From Halichoerus grypus (Eukaryota; Chordata; Mammalia; Carnivora; Phocidae), in assembly GCF_964656455.1 (NCBI RefSeq), contig NC_135715.1:149103935-149167934 (forward strand): a stretch of DNA of 64,000 nucleotides, given 5' to 3'. Below the pieces are notes generated by a model. It saw only the letters and a list, made by a program, of their open reading frames with translations. It did no database searches and was not told the origin of the DNA. A program made the translations under genes and the position numbers. Of this stretch, positions 1 through 64,000 are shown in pieces (the stretch's first letter is position 1; each line of letters begins with the position of its first letter).

Positions 1-904
1 CTTGTACTTAATTCATAATGTGCTATGAACTCCGACCTTTAAAAATGTTTATTTTTCTACCTTTGCCCATATGTAACAGACTTTAATTTCTACTCAGTGC
101 AAGAGAATTTATGGTTAAAATTTATAATTTGGTTCATTGCATCATAAGAAAAATAGATTAAATTAATGAAAATGTGAGTTTAGATTAGGGGTAGATCTCA
201 AAATAGATTTTTCTTTTTCTCATGGGAATTTTTGTCAAGTGCTAAAGGTACATATTCACTGGGAAAAGAAATCAAATATGCTTATGCAATATTATCTTTG
301 TATGTATCTTCATAATGTTCTATGGTATATATAAGCCTTCTTAGGTGTTTTCTGTTATCTGCTAAGTTGTACCTTAATTAGAGGTTAGTATATGTTTCAT
401 AAAGAAGAATCTTTATAATTTTGTTTGTCATATAGTATTTTGGAATTTGTATAATGAGGATGTTTAGAAGCCATATGAATGGCTTTTTTTTAACAGATAG
501 AATTTGTATTTTTATTGTACTTTAAAAGCTTTATGTAATAGGTATATATTTAGTGGCCATTTATTACCAATGGTAACACAGTAGAGTACTAAGATGGTAT
601 TTGCACACTTAAGATATGTTACTTTACCAATTTTTAATGGTAATCAGTTCTGCTACTGGCATGACTAAATAGTACATAATTGGTCATTAATTATGAACAT
701 TTATTTCACCAGTGCATTTTTATGAAGATCCAGTTGAAAATGGTATTTCTATGTAAACTCAGTGATATGTTTGATTTTGCTGAGAATAAATGATTTTAAA
801 TAAATAATTGTATATTTACTCATTAAATAATCTCTGGTTAAGTTAGAAACATTCTGAAGCTATTTACATGACAAGGTTTCCAGGTCAAAAAATGAGGCCT
901 AAGA
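1..904. other. AT-rich DNA, nothing recognised
   Basis: AT-rich sequence with stop codons in all frames. I see no repeat family, RNA gene or coding signal. Confidence 0.5.
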
Positions 905-1008
905 GTGGAAGGAAGGAAGGAAGGAAGGAAGGAAAAAAGGAAGAAAGGAAGGAAAGAAGGAAAGGAGGGAGGAAAGGAGAGAGGAGGGGAGAAAGGGAGG
1001 GGGAAAGA
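905..1008 (+). repeat. (GGAA)n purine-rich simple repeat
   Basis: GGAA units give way to interrupted GAAA/GGAG units, all purine on the + strand. The serine/proline/phenylalanine-rich open frame on the minus strand here is only the translation of this repeat. Confidence 0.95.
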
Positions 1009-2029
1009 ATTAATGAACTTTACCTTTAACTTCATTTCTTATAGCCCACACACATTTTAGCTTTATAAGCAAATATCATTCAGTTGTGAAAACAGTGGAC
1101 TCGATCCTGCTGGTGAGAGAGGTCATAATTTCGTTCCTTTCAAGAAGCGCCTGGTGCAATAACTGTATTATACAAATAACTCTTTTCAAAATTGAGAGCC
1201 TTTTTAGTGTAGTAATAATATAAAGGATTTCTTGGTAGATAGTCTTTAAAAGGTAGACTTGATAGTAAGATTTGAGTTGTGGCTTATTGGAATATCATAA
1301 CATTTTGAACCTTTTGAAAACAAAATATTAAGTATTTTAAAGATTCACAGGACTCACATGTACGTTCTTTGCACACCAGTGAACAATTCATCAACCCATT
1401 CAATAAAGCTCATTTATTACTCACTTTACGTGATAACATATAGTATGTGGATAAGAGAACATCTAGTAAGTTTGCTTACTTAACATGTTAAAGTGAAGAT
1501 GACCAGTTTCCTGCCTTTGGTTAGTTTATTGTCATAAAGGAAAAGTAAGGCAATATATGAATTAATATGTGAAAACCAGTATGGTCTAAAGTACTGTGTG
1601 AACCAAAAACTTCCCAGAAGACGTTTATATTTAACTATGTTTAAATGTGGGCACCTAGCACTGGCTAGTGTCTACAGTGTTAGATATCCACTGTGAGACT
1701 ATCAAGACAGTCCAATGGCAATAATTTTCTCTTCTTATTTCTTTCATTTGGGATTTGGATTTTTTTTTCAAAAAATTTTGGTTACATTATGGGAATTTAT
1801 TTTTCAGATAGAATTTCTGATAGATTTTACATTGTTGCATTTCTGAATATTGTTTTTTACTCTTTTTGATATTACTTAACATAACCATGAAAAAAACTAG
1901 CTGCTAATATTTTTCTGTTCCAGTGTTTCCATATATAGTTCCAAATTCAATATTTATTCATGATTTTGGATTTCAACCTCTGTTAAATTAGTTGGAGAAT
2001 CTTGGACTCAATTTTGACAGCTAAATCTC
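1009..2029. other. AT-rich DNA, nothing recognised
   Basis: No repeat, RNA or coding signal recognised. Confidence 0.45.
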
Positions 2030-2390
2030 AGACTCCACCTAAACTACACCCTTTCTAGGTGGCTAGCCCACTGCTGAGATGGGCGTGGCTAGAATTGCCC
2101 TCAGATCCCCCTATCTCATGCAGGAAGGGCCTTACTTGTGTCCTCTTCTTCCTAGATAAGCTCAGATAAATTTCTCAAGAACTTCCTCCTTCAATGTCCA
2201 TCTCATAAATGGGACAAAACCTTAATTCTTATATACTTGCTCCATGTCTTGATCTTATGTTGTTAAGGACCAAATGTAACTCACTTCTAGAAATTCCTCA
2301 TATAAAACTTATTTTCTCTGGATTCATCCAAAATGGATTTCCTTACTCTAATAAAGAGACCACCTAAAATAATTTATGGTCTTCTATGTC
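2030..2390 (+). other. Unassigned GC-richer patch, possibly an old LTR
   Basis: This patch is less AT-rich than its surroundings. It contains a TATA-like run (atataaaac) followed about 75 bases later by an AATAAA signal, an order seen in retroviral LTRs. I found no clear TG...CA ends or flanking duplication, so the LTR reading is a guess. It could equally be unique sequence. Confidence 0.2.
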
Positions 2391-3095
2391 CTTGCTTTCA
2401 AGTAAATTTTTAATGAAATATGGATATTATTTAAATAGCAGAAGACATTACATTTCTTTGGATTCATTTCCTTCCACTTCGGTTCATGGATTCCAAGACA
2501 GAGTACTTCCTAAATCATACTTAAATAATATGCAAAATATGGCATACTTAAGGAATTGAGCTTAAAGTCTCATTTTAAATTTTTCTGACATTACATGATA
2601 AATTGAAATAGTGGAATTTCTATATCATTAACATTGAGGTTTGTGTCACTTAATAGTACCACCATAACTGTATAACTAAAAATTTGGAAAAATTTACTAT
2701 TTCTCTTTCCTGCATTTTTGGCATTCATTCAGATGCATACTCAAAATTCATCGGGTCAAACTTTTCCAGTTTACATACAAATCTATAGGCACTTTGGAAT
2801 ATGCATGAAGGCTTTTAAATATTGCTGTTCTCATTAAAGAAAACCTGGCTAGAAGCTGTAGGAGTTACCTTCTTACACAACGGACCTAATTAAATTCTTT
2901 ATTAGAGGACATTCTGATATCCTATAGCATTTTCTTGATAATTTGTACTTTCTTGAATTATCATTAATATATTTTGCAAAAATATATAAAATACTGTTTT
3001 GGAAAATCTTTTAAAAATATTTTAATAAAGTTTTTTTTAACTTTTCTATTTATTCTCCAAAAATCTTGAAGAAAAGTTTGCTTTGACATTTTTAT
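2391..3095. other. AT-rich DNA, nothing recognised
   Basis: No repeat, RNA or coding signal recognised. Confidence 0.4.
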
Positions 3096-3097
3096 AT

Positions 3098-3153
3098 CCT
3101 GTGGTGCCAAGCACAACATTTTGTCCATAAGCATTCAGTAAAGGTTGAATGCT
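3098..3153 (+). repeat. Possible L2 3' terminal fragment
   Basis: The string gccaagcacaacattttgtc, followed by a 'cattcagtaaaggttgaatg' ending, resembles the conserved L2 3' end (low-cost transcript end followed by the TGAATG repeat). Only about 55 bases are recognisable, so the call is tentative. Confidence 0.35.
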
Positions 3154-4545
3154 TCTTTAGCATGTTTCTTGCTAATGATGTGAGCTAAAACGTCTTATGC
3201 TCTCTGGGAGAGAAAAGAACAACATGCCTTCCAAGTGAATGTTAGAAGATAATCACTTTGTTCTCTCTGATGAAATCTTTTCCTATGATTTTAATTTTTA
3301 TCTCGCTGCAGCAATAATTTGCTAAATAAAGATCTTGACAATTCTCTAAGAGCATCTACAACCACTATAGAATCATAGACTAAGGAAATTTGGCCCAACT
3401 GAGGGAGGGAAAACAAATGATTACTAGTTTTCAAAGAGGCTGTGAAGATTTATAAAGATGAATATTCTATAATTAAGAGACATTCCTTGCACTGCAGGGA
3501 CTGGAGAACTGTATTTTTGGAGCATGTGTATTAACTCCTACTGTATCTTTCCTTGAATCCCATATTGTGGTCACACCGTTTTCATTGGTTTTAAATATTT
3601 TTAAGCTCACTTATTTGTCCTTAATTTTTATTGTCCTCTTACTTCAAATGACATTTCGCAAGAACATGTTGGGGCCCTTCCCAGTTGACTACTCCCTCCT
3701 CTCTGTCTGGCCAGGCTGCTATGTTCTAGTCTGTTCCAAAGGTCACTTGTTCCAGTTGAAATAGCTGTCTGGATGGCCTGGAAATAATCCAGAGACTGGT
3801 TCTTTCCTGCAAAGAAAGCAAAGAAAGATGTTTGTTTCTTGGCTACATTTTGAAAGGAAAAAAATAAAAGAATTTTATGACTAAGTCTACTAATAGCTGA
3901 AAAAAAATTAATATAACTCTGGGACAAATTTAAAATTATTATTTTTCAAAGCTTTGTGTCATTTTGCCTTTTTGTATAATTCTTAAAATCAGTTTACTAT
4001 CAAAATCATTAAATAATCAGTATTAGGTAGCTAAGTATATCTAAGAAGTGTGTGCTGAGAAATTTTGGCAAAGATTCAGCATATACTGATTTCTCTCACA
4101 GACAAATGCAAATACACACACTCATGCTTCATTTAGCAATTCAGTTCTTCATTTATTTTATTCTTGGTAACTGCTTTAATTGAAAAAAAAGGCAGCTTAG
4201 GTTATGCTAGACAGTACAGGGAGTGGAGAAGACAGGTAATGAAGGGACAGTCATAAATATTCAGAGATATCAGCTAACCCACACTTGGACAAGTGGCTGT
4301 GCACAGATATTTGACCTGTTCATTTCTCAGACAATTTGGACCATGTGTAGGCTAGAGAGTAATAAGTATGATGCAATTATGCAACAAGCTGTTTCTACAG
4401 TGATTCCTCTTTAATTTCCTTTAGTTCTTTGGTAATGCCTGCAGTTTTCATCTTTTCGACATAAAAGGAATTAAAGGAAAATACCTGAAAATAAGCTGGC
4501 CAATTGTTTCATTACTTCCTGCCATCTATGGCAATTAGAAAAACA
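3154..4545. other. AT-rich DNA, nothing recognised
   Basis: Contains two overlapping short open frames on opposite strands around 3567-3927. Neither shows a recognisable domain or splice context, and I treat both as chance. Confidence 0.4.
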
Positions 4546-4739
4546 TTTTTTTAAAGATTTTATTTATTTTTCAACAGAGAGAGAGACAGCGAGAGAGGGA
4601 ACACAAGCAGGGGGAGTGGGAGAGGGAGAAGCAGGCCTCCCGCTGAGCAGGGAGCCCGATGCGGGGCTCGATCCCAGGACCCTGGGACCATGACCTGAGC
4701 CAAAGGCAGATGCCTAACGACTGAGCCACCCAGGCGCCC
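4546..4739 (-). mobile_element. CAN SINE (tRNA-Lys-derived), full length
   Basis: Read on the minus strand it has a tRNA-like head with a box A (tggctcagt type) and box B-like region, a body with ctgcttctccctctcccac, a CT-rich segment, and a short A/T tail. This is the standard layout of a Pol III-transcribed carnivoran SINE mobilised by L1. The TSD tagaaaaaca is at 4536-4545 and again at 4740-4749. It is close to the arctoid consensus, so it is relatively young. Confidence 0.95.
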
Positions 4740-4749
4740 TAGAAAAACA

Positions 4750-5071
4750 AATATTACTTAGAATCACTTGAGTTTGAAAATTTCTAAACCATAGCTTATT
4801 TGAATGATTACGTAGTTTTTAGTAAGATTACTTAAACTATTTGCCCTAGAACATCTCAGTTTTGATCTATAGAGAATCACTGAACGAGGGTTTTAAACTT
4901 CATCCTTTGATGTTACAGTTACAGTTATAGCTCTGATCTGAGCTTTGACTTTGGGAGAGTCCCATAACGGGGTTCATGAAGTTCATGAACATGAGCTATT
5001 CTTGGCATAAAAAAGAAACAAAGTCCTCCAAACTAACCAAAAAATGTCACAGAAACCACGTATTTCATCTT
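4750..5071. other. No recognised feature
   Basis: Ordinary AT-rich sequence. It includes a small direct and inverted gttcatgaa motif near 4972-4990. Confidence 0.4.
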
Positions 5072-5090
5072 TTATTTACATACTAGTTTA
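5072..5090. repeat. Target-site duplication, left copy (tRNA-half insert)
   Basis: The 19-base string ttatttacatactagttta occurs here and again, identically, at 5130-5148, immediately on both sides of the tRNA-derived insert. Confidence 0.95.
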
Positions 5091-5129
5091 CTAGCACCAC
5101 GCTCTAACCAACTGAGCTAACCGGCCCGC
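5091..5129 (-). pseudogene. Retroposed 5' half of tRNA-Ile, no A-tail
   Basis: On the minus strand this 39-base segment reads as three extra bases (gcg) and then the 5' portion of a cytosolic tRNA-Ile(AAU): acceptor strand GGCCGGT, D-arm with intact box A (TAGCTCAGTTGG), and the 5' strand of the anticodon stem GTGGTG, stopping inside the anticodon loop at CTA plus one mismatched base. The T-arm, box B, acceptor 3' strand and CCA are all missing, so it cannot be a working tRNA gene. No poly(A) follows. Perfect 19-bp direct repeats flank it, which is the signature of L1-mediated target-primed insertion. The break point matches where stress nucleases such as angiogenin cut tRNAs into halves. The tRNA-Ile assignment is from remembered mammalian tRNA sequence and should be checked by alignment. 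Confidence 0.88.
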
Positions 5130-5148
5130 TTATTTACATACTAGTTTA
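5130..5148. repeat. Target-site duplication, right copy (tRNA-half insert)
   Basis: Second identical copy of the 19-base direct repeat. The match ends exactly at both insert boundaries. Confidence 0.95.
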
Positions 5149-5581
5149 AATAAATATTGAATCAATGTCTCCTAGGTAAATAGTGCATCTGGCTGGCAAC
5201 AGTCTCATAAAAGGGGACAGCAAAGACCACAAAACTGTCCCGGCCTTTGTATCTGTTTATAATCTTAAAATTTGTATACAGAATTCTGTCCTTTTAATAA
5301 AGTTGGATGCAAGCATGATTCTAAGATTCCTTCTCAACCTTTCCTACTCCTCAGGACACATTGAAAGACAGATCTCAGCGCATAGTTACACTGGAGAAAT
5401 GGGGCCTATGGTTCTCTTCAAAAGCATCAATGGCTTGCCAAATTTTCAGGATAACTTCAAGATAAATGTTGCATGTCTCAAAGGAATTCAGGGACTCTCC
5501 TCTTTCCAAGTAAACATTAAACTTTGAAAACGCCAACAAAGAAATGTTGAAAAATATATGTTACTACTACATTGAAATACC
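5149..5581. other. No recognised feature
   Basis: It contains an open frame of 114 codons (5183-5527, +) with no recognisable domain. Nothing in its context (splice sites, CpG-rich promoter) supports a gene. Confidence 0.4.
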
Positions 5582-5591
5582 AAAACACAAG

Positions 5592-5629
5592 GTTTTTGTT
5601 TTGTTTTGTTTTGTTTTGTTTTGCTTTGT
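5592..5629 (-). repeat. (AAAAC)n tail of the L1 insertion
   Basis: On the + strand this is (TTTTG)n. It lies at the distal 3' end of the antisense L1 block, just inside the putative TSD, so it is best read as a variant poly(A) tail. Confidence 0.75.
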
Positions 5630-6024
5630 AGGGAAATACTTCTTTTTATTTTTTAGGATTACTTTTTTAAAAATTTTATTTTATTATGTTATGTTAATCA
5701 CCATACATTACATCATTAGTTTTTGATGTAGTGTTCCATGATTCATTGTTTGCGTATAACACCCAGTGCTCCATGTAGTACGTGCCCTCCTTAATACCCA
5801 TCACCAGGTTAACCCATCCCCCCCACCTCCTCCCCTCTAGAACCCTGTTTGTTTTTCAGAGTCCATCGTCTCTCATGGTTCGTCTCCCACTCCAATTTCA
5901 CCCCCTTCATTTTTCCCTTCCTACTATCTTATTTTTTTTTTTAACATATAATGTATTATTTGTTTCAGAGGTACAGATCTGTGATTCATCAGTCTTACAC
6001 AATTCACAGCACTCATCACAAAAA
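5592..6024 (-). mobile_element. 5'-truncated carnivoran L1, 3' end, with probable 3' transduction
   Basis: Read on the minus strand from about 6020, the sequence is a carnivoran L1 3'UTR. It has a first module ending in aataatacattatatgtta plus A-run (5930-6020), then a second related module (about 5665-5930) ending in ggtgattaacataac and an A/T-rich tail. The sequence continues through about 35 non-L1 bases (about 5630-5662) into a second tail of (AAAAC)n at 5592-5629. The direct repeat aaaacacaag at 5582-5591 and 6025-6034 brackets the whole block, so L1 and extra sequence probably moved as one unit. No ORF2 coding part remains. Confidence 0.8.
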
Positions 6025-6034
6025 AAAACACAAG

Positions 6035-8489
6035 TATTTTTAAATATGTTTACATGAAGAGAAACATTTAAATTCACAGAGAATTTGTTATCCTTCTGGA
6101 TTTTATAGGAACCTGCTTGTATGTGCTTAGGTTTTATAATGAAGCTTTATATGTGAGAATGTGAATGTAGAATACTTTCTTGAAATATATTCAAATAAAA
6201 CTTGCCTTTGACATATGAGCTATACTCTTTTATGTAGCTTTTTGGTGAAGTTGTTTGTGTATTTTTTTCTGTACCTATAAAGAAAAGAATATGCAGAAAA
6301 CGTAAAAATCCCCAGCATGCCTGTTAAATCTTCCAAAGGTAGCAATTGTATTTCTCATCACTCTGTATCCTTCCTTAAACCTTAATCATAGAGCTGAAAC
6401 TAGAGAAAACAGCTGTCGTTGAAAACCACAAGGGGCTTGAATATTTATTCCTGCTATGCAAATTGATGAAATCCATACAAACGTTTGGAAGATATTTTAC
6501 TGAAAACTCTAAAGCGGTATCTCTTCTTAGCAAACAATTTTTTTCAGAAAGAAGCAATCAAGAATGTCTATCTGATCAAATAAAATTAATTAGAAAGCTT
6601 GTAGACATAAAACAGTCAATGAGACCATGGAAAGCGCATGAGTCATATGACCTAGATGAGCTTATTTAGAACACACACACGCTTACAAAATTTTGGGATT
6701 CCATCAAAACCAGATTGTTTCCCTCACTGTTCCCCAACTAAAAATTAGAAGGTCAAAGCAAAATTAGACAAAAATGTCCCCAAAAGCAATGCATGAAAAT
6801 TGCCTAACAACTAACAAAACGAGATACATGGGAAAGTAAAAGGAAGACCATGTTTTAACATTGTGAGTTTTACATGTCCAAGTGTTTTTTACTCACAAAA
6901 TATTTAATATTAACTTGCCTGTAACATCACTTATCTTTTTCTTCAAGAACTATGAGGAAATTTGCTATAGCTAGTTCATTTTTCGGATGTAAAATGAGAC
7001 AATGTAACTAGGATTTAAAGGACACAGAGAACTATTTTGGAATGTGCTTGCTCTCGAGAAAGGCCAAGCAAGATTAAAATAAATGCATTAATTGATTATT
7101 GTTCTTCAGGAGAATGAGCAATTTCAAGCAGAGAGAAACTTCTGTTCCAAAAGGTCAGCTGTGATGGTATTTAAGAGGAAAACTAAAGTCACATTTTTAA
7201 TACTTAAGACGGATGCTTTATGTTAAAAGGCCTCTCTGATGAGGTCCTTTTGTGCCGACTCGAGTCTATTCTCCTGGGTGGATATAGATTGGAAGGAAAA
7301 AAAGTTACTGTCCTTCACTGATCTTTTCATGGCCTATAACTGCACATGTTCTGAAGGAACAATTGAAATTTCTGCACCCAGGTTTTATCTTCCCTCTCTG
7401 CTTCCTTTCCAGCAAGAGATATATATCCACATAGACAAACAGAACTGGTTTCTAGAAATGTGATCCTGAATTTGGTTTAAGGCAATTATTAAAGTAGTTT
7501 GGGGTATTCAATGAAAATTTTGGAGATGTTTTAGAGGCATATTTCTTTTTCTTTCATTTCCTAAAGGCTAAAACATCAAAAGAAAATGGTATAAATAATA
7601 AATATATATTGGCAAGAATCATGTATACTTATGACTGCCAAAATTTCAAGATTACTGATACAAATTGTGGTATGTCTATGTGGCCAGAAAGATTATTGTG
7701 AGATGCACAGTCTTTTCCATCCAGCGCTCATCATAGGATATTTTTTGGTATATGTGAAACCACAAGTACATCAGTGGGAACTTACTTGTATGGAAATACT
7801 GTAGTCAAACCACTAATCATGGCAGCCAGATTTCCCAGAATAAAGCAGTTGCTTTAGAAATTGTGCCAACTACTTGGGTTAAAATATGGTTTCAAAAATT
7901 GCAGATCAGCATAATATGGAGAAGTTATTAGCAAACTGCAGAAATGTGGTTCTAAAGCAAACAGTGTTGAACAGCAATTTCATAAAGACTTCTATTTTTC
8001 TTAGATATAGGGTCTTAAACAAAGAACAGTTGCAAACCCTGTCAGTTACACCTTCAGTCAAGCTGGGGTTTGCATCTAAATAGCTCTATTCTGCCTAAAT
8101 GAGTTCTATTCACAAGATACGTCTTTTTCCTATCGAATACAGGGCACCATGTTAACATTTTTTTCTCATTTAAAGTACATAATTATTCAGATGTTTTTAT
8201 AAGTTATTTTTTGGCTTTATAACCTGACACTTCATACTAGTTGTGAATTAATATGAATTAGAACCAGGGCAATTATAAATATAAAACAATGTGATTTCCA
8301 TTAATATTCCAATATTCCAGACAGACTCAGGATGAGGCAGATGGGCCCACTATGGTTAAGCTTTTGTAAGAGTTCAATTTCAAATTACAAAAAAAAAAAA
8401 ATACAGAAGAATACAATGAAGCTGTATACATTCATAAAACATGCTCGTTATGTCAAGATTTTATAAAATAAATTCACAAAATTAGTTTC
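6035..8489. other. No recognised feature
   Basis: AT-rich DNA. A pair of overlapping opposite-strand frames near 6375-6669 and a 74-codon frame at 7239-7463 show no known domain. Confidence 0.4.
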
Positions 8490-8690
8490 TATTTCTTAAT
8501 TTTATGTACATTTCTTAATGCTGCATAATGCCAATTTGTTCTACATAATATTTTTTAAATTAGCTTGCCCATATAAATGATGCTGTCTTTGTTCTTCTAT
8601 AATTTTGCTCTTTACATGATACTATTGAGAGAAAACTTTATCCAGTATCTTCCATTGAGTTAATCCTGTAGAGCAAAAATCATGTACCAG
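8490..8690 (-). mobile_element. Possible degenerate L1 3' fragment
   Basis: Phrases such as ctgcataatgccaatttgtt and the following sequence loosely resemble the antisense of the L1 ORF2/3'UTR junction in old mammalian L1s. The match is weak and partly from memory. Confidence 0.25.
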
Positions 8691-8699
8691 TTCTGTGAT

Positions 8700-9265
8700 A
8701 AAAGGATCAGTCACTATCAACTGTTTTTGCTTAGGGCTTTCACAGTGTACATGAAATGGTGTGGGTAATTTGATAGGAACTTGTGATTATTATTGGTCAT
8801 AACTCTGTTCCAATAGATGTGAAAGTGTCACAAAATAAGTGGGTTTCTATATGAACACTGTAAAAGCCACAAGTTGTAGATATTCTCCTATTGAAATAAA
8901 CAGTTCAAATATCAAATCATGTGATATACTTTTGGATTATGTAGTGTTGTATTTTTAATTTTTTTAACTTATTGATACTATGTCTTAAAGAATATTCCTC
9001 TAGTTGCTAGTTGCAACTTGGGTTCTAACTCTTTTTTATAGAAAAAATTACATTCAAGAATAAAGATAACATTAATGTTGTGTTGAGTTTCCCAAAATAA
9101 CAGATGTTAAAGTATTCTGAAGTGGACTTTGAAACATCTTACTTAGATTAATGATTCTCAGAAAAAAAATAGCATAAAAAGCTAGAGATTTGGCTATTCA
9201 TGATGATATCTGCCTCTTCCGAACTAGAATTTCCATATTAAATAATAACAGTTGGCTAAAATCCA
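8700..9265. other. No recognised feature
   Basis: AT-rich sequence without recognised elements. Confidence 0.4.
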
Positions 9266-9269
9266 AAAT

Positions 9270-9775
9270 ACTGAAAATACCAATTGCAGGCAAGGATGTA
9301 ACACAGCAGAAACTCTCATCCATTGCTGGTGAGAATATAAAATGGTGCAGCAACTTCGGAAGACATTTTCCAGTTTCTTGTAAAACTAAATATAGTCTTA
9401 CCATTGAATTCAGCAACTACTCTCATAGATGTTTATCCAACTGATTTGAAAACTTATGTCTACATAAAAACCTGCATGTGTATGTTTATTGCAACTTTAT
9501 TCACTGTTGCTAAAAACTAGAAGCAACCAAAATATCCTTCAATGGGATCCTGAAACAGAAAAAAAGGACACTAGGTAAAAACTAAAGAAATCTGAATAAT
9601 TTGTGGACTTCAGTTAATAATAATGCATCAGTATTAATTCCTTAATTGTAACAGATCCCAAACATGTTAATCATGGGGGACATTGGTGTGCAGTACATGG
9701 GAATTCCCTGTTCTTTCTTTGTGATTTTTCTGTAAAGCTAAACCTGTCCTGAATTTAAAAGTTTATTTAAAAAAA
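9270..9775 (+). mobile_element. Old L1, ORF2 3' end plus 3'UTR
   Basis: The order of phrases (subjects 'tccattgctggtgagaatat', 'aaaatggtgcagcaacttcg', then 'aaaacttatgtctacataaa', then 'ttcaatgggatcctgaa') follows the C-terminal part of L1 ORF2. The downstream 'aatttaaaagtttatttaaa' follows the 3' end of L1M-type elements. A segment around 9555 is missing, so the element is internally deleted and has no open frame of ORF2 length. Confidence 0.75.
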
Positions 9776-10237
9776 ATGTTAAGAGCTCCTTGAGATACGT
9801 GGTAACCTATACGTTTCCTGGCTAAGTATAACATTCAAAATGTTAATAAAGCAAAATATAGATATAAGAAGAAATTAACTGTAGAAGTGCCAGTTTTTTC
9901 TAGACCTAGCCACAAGAAGAAAGGCCTGTTAAGTCTAAAAAAGGCTAGCGTGCAACAGAAATATAGAAGTGATGATAGTCAAACCAGCATGAGTGGGCAT
10001 TAATTTAATAGGAACTCAATAGAAACACTAGATTTTTCTTAAGTTGTAGAAATGTCACAAATGACATTTTCCAATGCTATTTCAAAGACCCTGTTTATTT
10101 CATTTTAAGGGCTAGTGTCTGTCAAAGGTAAATAAAGACCCGTGAGCCCGTAAGGGGATGAAAAAATAGTAAGGTATTTAATATACTTACGTTCGTGCAG
10201 AAGGAAAGACCTATACACGGTTGTATGGTCTTGGATT
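9776..10237. other. No recognised feature
   Basis: No element or coding signal recognised. Confidence 0.4.
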
Positions 10238-10252
10238 AAAATGCAAAAAAAA

Positions 10253-10449
10253 GGGGCGCCTGGGTGGCTCAGTCGGTTAAGTGTCTGCCTTCGGCTCAGG
10301 TCATGATCCCAGGGTCCTGGGATCGAGCCCCGCATCGGACTCCCTGCTCAGCGGGAAGCCTGCTTCTCTCTCTCCCACTCCCCCTGCTTGTGTTCCCTCT
10401 CTCGCTGTGTCTCTCTCTGTCAAATAAATAAATAAAATCTTTAAAAAAA
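10253..10449 (+). mobile_element. CAN SINE, full length, arctoid type
   Basis: Starts ggggcgcctgggtggctcag and ends with an AATAAATAAATAAAATC tail and A-run. The TSD aaaatgcaaaaaaaa is at 10238-10252 and recurs from about 10450. It is close to consensus. A minus-strand open frame (10301-10483) is only the antisense reading of this SINE. Confidence 0.95.
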
Positions 10450-10739
10450 AAAATGCAAAAAAAAAAAAAGCCTCACAAAACAATGAAAATAAATGAACAT
10501 AATCTCATTCATTCACAGCAAATACCATGTAAATACCTTGAGTAGAACAATTTTTTTGGTGAAGAAAAATATGAGTGTAAACATAATGCATTATATTAGC
10601 CTTTAGAAAGATTTTAATCAAGTTGCCGATATGAGATGTTCATGCTTGAACAACTCAAAAGGAATTAACGTAATAGTCATAGAAAGGGTGTTGAGTCAGG
10701 TCACAGTGACTTTTATTTGTAGTTGGTATTGAGTAAAGC

Positions 10740-11085
10740 AATCCAGGCCAAGATCTGCTGTGTCAACAAGTGACCCCCACGTATCAGCAGTGAACACAGT
10801 TTATTTCTCACTCACACTACATGTCATTACAAAATGCGGCAGCTCTGTTCCAAGGCGGATCTCTTCCAGGCTAAAGAAGCTGTCCCTAACTGCAGCATTA
10901 CTGATCTTGCGGTAAAGAGAAAAGAGGCAGGACAAGTCATTTGCTGACTCAACATTTCTGCTGGGCAGGGCACACGTCACTTATGCTCAGAAGTGAATGC
11001 ACATTACTTCACTGGCCAAAGCAAGTACACGCCTCCTCCCAAGCTCCTCAGGAAAGGGGTAGAGCAAGGGAAATGACTAGGAGGG
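10740..11085 (+). repeat. Ancient interspersed repeat, family not named
   Basis: The order of phrases (agtttatttctcactcacac, then agctctgttcc, then ctgggcagggcacacgtcac, then ttcactggccaaagcaagt) matches my memory of a common old mammalian interspersed repeat, probably DNA-transposon derived. I cannot name the family with confidence. Confidence 0.5.
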
Positions 11086-11144
11086 AAACAAAAGTTGACA
11101 AGCATCAATATAATCCATGATACTTATTAAATGCCTCTAATGTT

Positions 11145-11300
11145 TATTAATTTTGTGACCACGGAAAACAAGTACTTAATATCTTTAAACCTCAGTCTGC
11201 TTACCTATAAAATATGAATTGTAGAGGTAAGAATAAAATGAAATGAATATGCGAAGCATCTATATTAAATAACTGAAATGGTAGCTGTTATTATAAATGC
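11145..11300 (+). repeat. MIR SINE fragment
   Basis: It contains the MIR core and 3' order: 'ttaatatctttaaacctcag', 'ctgcttacctataaaatatg', then 'gtagctgttattat'. It is strongly diverged, as expected for this old family. Confidence 0.6.
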
Positions 11301-12605
11301 CACCTGAATGTAGAAGTACTCTTAGAGCAATGAGAGTCTTATGCTTCCAATAAGTCTTAGGTAAAAAAAAATAATCATCATCATAAAGCACTAAGGAAAT
11401 TAATATAAAAGGGCTTAACCTTGTATTTCTTTAACCGTTTTATATATCATCAAATGACTTGATAACAAAAATTGTTTTGATATATTGTTTCAGAATAATT
11501 TCCTTGTGACTGCCTCATAAAATGTTCTGCAATTTTGAGCTGCCTATTTGCTCCATATGATATCTCTAGTGAAAGTGAGAGTCAGTCTTTCCAGGATTGG
11601 ATGTCCAGAACTAAATAAATCATAACAAGACCTGCGTAATTAAAAACAGGAATGTTGGTCTATGGGAGGGCTTACCCCTGTAATAGTGGCCATTGGCATG
11701 GCTTCTGCAATGGGTCTGTGCCTGCCAGAAGCCTTTGTGCTGAGTGTGGCTACAGAACCAAGAGTCCCACAAAGTCTAATCCAGGTTGCTTTACTGGGAA
11801 GCCAAAAAACTATGTGCTTTTTCTATGGTTTGAAATTTATTCCAAGGAAAAATTCAAACCAAAACCAAATTGGCTAAAATTCTTTGGAAATATGAGTACT
11901 TGGGCAACTCAGATATGCTGAACTGTAAATGGCTGCTGACAAAGTGTCTGTCCAACTTTGCTTCATTCAACATGGTAGACATGGAGTAGAAAGTAATTAT
12001 CTATTGCTTAAATGCACTGTCCTTATCTTTCTTCCTCCTGAAAATTTGAATATGTGGTTTCCGTGATTCTGAACTCTTCTAATAGCCTTTTTCACAAGTA
12101 CAAATTCTTGCTCTTTCACTCATCTCACATTTTGATAGTTTCACTTCTACTTGGATGTTGTTAAATCCTTACATTTAGTATTATTTTATGTGATATCTTC
12201 TGCCTTTCCATCTAGCTCTTAAGTGCTTGCTAACAGCTACTACAAAGTTTGCTTTTTAATGACCTCGATTATAAATAGCATGTATTAATAAGCATCTGTT
12301 TTGCTTATGAACTCTCTCATCTGCCTGCTTATCATTTTTCTTGGTTTTACCGCTCATATCTACAAAATTGTATTTTTTTCTCAAAGGATATTATGGTCTG
12401 AGAGTTGACTCAGAAATATTTGATCAATTTTAATCAAGGAAATAAGACCATTTAAAAATATTTTCAAGTCAGTTGATGTGGGACCTTGCTAATAAAGGCA
12501 CAATTTAAATTTGTATTTGTCCAGCATAATTCTCTAAAAATGTGTGTTTGAGATATTCCCAGGGTTGAAACCACTGAATTGCTCTCCTTGCATGAAGTCA
12601 GAATA
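11301..12605. other. No assigned feature; small GC-richer patch at 11640-11940
   Basis: Two overlapping + frames of 89 and 71 codons lie at 11652-11921. The second has a glycine/alanine/valine-rich hydrophobic stretch near its start that could be a membrane segment. I do not recognise either protein, and overlapping frames of this length can arise by chance. Confidence 0.35.
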
Positions 12606-12622
12606 AAGTTCAGACACTTTTA

Positions 12623-12820
12623 TTTTTTATTTTATTTAATTTATTTGACAGAGAGAGAGAGAGAGAGCGAGCACAAGTAGGCAGAGCGGCAGGCAGAGGG
12701 AGAGGGAGAAGCAGGCTCTCGCTGAGCAGGGAGCCGGACGCGGGGCTCGATCCCAGGACCCCGAGATCATGACCTGAGCCGAAGGCAGCCGCTTAACCGA
12801 CTGAGCCACCCAGGTGCCCC
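12623..12820 (-). mobile_element. CAN SINE, full length
   Basis: Antisense CAN SINE with tail at the left and tRNA-like head at the right (ending caggtgcccc in + orientation). A perfect 17-bp TSD, aagttcagacactttta, is at 12606-12622 and 12821-12837. The perfect TSD points to a fairly recent insertion. Confidence 0.96.
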
Positions 12821-12837
12821 AAGTTCAGACACTTTTA

Positions 12838-13310
12838 GCAAAAATGTGGAATTTGAGTAAAAGAAGAAACTTGAGAATTATTAATGGATGGATTACCCAG
12901 AATGAAAGATCTGGGTAAACAATTCCGAACTGGGCTTCGGATCAGAGAAATACAAGAGGATGAATACAGGAGAGGCTACTCAATTGGGAAGTTTGAGCTG
13001 TAACTTAACAGGGATCTCATGAGCATTCAAACCAGGAGAAAAGATAAGCAGTGTAGTAGCTTTTTTACATGTGGATGAGACTACAGGGGAAAGATCCCAC
13101 TTCTCCAGAGTCCTAGGAGGAAAGTATGATCCAAGGCTTATGTCAATTCCAAGAATCAGCACCTAGGGAAAGATCTACATTTTGGAAAGTAAGACAGAGA
13201 ATCAGATTGACAAGGGAAATATTGCTTCATGTTTTAAGTATGTGCTAAAGTAATTAAGATGTAATAATGTCATAAGATGTGTTTGCTAAGAAAAACTCTG
13301 AGATGGGTAT
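12838..13310. other. No recognised feature
   Basis: No repeat or coding signal recognised. Confidence 0.4.
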
Positions 13311-13312
13311 TT

Positions 13313-13745
13313 GCAGGCAGATGGCTCACTGGGGATTGCTCTTGGTGATGACACCCATGCAGGAGTGAGAGAAGCCTGACCGGGCAGAAGGCCACGTTGA
13401 ACTGTGAGGCAACATGGCTTCAGCCATCCAGCAGGGAGCTCTGGGGCTAAGTGACCCTTCAGAGAAACTCTGAATTAAGGAAAGTGTGCTGTACCTTCTC
13501 ACGGATTAGTAATTACATGCAGTGACTTAAGAGAGTGGCGGTTACTTTGGGTGAGGCATCTCCCTTTGGCCAAAAGGAATTCCTGGGGAAGGACTCAGCT
13601 ATGAGCCATGAGAAAGCAATGGTTCTGGCAATTGGGAACAATAGTGCCTTGGGAACATCCTAATGGAGGGATGTGGGTATTTCAGTTTATCCCATTTGGG
13701 AATAGTTCCTCCATGATTTTAGTCGGTCTTTGTTTCATTAAAAAA
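13313..13745. other. Unassigned GC-richer block beside ERV-like tract
   Basis: This stretch is clearly richer in G and C than its flanks and lies directly next to the antisense ERV-L-like tract, on the side where the distal end of that provirus would be. It may be its 3' part or an LTR. I found no terminal motifs or TSD that prove this. Confidence 0.25.
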
Positions 13746-13779
13746 AAAGAAAATGTACAGGAGAAAGATTAGTGAAAAA

Positions 13780-16100
13780 AACAAAAACCTAAGAGTTCCC
13801 ACCACTGCAGCTGGTATTTAGGAAGCAAATGATGGTTGTTAACATGCAGTACAAAAATCTTCACATGCTCAGGCCCATAGCTCTATCCACATGCCATAAA
13901 CCCAGATATCCTTGTTCCTGATTTTCCAATCTTTCCCTGTGTCTCTGACCAACCAACCAAGTCACTCACCACTGCCTATGAATTTGTTTATATTAATTAC
14001 CATAGGACATCCCCCTTCATAAAGTGGATGACTAAGTGCATTATCAACGATCTGCCCATTTTAAGGATTTTCCTGTCATGACTGTCTTGCTGGGCAGTAG
14101 AATGGAAAAGCATCTATTCTCCAGATCGAAACATATACCATTTACTTGGGTCTCAGTTAATCTGTTCTAGTATGGCAGCTCCAACAAAGACTATTCTTTG
14201 ATTCAATTTATTGTAGGACCATCAATCCTGCATCTGGTTAGTCATTAAGGATAGAACTAATTGCTTCCACTCCCACCCTCCATTCTCTTGGAATATTCCA
14301 CTTCATTTACTCCACTGCAATATCTCTGACCCAACAGATCAAGGAATAAATTGGGCTGTTTTGTCTAATAATAAGTACATTCATTCGAATCCTAAATTTA
14401 TGTACCAGAGAACTGACCAAAAACCCAATAGACCCATTGCAAGTTGAACTTTGGCCAGGAATTCATTAATCAGCAAGCTCCAAATGCTCTCACCCTCATG
14501 GAGGATCTATGATGATGTCTTGTGTCCAGTTGTCTTCAAAATATTTCCCTTCCTCACTGTACAATTGCTCAAATAATTGTCCATAGATCCTTTGGAGGAA
14601 AGTCTAGGAGTATCATTACCATACACATCTGATGTACTGTTTCAGGGAGAATCCTTATTCCTGCAGATTTGATCTCTCCTTCCATCAATGGGATCTGGCT
14701 CTGAAAACTTGCTCAATTCCCATATTTGACAAAGGATTATGGAATTTTGTTGTGAAATCTGGCCTCGGTCTTCTGATGATCCATTCTTGATTTTTTATCA
14801 TTATATAGTTTGAGCAGCATTACATATCTAGAAATATAGGCCGAGCAACATTTTTCTTAGCTGACTACAGACTATATAACTATAGATTGAATTACTCTTA
14901 TCTGAACATCTACAATGCCCATAAGGATGCCATATTCTGTTACCATTTCCATTGCTTCTTACAGGCCAAGGGCCTCTGCTTGTCAGACCAAACTTGTTGC
15001 TTATTACAATAATTGCAATACTTTTCTTCTGATGGTCAAATGCCTCCACTTGAACTCTTTGGAATCTTTCCATCCCCATCACTCTCTGTAAGCCGAGTTC
15101 TATATGAACACCATCTATCATCAACCTAAAGAGTTCAGCCCCTGCTGATCTTGTCAACAGTGCTCGTGCTCTTGTCACAAGTATAGTCCCTATCACTCTG
15201 GTAAATGGAGCATACTCTGGGTGATTTGGAGGGATGTAGCTGGTGGGTTTTCTAACTTTATGTAGATTATTTACTCTAACAATACTTCTCTGAGTCTTTT
15301 TTAAAAACTTATTTCACCATCTTCCCCAGAAGATGTTTTGTCATTTTCATTTCAGAAACCACCTCATCAGCATGTTAGCACTGTCTTTCCAGGCTATAAA
15401 GTCCTATAGCACAGGAGAATGCTCCCACATCAATAAATTATCATTCATCCAAATTTGTAATTTCTTTCCTTTGATTTCAAAATGGTCTACTTTCTGCTCA
15501 TATACAGTTTCTGAAGTATCTTGGGGGTGTAGTTCCTTTCTTTCCTTAGCAGGCTCAGAACTTCCTTTGCCTAATTATGTTGTGACTTTACTCTAGTTTT
15601 GGGTCTGGTGGCCCAGGAGATAGATGGGTGTAGATCCCAAGAAGGGATATATATTGTCTTGCTGGTTTAAGACTCCTGTGGCTTCTAAAAGCAAGTGAAG
15701 AGTACAAACCTTTAACAGAGAAGATGGGGACTTTTCTGTAGGTTTGGAGTGTTCAAGGTGACCTGATAACTCAAGTTGGGGAATGCATTTATCCATGTGT
15801 CCTATTCCATGTTTCAGATTCCCCTTTCTTCCCAATCAGAACCCTGACTTTGGATAATGGGCTTCCAGATTTGAGAATCTAACCTTTCCTGGAGCCAGCC
15901 TCCCCTTTGCATCCTGAATCTTATTCTCAGTGTTTTTTTTCTTCCCTCCAGAATGAGATGAGTCTCTTCACACTGTGCCAACACATTCTGGCTTTCGGAG
16001 TTTGTCTTTATTTGTCGACTAATGACCTTTAGTCCACCATGTTTTTCTTTTGTTTTTTGTTTTTCTAATCTATCCAATGCCCAACCAACAGCCATCCAAT
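13780..16100 (-). mobile_element. Degenerate ERV-L-like internal region, antisense
   Basis: The minus strand has the look of a retroviral internal region. A conceptual reading near 13845-13960 has a tryptophan-rich stretch followed by a HVK-IFV-HVN motif, like the C-terminal end of ERV-L RNase H. Upstream in that orientation (15593-16095) are two lysine/glutamine-rich frames that would sit in gag. The T/C richness of the + strand also fits an antisense ERV. Stops and frameshifts interrupt every frame and no intact gene remains. The family call rests on memory of class III ERV sequence; the RNase H end is the strongest part and the middle is not identified. Confidence 0.42.
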
Positions 16101-16860
16101 TCCATAGTCCTTATAAATATTACATTCTCTAAACCCTTAAATATCTGTGCTGTTGCATCTAACAGTGTATTCCTTTCCACAAGTATCCTTTCCATTTGAT
16201 CATTTTCATCAATTGCACTGCTGCTGTGTTCAAGTCTATGTCAATATTCTACCCATCAGCAGCTATTGGTCCTGACTGTTAGTTTGCCAGAAGTGATCTT
16301 GCTCCAAATTATCACATTAGAGTTTGCCTTCTAGGACCATACTCCGTATTAACTATCATAGGTCACTTTCACAAGGAAATAGACTCTGTGTTGGAAATTT
16401 GCAATAACAATATCTACAAAGGGATGATGGAAGTAAGATTAGGCAGAGGTAGAAATTGCAATGCAATGCAGTTGCAACAAAGACCTCAGATAATCCCATA
16501 GGGAACTCTGTAGCTGGAATAACTTTTCAGAAATGTCTAAAAGAATTTGAGAGAATCTGTACTTCCTATTTAGATTCACCATTGGATATAGCCTTCCCTG
16601 AGGGTAAAGTGTAATCTTAGGTGAGGTAGTGCCCATGCAGAAAGTGATTCCTAGGCTGTGACCCCTCAGAGGGGACAACACTACCAACATTTGTGAGAAT
16701 GAATGCCCAAACCCCATGGAGGTATCTGAGAGGCAGGGGCATACCATCCAGCATTAATCTCAAGCACTTTATGATGATATGCCTCTCTATGCCTGATTTG
16801 TCTAACAAAATTATCTCACGCAGCAATAAACTTTTAACAATATCCTATTATAATATAATG
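16101..16860 (-). other. Possible continuation of ERV-like tract
   Basis: Base composition is similar to the previous block. Broken minus-strand frames lie at 16439-16826. I do not recognise a specific gene, and I found no primer-binding site. Confidence 0.25.
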
Positions 16861-16865
16861 TTTCC

Positions 16866-17465
16866 AATCTCCAGCTCTGGTGGGCAGATTTTTAAGAGGG
16901 CTCCCAACATTTCCATCCTCTAGTGCACGTGCCCTGTATAATCCCCTCTCCTTGATGTGGGCAGGGCCAGTGAATATAATGGGGTATCACTCCCATGATT
17001 ACATTACTAATCAATTGACTTTGAGTTAATCAGAAGGAAAAGATTATCTTAGGTGGGTCTGACATGGTCAGGTGAGCCCAATAAAAGAAGGCGAAGCATC
17101 AGAGACATACTCTGCTACTGACCAATAAGAAGCAGCAAACTCCCATGCCATTCAGGGAGACTGGGAATGGAAGGCTTCTAGTTGGTAAGAGAGAAACCCA
17201 ACTGACTGACAGCTAGCAAGAAACTGGGGACATCAATCATGCAACCACAAAGTAATGCATTCTCCCACCTGAATAAGATTGGAGAGGACCCTGAGTCTCA
17301 GATAAGGTAGAGTTCCAGCTAACAGTTTGACTTCAGCCTTGTAAGACACTAAGCCATGCCTGGACTTCTGACCTACAGAAACTCTGAGATAATAAGTACA
17401 TGTCGTTTTGAGTCACTAGGTTTGTGGTACTTTCTTATACAACCCCTAATAACTAATAACCAACA
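16866..17465 (+). mobile_element. MaLR-like (ERVL-MaLR, MLT1-class) LTR
   Basis: The phrase order tcaggtgagcccaataaaag, gacagctagcaagaaactgg, acttctgacctacagaaact, gagataataagtacatgtcg, 'tcactaggtttgtggtactt' and a 'cccctaataactaataac' end follows the consensus of MLT1-class LTRs in + orientation. Its orientation is opposite to the ERV-like tract on its left, so it is probably a separate solo LTR and not that element's LTR. Confidence 0.65.
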
Positions 17466-17544
17466 TTTAAGAAATTCTACAACTCAACTTTGACTTATCT
17501 ATCCAGTGGTATTTCTCAAGATAAGCCAAAATGAAAACATTGTA

Positions 17545-17760
17545 TCAGTATCTTTCAGCCTCCCTCATTTTTCCCTAAACATATGGTTCTCATTTCTGCA
17601 TCTGTATTTGTTCCCATGATGTTGTCCTTTATGTGGAATTCTCTCCTCATTCACTCTGCTTATCTAAATCCTACACATTCGTCAAGACCCAAGGTTTACA
17701 TCTTCTATACGGCATTTAATCTGCATTTTATCTTTTAAGGTACATATAGGCTCTAATTCA
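17545..17760 (+). repeat. L2 LINE 3' fragment
   Basis: The order of 'gtggaattctctcctcattc', 'ttatctaaatcctacacatt' and 'cgtcaagacccaaggt' follows the L2 region just before its 3' end. It is divergent and has no coding potential. Confidence 0.55.
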
Positions 17761-18254
17761 TTATATGACAAATACATTCAAGTATCCAAGTAAACGCAGT
17801 CTGCCTTCTAAGCCTATTTCAAAATGTGACCAAAGTTTGGAGAGAGGAATATTCTATGTCCTCCTTTCCCCGACTTACCCTGTTGATACCAGTTCAACTT
17901 TGCCACTTTAAGGACAAGGTGACCACTGAAATGGATGGATAAACTCTTTAAAATGGGGTTCCAAGGAAGAATTGGCTTTGAGGGGCTGGAGGGGCTTTAT
18001 AAATTATTTATCCTAAAAACTCCATTATACAGACAATGAAAGTGAAGCACGAGGAATTTAAGGGCACAATGTCTCAGAACTGAATTAGAATAGAGAACTA
18101 ATATCTCCCAGTTTCCAATTTAGTAAATTTATCATCAGAAAAAAAGCTAGGAGTTTAAAAAAAAATACTCGATCTGTGCTTTTCTAACTCATAATTATTA
18201 ACTTGATCTATCATGGATGATGGTATAACATTATATTATAATAGCATATAAGTA
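17761..18254. other. No recognised feature
   Basis: No repeat or coding signal recognised. Confidence 0.4.
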
Positions 18255-18432
18255 ATAGGATAGTATCATGAGCAGTGGGCTCTAGGAATCTAAATCCTGA
18301 GTTTAAACCCTGTCTCTGCCACTGGTGAATTGTAGGATATAGGGGATTTATGTAAACTCTCTGAGCCTCAGTTTTATATGTAATATAGTCATAATAAAAC
18401 ATATTACCTCCTAGGGTCTTCGTCATGATAAA
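18255..18432 (+). repeat. MIR SINE
   Basis: The order of 'gggctctaggaatctaaatc', 'ctgagtttaaaccctgtctc', 'tgccactggtgaattgtagg' and 'aaactctctgagcctcagtt' is characteristic of MIR. Confidence 0.8.
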
Positions 18433-18492
18433 AATTGGTTTAATTACTTGTATTTTTATTTTTATTACCTTAAAAAACCAAATAAGTATTGT

Positions 18493-18680
18493 GGTTTTTT
18501 TTTTTAAGATTTTTTAAATTTATTTGACAGAGAGACACACTGAGAGAGGGAACACAAGCAGGGGCAGAGGGAGAGGGAGAAGCAGGCTTCCTGCTGAACA
18601 AGGGGCTCGATCCCAGGACCCTGGGATCATGACCTGAGCCAAAGGCAGATACTTAACCGGCTGAGCCACCCAGGCACCCC
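18493..18680 (-). mobile_element. CAN SINE
   Basis: Antisense CAN SINE with a deletion in the body (the gagcccgatgcgg part is shortened). The 15-bp TSD ccaaataagtattgt at 18478-18492 recurs with one mismatch at 18681-18695. Confidence 0.94.
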
Positions 18681-18695
18681 CCAAGTAAGTATTGT

Positions 18696-19689
18696 TGCAC
18701 TAAAAATTGTCCTGAAAATACGCTGGAAGTATTGTGCCACACTTTTAGATCTGCTCCTAAGAGACGTAAGACAGACTTCAGTCCTTAAGTGGAATAAATA
18801 GTAAAACAGCCAGACATTCACAGAATAGGAACAAATTAGAATAACTTATAAACGTGCTGGAGAGAGTGAGTGCTAGTTATGCTGCAGGTTCCATTCTTAT
18901 TCATAGTATTTTAGCAGGTGCTTCCCAATTGTCCCTTATAGTGCTTCAGAATTACTTCTGGATTTTACCTTTTCAATCAGGCTTCCATCTTGGTTTATTT
19001 TTTAAATCAAATTTTGTGAATTTCAAATAAACAGAACTCGAGAGTCTTTAGTTGTAACCCATTGATCTTTGATGTTCTACCATTGGCAATTCATTTTTTT
19101 TAAGTAAAATAATTCTGTTCTACAAATAAAAATGCAATTCTCAGCACCTAATTTGAGTGAATTTACTTGATCACTCTCCCAGTGAAAGAAACAATATTAA
19201 ATGAGATAGAAGGGGGAAAAGATTTGGAAAAAAGATATGACATATGAAGAAGAGAGAAGGGGGTTTGTTGACAAACTCATCTAATATGATTTTACAAATG
19301 TTGAACAGTGATGTATTAGTCACTGCACTGAAGATTTATAGTTTTAAAGTAGTCAAGTGCAGCATATCTAAAAATATTTAACTGAGATATTGGTGTTATT
19401 GTAAACACATGGAACAAGATGAGCAGAAATTCTTTGGCTTGACTATTGATTTGTATATTGTGTCTAACAACTATAGAGGAACAGAGAATTTCTCAATGAA
19501 ACTTGTAAACATTTTCAATTTTGATTTGGGTAGAAGCTATTGATGCACTTTGTACAATTCAATAAAAAAGTGTTCTAGGAAGTTCTGGGTGGTTTAATAG
19601 ATCAGGCAACCCCAGATCAGCTATGTTTACCTGGTAAAGAATGTATGTGACTACTTTACAAATTTTCCTCAGTTGTTTCTGGGTCTGGT
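18696..19689. other. No recognised feature
   Basis: AT-rich DNA with no recognised element. Confidence 0.4.
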
Positions 19690-19885
19690 TAAGGAGACAG
19701 CCTTCTGGTCCTAACTCCAATATTAATTTGATGTGACATTTTGGGGAAGTTACTTAACCTCTTCATGCCTTTCTTTTTCCTAAAAGAGGGATGGTAAATC
19801 TCTGCTTATTTAGTTGAGAGAGAAGATGATGATGAGTAGTAAGTAGAATAATGGATGCTAATGCACTGAAAGTGTAAAGAACTAC
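19690..19885 (+). repeat. MIR SINE fragment
   Basis: The string 'ggggaagttacttaacctct', followed by 'tcatgcctttctttttccta' and an A/G-rich segment, follows the MIR core and 3' part. Confidence 0.65.
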
Positions 19886-19931
19886 AAAATACAAGGAATC
19901 GGCTTTAGTTAAAAATAAATCAAGAAGATTT

Positions 19932-20117
19932 TTTTTAAGATTTTATTTATTTACTTGATAGAGAGAGAGAGCACACAAGCAGTGGGAGCGTCAGGCAGAA
20001 GGAGAAGCAGACTCTCCTCTGAGCAGGGAGCCCGATGCGGGGCTCGATCCCAGGACTCTGGGATCATGACCTGACCCGAAGGCAGATGCTTAATGACTGA
20101 GCCACCCAGGTGCCATC
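19932..20117 (-). mobile_element. CAN SINE
   Basis: Antisense CAN SINE. The TSD tcaagaagattt is at 19920-19931 and 20118-20129. The body has a few differences from the younger copies (agactctcctctgagcaggg). Confidence 0.95.
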
Positions 20118-20129
20118 TCAAGAAGATTT

Positions 20130-21290
20130 AAATAGAATGTTTCATTAATAAACATGGACCTGATCTTTATGAACACTAAATTTTGCTTAGAGTAAAATGA
20201 AAATCTGTATGAAAAATTAAAAAGTGTACAAAATAATATAATTGTCATTCATTGGAAGAAGAGAAATGATTTTGCCTTTTTGGTTGGGAGAGATAAAATG
20301 TGCTTATTATCAAAACAGTCCTTTAGGTTTTCTATGGTTATCTGGATAAACTAGAGAGTACATTGCTTTCCTTCCAGCCGACTTCACACATTTAATCATT
20401 ACCAATACTTGCTGGCCTGACGTGAAACTTGACACTCTCATATCAAAAGATGAGATTTGAGAAGGAAAGAGGAAGAAAAAAAAAACAGGTCTCTAAATAA
20501 CTTGTTGCATATAATATATTCAACAGCTGGGTTTTCTTATTCTGATAATTTCTCTTTGATCACACAGATCACGATTTGATGATAACGTGTGGATCACAAT
20601 TTGATGGTAATTTTTTACAAAGAGAAATACAGTTTTGTTTTTTTTTTAAATCAGGACAATTTATTTTTTCTCCTCTTTTCTTGCGTGACGTGACCACAGG
20701 CTTAACCTGTCACTGAAATTGTGCTGTTTCCACTTTGGCTTATTCCCTGATGTGAAATGATATCATGTTTCCGTAGTTTCTGGATAAACTCAAGCACAAG
20801 CTAAACCTCAAGATGTCTTGTGGCTTTGATCTAAGCCTCTGTCTATGGTTTATAAGCCTCAGAAAGTGCTATTGTAAAATATCTGCAAACTGTCTATTTC
20901 TTATAAAACTGTTAAGTTTTATTGGAGTGAATCTGGTGATTTTTTGCCTCAGTCTCTGCTTTTCCAGATGCCTGACATGAAAGGAATATAGGTGGCCTAA
21001 CATATAAATGGAAAAGCCCTTCATTAAGAAATAGATTTTCCCCTTACAACCTCTAGTTTAATTTTTTTTTCCTAGAAGTGATGCCCTGTGGGCCTGTAGT
21101 TTTTATGATTTTTGTTTGTTCTTCCTATATCTCAACATCACTAACACTTGTTCAAATGGCTTAATAGCCTGATTTTTAAATCTAATTGATCAAAAATTAA
21201 ACAACAACAAAAAAATACCCACAGCTTCAAATTTAATCAAGTGACTTATTTTATATTGTCCTTATCTGATATTAAAGTTAAATAGGTCAA
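20130..21290. other. No recognised mobile element
   Basis: AT-rich DNA containing a 25-bp imperfect tandem repeat at 20567-20616 (see findings). No coding signal. Confidence 0.4.
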
Positions 21291-21291
21291 T

Positions 21292-21482
21292 GGGGCGCCT
21301 GGGTGGCTCAGTAGGTTAAGCATCTGACTTTTGGTGTTGGCTCAGGTCATGATCTCAGAGTGGTGAGGTTGAGCCCTGCATTGGGCTCCTCGCTCAGCGT
21401 AGAGTCTGCTTGAGATTCGCTGACTCCCTCTCCCTCTGCCCCTTCCCCCCAAATAAATAAATAAATAAATCTTAAAAAAAAA
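21292..21482 (+). mobile_element. CAN SINE, older subtype
   Basis: The head is intact, but the body has gtagagtctgcttgagattc, an older carnivoran subtype distinct from the other copies, and ends in (AAAT)n plus A-run. The flanking duplication is only approximate (aaagttaa... on both sides with several differences), as expected for an older insertion. Confidence 0.93.
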
Positions 21483-21489
21483 AGTTAAG

Positions 21490-22918
21490 TATGTTGAAAC
21501 TAATTCCAAAAAGCTGATTTAATCAACTGCGTGTAGTGGACATTCAATTTTCTGAGATTTTCTGTTAAGAAAGAGTTAACTCGAGTGGTCACTCAATACC
21601 ACTTCCTTTTTATCCCTAGTCAGTTCTTGGTGACATTATGGAGATCAACTCAAATCCCGAGAGACATGACAAATATTACCTCTCAGCTCTTTCAGAAAGT
21701 TTTCCCTCCTGTGTGCTCCCTCCTTATCTCCACCCCAGTCACTCCCTCTGTGATGCTAGTAATACTTAGTAACTAGTTCTCATGTATCATTTATATAGAA
21801 ATATGTTTGCATTTTTCCTGTCTTGTCTTCACCCAGCCTAATATTCACACAAACACCTATAGGGCTGTGTACGATTTGGAACAGGCCCTACCTTTTATTC
21901 TTGTACCTCAGTGATGAAGAAACAGATACATGAAGGGATTTTTGTTAACAGTACAGGTAACAGCCCCTTAAGCTTTCAGTAAAAGCTAAACTTGAACAAA
22001 AGTTCTAAGCAATTAAAATATTAAGAAGTGTTACGGAAAATTAATATTCATTTTCTCCTCTTCCTTCCTGAAAAGACTTTTGTTCAAACAACACGGCCAA
22101 CTAAAATTATTTCCTCATACTCCTTTGCAACTATTATATGACATTGATGGTCAAATCTATATTATTTCTTGATATAGAGGGAAAGAGTTAGATAATCTTC
22201 TTGCCTTTCCCTCTTCTCCTTCTTGGGATACAGGTGTGATGTCTAGATGCGCAGCAGCTGGTTTGCACCACACAGATTAAAACGACATGCTACGGAAAAC
22301 AGAGAAAACATATCAGACCCTCTTTTATTACATGGTGTCCCCCTCATCCCAATCCTGAGCAATTTACCTCTGCATTTCCTATTATAGAAGGAAAAATAAT
22401 TAAACAGTAGATTCAACTTTCTGATGCATAGAACCAAACATACTTCTAAATAACAAAAATGTATATTAAAAAAAAACTATTTAAATTGTAAGATCTTAAA
22501 GTGACAGCCCTATAACTTGCATTTCTGTCTCTTCATATATCGTTATTTGAATTTTCCTCCCTGGAAGGAAAAGAATAAATTTTTTTTTTTTTTCCAGTTA
22601 GCAGAGCTCCTGCTAAGCGAGTTTAAGAACACAAATGATAAATTAAGCTTCTTTTTATAAAATAAGTGTAGAGAATAATCGAACTATCCATGTAAAAAAG
22701 TTAGCTGCTTACTAAGCAGTTATTCACACTTACATTTTCTGTTGGGTTTACTTTGATGTGGAGCTTCTTAACAAAGCTAACTGAATTTGTCCAGTGAAAA
22801 GTCTCACGATTTTTGGAAAACCAATGCTGAGTGGTTGAGATTTAGAGACCAACCAAGAATCATGTAAAATTTTCCTTTGTATTTGAAATGTAAATATTTT
22901 TCTTTTTGATTAAAAAAA
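21490..22918. other. No recognised feature
   Basis: Two short frames (21585-21776 + and 22243-22437 -) have no known domain. A run of about 18 T lies near 22579-22594. Confidence 0.4.
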
Positions 22919-22929
22919 AAAATTCCTGT

Positions 22930-23048
22930 CGGGTACTTGGGTGGCTCAGTCAGTTAAGTGTCAGACTTGATAGCAGCTCAGGGCTGTGAGTTTGAGCCCT
23001 GTGTTGCGCTCCACGCTGGGCCGGGAGCCTACTTAAGAAAAAAAAAAT
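22930..23048 (+). mobile_element. Short CAN SINE lacking the CT-rich body
   Basis: The tRNA-like head is followed by cgctccacgctgggccggga and then runs straight into an A-tail after gagcctacttaag. The CT-rich segment and AATAAA tail are absent. The flanks share aa(t)tcctgt (22921-22929 and about 23046-23054), a plausible TSD. It is either a truncated transcript or an older short subtype. Confidence 0.85.
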
Positions 23049-23054
23049 CCTGTA

Positions 23055-23739
23055 ATTGCTGAACAGTTAAACACTTTAAGGAAGTAAATGAATTTATAGG
23101 AAAAAAAGTTAGCTACTTTGGACAAAATTTTGCAATTTTATAAATTATATTTCTTTTTATTAACAAGGGTTTATGCTTTCTTAGATAAAATTAGAATGGA
23201 TTTTGGATTAAAATGGATTCATATTGTCATGGATGTATTTATCCCCCAGGTGTTGCTTTTCTTCAGAGAAACTAGAAATACTTTGTCTATAACCATACAT
23301 TAATTTTCCAGGATAGCCCCAATTTCAGTAATACTTAGAGGTCATGTACCCTGATTTCTTTTTTTAATCATTACATTCTTTGTTCCAAAACTCTCCCTGT
23401 GGACTGTTGTTATTTTGAAATAAAATATAAGGTCTCTCAGATTTCACTCAATAAAACAAATAATTTTGAAGTGTTACTCTTCTATATTCTAAATTTTACT
23501 TTGAGGCTGCATTTGAATTTGTCTCTGAGTCTGGAAGCTTTGCTCTCCTCTCCACAGAATTTATCCCCTTGCTCAAACCTTCTATATCCTCAGCCGCAAT
23601 CTCTGTCTGGCTCTCAGTGCCTTCTAGACCATAGTGCCAAGCCAACCTCTCACTCATGTCTCCTCCTACACTCCTACGCAAGAGAAGGCTGGACCTTTAG
23701 GAGAATAAATTGGATTATTTGTAATGGTTCATTATTGAG
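23055..23739. other. No recognised feature
   Basis: A 114-codon frame (23399-23743, +) and its antisense partner (23496-23681) overlap. Neither is recognisable. Confidence 0.35.
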
Positions 23740-24635
23740 GTGACTCTGAGTCCATAATTTTCATGAAGTCCCTTAGTGACATAGCTCTTAAGACCTATTA
23801 AGGATTTGGTTAAAAAAAAAGTGAGTATCCTTTGGGATTTATGTGATCAGGACAGAGATCTGGTTTCATTGCCAGATTATGGAGCTAAGGTTCATGGAGA
23901 GTGAGACACCTCTCTAAGTTATACCCGTGTGGCGGAAATATCACAAATCACCTCCACCTGATTGGTCTTCAGCTTATTTAGTTCAATCCTCCAAACCGAA
24001 CCTCAATGCACCATCATACTAGTTCTACAGTTGATGCATAAGGATGTCATGGGGCTTTGTGGGATTATCTGTATTGAGTCTAAACAAAGATTTTTGGCAC
24101 AGACAGGTGTTACTTCTGCTAAGCCCTTGATTGGGAGTTAGGGATTCATTAGTGAAGGTGAGATTATCACCTCTGATACCTTCCAGAGTCATGTAGCTGT
24201 GTGTTCCTTGCTGGAGTGGAGGCTAGACGGTCAGTAAAAGGAGACTCAAGCTCAATGAAGACCAAATATTACAATAATGTCCCTTGAAGGAATCCTTTAC
24301 CTGGTCCCATGTTTGACATTTTGTTTTGGCTGCAGTTTCTATACCTTCTTAGATACCATGACTGGTGTTGAGTACACAGACTTCTCTTTCCTCCTTTTCA
24401 GATTCCTGTTGACATACCTTTCCCCATCTTCTTTGTCCCTCCAATGCCTACACCCACTTCAAACAGGACATATATATAATCTTGTCATGTTCTTTGTAGT
24501 AGAACTTAAAGTCCCAGCTACAGAGACAGAGTCATTTACAAAAAAACACCCTCCAGTTCCCCGAGGACACAAAGAATCTTAGTCATACAAACTTCTCAGT
24601 CGATGCAAACTAATTGTAATCCAAATTCTGATTTG

Positions 24636-24672
24636 ATAGGTAGATAGATAGATACATTGATACATAGATACA
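24636..24672 (+). repeat. (GATA)n microsatellite
   Basis: About five GATA-like units, grading into gatacattgatacatagata. Confidence 0.85.
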
Positions 24673-25404
24673 TGTGCACATTTATCTATATATATAATAA
24701 ATTACCATGTTATAAATGTAAAATGGGTGACCATTTTTGTTTTGCCTCATTTAAGCTGTGTAATCTGTACTGTCTCTTAAGGACCATAACAAAAAAGATA
24801 AGGGAGGGTGGGGTAATTTATCTTAGGGGCATCCACTTTGGACACTTGAAATTCCAGTGCTAAGAAGCCTGAAAATGTTCTTGATCTGGGAAATCCCCCA
24901 GCTCTAACCTACTATTGCAGGATAAGCCAGGAGCCTGGGGAAACATGAGAAAGGAGGATGAATACTGCAGAGGCATGCAATGTGTCTTTTGTGGTTGGCA
25001 TCGTAGAACAATAGGAACAAGACACAGAGTACACAAGCAATGGTGAAGACACCCCAAAGCCCCAAATTTGGGACATTACCCATCGTCTGACTTTATGAAA
25101 TTCAGGATTTAAATGTCTCTCATTCCCCGTTTCCACAGTGGAATCCTTGTAATTGGACCCCATGATCTTGCAGTCATTCGCCTTCTGTTTACAGATCAGT
25201 TATTCCATCCCTGGCCTCAGGGGTGTGAACAAGTCTGCAAGGGAGAACACTGTGAGTGGTTCAAAGTCATTGTTGGCCAACGTTTCCATCAAGTGTGAGG
25301 TGCCCTCAGCCAAAGGCAGAGTAATGGAAGAGAGGGCCTCTGAGGAGGTCCAGTCTGAGGAACCAAGAATTCATTCTCTGGAGCAACTGCTGGTTAAAGC
25401 ACCA

Positions 25405-25488
25405 GGCACAGGATTGGGAAGGGATGCCTGGGAGGTGGGGTCACTGGGCACAGGATCGGGAAGGGACGCCTGGGAGGTGGGGGTCCTT
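25405..25488 (+). repeat. 42-bp tandem duplication, two copies
   Basis: Two 42-base units begin ggcacaggat at 25405 and 25447. They differ mainly at two C/T positions that are CpG in the second copy and TpG in the first, as expected from CpG decay. The unit length is a multiple of three, so the 113-codon frame at 25153-25494 reads through both copies as a 14-residue repeat with a shared GRDAWEVG core. Confidence 0.9.
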
Positions 25489-26020
25489 GAATGATGCCCG
25501 TTTATACCACTCTCCACAGCTTGTGACATCTGGGTATAGGAAAGCAAGGTGTGGATGAAAACTGTTAAAGAAAATACAGGGTGCTCTTTTTCTTTTGAAT
25601 GTTTTAGATATTTTCCTTGAGAATGCTGCACTGGGGAAGCCAACCCAGGCCAGAAGGATAAAATTTACTGTTTCTTTGTTCATTATGTCTCATGAGGTAC
25701 AACCCTCTTGACATCTGGCACAGGCTCTGGCCTAGAAGGCCTTGCTCTGATCAGAGGGATTTGCTCTAAGTTAAAAGTGGTGTAGAGGGGTGAGGGTTGA
25801 GCTCAGTGGGTTGATATTCTTTTCACAGTCCTTTGTGTAACTCCTGGCCAGGAAAGCCCCTGGAGGAAGGGCAGGGATCTGAAGGAAAGAGGTTTTGCAG
25901 AGAACCAAATGCACTGCTATTCTTTCTGACTTTCCGTGGACATTATGGCCGTCAGCCAAACTCCTGGAGGCTCCGAAAGAGACACGTTCCCATAAAGCTC
26001 CGTTTCTCCTGAATCTGACT

Positions 26021-26077
26021 CAAAAGAAGAAGAGAAAGGAGAAAAGAAAGAAAAAAGAAAAAGAAAAGAAAGAAAGT
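26021..26077 (+). repeat. (GAAA)n-like purine tract
   Basis: A/G-only tract on the + strand. It accounts for the lysine/glutamate-rich and phenylalanine/serine-rich frames on the two strands. Confidence 0.9.
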
Positions 26078-26430
26078 CTGATGTTCGGACTGTGAAAACT
26101 TTTTCTCGGCCTGGAAGTGAGGAGAGTGAAGAAGGGTACAAGTCAGCAGACATTCCATTCCTGAATCTGAGAATGTCTTTAGAATTCTGTTGAGAGCAAG
26201 CACAGATGGATCTTAATGGTCTCATACTTTAGCAGTCTGATGTTGACATAAAGGCAGCCAATTCTGATAGTTTTACAGATGGCCCTTGGCCAAGATTCCG
26301 ACTCAAACTCCCTAGGCTCTGTTCTAGACCTGGCAGACTGGGCAAGGGACTGCAGAAGGAGAAGGCAGGCAGGAAGCTCTAGGCTCCCAGGCCTCAGTTC
26401 TGCTGTAGGACTTTGAGGGAGACCAACGGG

Positions 26431-27884
26431 AGTCCTTCGTAACGGTGTCTTCCATTATATTTAATTTCCATTATGATGTTTCAGTATATAGAATTCTGGG
26501 TAAAAGTTTTAATTTATAAAGCTGGCAAATACATTGGTAAAAAGTATATAATTCAGGGGTGAATAGGTGGTGCTTTAAAAACTCTAATTATGAATCCACA
26601 CACCAGCAGGAGTTAACAGAAAGGAGCTTTAAATAATTCTATTTTAATCTGCCTTCGAGAGTTGATTCTTTTTTTCATAAGGGATGGTAGAAATCCATTT
26701 GGCTGGGCTAGAAATAACAGACAGGCAGCTCAGCCCTTGTATGAATAGAAAGAAGAATCTGGTGGGTGATACCCTAGGCTAAGAATTTTGCTTGGTCTTA
26801 CACAAAGCCACATACAGATGATTCTGCCCTAACTCTGATTAGAAGATTAGCAAAATCCTGTCCCTGAAAAAGTGCTGAAAATTCCTCAGAGAACTTTTCA
26901 TTCAAGGCACTTTCTGGAATGTCTAAATCTCAGAACTCATTGAGTTTATAGAGCAGATTATACGACTGTTTTTGCTTGCTTGCAAATAAATGTATGTATG
27001 GAAGAATTTGGTCTAAGGTTGCTTTCATTATATCTTATCATTTGTCATTTACAAAGCCAGGACAGGGGTATAAATGGAGGCCGACATACCATAAGTTTAA
27101 ATATTTAAAGTTATAAATCAAGTTGACAAACTTTTAAGTAAATTATTTTCTATACTTCTACCTTGACAACACTGAAACATTATTAATTGATTGATACAGG
27201 CCCAGAGGAAGAATTTAATTAATTAACTAATTTGCCCCTTGAATATATCTGTTGTTTGAATTCATAATACCTGACTTAATTTAGACATCTGAGAGTGTGT
27301 ATAAATATTACAGTCCTAACCAAAATTTCTTACAGAAGGTTTTCAGTAACTAAGTATAATATGCTTTTAGAAAATGGGATAATGTAATGCCTATTATTTT
27401 GGAGGATTATTTTTAATGAAATTACACACATTTAGATAATTTATTTAGAGATTAAATAGGCAATGTAACTAATAAGTAGCAATGAATTTTTAATGTAAGT
27501 AATTTAATGTACATTTGTATCTTATATGTACATAGCAAAAAGGTGTTTTACATTAAGTTGACATTTCTAGACATGTAATACTTTTTTGTGTTTATTTCAC
27601 AATTGTTTAAATTTGCTAATTTAATTTTGCTTAAAACATGTTTGGGATAATTTTCAAATTGATACAAAAATTCTTTCTAATATTTTTAAAAAACAAAGTT
27701 CAGTTTTAAATCAAGCATCTTGGTTTATTATTGTCTTCTCTGAAACATTCACGTCATTGGAACTTATTTCCTGTAATGTAAGCCTTTTTCATTCCAGGAG
27801 ATAACCATGCAAGTGGCAAATGCAAATGCAAAAAAGTAAAATCATCAGGAATAAACTTAATAATTACTTGGTTAGCCCAATAAC
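26431..27884. other. AT-rich DNA, nothing recognised
   Basis: No repeat or coding signal recognised. Confidence 0.4.
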
Positions 27885-27887
27885 ACT

Positions 27888-27985
27888 CATTCTGAATGTT
27901 GAACCTCAAAAACTGTAGGAGAATAAATGCGTATTGTTTTAAGTCACTAAATTTTTTATAGTCACAATAGGAAATTAATACAAGA
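27888..27985 (+). mobile_element. MaLR-like LTR, 3' end fragment
   Basis: The order of 'aaaaactgtaggagaataaa', 'tgttttaagtcactaaattt' and 'acaataggaaattaatacaa' matches the last 100 bases of an MLT1-class LTR, including its AATAAA. Confidence 0.65.
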
Positions 27986-28054
27986 ATTAGAGGGAAAAAA
28001 GGGTGAATTCCTCTATAACCTGGGTGTAGAAAAGGGCTTTTTAGCTATGAGTCA

Positions 28055-28752
28055 CATGTTAGGCAAAGAATGGCCTCCAAGAATGTCCACCCTTAATTCC
28101 TGAAATTTTTGAATATGTTACCTCACATGGCAAAAGGGAATTTGTAGATGTGATTAGGGAGAGGACTTTGAGGTGGAGAGATTTTCCTGGATTATCTGGG
28201 TAAACTCAGTATAATCACATAAATTCTTTTTTTTTTTTTTTTTTTTAAAGATTTTATTCATTTGACAGAGAGAGACACAGCGAGAGAGGGAACACAAGCA
28301 GGGGGAATGGGAGAGGGAGAAGCAGGCTTCCCGCGGAGCAGGGAGCCCGATGCGGGGGCTTGATCCCAGGACCCTGGGACCACGACCTGAGCCGAAGGCA
28401 GACGCTTAACGACTGAGCCACCCAGGCGCCCCCATAATCACATAAATTCTTAAAAGCAGAGAACCTTTCCCAATTAGATCAGACGGAGATAATAATGGAA
28501 GAAGAAGGTGTGACAGGAATTTTACCTGACATTCTGGATATGCAGATGGAGGAAGAGACCATTACCAAGGAATATGAGCAACCTGTAGAAGCTGGGAATG
28601 GAATAGAGCCTCCAGAGAGTAATGCTGTCCTGTTGACCCCTTGATTTTACTCATAGATAAGAGTATCTATGTCTGATCCCTGACATACAGAACCGTAAGG
28701 TAGTAAATTTGTATTACGGTAATTTGTTACAGCAGCAATAGAAAACATATGC
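28055..28752 (+). mobile_element. MaLR-like (MLT1-class) LTR, interrupted by a SINE
   Basis: The left part has 'gaatatgttacctcacatgg', 'tgtagatgtgattagggaga' and 'ggattatctgggtaaactca'. After the nested SINE it resumes with 'atggaggaagagaccatta', 'tagagcctccagagagtaat' and 'tttgttacagcagcaatag'. The order and spacing follow the full MLT1 LTR, so it is essentially complete apart from the SINE and small indels. Confidence 0.82.
28229..28433 (-). mobile_element. CAN SINE nested in MaLR LTR
   Basis: Antisense, near-consensus arctoid SINE with a long T-run (the tail). A perfect 18-bp TSD, ataatcacataaattctt, is at 28211-28228 and 28434-28451. It lies inside the MaLR LTR, so it is younger than that LTR. 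Confidence 0.97.
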
Positions 28753-28779
28753 AATTCATAATCCAGATGAAATGAAAGA

Positions 28780-29100
28780 TTAATACATTTGACTACATAA
28801 GAATTTTAAAAAATAAGCTTGCCTCACATAACTACCAAATTCAATAAACATATAAAAAACTGGAAGAAAATATTTTAATACACATCAGACATAAAGGGTC
28901 AAGATCCTTTATATGTAATGAATCCTTACAAGCTGAGGAAAATACAAAAGCCCAGTTATAAAAGTGGGCAAGAGACATAAACCAAGAAGATAACAAGACA
29001 AAATCCTAGTTATCAAAGTAGGCAAAAAGTTCACAAAAAAGATATAATAAAGGCCCTTAAATATTACAAGGGAAAGGCAAATTAAAACTACATTGAGAGA
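28780..29100 (+). mobile_element. L1 ORF2 3' fragment
   Basis: The phrase order aagggtcaagatcctttata, 'aaaagtgggcaagagacata', 'aggcaaattaaaactacatt' follows the C-terminal part of L1 ORF2. It is separate from the next L1, because it is a 3' segment lying upstream of that element's 5' part. Confidence 0.6.
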
Positions 29101-29219
29101 AAAGTTTCTGTTTCCAGGAAGTTAGAATAGACATGTTTTACCAAATTTTCTCACTAAATACAAGTAGACACTCTGGATATTATATGTAAAACAAATATAT
29201 GACTCAGAAAGGTTGAAAG

Positions 29220-31198
29220 AAGAAGGTTGTCCAGACCCAAGGAAGGACACAGTGGTGAATTCCTTTGGTTTTCTTTTCAACTAATGTATCACAGACTCAG
29301 AGCTGAAGAGGCTGGTATCCCAGAAAACCAAATGCACCCCTCTCTCTTACAGCCTAGGAGGTATCAGTGGAGGCCTCATTGGAACCCAGAGCTCCCACCC
29401 TTGCTAAACAGTAATGAGAATATCCGTATCAAGTGTCAACAGAACTGGAGTGGAGAAGCCAGACTTCTACTCTCACATGCAGTAAGAAGACAGCACCATC
29501 CTTTCTCCTGCTGGACAACGTCAGAAGCTAGCTAGAACAAAAGGTCTAGAGTCTCAGAACATAATACCCAAACTTTCCAGCTTTCAAAAAAAATCATTTG
29601 TCATACTAAGAGCCAGGAAGATCTTAACCTAAAGAAAAAGACAACTGAGACAACAGAGATAGTAAAATTATCTGACAAACATTCTAAAAAAGCCATCATA
29701 AGAATGCTTCAGTGAACTATAACAAACACACTTGAAACAAACAAAAATTAGAAAGTTTCAGCACACCAATATAACTTTTACAGAACTCTCTCTCTAGCAA
29801 AAGCAGAAAACACATTCTTTTCTAGTGCCACAGATTTTCCAACATACACCATATCCATGGCCATCCTCAACAAATTTAAAAGAATTAATATTGTGCAAAT
29901 TGTTCACCAACTACAATGAAATCAAACCAGAAAACAATAATAGATGGATAAGAGAAAAAATTCCAAACACTTGGAAACCAAATAACGCATTTCTAAATAA
30001 TCTTTTTGCTAGAGAAAAATCTAATAACATTGAGAAATAATAAAATATGTTGAAAATACCATACATCAAAATTTGTGAGACAGCAGAGCACTAACTATAT
30101 ATGTTAAAAAAGAAGAAAAGTCTCAAATCGGTAATTTCAGTCCCCACCTCAAGAACCCAGAAAATAGCAAAATGAACCCAATGCAGACAGAAAGAAGAAA
30201 ATGATAAAGATAAGAAAAATAAAATTAAAAAACCATATACATCAGAAAAGAATAAATAAAGCTGACCATATTTGCATATGACCTGGTGGTCTTAGTAGAA
30301 AATATGAAGGAATGCATAAAAATATACCTACAGTGTGTAAGTTTAGCATATTCACAAGATATAAGGTAAACTTGGAGCACCTGGGTGGCTCAGTTGTTAA
30401 GTGTCTGCCTTTGGCTCAGGTCATGATCCCAGGGTCCTGGGATCGAGCCCCGCATCCGGCTCCCCACTCCGCGGGAAGCCTGCCTCTCCCTCTCCCACTC
30501 CCCCTCTTGTGTTCCCTCTCTCACTTTGTATCTCTCTGTCAAATAAATAAAGTCTTTAAAAAAAAAGATGTAAGGTAAACTTGCAAAAATCAATGGTATT
30601 TCTATGTGCTTTTAATTAACAAGTGGACATCCAAATTAAAATTCTAATACTATCTGCAATTGCCCAAAAAATGAAATACTAAGGTGTAAATCTAACAAAA
30701 CATACATGTCATATATACTGAAAACTAGAAGACTCTGATGAAAGAAAACAAAGAAAATCTAAATGAATGGAGAAACATACTTTATTTATTGATTGGAAGA
30801 CTCAGCATAGTAAAGATATCTATCCTCCCAAAAATGATATACAGGTTTCATGCAATATGAAGCAAAATTCCAGAAAGACATTTTTATAGCTATATACAAG
30901 ATTATTCTAAAATGTGTTAGAAAATGCAAAGGAATTTAAATTGCTAAAACAACTTTGAAACGAAAGAATAAAGTACGAGGAATGCTACTTTTAAGACTTA
31001 GAATATAGTCTTGACTACAGTTCAAAACCATGTGGTATTGGCAGAGGGACAGATCAGTGCGATACAATAGAGAGCCAAGAAAGAGACCCACACTAATATG
31101 CACAACTGATTTTGGACACACATTGCAAAAGCACTCAATGGAGAAAAGATAACATTTTCATGAAATGGCACTAGAGCAATTAGATATCCATAAGCAAA
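29220..31198 (+). mobile_element. L1M-type LINE: 5'UTR plus deleted ORF2
   Basis: The part from 29220 to about 29790 resembles the 5' region of old L1M elements ('aaatcatttgtcatactaag', 'agagatagtaaaattatctg', 'aagccatcataagaatgctt'). From about 29800 it continues as ORF2: the segment after the endonuclease, then the palm/thumb region and beyond, with 'tggtattggcagagggacag' as a landmark. ORF1, the endonuclease and most of the reverse transcriptase core are missing. Multiple stops rule out function. Confidence 0.7.
30375..30565 (+). mobile_element. CAN SINE nested in L1M ORF2
   Basis: Full-length head and body. The 18-bp TSD agatataaggtaaacttg at 30357-30374 recurs with one mismatch at 30566-30583. 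Insertion inside the L1 dates the SINE as younger. Confidence 0.96.
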
Positions 31199-31321
31199 AA
31201 AAAAAAACAAAGAAAGAAAGAGAGAGAGAGAAAGAGAGAAAAGAGAGGAGAGAGGAAAAGAAAAGAAAGGAAAGGAAAGGAAAAGAAAAAAAAGAAAAGA
31301 AGAGAAAAAGAAAAGACAAGA
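31196..31321 (+). repeat. Purine (A/G) tract
   Basis: About 125 bases almost wholly A and G (GAAA, GAGA and GGAAA units) on the + strand. The lysine/glutamate-rich frame here is repeat-derived. Confidence 0.93.
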
Positions 31322-31354
31322 TTTGTCCCTCATCTTCTAAGGTCAAAAACTAAC

Positions 31355-31545
31355 TCCTTCCATTCCTCATTCCTCCTCTTTCTTCCTCCTTTCCTTCTTC
31401 CCTTCCTTGATTCCTTCTTCTCTCCCTCCTTTTCTTGCTCCATCCCTTTTCCCCTCCCTTCTTTTCTCCTTTCTCTTTTCTTTCTCCTATACCCCTCTCC
31501 CCCTTTGTTTTGTTATTTTCTTTCTTCTCTTCTTTTCCTGATTAC
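31355..31545 (+). repeat. Pyrimidine (C/T) tract
   Basis: Almost wholly C and T on the + strand (TTCC, TCTTTCC units). It lies about 35 bases after the purine tract, so the two are roughly complementary. Confidence 0.9.
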
Positions 31546-31709
31546 CTCCAGAACTATTTGGAGACACTTATAAGGTTAAATATAATGCAAAATAAGAGTA
31601 TTAGGGATATAAAAGAATAGAAATTAAAGGAAGCAATAAGATTAAATTATATTTGTCACTTCTTTCATAATTAATACCTATGATAACATTTAAAAATATC
31701 TCAAGTTTC

Positions 31710-31922
31710 AACAAACCATAAGAGACTCTTAATCTCAGGAAACAAACTAAGGGTTGCTGGAGTGGAGGGAGGCGGGAGGGATGGGGTGGCTGGGTGATAG
31801 ACATTGGGGAGGGTAAGTAATATGGTGAGCGCTGTGAATTGTGTAAGACTGATGAATCACAGACCTGTACCCCTGAAACAAATAATACATTATATGTTAA
31901 TAAAAAAATTTTAAAAATAAAT
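31710..31922 (+). mobile_element. 5'-truncated carnivoran L1, 3' end
   Basis: About 210 bases of carnivoran L1 3'UTR ending 'aataatacattatatgttaa' plus an A-rich tail. The 18-bp TSD aaaaatatctcaagtttc at 31692-31709 recurs with one mismatch at 31923-31940. No coding part. Confidence 0.93.
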
Positions 31923-31944
31923 AAAAATGTCTCAAGTTTCTGAG

Positions 31945-33229
31945 TGACTATAAGAAGAAAAACCATATTAAAGTATACAGTTTTTATTATCTAAAAAAAA
32001 TAAAACATATCTTAGTGTGTGCAAAGACTTTTCCCCTGAAATTAAACTTAGCAGAATATTTTTGCATTGGTTTGGGTTTGACATACAATGAAATAAACTC
32101 TACATTTTTTTTTAAGTATGTTTGGATGGAGCTATCCTCTAGACAAAGATGTGCTTTATCACTAGCATTAATTCTAACATTTATCACTACCATATTTTAG
32201 GATCATCCCTAGGTTATTCATTTCTTTAGCCTCAACTGTATGGAATGCACTGTACTGAGAATACATTCAAGGCAGCTGCCTTGGCAAACACTTTGCAATT
32301 CCCAGTATCAATGAACTTTCCAAGTATTTTCTATTCACGGTGCTGTGAAAAGCTTATTGAAAATGACCTTTCAAATTCTTTACTTCTAGGATCTTGCTAT
32401 AGTCTTACTACTCCAAGGGTGGTCTGAAGACCGGCAGCAAGCATCATACAAACTTGGTAAAAATACTGTCTCAGGCCCCACATTAGACTGACTTCTTCAC
32501 AATCCACATTTTAACAAGATCCGCAGGTGATTCACATGCACATTCAGAGTTTTTGCATGTGTGTGGGGGTTCCTAATTAGGAGCAGATCCACTTGTTACC
32601 AGGCTGGTACTAGGAGATTTCCACTTGCCTATACTACTGTTAGGACAGAACCAAGCACTGTTTCATGTAAACCCATACCCAAGAGTAAAGAAAAAATTTT
32701 CCAGTACAAACATTATATATAACTTTGTAATGAATTAAAAGTTATTTTTGGAGATAACAGACAATGTGAAATTATATCTATTGTCATAGTTAATTATACA
32801 AATCTACCAGTCAATTTTCTGCATTTAGAATGAAATTAGAGTTCCAGGATATTACAGACCCTAAAAAGTCCACATACTACTCTTTAAAAATATTTTCTGG
32901 TAGAGCTGTACTCTAGGCAAGGGGAGTGTTTTATCACAAACATTAGTACTACCACTTATTGCTGACATATATTTTAAGGTCTTTCCTGGATTATTCATTC
33001 CTTTAGCCTTTACTATGTGGAAATACTTTGCAGTTTGCCTTTCTTTGGCCATATCAGAGAGCAAATTTAGCTTACCATTCTAATCATCATTTTAGAGTAT
33101 AGAATAGTATGCAAGAACTACACGTTTAGTGATGCTTGAAGGGAAGATTTATAAAATAACATGGTCCAATGCTATGAAATCTATGGTCTTATCCAGTATC
33201 TCTTCTCCAGTTTTTCACATGATTCTTGG
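31945..33229. other. No recognised feature
   Basis: Two stretches, about 32105-32230 and about 32895-33010, are similar to each other (see findings). No known family recognised. Confidence 0.35.
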
Positions 33230-33420
33230 TACAAAGAATAGAAAGAGGACTGGACTCAGAAAAACAAGGTCCTACTTTTATTCACAATTATTTGCTGGGT
33301 AGTCTCAGAAGGTAATTAACCTTGATTCTGGACCTTTATTTCCTCATTTGAATAATGAGATAATTATGAAGAATAACGTTAATGAATTGATTTTATAGAA
33401 ACAATAAATATTGTAATACA
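33230..33420 (+). repeat. MIR SINE fragment
   Basis: Order of 'aagaggactggactcagaaa', 'ttgctgggtagtctcagaag', 'cctttatttcctcatttgaa' and an AT-rich 3' part fits a diverged MIR. Confidence 0.65.
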
Positions 33421-33566
33421 CCAAGTACATATTAGTGCTGCCTTCATTTGATTAGAAATCCAAGATGTTATGGTGTATTTTTATTTTTGTGAGATGATAT
33501 GTTAAATGTAAAGGATTCATGATTATAAAAATTGACTACTTCATTTAAAAATCATGTATTAAAACT

Positions 33567-33653
33567 GTATATATTAAATATATATAGTGCACACAAATAT
33601 ATATATATAATATATTACAATATATATTTAATATATAATACATGTATTTAATA

Positions 33654-33690
<37 letters not shown>
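33567..33690 (+). repeat. (AT)n microsatellite
   Basis: Alternating AT with short breaks; the longest uninterrupted run lies at about 33655-33687. Confidence 0.92.
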
Positions 33691-34058
33691 CCTGATGTTT
33701 AATCTCAGGGAATTGTAGCACAAGCTGTAAGTTTGCAATTTCGTAGCTGTGTTCATTGAGATAATTTTGGACTGTCTTGGCAAAAAAATATTGTTTCCAG
33801 GAAGTCCATTCCTAGAGATTTTAAGTTTCAATAAACTTATTAGTACTGGATTTCTTAAATAGTCCAATTAATGTAATAACAAAAAATTTTTCATTACACT
33901 ACATTTTAGAAAATAAAAAAATAATTGACAAACCTTGATAAAGTTACAGTGAAAACAGTTCAGTTCTAGTGTTTGAACATCAGTACGTCTTTTGGTTCAA
34001 ATGGCTAAAGTGGGCAGTTTCAGCAAAGGCTGAAGAGAGTTTTGGAGATCAGGTTTAA
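33691..34058. other. No recognised feature
   Basis: No repeat or coding signal recognised. Confidence 0.4.
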
Positions 34059-34072
34059 GAAACGTTGCTAAC

Positions 34073-34277
34073 GGGGCACCTGGGTGGTTCAGTCGTTAAG
34101 CCTCTGCCTTCAGCTCAGGTCATGGTCCCAGGGTCCTGGGATCAAGCTCCGCATGGGGCTCCCTGCTCCGCGGGAAGCCTGCTTCTCCCTCTGCCCCTCC
34201 CCCTGCTTGTGTTCCCTCTCTCGCTGTGTCTCTCTCTGTCAAATAAATAAATAAAATCTTAAAAAAAAAAAAGCGAA
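34073..34277 (+). mobile_element. CAN SINE, full length
   Basis: Near-consensus arctoid SINE with (AATAAA) tail. The TSD core aaacgttgctaa is at 34060-34071 and 34278-34289. It is 278 bases from an opposite-strand copy. Confidence 0.95.
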
Positions 34278-34554
34278 AAACGTTGCTAAGCAAGCGGAAG
34301 CAGAGCAGATTGTTAGCATTATCTTGCGGACAGGAGCACACTGTAACTGATACCAACATTCGTTTCCTCTTTGCTCCTTAGTCATCTATGATTTACTTGA
34401 AAAGACTGCTTTCTGAGACAACATAGCTGGTGTAGGTGCTGATCATAGACTTTGAGGAGGGAGACAGGAGTTTGGCATCAAAGGGATAGCATGGTACTGG
34501 TAATAGAGAAGGAGTTGCCAGTTACTGAGAAGGGATGAGAATTTTGGAGTTTTT

Positions 34555-34756
34555 TTTTTTTTTTAAAGATTTTATTTATTTATTTGACAGAGAGAGACAT
34601 AGCGAGAGAGGGAACACAAGCAGGAGGAGTAGGAGAGGGAGAAGCAGGCTTCCCCGCGGAGCAGGGAGCCCGATGTGGGGCTTGATCCCAGGGTCCTGGG
34701 ATCACGACCTGAGTCGAAGGCAGACGCTTAACAACTGAGCCACCCAGGCGCCCCAA
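34555..34756 (-). mobile_element. CAN SINE, full length
   Basis: Antisense, near-consensus. Perfect 18-bp TSD gagaattttggagttttt at 34537-34554 and 34757-34774, partly ambiguous on the T-run side. Confidence 0.96.
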
Positions 34757-34845
34757 GAGAATTTTGGAGTTTTTAGGGCTATCATAATCTTCATATCTTC
34801 ATGGAACGATAACTATGTGGTTTGTTGGTATAGAAACATCAATAC

Positions 34846-35003
34846 AGCATTAAGGAGGGCATGTGATGTAATGAGCACTGGGTATTATATAAGACTGATG
34901 AATCACTGACCTCTACCTCTGAAACCAATAATACATTCTATGTTAATTAATTGAATTTAAATAAAAAAATAAATAAAATATTTCTTAGCCAAAAAAAAAA
35001 AGG
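34846..35003 (+). mobile_element. Very short carnivoran L1 3' end with possible 3' transduction
   Basis: About 130 bases of L1 3'UTR ('gagcactgggtattatataa', 'ataatacattctatgttaat') reach an A/T-rich end near 34980, then about 11 extra bases (atttcttagcc), then a second A-run. The direct repeat aacatcaatac at 34835-34845 and 35004-35014 encloses both, so the extra bases were probably carried along as read-through sequence. Confidence 0.8.
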
Positions 35004-35019
35004 AACATCAATACTTCGC

Positions 35020-36830
35020 ATCTTTGACTGAATCTTCTGAAAAAGATCCAGAAGGTCCATATGGCATCGAGAGGGAAAAGTTGTGAGTTCTTGAAAGGAC
35101 CTCTAGATTTGGACTATCAGTATCTCAGTGATGATCTATTTGATCAGAGGAGTAGGACATCTTCTACCCAATTTCCTGTATGCTGGGGTCTTGTTACCAG
35201 AGTAGCCTCCATCTTTTTCAAATAATAGACTGATACTAGATATCTCCACATCATAAGGAGTGGAGGAATAAGCCAAGATTTAATGTGATCAAAAATAAAT
35301 TAATATTCTATGGCAGGAGGCAAATACACTAGATTTTGATACTAGTATATTATGCAAAATTATGTTACAGAGTTAAAATAATTTACTATAAAAATAAAAA
35401 AAATATGTAGTAGAGGGATTAACTATTCATCCCATCAAGGAAAATCCAGTTTTACCTTAATAGCTGTCCTCTGCTCTATTCATATGAATAAAGTTCTATT
35501 AAAATTATTTGTAGAAACTATTATAAATTGAGACAAATGAAAATTAGTTTGGAAAACCACACATATGTCAAGAAGCTAAGCGTGTATTTATTAACTACAA
35601 TTGAGTTTTTGGCAAGAGTGACTGATAGGAAATTTGAAGAGTTTATAATGCTATGAGATTGTTTTTAAAACTAGGATTTATAAAAATGTTATCACTATGT
35701 GATTTGTTTGAGAAAAGCAATGGAAGGAATTTGTTGCCAGCAAATTTATGTGGCAAGTAAACTTAACTAACAAATTAGAAAAATAAATTTGTTTGAAAGA
35801 TCTCATATTCTGGAGAAATGGTGGTATAGAGAAATGATTTATGTTACATTAGAAATCCATTTGCAAGAGAAAACTTTTAGTGTGCAAGCAAATAAAGCAA
35901 AACAACCAAGAAAATTATCAAGTGGCCTTCTGGGAATACATAAAAGGAGTAGTCAATGCATCAGTCAATCTGGGCTTATAGGTAAATAAACATATTTTAA
36001 GGGGAAATGATTACACAAAATTTAGTATAATTAATTATAAAATAAAATTTTAAAGTAAGTAGGTTAGAATAGGCTCAGGTCAGTGGAAAATCACAATTAT
36101 CATTGTCACCATATTTATGAGGATGTTCTGATCAACAATAGCAAATAGCTATTGTAAAATAGGCGTGGACTCGACCTTATAGAAGATAATTATATAAAAC
36201 CCAAATAATTCAGTGTTAACAGGCACTAAAATCATGCACATAATCAGTAAGACATAAAAGTTTTGAGTAATGAATGGAATAAATCTCAGCATATTATTTT
36301 CCCATTTGTTAATTGAAAAGTATATCTCCTTCAGCAATATCTCTTCCTGTCAGGTGCTCCCGCAGAAATATCGCTTTCTTAGGCAGAGTTTCTCAAAATG
36401 ACAACTTGTGCACTGAAGTGATGAATAAAGGAATAAAATAACTCTGTTAGCATTATGAAAACTCAAGCCAATGGATATTGCTCAATAATAAATATAATCT
36501 TTATTATAGGGGTAGTGTGTTTGAACAACATAAGAGCAAGGGGACCTTCTGAAATTCTATGAATGAGGAATTGATCTATGAAAGATGTGACATTTTAAAG
36601 ATTATGCAAAGAGAATATTTGGTAATGTGAAGGTGTCATAAAAGAGTATTGAGTCAAGGTACTTGATAGAAGTGGTAACAGATATATTTGATTATGAAGG
36701 GTTAGCGAATAAGGTAAATTGTGAAAAATCTGAAAACAAATTGAAGACATTTCTTATATTGCTCTGAACTACATAATTAAGTTAAATTATTCTAGTCTGT
36801 AATGGTCAAGTCTTAGACCTCTTAGGTCAA
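35020..36830. other. AT-rich DNA, nothing recognised
   Basis: No repeat or coding signal recognised. Confidence 0.4.
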
Positions 36831-36839
36831 GCATGTCAC

Positions 36840-37260
36840 CTCCCACCTGAGCCATCTCATCCAGCTTCCAGCTGCATCCCATGACCCATCAGCGACTGTC
36901 ATGACCAGACTAATTTTATTTAAACTTTGGTTCACCATATTTTGTTTTGTCATCTTTCCTTGGAACACTCAATGACTCTCACTCTCTACTAAACTAAGGT
37001 CAAATTCCTTAGTCTGACATTCACAGTCCTCTACATTTGATTACAAATAACTGCTCTGCAGCTTTATCTTTTCTTGCAGTGGAACACAGAGCCTCTATCT
37101 TAGTCATCCTAAGTTTCTTGTACTTTTCCTAAACAGTCATTAGACTTTTCTGCTTTTCATGACCCTATCACCTGTGTTTGAAACACTGCTCCACCATCTT
37201 TGTCTAACGAATGTACTCATTTCAAGGCTCATTTCACATGTCAGTGATTTCTCGAGTAGA
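36840..37260 (+). repeat. L2 LINE 3' fragment
   Basis: The sequence from 'ctaaggtcaaattccttagt' through 'ttcacagtcctctacatttg' to 'aaggctcatttcacatgtca' follows the order of the L2 3' region. Divergent and non-coding. Confidence 0.6.
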
Positions 37261-37790
37261 CATAAACTCAGATTTTCACCAAAGAGTGTATTTTATATCT
37301 GTTGTCACGTGGTGATTATTAATAAGATTGCTTCAATTCTCAAAAATATTCCATTGGACGGTCATGAATTTAGTCATCTCAGTGATTTCAACTACTTCAG
37401 TAGAAAGATAATCTTCTGAGGCATTAAGCCTTACTAATTTTAGGAAGTCAAAAATGTTTAAAAATGAGTGAAGGAGGGAAGGATAGAATGGGGGGAATAA
37501 TACAGGAGGAATACTGACTAATATGAAGATTAATCTAGATGAAGAAAAACCATTGTCTGAAATAACTCTGGTATGACAGAAAAGAAAAAATAAGTAGGTT
37601 AACAAAAAAAATAATGTACTCGAACATATCTATTACAAGTATGAAAGCACGTGTAGTTTAAAATGTTGCTCACATTGTTATTTAATGATGCTATGTTTTC
37701 TTGCTCATATGACATGGTTGTAAATGACTTAAATTGAAAAATACTATTTATTTAAAATGTGAAACATATACAAAAACTATAGCAGTAATA
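37261..37790. other. No recognised feature
   Basis: No repeat or coding signal recognised. Confidence 0.4.
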
Positions 37791-37794
37791 GACA

Positions 37795-37935
37795 GTAGAG
37801 GGTAATGATTCAGAGTCAGAATCTTTCCTCTTCTCCTTGTTAGCTGTATCATCTTGACAGGTCTCCTGATCTCTTAGTACCTTGGTTTCCTCATTGTGTA
37901 AAGGAAAATATATACCAGTAGCCTGGATATATCTC
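37795..37935 (+). repeat. MIR SINE fragment
   Basis: 'gattcagagtcagaatcttt', 'gttagctgtatcatcttgac', 'cttggtttcctcattgtgta' are in MIR order. Confidence 0.75.
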
Positions 37936-37939
37936 TCAA

Positions 37940-39135
37940 TCTGAAAATTTCCCTGTCTACCCACAGTATATTATTTAAAAATAGTTTTAAAATGAATTCT
38001 GTGTGTGTGTTTCAAATAGTTTAATCTTTTCCAGCTTTGCTATGTGGGTGATCCTGTGCCTAGGCATTTTTAAGTGTAATATAGTTTGTGAATCTCTTAA
38101 GGCCTCTTCAGGAGGGGAAGCTATCATATTTAGTACAACAGAGTCTTCAATTTCTGGCTTCCTCGCGATGTTAATATTAGATTTTTGGCTCTTTTCCAAA
38201 TATAATATGCTGTGCTAGCATTTTCTTATAGAGCCTAAAAAAAATGGGAAAGAACTCTTTGTTTTCCCCTAAAATGACTGAAGAAGCCTCTCCTGATCAC
38301 TAAAGACCTGGAAACAGGCTAACAGACAGGAATTATAGTGTGCGGAGTATTTGCTGAGGTTCCTTTTAAGGCCTGGTAACATCTTCTTTCCCATAATTAA
38401 TTCAATGTGTTGTGATCCAAGACATTTCCAGTTCAGATCCTTTTCCGGAGGATAATACTAAGCTATAGAAGGAAAGGCAAACGCTATGGTGGCTTGAGTT
38501 TCATCTCGGCCTCCTTTGATGCATAAGGCATCTCCTCTGGTATATTTTTATTCCTTATTGGCATCCACAGGAATACTTGTCAATTCCCTGGTCAGATATC
38601 TAGTCTGTGTCTCCTTATCCAGACTCTAAAACCTCATTTTCCCAGAGATGACCACTTCCTTCTGCAGGGAAAAGGGAGAACAGGAGACATTTAAATGCTT
38701 TTCTGTACGACTGCTGTGGCAGAGGGTGTTGGTTTGGTCCTTTGAATGCCTGGGAATAGAATTCTGCCATCTCCCGTATAGCAATCATACAGTGTTGTTG
38801 CAGGAGATTATTGAATGAGATTTGACATCTTCTTAGACCCTGTCTGAAAATGACCTACACAAGTCATCTTTAATCTTCAACCTCTAAATTTAAAGAGGAT
38901 TCCCTCATTTACCACCTCTTTTTCATGGAATCAGCCAAGGCAGGACAATAAAATGGTGAGAGACTTCCATTTATACCCAACCCTTATTTTTTTCCCAACA
39001 AGTTTTCTCCAACATTTCTTATCCCCTTGTCCAGTTTGGAGGCTCTTATCTTTCCAAGGGCTGTAGATCATTTAGCTACTGACAAAACCATGCATGTAAC
39101 AAACCAACTGTAATTTAGCAGCATACAATGATATA
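37940..39135. other. No recognised feature
   Basis: Overlapping frames on both strands at 37987-38218 have no known domain. A short (TG)n run is at 37999-38010. Confidence 0.4.
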
Positions 39136-39136
39136 T

Positions 39137-39249
39137 TTATTTTTAAGATTTTATTTTTTTAAGTAATCCCTGTATCCAATGAGGGGCTTGAACTTACAAC
39201 CTTGAGATCAAGAGTCACATGTTCTGCCAGCTAGCCAGCCAGGCCCCCC
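39137..39249 (-). mobile_element. Short, older CAN SINE
   Basis: On the minus strand: a degenerate tRNA-like head ('ggctggctagctggcagaac'), 'atgtgactcttgatctcaag', then 'acttaaaaaaataaaatctt'. It lacks the CT-rich body, as in an old short subtype. The flanking sequences acaatgatat and acaacaatat are a possible, decayed TSD. Confidence 0.8.
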
Positions 39250-39671
39250 CACAACAATATGTTTAAATGATTCTGGATTGGTGGAGGCTTAGCTTATCAA
39301 TGGTGGGTTCAGTTGGGCTTGACTCCAAGTTGCAGATTGGGTCTAGGTCTCCTCCACCTTGGATCTGTGGCTACCCAAGGCATGAAAAAGCAGAAATGAA
39401 GGAGAGAAAATACATCTTAAGTCTCTGTTCACATCATGTCAATAACATCTCATTGGCTGAAGTAACTCACAGGCCAAGCCCAAATTCCAGAGACTGGGAA
39501 GTACATGCTATCCACCATGAGACCATTGCAAGGAGATGGATGTACAATACTACTACAGGGAAGTGAAGAATTAAGACTAAGAATTCAAAATATCAGAGAT
39601 AAGGAAAAATAAAATTTCACTCAGCTATCAGTATCTCTAGTTTAGTTAAAATATCATATTTTCTTTCTCTT
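39250..39671. other. No recognised mobile element
   Basis: A 99-codon frame (39267-39566, +) is not recognisable. Phrases such as ttgggcttgactccaagttg could belong to an old interspersed repeat, but I cannot place it. Confidence 0.3.
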
Positions 39672-39684
39672 TGCATCTTTTTTT

Positions 39685-39878
39685 TTAAAGATTTTATTTA
39701 TTTATTTGATGGAGAGAGAGAGAGAACGTGAACACACAAGCAGGCGGAGTGGCAGGGAGAGAGAGAAGCAGGTTCCCAGCAGAGCAGGGAGTCTGATGTG
39801 GGACTCGATACCAGGACCCTGGGATCATGACCTGAGCTGAAGGCAGATGCTTAATTGATTGAGCCATACAGGCGTTCC
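39685..39878 (-). mobile_element. CAN SINE
   Basis: Antisense CAN SINE with several differences from consensus (head ends caggcgttcc). TSD tgcatcttttttt at 39672-39684 and 39879-39891. Confidence 0.95.
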
Positions 39879-39891
39879 TGCATCTTTTTTT

Positions 39892-40262
39892 CTGGTACAA
39901 GAGAGACTAAAATAAAGTCTAGTCTGAACAGTGAGAAGAGTGATGGGATAAGTGAAGATATTTCAGGGATAATGCAATTCAGCAATTTTACCATATATTT
40001 GAGTATTCTTTGGCTCCTCTGGAACTCTCTCTTTCTTTTTCCCTTCCTGGATTAGTAATATTTGGAAATGATATTGTTTAACCTTCTCTCTCTCCCTCTA
40101 AAAATATGGAGGTCTTGGTGTTCTAACTTGGCCTGAAGACCGTAGGAGGAGAGCTGGTTTCAAGATGGAGCCATGTAAGGCTCAATCCATGCAAGAGTCT
40201 GGGAAGCAAGCCCAAGGCATTAGGTCCAAGGGGCAGATGGAGAACAAGAACTAGATAAGAGA
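39892..40262. other. No recognised feature
   Basis: No repeat or coding signal recognised. Confidence 0.35.
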
Positions 40263-41392
40263 TGAAAAATCAATAGGGAAATATTGAACCAAAACTATAG
40301 ACCAAATGCACCTACCAGACACATATAGAACATTCTATTCAGCAGCAACAGAGTACCCATCCTTTTCAAGTACACATGGATCATTCTCCAGGAAAGATCA
40401 TATGGCAGGTCACAAAACAAGTCTTAGCAAATTTAAGAAGGTTAAAACCATACCAGGTATCTTTTATGACCACTATGGCATGAAACCAGAAATTAATACT
40501 AGAAAGGAAGCTGGAAAATTCACAAATAAGTGGAAATTAATTAACTCCTAAAGGACCAATAGGTTAAAGCTGTTTTTTTTTTTTTAGAAAAGATAAACAA
40601 AACTGACAAATCTTTAGTTAGACTAAGAAAAAAAAAAAAAAGAGGAAACTCAGATAAATAAAACCAAAATGGAAGAGGAGACATTATAACTGTTAGCACA
40701 GAAGTACTAAGGATTATAAGTGACTACTATGAACAATATGCCAACAAACTGGATAATCTAGAAGAAATGGATAAATTCCTAGAAACATACAACCAATCAA
40801 GACTGGCTCACAAAGACATAGAAAAATCTTAACAGACCAGTAACAAATAAGGCATTTAAATCAGTCATCAAAATCTCCTAACAAAGAAAAGCCCAGGACC
40901 AGATGGTTTCCCTGGTGAATTCTATTAAACATTTAAGAATTAAGGCCAATCCTTCTCAAACTCTTCAAAAATTTTGAAGAGAAGAGAACACTCCCAAACT
41001 CTTTTTATGAGGCCAGTATTATTCCAATACCAGAGCCAGTTAAGGGCTTTGAAGAAGAGGACTTAACAGCAAAGAAAAAACTATAGGCCAATATCCCTAA
41101 TGAGTACAGATGAAAAAATTCTCAACAAAATGTTAGCAACTGAATCCAACAGCACATTAAGAGGATCATACATCATGATCGAGGGGGATTTATTCCGGGG
41201 ATGCAAGTATGGTTCAATACATGCAGATCAATAAATGTGATACACCACACTAGTAGAATAAAAATAAAAACCATATGGTCATCCTAAGAAATGCAGAAAA
41301 AACACTTGATGAAGCACAACATCATTTCATTATAAAAAATTTCAACAAATTGGGTATAGAAGGAACATACCTCAACATAATAAAGGCCATAT

Positions 41393-41755
41393 ATGACAAG
41401 CCCACAGCTAACATTAAAATCAATGGGGGAAAGTTTTAGTTTTCCCTCTAAGATTAGGTATAGACAAGGGTGCCCTTTCTCACCACTCTTATTCAACATA
41501 GTACTGGAAGTCCTAGTCAGAACCCTTGAGCAAGAAAAAGAAATAAAAGACATCCAAATTGAAATAGAAGAAGTAAAATTGTCTTTGTTTGGAGATAATA
41601 TGATTTTCTACATAGAAAATCCTAAAGACTCTACCAAAAAACTGTTAGAACTCAGCAACAAATTCAGTAAAGTTGCAGGACATAAAATCAACATACACAA
41701 ATTTGTTGTGTTTCTACAAACTAACAACAAAATATCTGAAAAAGAAATAAAATAA
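41393..41755 (+). pseudogene. L1 ORF2 reverse transcriptase fragment, inactive
   Basis: A 120-codon open stretch holds recognisable L1 reverse transcriptase: [18 protein letters not shown] (region before the catalytic block), then [18 protein letters not shown]. The catalytic motif, normally F/Y-A-D-D in L1, here reads FGDN, so the second aspartate is lost, and Ala is replaced by Gly. It is only a fraction of ORF2 (normally well over 1,200 residues). It is a dead relic that happens to be open. Confidence 0.93.
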
Positions 41756-41990
41756 TCCCATTCACAATAGCAGAAGGAATAATAAAATACTTAGGAATAA
41801 ATGTAAACAAGGAGGTGAAAGATCTGTACATAGAAAACTGTAAGACTTTGATGAAAGGCATTAAAGATGATGCATATAAATGGAAAGATATCCTGAGGTA
41901 ATGGATTGGAAGAATTAATATGGTTAAAATGTCCATACTACCCAAAGCCATCAGTAGATTAAATGGAATCTCTATCAAAATTCCAATGGG

Positions 41991-42189
41991 AGGGGCGCCT
42001 GGGTGGCTCAGTTGTTAAGCATCTGCCTTCGGCTCAGGTCATGATCCCAGGGTCCTAGGATTGAGCCCCACATTGGGCTCCCTGTTCGGCGGGAAGCCTG
42101 CTTCTCCCTCTCCCACTCCCCCTGCTTGTGTTCCCTCTCTCGTTGTGTCTCTCTCTGTCAAATAAATAAGTAAAAAATCTTTAAAAAAA
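41991..42189 (+). mobile_element. CAN SINE nested in L1 ORF2
   Basis: Near-consensus arctoid SINE. The TSD aaaattccaatgg is at 41977-41989 and about 42190-42202. Removing it restores the continuity of the L1 sequence, which proves that the L1 is older. Confidence 0.96.
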
Positions 42190-44059
42190 AAAATTCCAAT
42201 GGAATTTTTCACACAAATAGAAAAAACAAACATGAAATTTGTATTAAACCACAAGAGACACTGAAAGTCAAAGCAATCTTGAAAAAGAAAAACAAAGCTA
42301 GAGGCATCATGCTTCCTGATTTCAAACTATATTACAAAGCAATAGTAACTAAAACAGTACGGTATTGGCATAAAAACAAACATATAAATCAATAAAACAG
42401 TATAGAGAGCCCCAAATAAACCCGTGAATGTATGGTCAGTTAATTTATGATGAAGGAGCCAAGAATATACAATGGAGAAAAGGCAGTCTCTTCAATAAAT
42501 GGTGTTGGGAAAGAAAACTGGAAAGCCACGTGTAAAAGAATGAAACTGGACCACTATCGTACACCATATACAAAAATTAACTCAGAAATGGATTAAAGAC
42601 TTGAATGTAAGACCTGAAAGAAGACATAGGCAGCAATCTCCCTGACATACGTCTTGGTGATGATTTTTTGGATTTGACACCAAAAGCAAAAGTGACAAAA
42701 GCAAAAATAAACAAGTGAAACTACATCAAACTTGAAGCTTCTGAACAGTAAAGGAAACCATCAACAAAATGAAAAGACAATGTATGGAATGGGAGAAATT
42801 ATTTGCAAGTCATATTCCTGATAAAAGGTGGAATCCAAAATATATAAAGAACTCATTCAATTCAGTAGAAAAAACAATCAGAATAAAAAACGGGCAGATG
42901 AACTGAATAGACATTTTCCCAAAGACATACAAATGGCCAACAGATTCATGAAAATGTGTCCAAAATCACTAACCATCTGAGAAATACAAATCAAAACTAC
43001 AATGAAATATCACTTCACATCTTTTAGAATGGTTTTCACCAAAACAACCATTTTGTTTGTTTGTTGGAGACAAAACAAAACAAAACACCCTAAGAGATAA
43101 CAAGTGTTTGTGAGGATGTGGAGAAAAGGCAACCTTTGTGTACTGCTGGGTGGAAATGTAAATTAGTAAAAGTACTATGGAAAACAGTATGGGGTTTCCT
43201 AAAAAAAATTAACAATAGAGCTACCATATGATCTAGCAATCTATGCTGGGTACATCTCCTAAGGAAATGGAATCGGAATCTTGAAGAGATATCTGCACTC
43301 TCATGTTCACTGCAGCATTATTTACAATAACCAAACTATGGAAAAAACTGAAATGTCCATCTATGGATGCATGGATAAAGAAGTGATTCCATTCCAATAT
43401 GCAAGGGAATATTATTTATCCATGAGAAAGAAGGAAATCCTGTCATTTGCTACCACACAGATGCGGGCCTTATGCTAAGAGAAATGAGTCAGACAGAAAA
43501 GCACAGATGCTGTTTATCACCTACATGTGCAGTCTGAAAAAGCTGAACTCCTCGAGACAGGTAATCAAATGACCATTTCCAGGGACTGGGGGCTAAAGGA
43601 AATGGGAAGATGTTGGTCAAAGTGTACAAACTTCCAGTTATGAGAAAAATAAGTTCTGTTGATCTAATGTGCAGCATGGTTATTATAGTTGACAATATTG
43701 GGTTGTATACTTGAAAGTTGCTAAGAGAGTAGATCTTAAATGTTTTTACCACAAATAAGAAATGGTAATTAAGTGAAATGATAGAGGTGTTAACTAATGC
43801 TACTGTGGTGATTGTTTCACAGTATGTGAGTGTATTAAATCAACACATTGTATACCTTAATCTTGCGCAACATTATATGTCAAGTGTATCTCAATAAGGT
43901 GGGAAAGAGTAAATAAGTAAGACAGGAAAAGCACATGTTAGGAGAGTTTTTCAATGCTGCTTTAAATTCGGCTATTATTTTTTTAGCTTTTAAACTTTTT
44001 TATATATGCAATTGCCATTTTGAAGAAAGGGAAAACAGGGTTGTAAATAGGTTTGAATG

Positions 44060-44165
44060 ACAAAGCTACTTTGTGACAAGCTGGGAGGTGAACTTAGGTC
44101 TATGTGATTCCAGTCTGGATGTTTACTTATCTATCACGCTACACAGTATCCTCAGCTAAGTAATC
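44060..44165 (-). repeat. MIR SINE fragment, antisense
   Basis: 'caagctgggaggtgaactta', 'ggtctatgtgattccagtct' are the antisense of the MIR head/core. Confidence 0.65.
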
Positions 44166-45660
44166 AATTTTCCCATATATAGAAGAAATTATGCTCCCCT
44201 CCCCTTTTTTTTTTTTTTTTTTTTTATAACTGACTGGACTCATTTTGTGGTTTTGATAAGACTCATTTCTTTTTTTATTGTCAGGAGCAAATAACAGCTG
44301 AATAGTTTCATGCCAGACTTAAATACATATTGCTTTTAGAAAATAATTCCATTTGGCTTTTTGACATGTTAGTGAAGGAGTACAATTTGCACTGTATTTC
44401 AGAGACAATTAAACAAGTAGCCTAGTTTTGCATTTGCTTTGTTTAAATAAAAAAAAGTAATTTCGTTTTACATTTTCTCTGCTAAAGATTATTAAGTATT
44501 TTTAAAGTTGTTCTTAAAATTCACATGCATGTTGACCTGCAAAGATCAAAAATTATATATATTTGTAACTAAAGGTATTTGGGAATCGGTTATTTTTTAA
44601 TCTGATTTATGGCAATTGTAATGATTTGGGCATGTTTTAAAAGCAGGCACTATGGATGCCAAGTTATATTTTCACGTGAGAGGAACAGTACCATAGGAAC
44701 AAAAATATATCCTTTATTAAAATGTTTTTGGACATCAAAAACACATCGGTGTTACATAGGACAGACTTTTAAAAAACTGCATTTGTTATTTGATGTGAAT
44801 GGGGAATGAATTATCAATGTGAAATTTAACTGTTTACCAAACTAAGTGGATGAATGTTTGTTTTTCAAACTTGGACCATTATTTATGTTGAACTACAGAT
44901 ACATAGTTTCTTTATCAATCGGGCATTTCTATCTTCTGGTCTTGTGACTTGCTAAACTTGTCCAAATATTTCAAGAGAAATTTAGCATTCCCAAAACAAG
45001 GTTAATTTAATTTGTTTTAATAAATATGATATGTTTTAACCAGACTTTATTCTAAGATGATTATCTTCTAAAAATGTAGACAAGGACCTAAAACTTGAAT
45101 AATTAAAGAATCAAAGTGGAAGAGATTTCAGAATCAATATTTTTTTTAAAAGTTCAATAGGTAAGTGCAAATGATACTACTGAAAATAATAGAGTAAGCA
45201 AATATATATTTTTGAATATTATAGATTTTTTTCAATACCTGGGAAGACATAATTACGTTTCATAAGTACCACTTCATAAGGTTTATGTGTACATACTTGG
45301 AGATCACAGGATTCTGTGAGAAAACAACTGTCAACTTTATTTTATTAAAGAAAATAATTCCAGAAAAATTCAATTTTTGATTATGCTTAGAGGACAAGGA
45401 GAGATAGAGTCACTCGATACAAAATATTTTCTTTTTCTTTATGCAAGTTATTTAGTTTTGTTGTGCTTCATTTATTCAGAAGTCTTTTTTGAAAGTTCTT
45501 TATAGATTTTTATCATTTTACAGATTGCTTAAAATCAGGGCACATAGAATATTCCCAGTTTTAAGTAAAATGAATGGGTTTTGTGTGGTCAGCTAAAAGT
45601 GAGTTTCTGCTAGGAACATAAGGAGGAGCAAAGGAGAGCAGGAAGCATTTGCACAATCAC
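44166..45660. other. AT-rich DNA, nothing recognised
   Basis: A T-run of about 22 bases lies near 44206-44226. No flanking element is evident. Confidence 0.4.
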
Positions 45661-45664
45661 TAAT

Positions 45665-46110
45665 ATAGATAAACTTTTTGACCAAGAATAAAAGAGAAAA
45701 CACAAATTATCTAATAAGATATGAAGGAGAGAATATCATTACTGACCCCACAGACATTGAAGAAGATAATTATACTACAAACAACTGTATATAGATAAAT
45801 TTGATAACTTAGATGAAATAGACCAATCCTTTGAAGACACAAGCTAACAAAGAGATGATCTGAACAATCATATTTTTGATAAATTGAATTTCTACTAAGC
45901 AAATCTTCCAGAAGAAAGAAGACTTTAACCCCAGATGGTTTCACAGGCTAATTCTAACAAAGACTGAAGGAGAAATAATCCCAGTTCTACACAGTCTTTC
46001 CCAGAAAATGGAGGAGGATGGACTTCTTCCCAAAACATTTTAGGGAACTTGCAATACCCTGAATTCAAAATCAAAGATATCACCAGAAAAGAAAACTGTA
46101 GACAAATACT
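45665..46110 (+). mobile_element. L1 ORF2 fragment (old)
   Basis: 'ccagatggtttcacaggcta', 'attctaacaaagactgaagg', 'cagttctacacagtctttcc' match the order of ORF2 upstream of the catalytic block. Many stops; no active-site region. Confidence 0.65.
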
Positions 46111-46680
46111 TCTTAAGAGGATTTGTTTTTTTGGTTTTTGTTTTTTGTTCTTGCTTTTTTCAAAATGAGAGTAAAATCAAAAAAGCAAACAAATATGTAA
46201 GGCCAAAATATTGTAATCCAAATGTTTATATTTCCTCTAAATTTAAATATCTTTATAGATAATTTGTTTAAACGAAAGAGAACGATTAATAATATAAAAC
46301 ACAAAAGCATAAAGAACTTTTAGGAGTTGCTTTTTCATTTTGCTTATTTTTTCCACATGACACTAGAGTTTTCCACTCATAGATGACTAACAAGTTGAAG
46401 TTGAAGACATTATTTTAAGACATTAGTTTTGACATTGTGATTCAAAATATTAACTCCTGTGTTCTAAATCCTTGATAAGTTTTAATCCCTGAATGGAGTG
46501 CAAAGTATAAGATTAAGAAGCTGAGATGAGTTCCTAGCTAAAGGATTATGGGGGTGATAGTAGGATGACAGAGAATAGGAAATGCTGGTATCCCAGGTCC
46601 TCGTATACTTTACTACACTGTCCACTGGTCAGATTGTCCCATATGATTCAGCCAGCATTTCTGAAGAAGATGATTGGGTT
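46111..46680. other. No recognised feature
   Basis: No repeat or coding signal recognised. Confidence 0.4.
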
Positions 46681-46689
46681 TGAAGGAGT

Positions 46690-46749
46690 TTCACTAATTT
46701 TACCATGTATGTTAACTAACTAGAATTTAAATAAAAACTTGAAAAAAAA
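46690..46749 (+). mobile_element. Carnivoran L1 3' tail, very short
   Basis: 'gttaactaactagaatttaa' followed by ataaaaacttgaaaaaaaa matches a carnivoran L1 3' terminus. The flanks share agtttca, a weak possible TSD. Confidence 0.6.
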
Positions 46750-47320
46750 TAGTTTCAATCCATATGAAAGTCTAACCCTGTCTCTGCCCCAGTTTTCTTA
46801 TATCGAGATTACCACACCCTGCGGCTGCATCTTCAAATTTCTTAAGATAGTATTTCCCATTCTGTGTCCCCCATCTCATCACATCCCTACACCCAAATAC
46901 CAGTCTATGTGGAAAACTGGAACTTAGCATCTTTTAAAGTGTAGAAACTGATAGTATGCCATGTATAAACTCTAAAAATCCAGAACTATGAATGTGATTA
47001 CAATTTACTAGGTATATGCATGAGGAAGATAGTATAAGGTCTGCTCTTTGAAGAATTCAAACACATGCATATTTGAAATACCAAAACTGTTTACATTCCA
47101 GAATCCCTCTGCTTCTTTTCCTAAAATCCCTTGCTTGGAGTTTCAAGTGTTTTAATGTTCTCAGGGAAAGGAACCCTCATTTAAAGTTGACATAGATCCT
47201 TTACTGTTTTTTCCAAATCAGATTCTAGGTTTACTGACTTAGACACAGGGTGACAGCATAATACGGAAGACCTTGGATGTATAAATAAAATTTGCTGTAC
47301 AATTTTCAGAAGCAATACTT
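46750..47320. other. No recognised feature
   Basis: No repeat or coding signal recognised. Confidence 0.4.
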
Positions 47321-47321
47321 A

Positions 47322-47890
47322 GAATATATCCAAAAGAAAAGAAAACACAAACTCGAAAGGAGAGCCAAACTCCTGTGTCCACAGCAGCATTATTTACAAT
47401 AGCCAAGATATGGAAACAACCCAAGTGTCCACTGATGGATGAATGGATAAAGAAGATGTGTTATGTATACACAGTGGAATATTATTCAACCATACAAAAT
47501 GAGAAATTCCTGCCATTTCTGACAACATGAATGGACCTTGAGGGCATTATGTGAAGTAAAATAAGTCAGATAAAGAAAGACAAATACTGTGTGATCTCCC
47601 TTATATGTAGAATCTACCACAAAGAAACCAACAAACAAAAAACCCAGACAACCAAAGTCATAGAAAAGTAGATAAGATTTGTGGTTACCAGAGATGGGGG
47701 ATAGGGAAAGGGGAATTGGAGGAGGGTAGCCAAAAGGTACAAACTTCCAGTCATAAGAGAAATAAGTACTAGGGATAGTAATCATTTCACAATGTATGTA
47801 AGCCAAACCTTTATGCTAAGTATCAGAAACTTATACAGTGGATGTATGGGTAATCGTATCTCAGTAAAACTGGACAAAAAAATAAAATAA
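47322..47890 (+). mobile_element. L1 3' end (ORF2 C-terminus plus 3'UTR)
   Basis: 'cagcagcattatttacaata', 'aacaacccaagtgtccactg', 'gtggaatattattcaaccat' then 'gaatggaccttgagggcatt' and a 3'UTR ending 'gtatctcagtaaaactggac' plus A-rich tail. This is the normal order for an old L1. ORF2 is truncated and non-functional. Confidence 0.9.
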
Positions 47891-50190
47891 AACCACAATG
47901 ATCTCAACATGACAAAAACCCCACAAAATGTGTGAGATAAATCTGAATTTCCAAACTTTGATATTAAGTAACTTTTTTCTCCTTTTCAGCCTGATAATGA
48001 ACTGGTTAGATATAATTTTTTTAAAGGACATTCTTGCCCTGATCTTTTATATTGTGGTAATGAGTTCTAATATTTGGAAAACTTAGCAAATAGTTTACAT
48101 TCTTTTCTTGAGAGATCTAAAATTTATCTTACTTCAGTGGGTATACACACGCTTTTACCTATCAGAAAGGACCAACACAAATGCATTAGTTCATATAATT
48201 AGATTATGAACAGTGTTAAGCAAATTGATGCTTCAAATTCAGGTTCTGCCTACATTGAAAAAGAGCAATTAAAGAGTGGGTACACCTCCCCCCCCCCATT
48301 TAACTACATAGCTTAAACTTCACACCATGACACTAGTAGGTCCTAAGGAGCTTATCTTGAAAGGTCTTTATCAATGCCCATGGAGAGTCTTTGGGTCTTT
48401 ACTGTCAGCGTATTTCCTGTCCATGGAATCTTTTTAGTAAACAACATCCATAGAATGAGCAGCTGCACGGGTGGTTTTAACAGTTTCAGAAAGAAGACAT
48501 CTACTATAATGCGAGGTCAAATTTTGCTCTGCCTAATAAATGAGGAAACAAGCATCAAATAGCCTTTAGAGATGTTTTTATTTGACAACACATCTGGAGC
48601 CCATAAAGATAATTTTGCCTTTATACCCTGGGAAAAAGATACCATTAAACAATGCTCTGAAACCTAGTTACTCAACATGAGATAGTTATAATCACACTCC
48701 TTTCTGAACTTTTTGTTCGTTTGCCCGATTACCACATGTGGAATTATAGGAAACCTAATAGAAACAATTTTGACTTGTCCTCGGTTTTATAAATAAATAC
48801 TTCAAAAAAGAACATGAAAATGGACAAACGGATTAGTAATAGATTACACAAAGATAAGCAATTCAGAGTAAATAGCAAATAACAAGTGAGGCTTTATTAA
48901 ATGGGGAGTACATAAAAATGGTAATTGATACAAATATAGGTCACTGGTTATATCACAGAGATTAAAATATATTTTGTATATATAATATGTTTATGTATTT
49001 TGATGCTTATTGAGTTTTACTTTATTTTTGAAGAATATATTTTGAAGAGAAATGATATGCCCCTTTGTCATTGAGCAACTTATCAATGACCTAGCGTCAT
49101 TGATAGGCAAAAAAGGCAAAAAAGTCAGGTATCTTTTTTGGTTTCTTTTTCCCAGAGTACGTAACAGTATTTACATTAAGTCACTTTCAAAATAAAGGAT
49201 AATACAAAATCTAAACTCTTTGGGACACGAGGATCTTAAACAAAACACACTAAAGCTTTCACAATATATTAGAGAAAAATATTTAACAAGTTGCACTGTT
49301 GTTTAGCTATTATCCTTCAGCGGCTTACAGGATGAAGGAGTCTGAGAAACTCATTATACGCATGCTCACATATGTTCCCTTTCAATCAACCCTTCCTCAG
49401 AATTCTTCATTTAACACCTATAGAATGTATGGTGGTCATTTTACTCTTGTTTTGTTTATCCAAAACACACAGAGCCCGAACATTTCTTTTTATGATTTTA
49501 GTATTTAATTAGGTGTTGACTTGAGATGTGTGCATGTCTAGAGCACAGTAACTAAATGCAGCCGCTTCTTTGGGACTTATGACGTGTTCTTGTAGTTAGT
49601 AGCCAAGGGCAGTGGCTGCAAAATAACTGGGTGGCTTAAGGGAGAGAAAGTAAAAGACGGAGCCTTTCTTTTGAAGCCTGAAGAAAGAAATGTCCAAATT
49701 CTTGGTCAGGTTTCACTCTTTTTTGAGCCAATTTGCCACATCAGAGGTCCCCACTTCACAGAATGAAGCATTCTGATAAAGAAAATCGAGTCTCTGAAGA
49801 AGTGGCATGACTCCCCATATTTTTCCATATTGTTGATACACATTGGTAAAATTGAAACAGTTTCAAGTACAACACAAACTACAAAGACTGGAGATATTCT
49901 TTCACTGCAACTTATCATTATTGGAATTGAGTCTGTCCTTGTTTTTTTAGTGTCTTTGGAAGAAGTGTTATTCTAAATGAAAGGATTTTCCAAGTCACCA
50001 AAAAGTGTATTCCTTCAAGCACAAAAGGTTTTCATCACTTTTAAATATCTTGGATCCTGGAACTCTTTCTAAAATCGTTGTGCCTTGTTTTATAAAACAG
50101 CAAACACAGAAGATAATGAGGTATGGTTTTCTAAATTGTGTTTTGAACCTATTTAGCAATGTAGTAATAATAGTTAAAGCTATCACTGAA
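47891..50190. other. AT-rich DNA, no element recognised
   Basis: It holds a perfect short inverted repeat at 49081-49105 (listed separately). A run of nine C is near 48289-48297. No coding signal. Confidence 0.4.
49081..49105. repeat. Perfect inverted repeat, 10-bp arms, 5-base loop
   Basis: TATCAATGAC, loop CTAGC, GTCATTGATA. The arms are fully complementary. No T-run or promoter follows that would make it a recognised regulatory element in a nuclear genome. Confidence 0.95.
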
Positions 50191-50194
50191 GGAG

Positions 50195-50340
50195 GCCTTC
50201 TTTATGCCAGGGGTTCTGCTAAGCACTTTACAAGGATCACATCTCTTAAACTTAGGAGATGTCTAAGAGGAGATCCTGCCTCAGGTCATATTATTAGAAG
50301 AGGACACAGATGTGAACCTAGGACAAGCTGGGTGTGTCTC
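50195..50340 (-). repeat. MIR-like fragment, antisense
   Basis: 'ctgctaagcactttacaagg' then 'acacagatgtgaacctagga' matches the antisense of MIR. It accounts for the middle of the window's longest open frame (50005-50568, 187 codons), which is therefore not a gene. Confidence 0.6.
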
Positions 50341-51234
50341 CCCCGGGCTTGCCTTGCTGACCACAAAAGATTAATGGGTTTTTTTGTTTCTTTTTTCTTC
50401 TGGTGTAGTTTTCCTTTCTCTTTTTCCCTGGCAGTTATTCATTGTCTCTTTCTCTCTCTCAGTTACTCTGTCTGCAAGTTCTGTCGTCCCCTTATTCTCA
50501 GTTTTAGTGTTTCTAAGAAGACAGAGGAGCACCCAAAAGAGTTATTATGGATATCATCTGGAGTCTGAAAAATCATCATCTTTAGGTTGCTAGTCCTTGC
50601 GATAACTTTCCTTGTCATTAGATAGTATATTCATTTTTTTCAATATTTTTTCAGAAAACTATTCAGAAGCCAAAAATTGAATAAGTCGAATATTGTCATA
50701 TTGGAGATATTTCTTCATTTCTGAGTTATGTAACACAGTGGTTTTATGAGGAGGTTTTTTTCTTCTTCAGGTAAATTGGAGTTCAGCAATGCATGACATT
50801 TCTTCATCATATAGTTCCGGTTTCTATATGAGCTTGTTGTTGAGTAAAAAAAAAAAAAAAAAAAAAAAAAAGACATATCTCTGCCCTCATGGAGCTTACT
50901 GCTGAGTAGGAAGAAAGGCACTAATGATTTTGCACTTATTTACAGATCAGAAGCTCTAGGATCTCCGCAGTTAGTGCCAAGCTTGCCTCACAAATGAGCA
51001 GGGGATGCGTTTCCATCTGCCAGTGACTGCATCCTATAGTAGCTTCTTCCAGCTCTGCTTCTTTCCTTCTTTCTCTTCTTCCTTGCCTTCCTTCCTGCCT
51101 GACTTTTTTTTTTGTCTTCCTTTCTTCCTTCATCTTTTGCTTTTATAGGAATGAAAGATTAAAATGTACATTTTTGACGATATATATGAGAAACTGGTAA
51201 CGACATCATCATCATTATACTGGTAAAAATGGTT
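50341..51234. other. No assigned element; A26 tract
   Basis: Contains a run of 26 A at 50846-50871. The sequences on either side (ending gttgttgagta, and ggagcttactgctgagtagg) are loosely similar. Pyrimidine-rich DNA lies at 51055-51135. Confidence 0.4.
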
Positions 51235-51470
51235 CCTGTTTTATTAAGCACTCAGTTTATTCCAGGCACTGTTGCAAGCATTTTGCATATTCTTTCTGAT
51301 TTAGTTCTCACAACTCTACGAGGTGTCCACTACTATTATCAGTACAGTTTTACTGATGAGGAGACCAACACTGAGAAATGTTAAAGAAACCATTCAGAGT
51401 GTGCTGGCTGGTAAATGACGGCCATCGCTCAGTCAAATCTAGATGTTTGAGATGCCTATATAGTGCTCTT
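51235..51470 (-). repeat. MIR-like fragment, antisense
   Basis: 'ttattccaggcactgttgca', 'ctcacaactctacgaggtgt', 'agttttactgatgaggagac' follow the antisense MIR order. Confidence 0.65.
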
Positions 51471-52617
51471 CAGGTCTATTTTCTTTGGTTGGTAAATCTT
51501 AGGGTCCTCTAAAACAATTTATCTTTGTCTTTGTGTTATACATTTAATATCAGATAACTAATTGCATTTCTACATATTTACTACGGTTCATTGACACTAA
51601 GACCACACTGATGGCATTTTAGGTACTAGTCAGGAAGAGAAAAAGCTACCAAGTAAATAATGACCCACCACTGATTTTAAGACACATCCCAATTATATAA
51701 ATGTTAAAATGTAAACATAGGCATCCTAGAATCCATGAAAAATAAATGAATACATAAAAACAAAGACGACAACATTGTGCACAATCAACAGTTTATGGGG
51801 GAAAGAGGGAAGGGTGAAGTCAGGGTTAGCTGGAACCACTGAAGAGGTATTTTCAAAAAGAGGGAAAAAAAGGCTTTTAACCCAAACTTGTTAACTAAAA
51901 CAGTAAAAAAATTCCAATCCCATATTGCAAGTTTGAAATAATTTATTCACAACTAGTAAAACATACATTTTTAGTCAATTATACATAGCAAAGGTGTTGA
52001 GTTTTTTTCTAGCAAGTAGTTAGTTGACCTTCTGGAAAATGACCTTGACTCTGTGCAAGCTTGTTTTTAGACTTTGTTGGGTTGGTCTGTTCCAGGTTTG
52101 CCCTTACCGGTCTTGTTGGGCACAACCCTTACTGTTAGGGCATGGTTCTAGGAGTAAGAATGTGCCCTTTTTTGCCTCAGTTGAATGCCTGGAGTGTTCA
52201 GCTAAGTCTCTTCATTCTGGCCATGCCCAATTTCCAAGGTCTTTCCTGTATCACGCAACCTCTGAAATTTCTTTTCAGGTCTCAGCTTCCCAGTAGCTGC
52301 TCCAGTCTGGTCTTTCAGAGTCACACCCTATGAATTTGCAGCTCAGGAGTTAGCCAAAAACCAGAAGGGAATTTTTATGCAGATTTTACAACTCCTTCTC
52401 TGTGCATCCTTCCTCTCTACTATACTACCGCCAAATCCCAGTATTTTTCTCAGTTTACTCTTCCTAAAAAGGACTCCCCTTCGCTTGGACTCCCTTTCTC
52501 TGGCCTATGGTTTGGAAAACTACCTCAAGGATATTGTATGGTATCAGGAGTCATGGACCTCTGGCTTAGAATTTCTATTTTAAAAACAAGATGTAAATAT
52601 AAAACCAAAACTTTTTT
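51471..52617. other. No assigned element
   Basis: A more GC-rich stretch at 52020-52570 holds two overlapping + frames. I recognise no protein or repeat. It may be an old repeat that I cannot name. Confidence 0.35.
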
Positions 52618-52634
52618 TAAACCAAAACATTTTA

Positions 52635-52850
52635 TTTTTTAAAAGATTTATTTATTTATTTGAGAGAGAGAGTGTGGGTGCATGTGGGAGGGAGGCCGAG
52701 GGAGAGGGAAAGAGAGAAAACCTCAAGCAGACTCCCCACTGAACGTGGAGCCAAACTCTGAACATGGGGTTCAATCTCACGACCCTGAGATCGTGACCTG
52801 AGCTGAAACCAAGAGTCGGAGCTCAACCCAATGAGCCACCCAGGCTCCCC
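52635..52850 (-). mobile_element. CAN SINE, older subtype
   Basis: Antisense. The head is recognisable (ends caggctcccc) but the body contains aaccaagagtcggagctcaa, unlike the younger copies. A 17-bp flanking repeat, taaaccaaaacatttta at 52618-52634, recurs with two mismatches at 52851-52867. Confidence 0.9.
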
Positions 52851-52869
52851 TAAATCAAAACACTTTAAA

Positions 52870-54745
52870 TCAAAAAGTTGAGAATATGAAAGAATATACA
52901 TGACATAAACATTTAGATTTTAGGCATGAGATTTAATAATTTTGGCTGTTTTATCACAGAGAATTTAACAGACTGAATTCATCTCTGAAGAGCCTAGACC
53001 ATGTTGTCTATGATAAACTGAAGTAAAACGTGGGTATTAAAAATTTTTAAGGTACAAAAAAAGAGGGAAAGTATATAAAATTGAAGTGCTTGAACTCATG
53101 AATACTTCATCAGTTCTTATGCTGAGATGACTTTCTTGAATATTTTTTCAAGATGATTGACCTATAGACAGGGCAGTTAAAGTGATTTGATTCCAGTCTT
53201 TCTAGGATGCACCTGTGACTAATGGTCTGAGCACTAGTCTTGGTTGCCTGACACTTAAAGGGTTTGGAGGATTCGAGAAAATATTAGAATTATACAGATG
53301 TTATATTCATGCACTACTCCATATGGGAAATAACTTAGGAAATAAAGTTAACCTCGTACATTGGATGACTTCTGTTAATAGTATTCTGAATGAATACAAA
53401 TAAAAGTGCTAATTGATGCTTTACAATTTATTTTCTACTATTTATGTAGTTTACATAAAAGAGATAAATTTTACCCTTAGCATTTTAATGTCATTTGAAG
53501 CATAGTTATAGTTATAACTTACTTGTTATAAGTTGATAAGTTATGGTGATTTTTATTCTTAAATTAAAAAAACTCTTAAGCTTTTATTTTGCTAAAGATA
53601 GATGCCGTGAGATAGTAAGCATTAAAAGTACTTAGGAATAATTGTACCTTTTTGTTTAATATTAAATTTAACAATTTTCATGGAAACAATTTTAGTCACT
53701 TTGAACATTCTCATGATCATGGACAAGGTGCTCTGTTTTTCTCTTTCTTATTTTTTTCAGTTCAGAAACAGCAGGGACTTTGGAGTTTAGGAAGCGTGCA
53801 GCAAATTTCAGTTCTGGTTAAAAATGTGGTGGAGAATCTCTGTAATTGGGAAATGAGAAAAAGAGAGTATTTTCTACATATTTTATCACATACATTTTTA
53901 ATAAAATACTTATTAATTATTAGGTAGCTGACAAGATATGGTTCTCTCCATTTTTAACCTAAAAGAATACATAGGTAAGAAGCATTTTGGGCCTTTATTA
54001 TGAACACATCTGTGTTATTATTTCCAAGTTAATGAAATTTTAAGTAGGCTTAAGTGACCCAACAGCAAACAGTTGTAAGATGCAAAATGTTGAAGCTAAG
54101 ACTCGAAATGGAAACTATTACAGCAGAGTGAGCAGAGTGAAGTTTCAAAGGACTGGAGGTCTGCCAAGGCGCTCTTGAAAATGCTCAAGTCCCACATACC
54201 TACAGCTCCCACTTACAACAGACTCACAGGAAAAAAGAAAAAGAGGTTCAGTGAACGCCACATGTAGAAATGAGCTGCCTCACAAAAAGCAAAACTGAAG
54301 AGAAGAGTGGATCACAGCGTTAGTCTTCATTTAGGAAGCAAGCAGTAAAGGGGGCACCCAATGATTTCTATTTCCTAAAAAAATCTAAAACGTCATAAAT
54401 ATTCTAGCTCATCTTGGTTAGAGCCACATTAAGTAAATTTTTTGAAGTTTATATATAAGAATGTTGATTTTTGTCACTGGAGAAGGTTAACCTTTGACTA
54501 TAGATTGGACTATTCCAGCAACCTGTTATTTGAACATGACAAACATAAACCTTTGAGGGCAGGTGGCATAATTCTCTTGATTACTGGTGCATCTCAGAAC
54601 TCAAGCATGGTTTCTATGTATAGTGGGGACTCAGTAAATACTGTTATTTGTATTCATTCTGTTTTATATAAGTTTTGCCATCATATAAGAATGATAAATC
54701 ATCTGTTTAATGCAATGATAATTAGTACACAATCTTTTGTCAGTT
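52870..54745. other. No recognised feature
   Basis: Open frames of up to 101 codons (54442-54747) show no domain or conserved repeat. Confidence 0.4.
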
Positions 54746-54749
54746 AATT

Positions 54750-54965
54750 TGTGCTATGTAGAAAACTATCCCAAAATACAGTGACTTAAAACCACAGTTA
54801 TGTAGCTCAGGTTCTGTAGGTCACCAGTTTTAGTGGTGCTGACCAGTTGTGTTGACCTAGGTCAGGCCTTGCTGACCTTGGTAAGATTTCTCATGTCTAT
54901 GGTGAGTTGCCAGGTTAACTAGTGACTGGCTGGTCAAAAATGCTTAGATAATACCAAGGATGACT
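54750..54965. repeat. Ancient interspersed repeat, family not named
   Basis: 'aaaactatcccaaaatacag', 'tgacttaaaaccacagttat', 'ctcaggttctgtaggtcacc' resemble a common old mammalian repeat that I cannot name. Confidence 0.45.
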
Positions 54966-55434
54966 TGGGGAACAATAATTCCTCGTTTTTCCTTGCTACC
55001 AACCAAAATACATTTTTGAAAATCATAAATTTAACCATTGGTTTCCAATTTTTTTTTTCACCAACCCTACCTTCTGATATCAAGTTGATTGACTTTCAGA
55101 TCTTTAGCCCTTTTGAAGACTTGTGATGCCTACAGATATTCAACTTGGATAATCTCTAATTCAGGGAGTGACATCTACAGCACACAGGCCTAATCTGACC
55201 CATCATCTGCTTTTATAAATAAAGTTTTATTGAAACATAATCACACTCATTTGTTTCTATATTGCCTCCTATTACTTTCATACTGTAATGGTAGAGTTGG
55301 CTAATTGTGTTGGAAAACATATGTTTTACAAAGCCTAAACATTTACTATCTGGCTCCCATTTTATCTGATTTCTCTCCTGAATGATGATGAATAGTGGCA
55401 CATACTTTTAGGGCTTTCAATATTTTATTATTGT
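54966..55434. other. No recognised feature
   Basis: No repeat or coding signal recognised. Confidence 0.35.
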
Positions 55435-55680
55435 AAATAGTAATAGCAACCATAGAGATAATTACTAATAATTTTAGAGCACTTCCTTTGTGCAGGGTAC
55501 TATTTTAAGTTTATTTATTCCAACTAATTTAATCTTCACGAAAACCTTATGATGTACAGCTATTATCACCACTTTACAAATGAATAAACTGAAGTACAGA
55601 AAGTTATATTCACTCACTGAATTTAGAATGTAATTAAATCTAGGTTCCATGGCCTAGAAAGCATAATCTGTCTTCCATAT
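55435..55680 (-). repeat. MIR-like fragment, antisense
   Basis: 'gagcacttcctttgtgcagg', 'aatcttcacgaaaaccttat', 'actttacaaatgaataaact' follow the antisense MIR order. Divergent. Confidence 0.65.
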
Positions 55681-55839
55681 TATTGTTCCTACTTCATGTG
55701 ATGCCAATAATTTTTCTCAACAGTCCTAGCTATACTAACTTTTTTTGAATTCCTAAAATATGCTGCACTCATAACTTCTTTATGAACTTGACATATGGAA
55801 TTTGCTCTATTTTAAATACATTCATACTGTTATATCTGG

Positions 55840-56152
55840 CTTGTCATTTTTTATATCACAGTTCAAATGTCAGTTTCCCAAAGTAGTCTTCCTTAACAAT
55901 TCATCTAAGGAAACAATTTTCACCTATCTTGTTATTCACTCCATAAACATTATTTTTCATCATAACACTTACCAAAACTTGCAATATTCCATTTATTTGC
56001 TTGTACATCTGTTTACTATTTGTCTTTCTCGGTATAACCCCCTGAGGGCAAAAGCGTGTCTACTTTATACACCATGTCTAACAAAGTGCTTGGCACATAG
56101 TAGGTATTCAATTAATGTTCACTGAATAATGAAGAAATAAACTGCAAGATGG
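55840..56152 (+). repeat. L2 LINE 3' end
   Basis: 'agttcaaatgtcagtttccc', 'cataacacttaccaaaactt', 'cccctgagggcaaaagcgtg', 'agtgcttggcacatagtagg' and 'aattaatgttcactgaataa' reproduce the L2 3' end in order. Confidence 0.9.
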
Positions 56153-56239
56153 GATTTCAAAAACTATTGTTTACATATCAATAAAATTACAGGGTTTTTC
56201 TACTCTTTAGACATCTCACATTCACCAACAACTACCTTT

Positions 56240-56310
56240 AAAGATGTATGTGTGTATGTGTAACATATAATATATGTGATGTATGTAATATGTATTATAT
56301 ATATAGTATT
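56240..56310 (+). repeat. (TATG)n/(AT)n microsatellite
   Basis: Mixed TATG, TGTG and TATA units. Confidence 0.8.
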
Positions 56311-56369
56311 TCACTGCTCTTTAAATATTCCTCTCTCTGAGCATGAAATTACCTCTCCAAACATCAAGC

Positions 56370-56390
56370 ATCCGTCCATCCATCCATCCA
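56370..56390 (+). repeat. (TCCA)n microsatellite
   Basis: About five TCCA units. Confidence 0.85.
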
Positions 56391-56560
56391 ACTCATCTAT
56401 TAGTCCTTTCACTATTGTAATTGTCAAGCCAACTATTTTCCAACTTGAAATCTGACCATTACAGGAAAATTTCCCAAATCTCTGATAATTTTAAAAGCTA
56501 GAATATTTTAATGGCTTCTCTGCATTTAAAATCAAGTCCAAAATCTCTAGCATGTCATTT

Positions 56561-56759
56561 ATTTTTTTTAAGACTTTAAATATTTATTTGTCAGAGAGAG
56601 AGAGAAATACAGAGCAAGCACAAGCAGGGGGAGTGGCAGGCAGAGGGAGAAGCAGGCTCCCTGCTGAGCAGGGAGCCCGAGGGACTCCATCCCAGGACCC
56701 TGGGATCATGACCTGAGCCAAAGGCAGATGCTTAATGACTGAGCCACCCAGGTGTCCCG
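56561..56759 (-). mobile_element. CAN SINE
   Basis: Antisense. TSD ctagcatgtcattt at 56547-56560 and 56760-56773. It shows a short deletion in the box B region (cgagggactcc). Confidence 0.95.
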
Positions 56760-56774
56760 CTAGCATGTCATTTT

Positions 56775-57109
56775 AGTTCAACCTAACTTCAGCTTCCATC
56801 GGACACCAAATCCTGTATGCATCTTGTTTTTAACCACATTATATTCATAAAACTTCTCAGCATGATTCCCACCATTAAATTAATATAATTTTATTATTAA
56901 TATTAATGCAATTAACATATCTTGTCACAAGTGTCCATTTTACCCATATGTGTCCTAACAGGAATTATTTGTTATTAACAGCATTTGCTGTCAAACCTAT
57001 GTTAAGAATTATACATAGTTTTATGTATAATTCATTAAGATCAGGTACATTTTCCTTAATATAGCATTACAATGACTTTTATATAATCCTTACACATCTT
57101 ATTGCAGAA
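56775..57109. other. AT-rich DNA between two SINEs
   Basis: No element recognised. Confidence 0.4.
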
Positions 57110-57123
57110 CAGATTTGACAGTC

Positions 57124-57315
57124 TTTTTTTTTTTTTTTTAATTTTATTTATTTGACAGAGACACAGCGAGAGAGGGAACCAAAGCAGGGGGAGTGGGAGA
57201 GGGAGAAGCAGGCTTCCTGCCGAGCAGGGAGCCCGATGCGGGGCTCGATCCCAGGACCCTGGGATCATGACCTGAGCCAAAGGCAGATGCTTAAAGACTG
57301 AGCCACCCAGGCACC
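57124..57315 (-). mobile_element. CAN SINE
   Basis: Antisense, near-consensus arctoid type. TSD cagatttgacag at 57110-57121 and 57316-57327. Confidence 0.96.
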
Positions 57316-57329
57316 CAGATTTGACAGGT

Positions 57330-58640
57330 CGTCTTAAGTTAGCTCTATTCTATGTGTTTTAATTTCTAAGGTCAGTTTAGAAATAAATTGAATATGTGGG
57401 TAGATGTATTTCTAGAAAAAAAAAGGCTGAAGAATAGTTCAAGTATTTGATTTGTTTAGTGTCTCAGTGGTAGCAATGCTCTTTTTGGAATAAGTGGGTG
57501 AAAATCTTGGAGAAGTTTCAGTGGGTACCACATCATTCATTCACATTCTTTTCATGTCATAAATCCAAGGGATTAACTCGATCACTTGTGACTATTTTTA
57601 AACCTGCACATTTATGCTTAATTCTTGAAGAGTACGAATTAAAACCTCATAGTAAAAGCAAAAATTCCCGAAATAAAATCACAATCGCAATACATGTAAA
57701 ATAGATGCAAATGTTTTAGCATAAAAAATGTGAGAATCCCCAGGCACACGTCTGACATTAAAGGGCTCTTAGGGGACTTGCGCGGTTTTAGGCGGTCTGC
57801 AATATACTCGAGAAATTTTGAAAGCAGAGTTGCATCTTCAACACTCCATTTTCTTCCTCGTGGAAAGGGCTCCAATGTTTCAGGACACTTATTGAATACC
57901 TTGAAGAAAGATTAATCACCAGTCATCATATTATTTCCAAATAGCTGACCATTAAGTTGTGTAGATGGTAATAGCTACATGGCTGATTGCATTTGCTACT
58001 GATCGTCAGACATGACCTGTGTGATGAGGATGATCTCAGGATTTGAAAGATAAATAAATGATTAAAAGGAGATGGCTAAGTTTAAGGTTTCCCTCTGAGT
58101 TGCTATGAATGCATCTAAAGTCACTTTTTAACTTAGTCTCTGGTAAAAAATCCTACTTTAGTTTCAAGAGAAGCAGAAAGAATGTCTGCATCCAGGTTTC
58201 TTTAGCTGTGAAGAATATAAATATCTGGTAAGTAAGGGTTTGCATTTGGAACTTAGTGAATACATAGCAAAATCAAATAATGTTATAAAAAAGAACCCAT
58301 GCAGATTATAAACATCAATAGGAAATAATATACATATAACAGGAGATAATACCAAATAAAAAAAATTAGTGCAATGCCATGAATAAAATAATTTTGAATA
58401 AGATGAATTTGCCAAATGTAAATTGGCTATTTTAGATATAAGCCCAAAAGTAAACCCCATAGAAAAGATAACTATAATTTTAGACAACTGCATTTTCAAA
58501 GTAATGTAGTACTCTACGTGAACTGATGTCATCGAGCTCTTAAAAACTTAATTGGAGGAAAAATGTAAAGAAAATCACTGTTATCAATTGTTGATAATAT
58601 TAAAAATATTTTAAAATATCTATGTTTAGTACTAATTAGG
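57330..58640. other. No recognised feature
   Basis: Overlapping frames at 57498-57915 on both strands and a 122-codon antisense frame at 58164-58532 carry no known domain. Confidence 0.4.
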
Positions 58641-58658
58641 GTAAATTGAATAAAAATA

Positions 58659-58859
58659 TTTTTTAAAAGATTTTATTTATTTATTTGAAAGAGAGTGAGA
58701 GAGAGCACAAGTAGTGGAGAGGGGCAGAGGCAGAGGGAGAAGCAGACTCCCCATTGAACAGGGAGCCTGACGTGGGGCTGGATCGCAGGACCCCAGGACC
58801 TCAGGATCATGACCTGAGCTGAAGGCAGATGCTTAATCAACTGAGCCACACAGGTGTCC
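58659..58859 (-). mobile_element. CAN SINE
   Basis: Antisense, somewhat older (head ends caggtgtcc). Perfect 13-bp TSD ttgaataaaaata at 58646-58658 and 58860-58872. Confidence 0.95.
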
Positions 58860-58979
58860 TTGAATAAAAATAGTTTTATAAGCAAAATAATGTAATAATC
58901 AAGATTCCATGTACATAATGCTCTGGAAAGCATACTTCCTAGAAAAACAATATTATTTATTAAAATATTATTGGCATCA

Positions 58980-59156
58980 GGGCGCTTAGGTGGCTCAGTT
59001 GGTTAAGCATCTGCGTTCGGCTCAGGTCATGATCCCAGGGTCCGGAGATCAAGCACCGCATCGGGCTCCCTGATCAGTGGGGAGCCTGCTTCTCCTTATC
59101 CCACTCTCCCTGCTTGTGCTCTCTCTCTGTCGAATAAATAAATAAAATCTAAAAAA
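58980..59156 (+). mobile_element. CAN SINE
   Basis: Sense strand, moderately diverged, with an (AATAAA)-type tail. The 18-bp TSD aaaatattattggcatca at 58962-58979 recurs with one mismatch at 59157-59174. It lies head-to-head with the preceding copy. Confidence 0.95.
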
Positions 59157-59175
59157 AAAATATTACTGGCATCAA

Positions 59176-59825
59176 ACCAAAAGTACAGTCTTTGGATGTT
59201 GCCAAAATTCTTTCACAAAAAAATACTAAGAAAAAGTAAAAAGAAAACTCATTTCTACCATGAATCTCACCATCAGCCCATCTATGACTTCTATCTTTGA
59301 AAAATGCCATAGAATGGTCACTTCAGTATTCCAGATAGCATATGAATGAACTACTGCAACTACTTAAAATTTTGCAATTGAAGTTGATTATGAACAGAAA
59401 AAGAAAAATTTATATGTTCTTTTCTGCAATCTAGTTTGAGTCCTGGTACAACTTTACAAGATATGTGTAGTGGTAATTTACATCATACATTTCCATACAC
59501 TTGTGGTTCCTGTGGTATATTTAACTTTGCCACTATCACCAAAATTAAAATTAAATAAAAGCTATATAAATTCTAAAATATCAGAAAAGATACTCAAATT
59601 GAGTGATTATATCATAATAAATTGAATCAAGTGAGCCCTGAAACTATCCTGAAGAATTATATTTTCATTAAAGCAAAACACAGATATTTCATTCTAGAGA
59701 TTTTGAATTGCAAAGTATTATGGTTAAACACTCTAATTTTCTATTCTTTTTATATTTTAATTTGTGTTATTTGTCTAGATATACTTTAGGATTGTTATTA
59801 TGCGAAATAGCTAGTATGCTTCCTT
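59176..59825. other. AT-rich DNA, nothing recognised
   Basis: No repeat or coding signal recognised. Confidence 0.4.
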
Positions 59826-59829
59826 AAGT

Positions 59830-60440
59830 GACCCCCACTAGAGTTATGCCATTTTTTTAACTGCTTCATTGTGTCATTCAATATGAATGTATTTTAATTT
59901 TAACCATTCCATCCTGATTGTGACCATCTTTTCATGTTACAAATATTAGTGTCCTTAATTTTCATGTCATATCTTTACACTCACAAACATTTCTAAAGGT
60001 TGTATACTTAGAAATAACATCAGAGTATACACAATTTAAAATTATAGAAATTGCCAAAGTACTCTTTTAAAGGGTGACACAAATTTTTACTCCCCTCAAA
60101 ATTGAATGAGGATATTCCTTTCCCTACAGTTCAAGAATACCAGGCATTATAAAGTTATTTTACATGGGATTTCAATGTATTTATCTTGCTATTAAATGCT
60201 TGCATTGAGCACCTTTTAATACATTTATTGACAAGTGATTATCATTTGTGAATTTCCTGTTCTGTACTGAGCCTATTTTTCTATTTAATCATCTTTTTTG
60301 GGGTATCAATTTGTAGGAGCTATTTATACAAAAATTAATGTTAACTTTTTGTCTTTTATATGGTGAAAATATTTCTCTCAGGCTGTCTTAGAGTTTTTAA
60401 CTTAGTTTATAAAGATTATTACCAAAAGGAAATATATGTG
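59830..60440 (-). mobile_element. Old L1 ORF2/3' region, antisense
   Basis: Antisense L1 order: 'ggttgtatacttagaaataa', 'agaaattgccaaagtactct', 'tgcattgagcaccttttaat', 'atcaatttgtaggagctatt'. Diverged, with no coding potential. Confidence 0.6.
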
Positions 60441-60489
60441 TAGTCAAAGATGACAATCATTTATTTTATGTCTTCTACTAAGAAAGAGC

Positions 60490-60575
60490 TTATATATATG
60501 AATTGTAAGTATCTATATAGAGAGAGAGAGGCACACACATACACATCAATCTATAGGTGTGTGTATATATATGAT
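60490..60575 (+). repeat. Compound (TA)n/(GA)n/(CA)n/(GT)n microsatellite
   Basis: Alternates TATATA, GAGAGAG, CACACAC and GTGTGTG; the CA and GT parts are nearly complementary and could fold. Confidence 0.85.
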
Positions 60576-61218
60576 ATCTTCTTCTGATGTTTCAGAGTTA
60601 TTTACTTTTCAATACCTCAACCCTACAAGGGTCCAAGATTTTTGACTTTCTGTCCCCCGCCCCCCTTAAATTTTGCTTGCCATCAAGCCAAATCTCTTCG
60701 GAGATGTCTCTGTTTTGTAGAAACTTGTTAAATGCAGGCAAAGGTACCAAGCAGGCAACTGATACTGTTTCCCTCTGGGCTAGAAGCACGGGCTCAGGCA
60801 GTACGTTATCTGCTTTCAGAATGACAGCTGATGACAGTTTTAAAAATGTATTACCACTGCATACCATCACTGCTCTTCTAATCTTAACAGTTTTCTCACT
60901 GTCCATTGGCTGCTCATGAGGCGTGACACATATTGAAGGTTTTCTGCTTTGGCAACACCCAATTTGTGTATCAGTCAGGAAATACAGAGTTATGTCGGCA
61001 GCAAGAAAAGTCCACCAAATCCCTTACAACATAATGCTGCAAAAATGTTCATTATCTCACATTGCGTATGGCAGGAATCATGAGAAATCTGTTATTAGAT
61101 TCTGGAATATTATACAGTGGCAAAATATTTGTGAAGTAGTAGGTCCCTCTGGTTTTCATTCTAGGACTTAGGCTAAGAAACAATCTCTATCTAGATCATT
61201 GCAGGTCTTGTGTCAGAA
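60576..61218. other. Unassigned, less AT-rich; two opposing open frames
   Basis: Frames of 110 codons (+, 60587-60919) and 102 codons (-, 60598-60906) cover almost the same bases, then an 82-codon + frame (60923-61171). I recognise none of them. They may be chance or a remnant of a gene or repeat that I cannot identify. Confidence 0.3.
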
Positions 61219-61280
61219 GGATAATAATAATAATGATAATGATAATGATGATGATAATAATAATAATAATAATAATAAAA
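61219..61280 (+). repeat. (TAA/GAT)n microsatellite
   Basis: ATA and GAT trinucleotide units. Confidence 0.93.
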
Positions 61281-62900
61281 ATAAAAGAATTTTAAGCTCT
61301 GTTCAGGAGTGCTATTCGTTACTTCCCCAAGCAGATAATTCGTTGTAGCAAGTCACATGCAAATCCTGTGTTTAAAAAGGCAAAAATGTATAATGCCATG
61401 ACAGGGAGAGAAGAAATACTCATGACAATAATAAAAGCAATCCTTTAATTTCCTTAAAATTCACCCTTTTCCATTCTCTCTATTTTCTCTCTGGAATTCT
61501 TTACAGTCTTTAGTCATTTTGCTATATGTTCTAGGATTATTTATTTGAATTTATCTTTCATATGACTAATTTAGTCTACAACAGTGTTTATTATTTTATT
61601 CTTCTATCTCGTTTTAAACATTGTAATTAATTTCAAAGTACTTGCTTTTGTTTTCTGGATTGCTCTAGTTTATAGCTGTCCAGTCTTGTTTTATGGTTGT
61701 TATAGTCCCTTGACTCTATTTTGGATACAGACTTATATTAAAATTTTTAAAAATTTCTTGAATTATCTTTATTTTTTGATCAGTTTCTTTTTCTTGCTTG
61801 CTCTTATCTTAAATATTTGGTGATATTGGGTTATTCACTTATATTTATTAATGAAGACTATGTTGACCATATAGGTAAATGATGTAGGCTTTCTCTGCAG
61901 GCTGTCTCTGGATGAGATCTCTAACCTGAATTTGAGAAATCTGTGCAAATGTGTGGGGCATACTGATGGGCAAGATTCACTTTAAGTACAAGGAAGAAAC
62001 ATACAGGCTACTCGTTCTCAATTGTTACAATAAGGAGAAATTTACTCAGGGGAGGGAACACTCTCATGTATTTTTTTAAATTCCTGGCATCTTCAGATAA
62101 GAGGTTTTCTAAAATTTTGTGGATTCCCCCAATCTCTAATTAACAAAGGAATAGAAAAATTAAAACTTTTTAAGGAAGAAATAAGTCTGAGATATGAATG
62201 AAGTTCTCTGTGTTTTAGCTTGGAAAGCTCAACCTATCAATATTTGGATGATAATATTAAAACTCCCCGGCTCCTTCACTTGTACTATACAGTTAAATGG
62301 CTAAACAAAGACTTAGTCATTCTCCCAGAAAAAAAAATGTTAATTTGTGGGGCTAAATGAAAAATTTGAGTCACTCTGTCATTGTTGGGATAGATAATTC
62401 TACCAAGGGACTGAGCTCAGTAATTTAGAGGTAGAGTGGTAAATAAATGATGGCTTCTTAACTCTTGTTGACCAAGAATCATTTATGTATTTCTCTCTCT
62501 CTCTTTATGTTTGGTATTTAAATATCAAATTCCTATACTTACATCAATGGCCTTGTGAGTAAACAGTTCTCAGCGAGGGTTTGTTTGAAAGGGTAGAAAG
62601 GGGAAGTAAGAATGCAATTTCTTATAGCAACTGGGATAGCGAAAAACTAATGTTCAGACATGTAAGAATATCTTTGATGTGTGGCTATCGTTTTGCCTTA
62701 GATGGATTATTTCTGTAGCTCTGACTCAGACTCATGTGCTTCTCAAAATCCCCTTTCAAAGGAAATTATCCCAGTTTTTATTGTTACATGCCAGATTACT
62801 TTTTCTACCAATGATATATTTCAGCAGTCATTGGCTCCATTCCACTGCCGGGTTATGTTTCAATGTTTCTTCAAAACATTCTCCTCTTCTATGATGTTAT
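61281..62900. other. AT-rich DNA, nothing recognised
   Basis: Short frames only (for example 61584-61823, hydrophobic; 62679-62902). No known domain. Confidence 0.4.
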
Positions 62901-62904
62901 GACA

Positions 62905-62990
62905 GTGTTCTGTTTTCTTCAGTGCTGCTCCTCATATGCCTGGAGCATAGTAGGCATTTAATGCATTTCACTGAATGAATAAATAATGCA
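62905..62990 (+). repeat. L2 LINE 3' terminal fragment
   Basis: 'tcatatgcctggagcatagt' followed by 'aggcatttaatgcatttcac' and tgaatgaataa is the typical L2 3' terminus. Confidence 0.8.
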
Positions 62991-64000
62991 CAAATCAGGC
63001 AGCTAGTTGTACATATGGTGGTAAGTATTTCCCTAAATGTGCATGGTTCAGAAGAGTCAAATCATAATTAAAACCACCTTAAGATCAGTGGCCAAACTCT
63101 TTGATGATGAAGCTATTCTGTCATGCCATTTTAATCATAATTATTCTGATCAAACTGCCTAGAAATTTGATGCCAAGATTTTGATAGATTCATGTATGCT
63201 GACAACTTGGGTATTGGATTTCTCCCTTCTGGGCTTTTTTTTTTTTTCTTTACCTTGAATTTGTTATATTTTGTCATATTTTATATTTGAGATGTTTGCC
63301 CCCATTGTTTGTAATTAGCAAGTAACCAAATCTTAATTAACATTGTGATTTTAAGGTGGTTAGTGCCTTGAATGTTCATTACATTAACATTTTTTATGTG
63401 ACTATTGTCATTTATAGGGCATTTGATAGTTAAAATTAATCTTAAACCCTTACTATCTACCTAACTTGGGAGGATACCATTTGTTAAACTAATAATAAAT
63501 TTAGACCAGCTAAGACAAAGGCATAATTTAATTTTCATTTACCTTTTAAATTTCTATTTAAATGACTCATGACTTTCTTGGTTATGAAAAACACAAAAAT
63601 CTACAATTCTTTGGTTATTTGCTTTATCAACCCACGAGTAGAGAAAAATATGCAACCAGTTGTTAGACACAGGTATTGTGTAATACAGTGTATTGCTGTG
63701 TAGCTAATAACATGCCATGATTTCCCAGTAGAAATCTCCAAGTATGCTTTTTGCCTGAATCATAATCCACTGCAATTCAAACTCAGGACTCAATATATAA
63801 TTAAAATCATGACTCAATATATAATTAAATCTCTCCTTTATTTACCTCTTTGATCTGTTCAAATCCCAATATGTGTAGCACATGTATTCAAGAACGTATT
63901 GGATCATAGTCAAAAACTTTGATGGGCAGAGCCCAGGGAAAGAAGGGGAAAAGATGATTGGATTGAATTTTATGGCCTGGGGATACAAAGATGCATAATG
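62991..64000. other. AT-rich DNA, nothing recognised
   Basis: Contains a 24-bp tandem duplication at 63787-63829 (see findings). No coding signal. Confidence 0.4.

Follow-up and report, generated by a model that had tools for sequence, protein, structure and literature searches.

A tailless retrocopy of a probable tRNA-Ile(AAU) precursor in Halichoerus grypus, its siblings and a probable record of wobble editing

A 39-base insert in the genome of Halichoerus grypus is very probably a tailless retropseudogene of a tRNA-Ile(AAU) precursor, made by the L1 machinery through priming in the anticodon loop, with the editing state of the precursor recorded across copies. It lies in a 64,000-nucleotide stretch of DNA, hereafter the window, at C4:149103935-149167934 of the 2.4-Gb assembly that was searched. 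Its class counts thousands of members, to which the insert adds one; the greater interest lies in the set of its siblings. Read together, such tailless tRNA copies are likely a germline record of tRNA maturation, in which leader-bearing precursors of tRNA-Ile were caught before or after wobble deamination and the A34/G34 counts show the extent of editing before leader removal over evolutionary time; the G35 of the window and of one sibling (L049) may record deamination of A35.

Anatomy of the insert

The insert occupies positions 5091-5129, has its sense on the minus strand and is bounded by two repeats (5072-5090 and 5130-5148) that are identical at 19 of 19 positions and have no further copy in the window. 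In sense-strand order it consists of GCG (5127-5129), 35 nt identical to tRNA-Ile(AAU) from G1 to A34 (5092-5126; Sprinzl numbers, 20a included) and a single G at the 3′ junction (5091) in place of A35, followed by the target TAAACTAG. The target-site duplication 3′ of the insert on this strand reads TAAACTAGTATGTAAATAA (5072-5090), and the one on the 5′ side (5130-5148) places the target at TTTATT/TAAAC. The next bases of the tRNA are A35, U36, A37 and A38, and past one mismatch the TAA of the target agrees with U36-A38. An A-tail is lacking, the repeat following directly on that single G. The comparison sequence is that of mammalian tRNA-Ile(AAU). A mouse 5′ tiRNA in PMC11551137, whose row label there is not Ile, differs from the insert's 35 bases at one position. 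The antisense tRNA-Ile part at 5091-5129, the perfect flanking repeats and the missing tail had all been claimed in a sequence-only reading of the window and are confirmed, with 35/35 identity; that reading ended the match at the anticodon loop, and its end is here corrected to A34, the first anticodon base.

A chance repeat or match is ruled out as the origin of this arrangement. Across 60 first-order Markov simulations of the window, complex direct repeats spaced within 150 bp reached at most 11-15 bases, compared with 19 in the real sequence. When 11 tRNAs were compared with the insert, Ile scored 35 and the runner-up 15.5. ARAGORN and the Rfam tRNA model, run on the window, did not detect the insert, as expected of half a tRNA. 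The window's one further 19-bp direct repeat arises from tandem copies of a 24-bp unit (63774-63829).

Tailless retropseudogenes have been known as a class since 2004 (Schmitz et al. 2004, as cited in later papers). The tRNA-derived members described in Noll et al. 2015 (PMC5322556) are 5′-complete, truncated at the 3′ end in a loop and without an A-tail, with duplications of 8-35 nt, targets of the form TT/WAAAAWW and both processed and unprocessed tRNA sources. In the insert, the structured source RNA is represented by 35 nt from G1 and the rest is absent, where the class has lost at least 10 nt; an oligo(A) tail is lacking, the duplication (19/19) falls within the known range, and truncation lies in the single-stranded anticodon loop with TAA as the target complementarity (2-18 nt in the class). 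Its target differs in being TT/TAAAC, and TT/TAAACTA departs once from the consensus. The insert is a tailless retropseudogene of tRNA-Ile and an ordinary member of the known class. The proposed tailless retroposition into an L1-type target is supported both by this anatomy and by the siblings in the same genome, and the anatomy points to L1 enzymes as the putative makers of the insert. The 3′-truncated snRNA pseudogenes of Doucet et al. 2015 (PMC4476161) likewise show truncation in single-stranded purine runs after T, target complementarity and L1-like sites; unlike the insert, they have an snRNA and not a tRNA as their source.

Sibling inserts in the same genome

A genome query with window positions 4960-5400 returned the insert's own locus (441 bases, 100%) together with 40 other places. 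Similarity there is confined to the insert and, at most, short adjoining stretches; the flank is therefore not repetitive, and the same search showed no empty paralogue. Thirty-nine of the 40 places were read (L034-L072), all but an 81% match at C5:75210325. Five siblings were added from a leader-plus-tRNA query (L075-L079) and four from a query ending at C32 (L080-L083), giving 48 siblings with flanks; three more (L084-L086) were partly read. All 48 are tRNA-Ile 5′ parts that break off within the anticodon loop or at its edge, each with its own duplication. The exact tRNA-half pattern had 0 matches in the viral-contig and genome-contig collections.

Duplications were called by script in 44 of 45 copies (the window and 44 siblings), the choice for L049 being uncertain at an A-run, and those of L079 and L080-L083 were read by eye. 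The script-called duplications are 12-20 bases long (median 16); 35 of 44 start with TAA and 25 of 44 are preceded by TT, the window included. A TAA start was found in 2 of 12 script-picked SINE duplications of the window, a significantly lower share (Fisher p 1e-4). TAA was part of the first two genome queries, which are therefore biased towards it; the query ending at C32 is free of this bias but blind to copies cut before C32. Of the 57 candidates from that query 40 were scored, and all 39 rows other than the window depart from the tRNA at the anticodon loop, with position 34 followed by ATAA in 34, ATAG in 4 and ATAT in 1. In L044, L049, L054 and L079 the tRNA part runs to A38 and is then followed by a whole new TAA target. 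The repeats of nearly all siblings begin at U36-A37-(A38), which supports the microhomology priming suggested for the window copy.

The duplication of L050 (C10:25875990-25876400) has TTATTTACATACTA in common with that of the window, but in the reverse orientation with respect to the insert; this looks like a coincidence, though an unlikely one. Two G34 tRNA-Ile matches, at C5:75209742 and C5:75210339, lie about 600 bases apart in opposite orientation.

5′ leaders and position 34

Extra bases stand between the duplication and G1 in 44 of 44 copies (2-12 nt, the longest figures resting on imperfect duplications). The leader ends in GCAGCT in 13 of 45 copies (window and 44 siblings), 11 of the 13 being among the 39 found by a query without GCAGCT. 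Other endings in the 45 are AAGT (10), AGCG (3: window, L035 and L039), GGGT (3) and GGCT (2); the window is possibly AGCG, with its A common to leader and repeat. As the simplest reading of these sequences, several tRNA-Ile genes with different leaders would have supplied precursors that were copied before the RNase P cut. Since extra 5′ bases are the rule among siblings and recur, the GCG of the window is best read as a precursor leader, in line with the earlier suggestion; the assignment is probable, although recurrence is weak for GCG itself, which by itself is found in 3 of 48 siblings (L035, L039, L080), near chance level.

Position 34 varies between A and G only. It is G in 19 of 44 siblings; at the remaining five A positions up to A35 these siblings show A>G in 1 of 220 cases, and substitutions outside position 34 in total number 15 of 1540. 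With L080-L083 included, G34 is found in 23 of 48 versus 1 of 240 for A>G at those five positions (p 1e-19). The set found blind to position 34 has G34 in 22 of 39 (40 of 57 candidates scored). An exact genome-wide pattern gave 40 matches, and its reversed-pattern control none; positions 34-35 read AA in 17, GA in 21 and AG in 2. Position 34 is therefore A in 19, G in 21 and C or T in none, while position 35 is A in 38 and G in 2, the window among the latter (34 versus 35, p 3e-6). All five recurrent leader classes hold both states (G34/A34: AGCT 11/9, AAGT 2/8, AGCG 2/1, GGGT 1/2, GGCT 1/1). In L035, the G34 may derive from its own target.

Inosine is read as G on copying, and inosine-34 on leader-bearing pre-tRNA would best explain the A/G split. 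On human precursors, I34 is reported before leader removal and at a partial level (Torres et al. 2015), and the deaminase is described as requiring a full tRNA (PMC8216470). Given both of these points and the presence of A34 and G34 in every recurrent leader class, the templates were probably precursors, some copied ahead of editing and others following it. The window copy, with A34 and an odd G35, is without the inosine signature. G35 is found in the window and L049 alone (1 of the 39 other exact genome matches), in both cases with A34; it may stem from an incorporation error next to the primer, from a mutation, or from deamination acting on the wrong A. For tRNA-Thr(AGT), the second edited tRNA tried, six exact matches comprised 2 A34, 2 C, 2 T and 0 G; G34 was not replicated, a result that does not favour inosine, although two A34 copies are too few for a test. 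G26>A (4 of 45) was rejected as a modification trace, being at a CpG site, and A26 also occurs in the mouse tiRNA (PMC11551137) and in L074. No paper linking inosine with tailless or retroposed tRNA copies was found in the literature searched, and the accessible text of Noll et al. 2015 (PMC5322556) does not mention an A/G split at position 34; the A/G record across siblings may be the part that is new.

None of the 39 exact matches read (of 40, window included) is a gene, and the searches yielded no full-length gene whose 5′ half is identical; leaders and editing are therefore deduced from the copies and not from source genes. A single clear full-length tRNA-Ile(AAU) gene came to light, L073 (C9:142712465-142712612); it has the leader AGCGGGCT and a one-base difference in the D loop, with C where the inserts have T. 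A gene hunt over 200 kb around tRNA matches and 34 kb of the C9 tRNA cluster gave no 5′ half within 6-7 substitutions, and a diverged tRNA-Ile copy in L031 was found after it. The three full-length-like copies found all have A34. The assembly may be without the source genes.

Template and mechanism of insertion

In the proposed mechanism, a pol III precursor with its 5′ leader bases still on would be taken by the L1 machinery, and L1 endonuclease would nick a TT/TAAAC-like site. The freed 3′ end (...GTTTA) could then pair with U36-A37-A38 of the open anticodon loop of an uncut tRNA, and reverse transcription would run from the loop to the 5′ end of the precursor. A second-strand cut would yield the 19-bp duplication. 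Dozens of such events would have taken place in the same genome, their copies recording whether or not A34 had been deaminated to inosine.

The sequence-only reading had instead proposed as template a tRNA half severed in the anticodon loop, so that the insert may record cleavage; the nuclease would be angiogenin or another RNase. This origin now appears unlikely. Stress halves derive from mature tRNA, and a cleaved mature half would have its mature 5′ end without a leader, whereas GCG precedes G1 in the window and leader bases are present in all 44 of 44 copies. Every insert read does stop within the loop or at its edge, and the mouse 5′ tiRNA of this sequence ends at A35 (PMC11551137), yet the repeats start at U36-A37 in nearly all copies, which would require a template reaching beyond the usual cut sites. 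The extra TAA in L044, L049, L054 and L079, as from an end-joined half, is the best argument for cleavage. Law and Burns 2026 (PMC13174262) propose tRNA halves behind 21 tRNA/L1 chimeras, and precursor fragments do exist, since both the precursor and the processed reads of Torres et al. 2015 include fragments; a cleaved precursor is thus a less likely but possible template. Noll et al. 2015 (PMC5322556) weighed cleavage against internal priming and favoured the latter for the class; for 5S and U2 they detected neither truncated RNAs nor truncations with an A-tail. The 3′ end of the template RNA is not visible in the sequence, as the insert ends overlap the target complementarity. An unprocessed pre-tRNA primed internally is the favoured template, because the leaders are kept, about half of the copies have G34 and the 3′ end lies where the target pairs with the loop; leaders and partial editing point to nuclear precursors.

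Mammals have a few Ile(GAU) genes, and some inserts could owe their G34 to genes of this kind, the gene set here being incomplete. A gene-coded G34 is slightly less probable even than a cut half: G34 stands beside A34 in all five recurrent leader classes, 20 of the 21 G34 genome matches were read and 0 were genes, and the full-length-like copies all carry A34. As the sole cause it is rejected on these three grounds. Derivation from a 3′-shortened carnivore tRNA-derived SINE is refuted by the sequence: the window SINEs and the insert have a short A-box stretch in common, but the closest of these stretches span 13-20 nt and contain up to 4 mismatches, whereas the insert agrees with tRNA-Ile at 35/35. 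The SINE body and A-tail of a carnivore tRNA-Lys SINE are both absent. An antisense carnivore-type SINE with a 10-bp duplication lies at 4536-4749 and is one of the 12 window SINE insertions with picked duplications.

Relation to other tRNA insertions and significance

The sibling set argues for priming on precursors over stress-cleavage relics as the origin of inserted tRNA halves. With the same approach, wobble editing of germline precursor tRNA would become measurable from any mammal genome, for living and ancestral species alike. The tRNA/L1 chimeric insertions of Law and Burns 2026 (PMC13174262) are similar in having halves that end near the anticodon and duplications of 9-19 bp; they are joined to L1, mostly antisense to it, whereas the present insert stands alone.

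Elsewhere in the window, an L1-like reverse transcriptase fragment lies at 41384-41752, where a reading frame matches Pfam RVT_1 (E 9e-12) and appears ORF2-like by eye.
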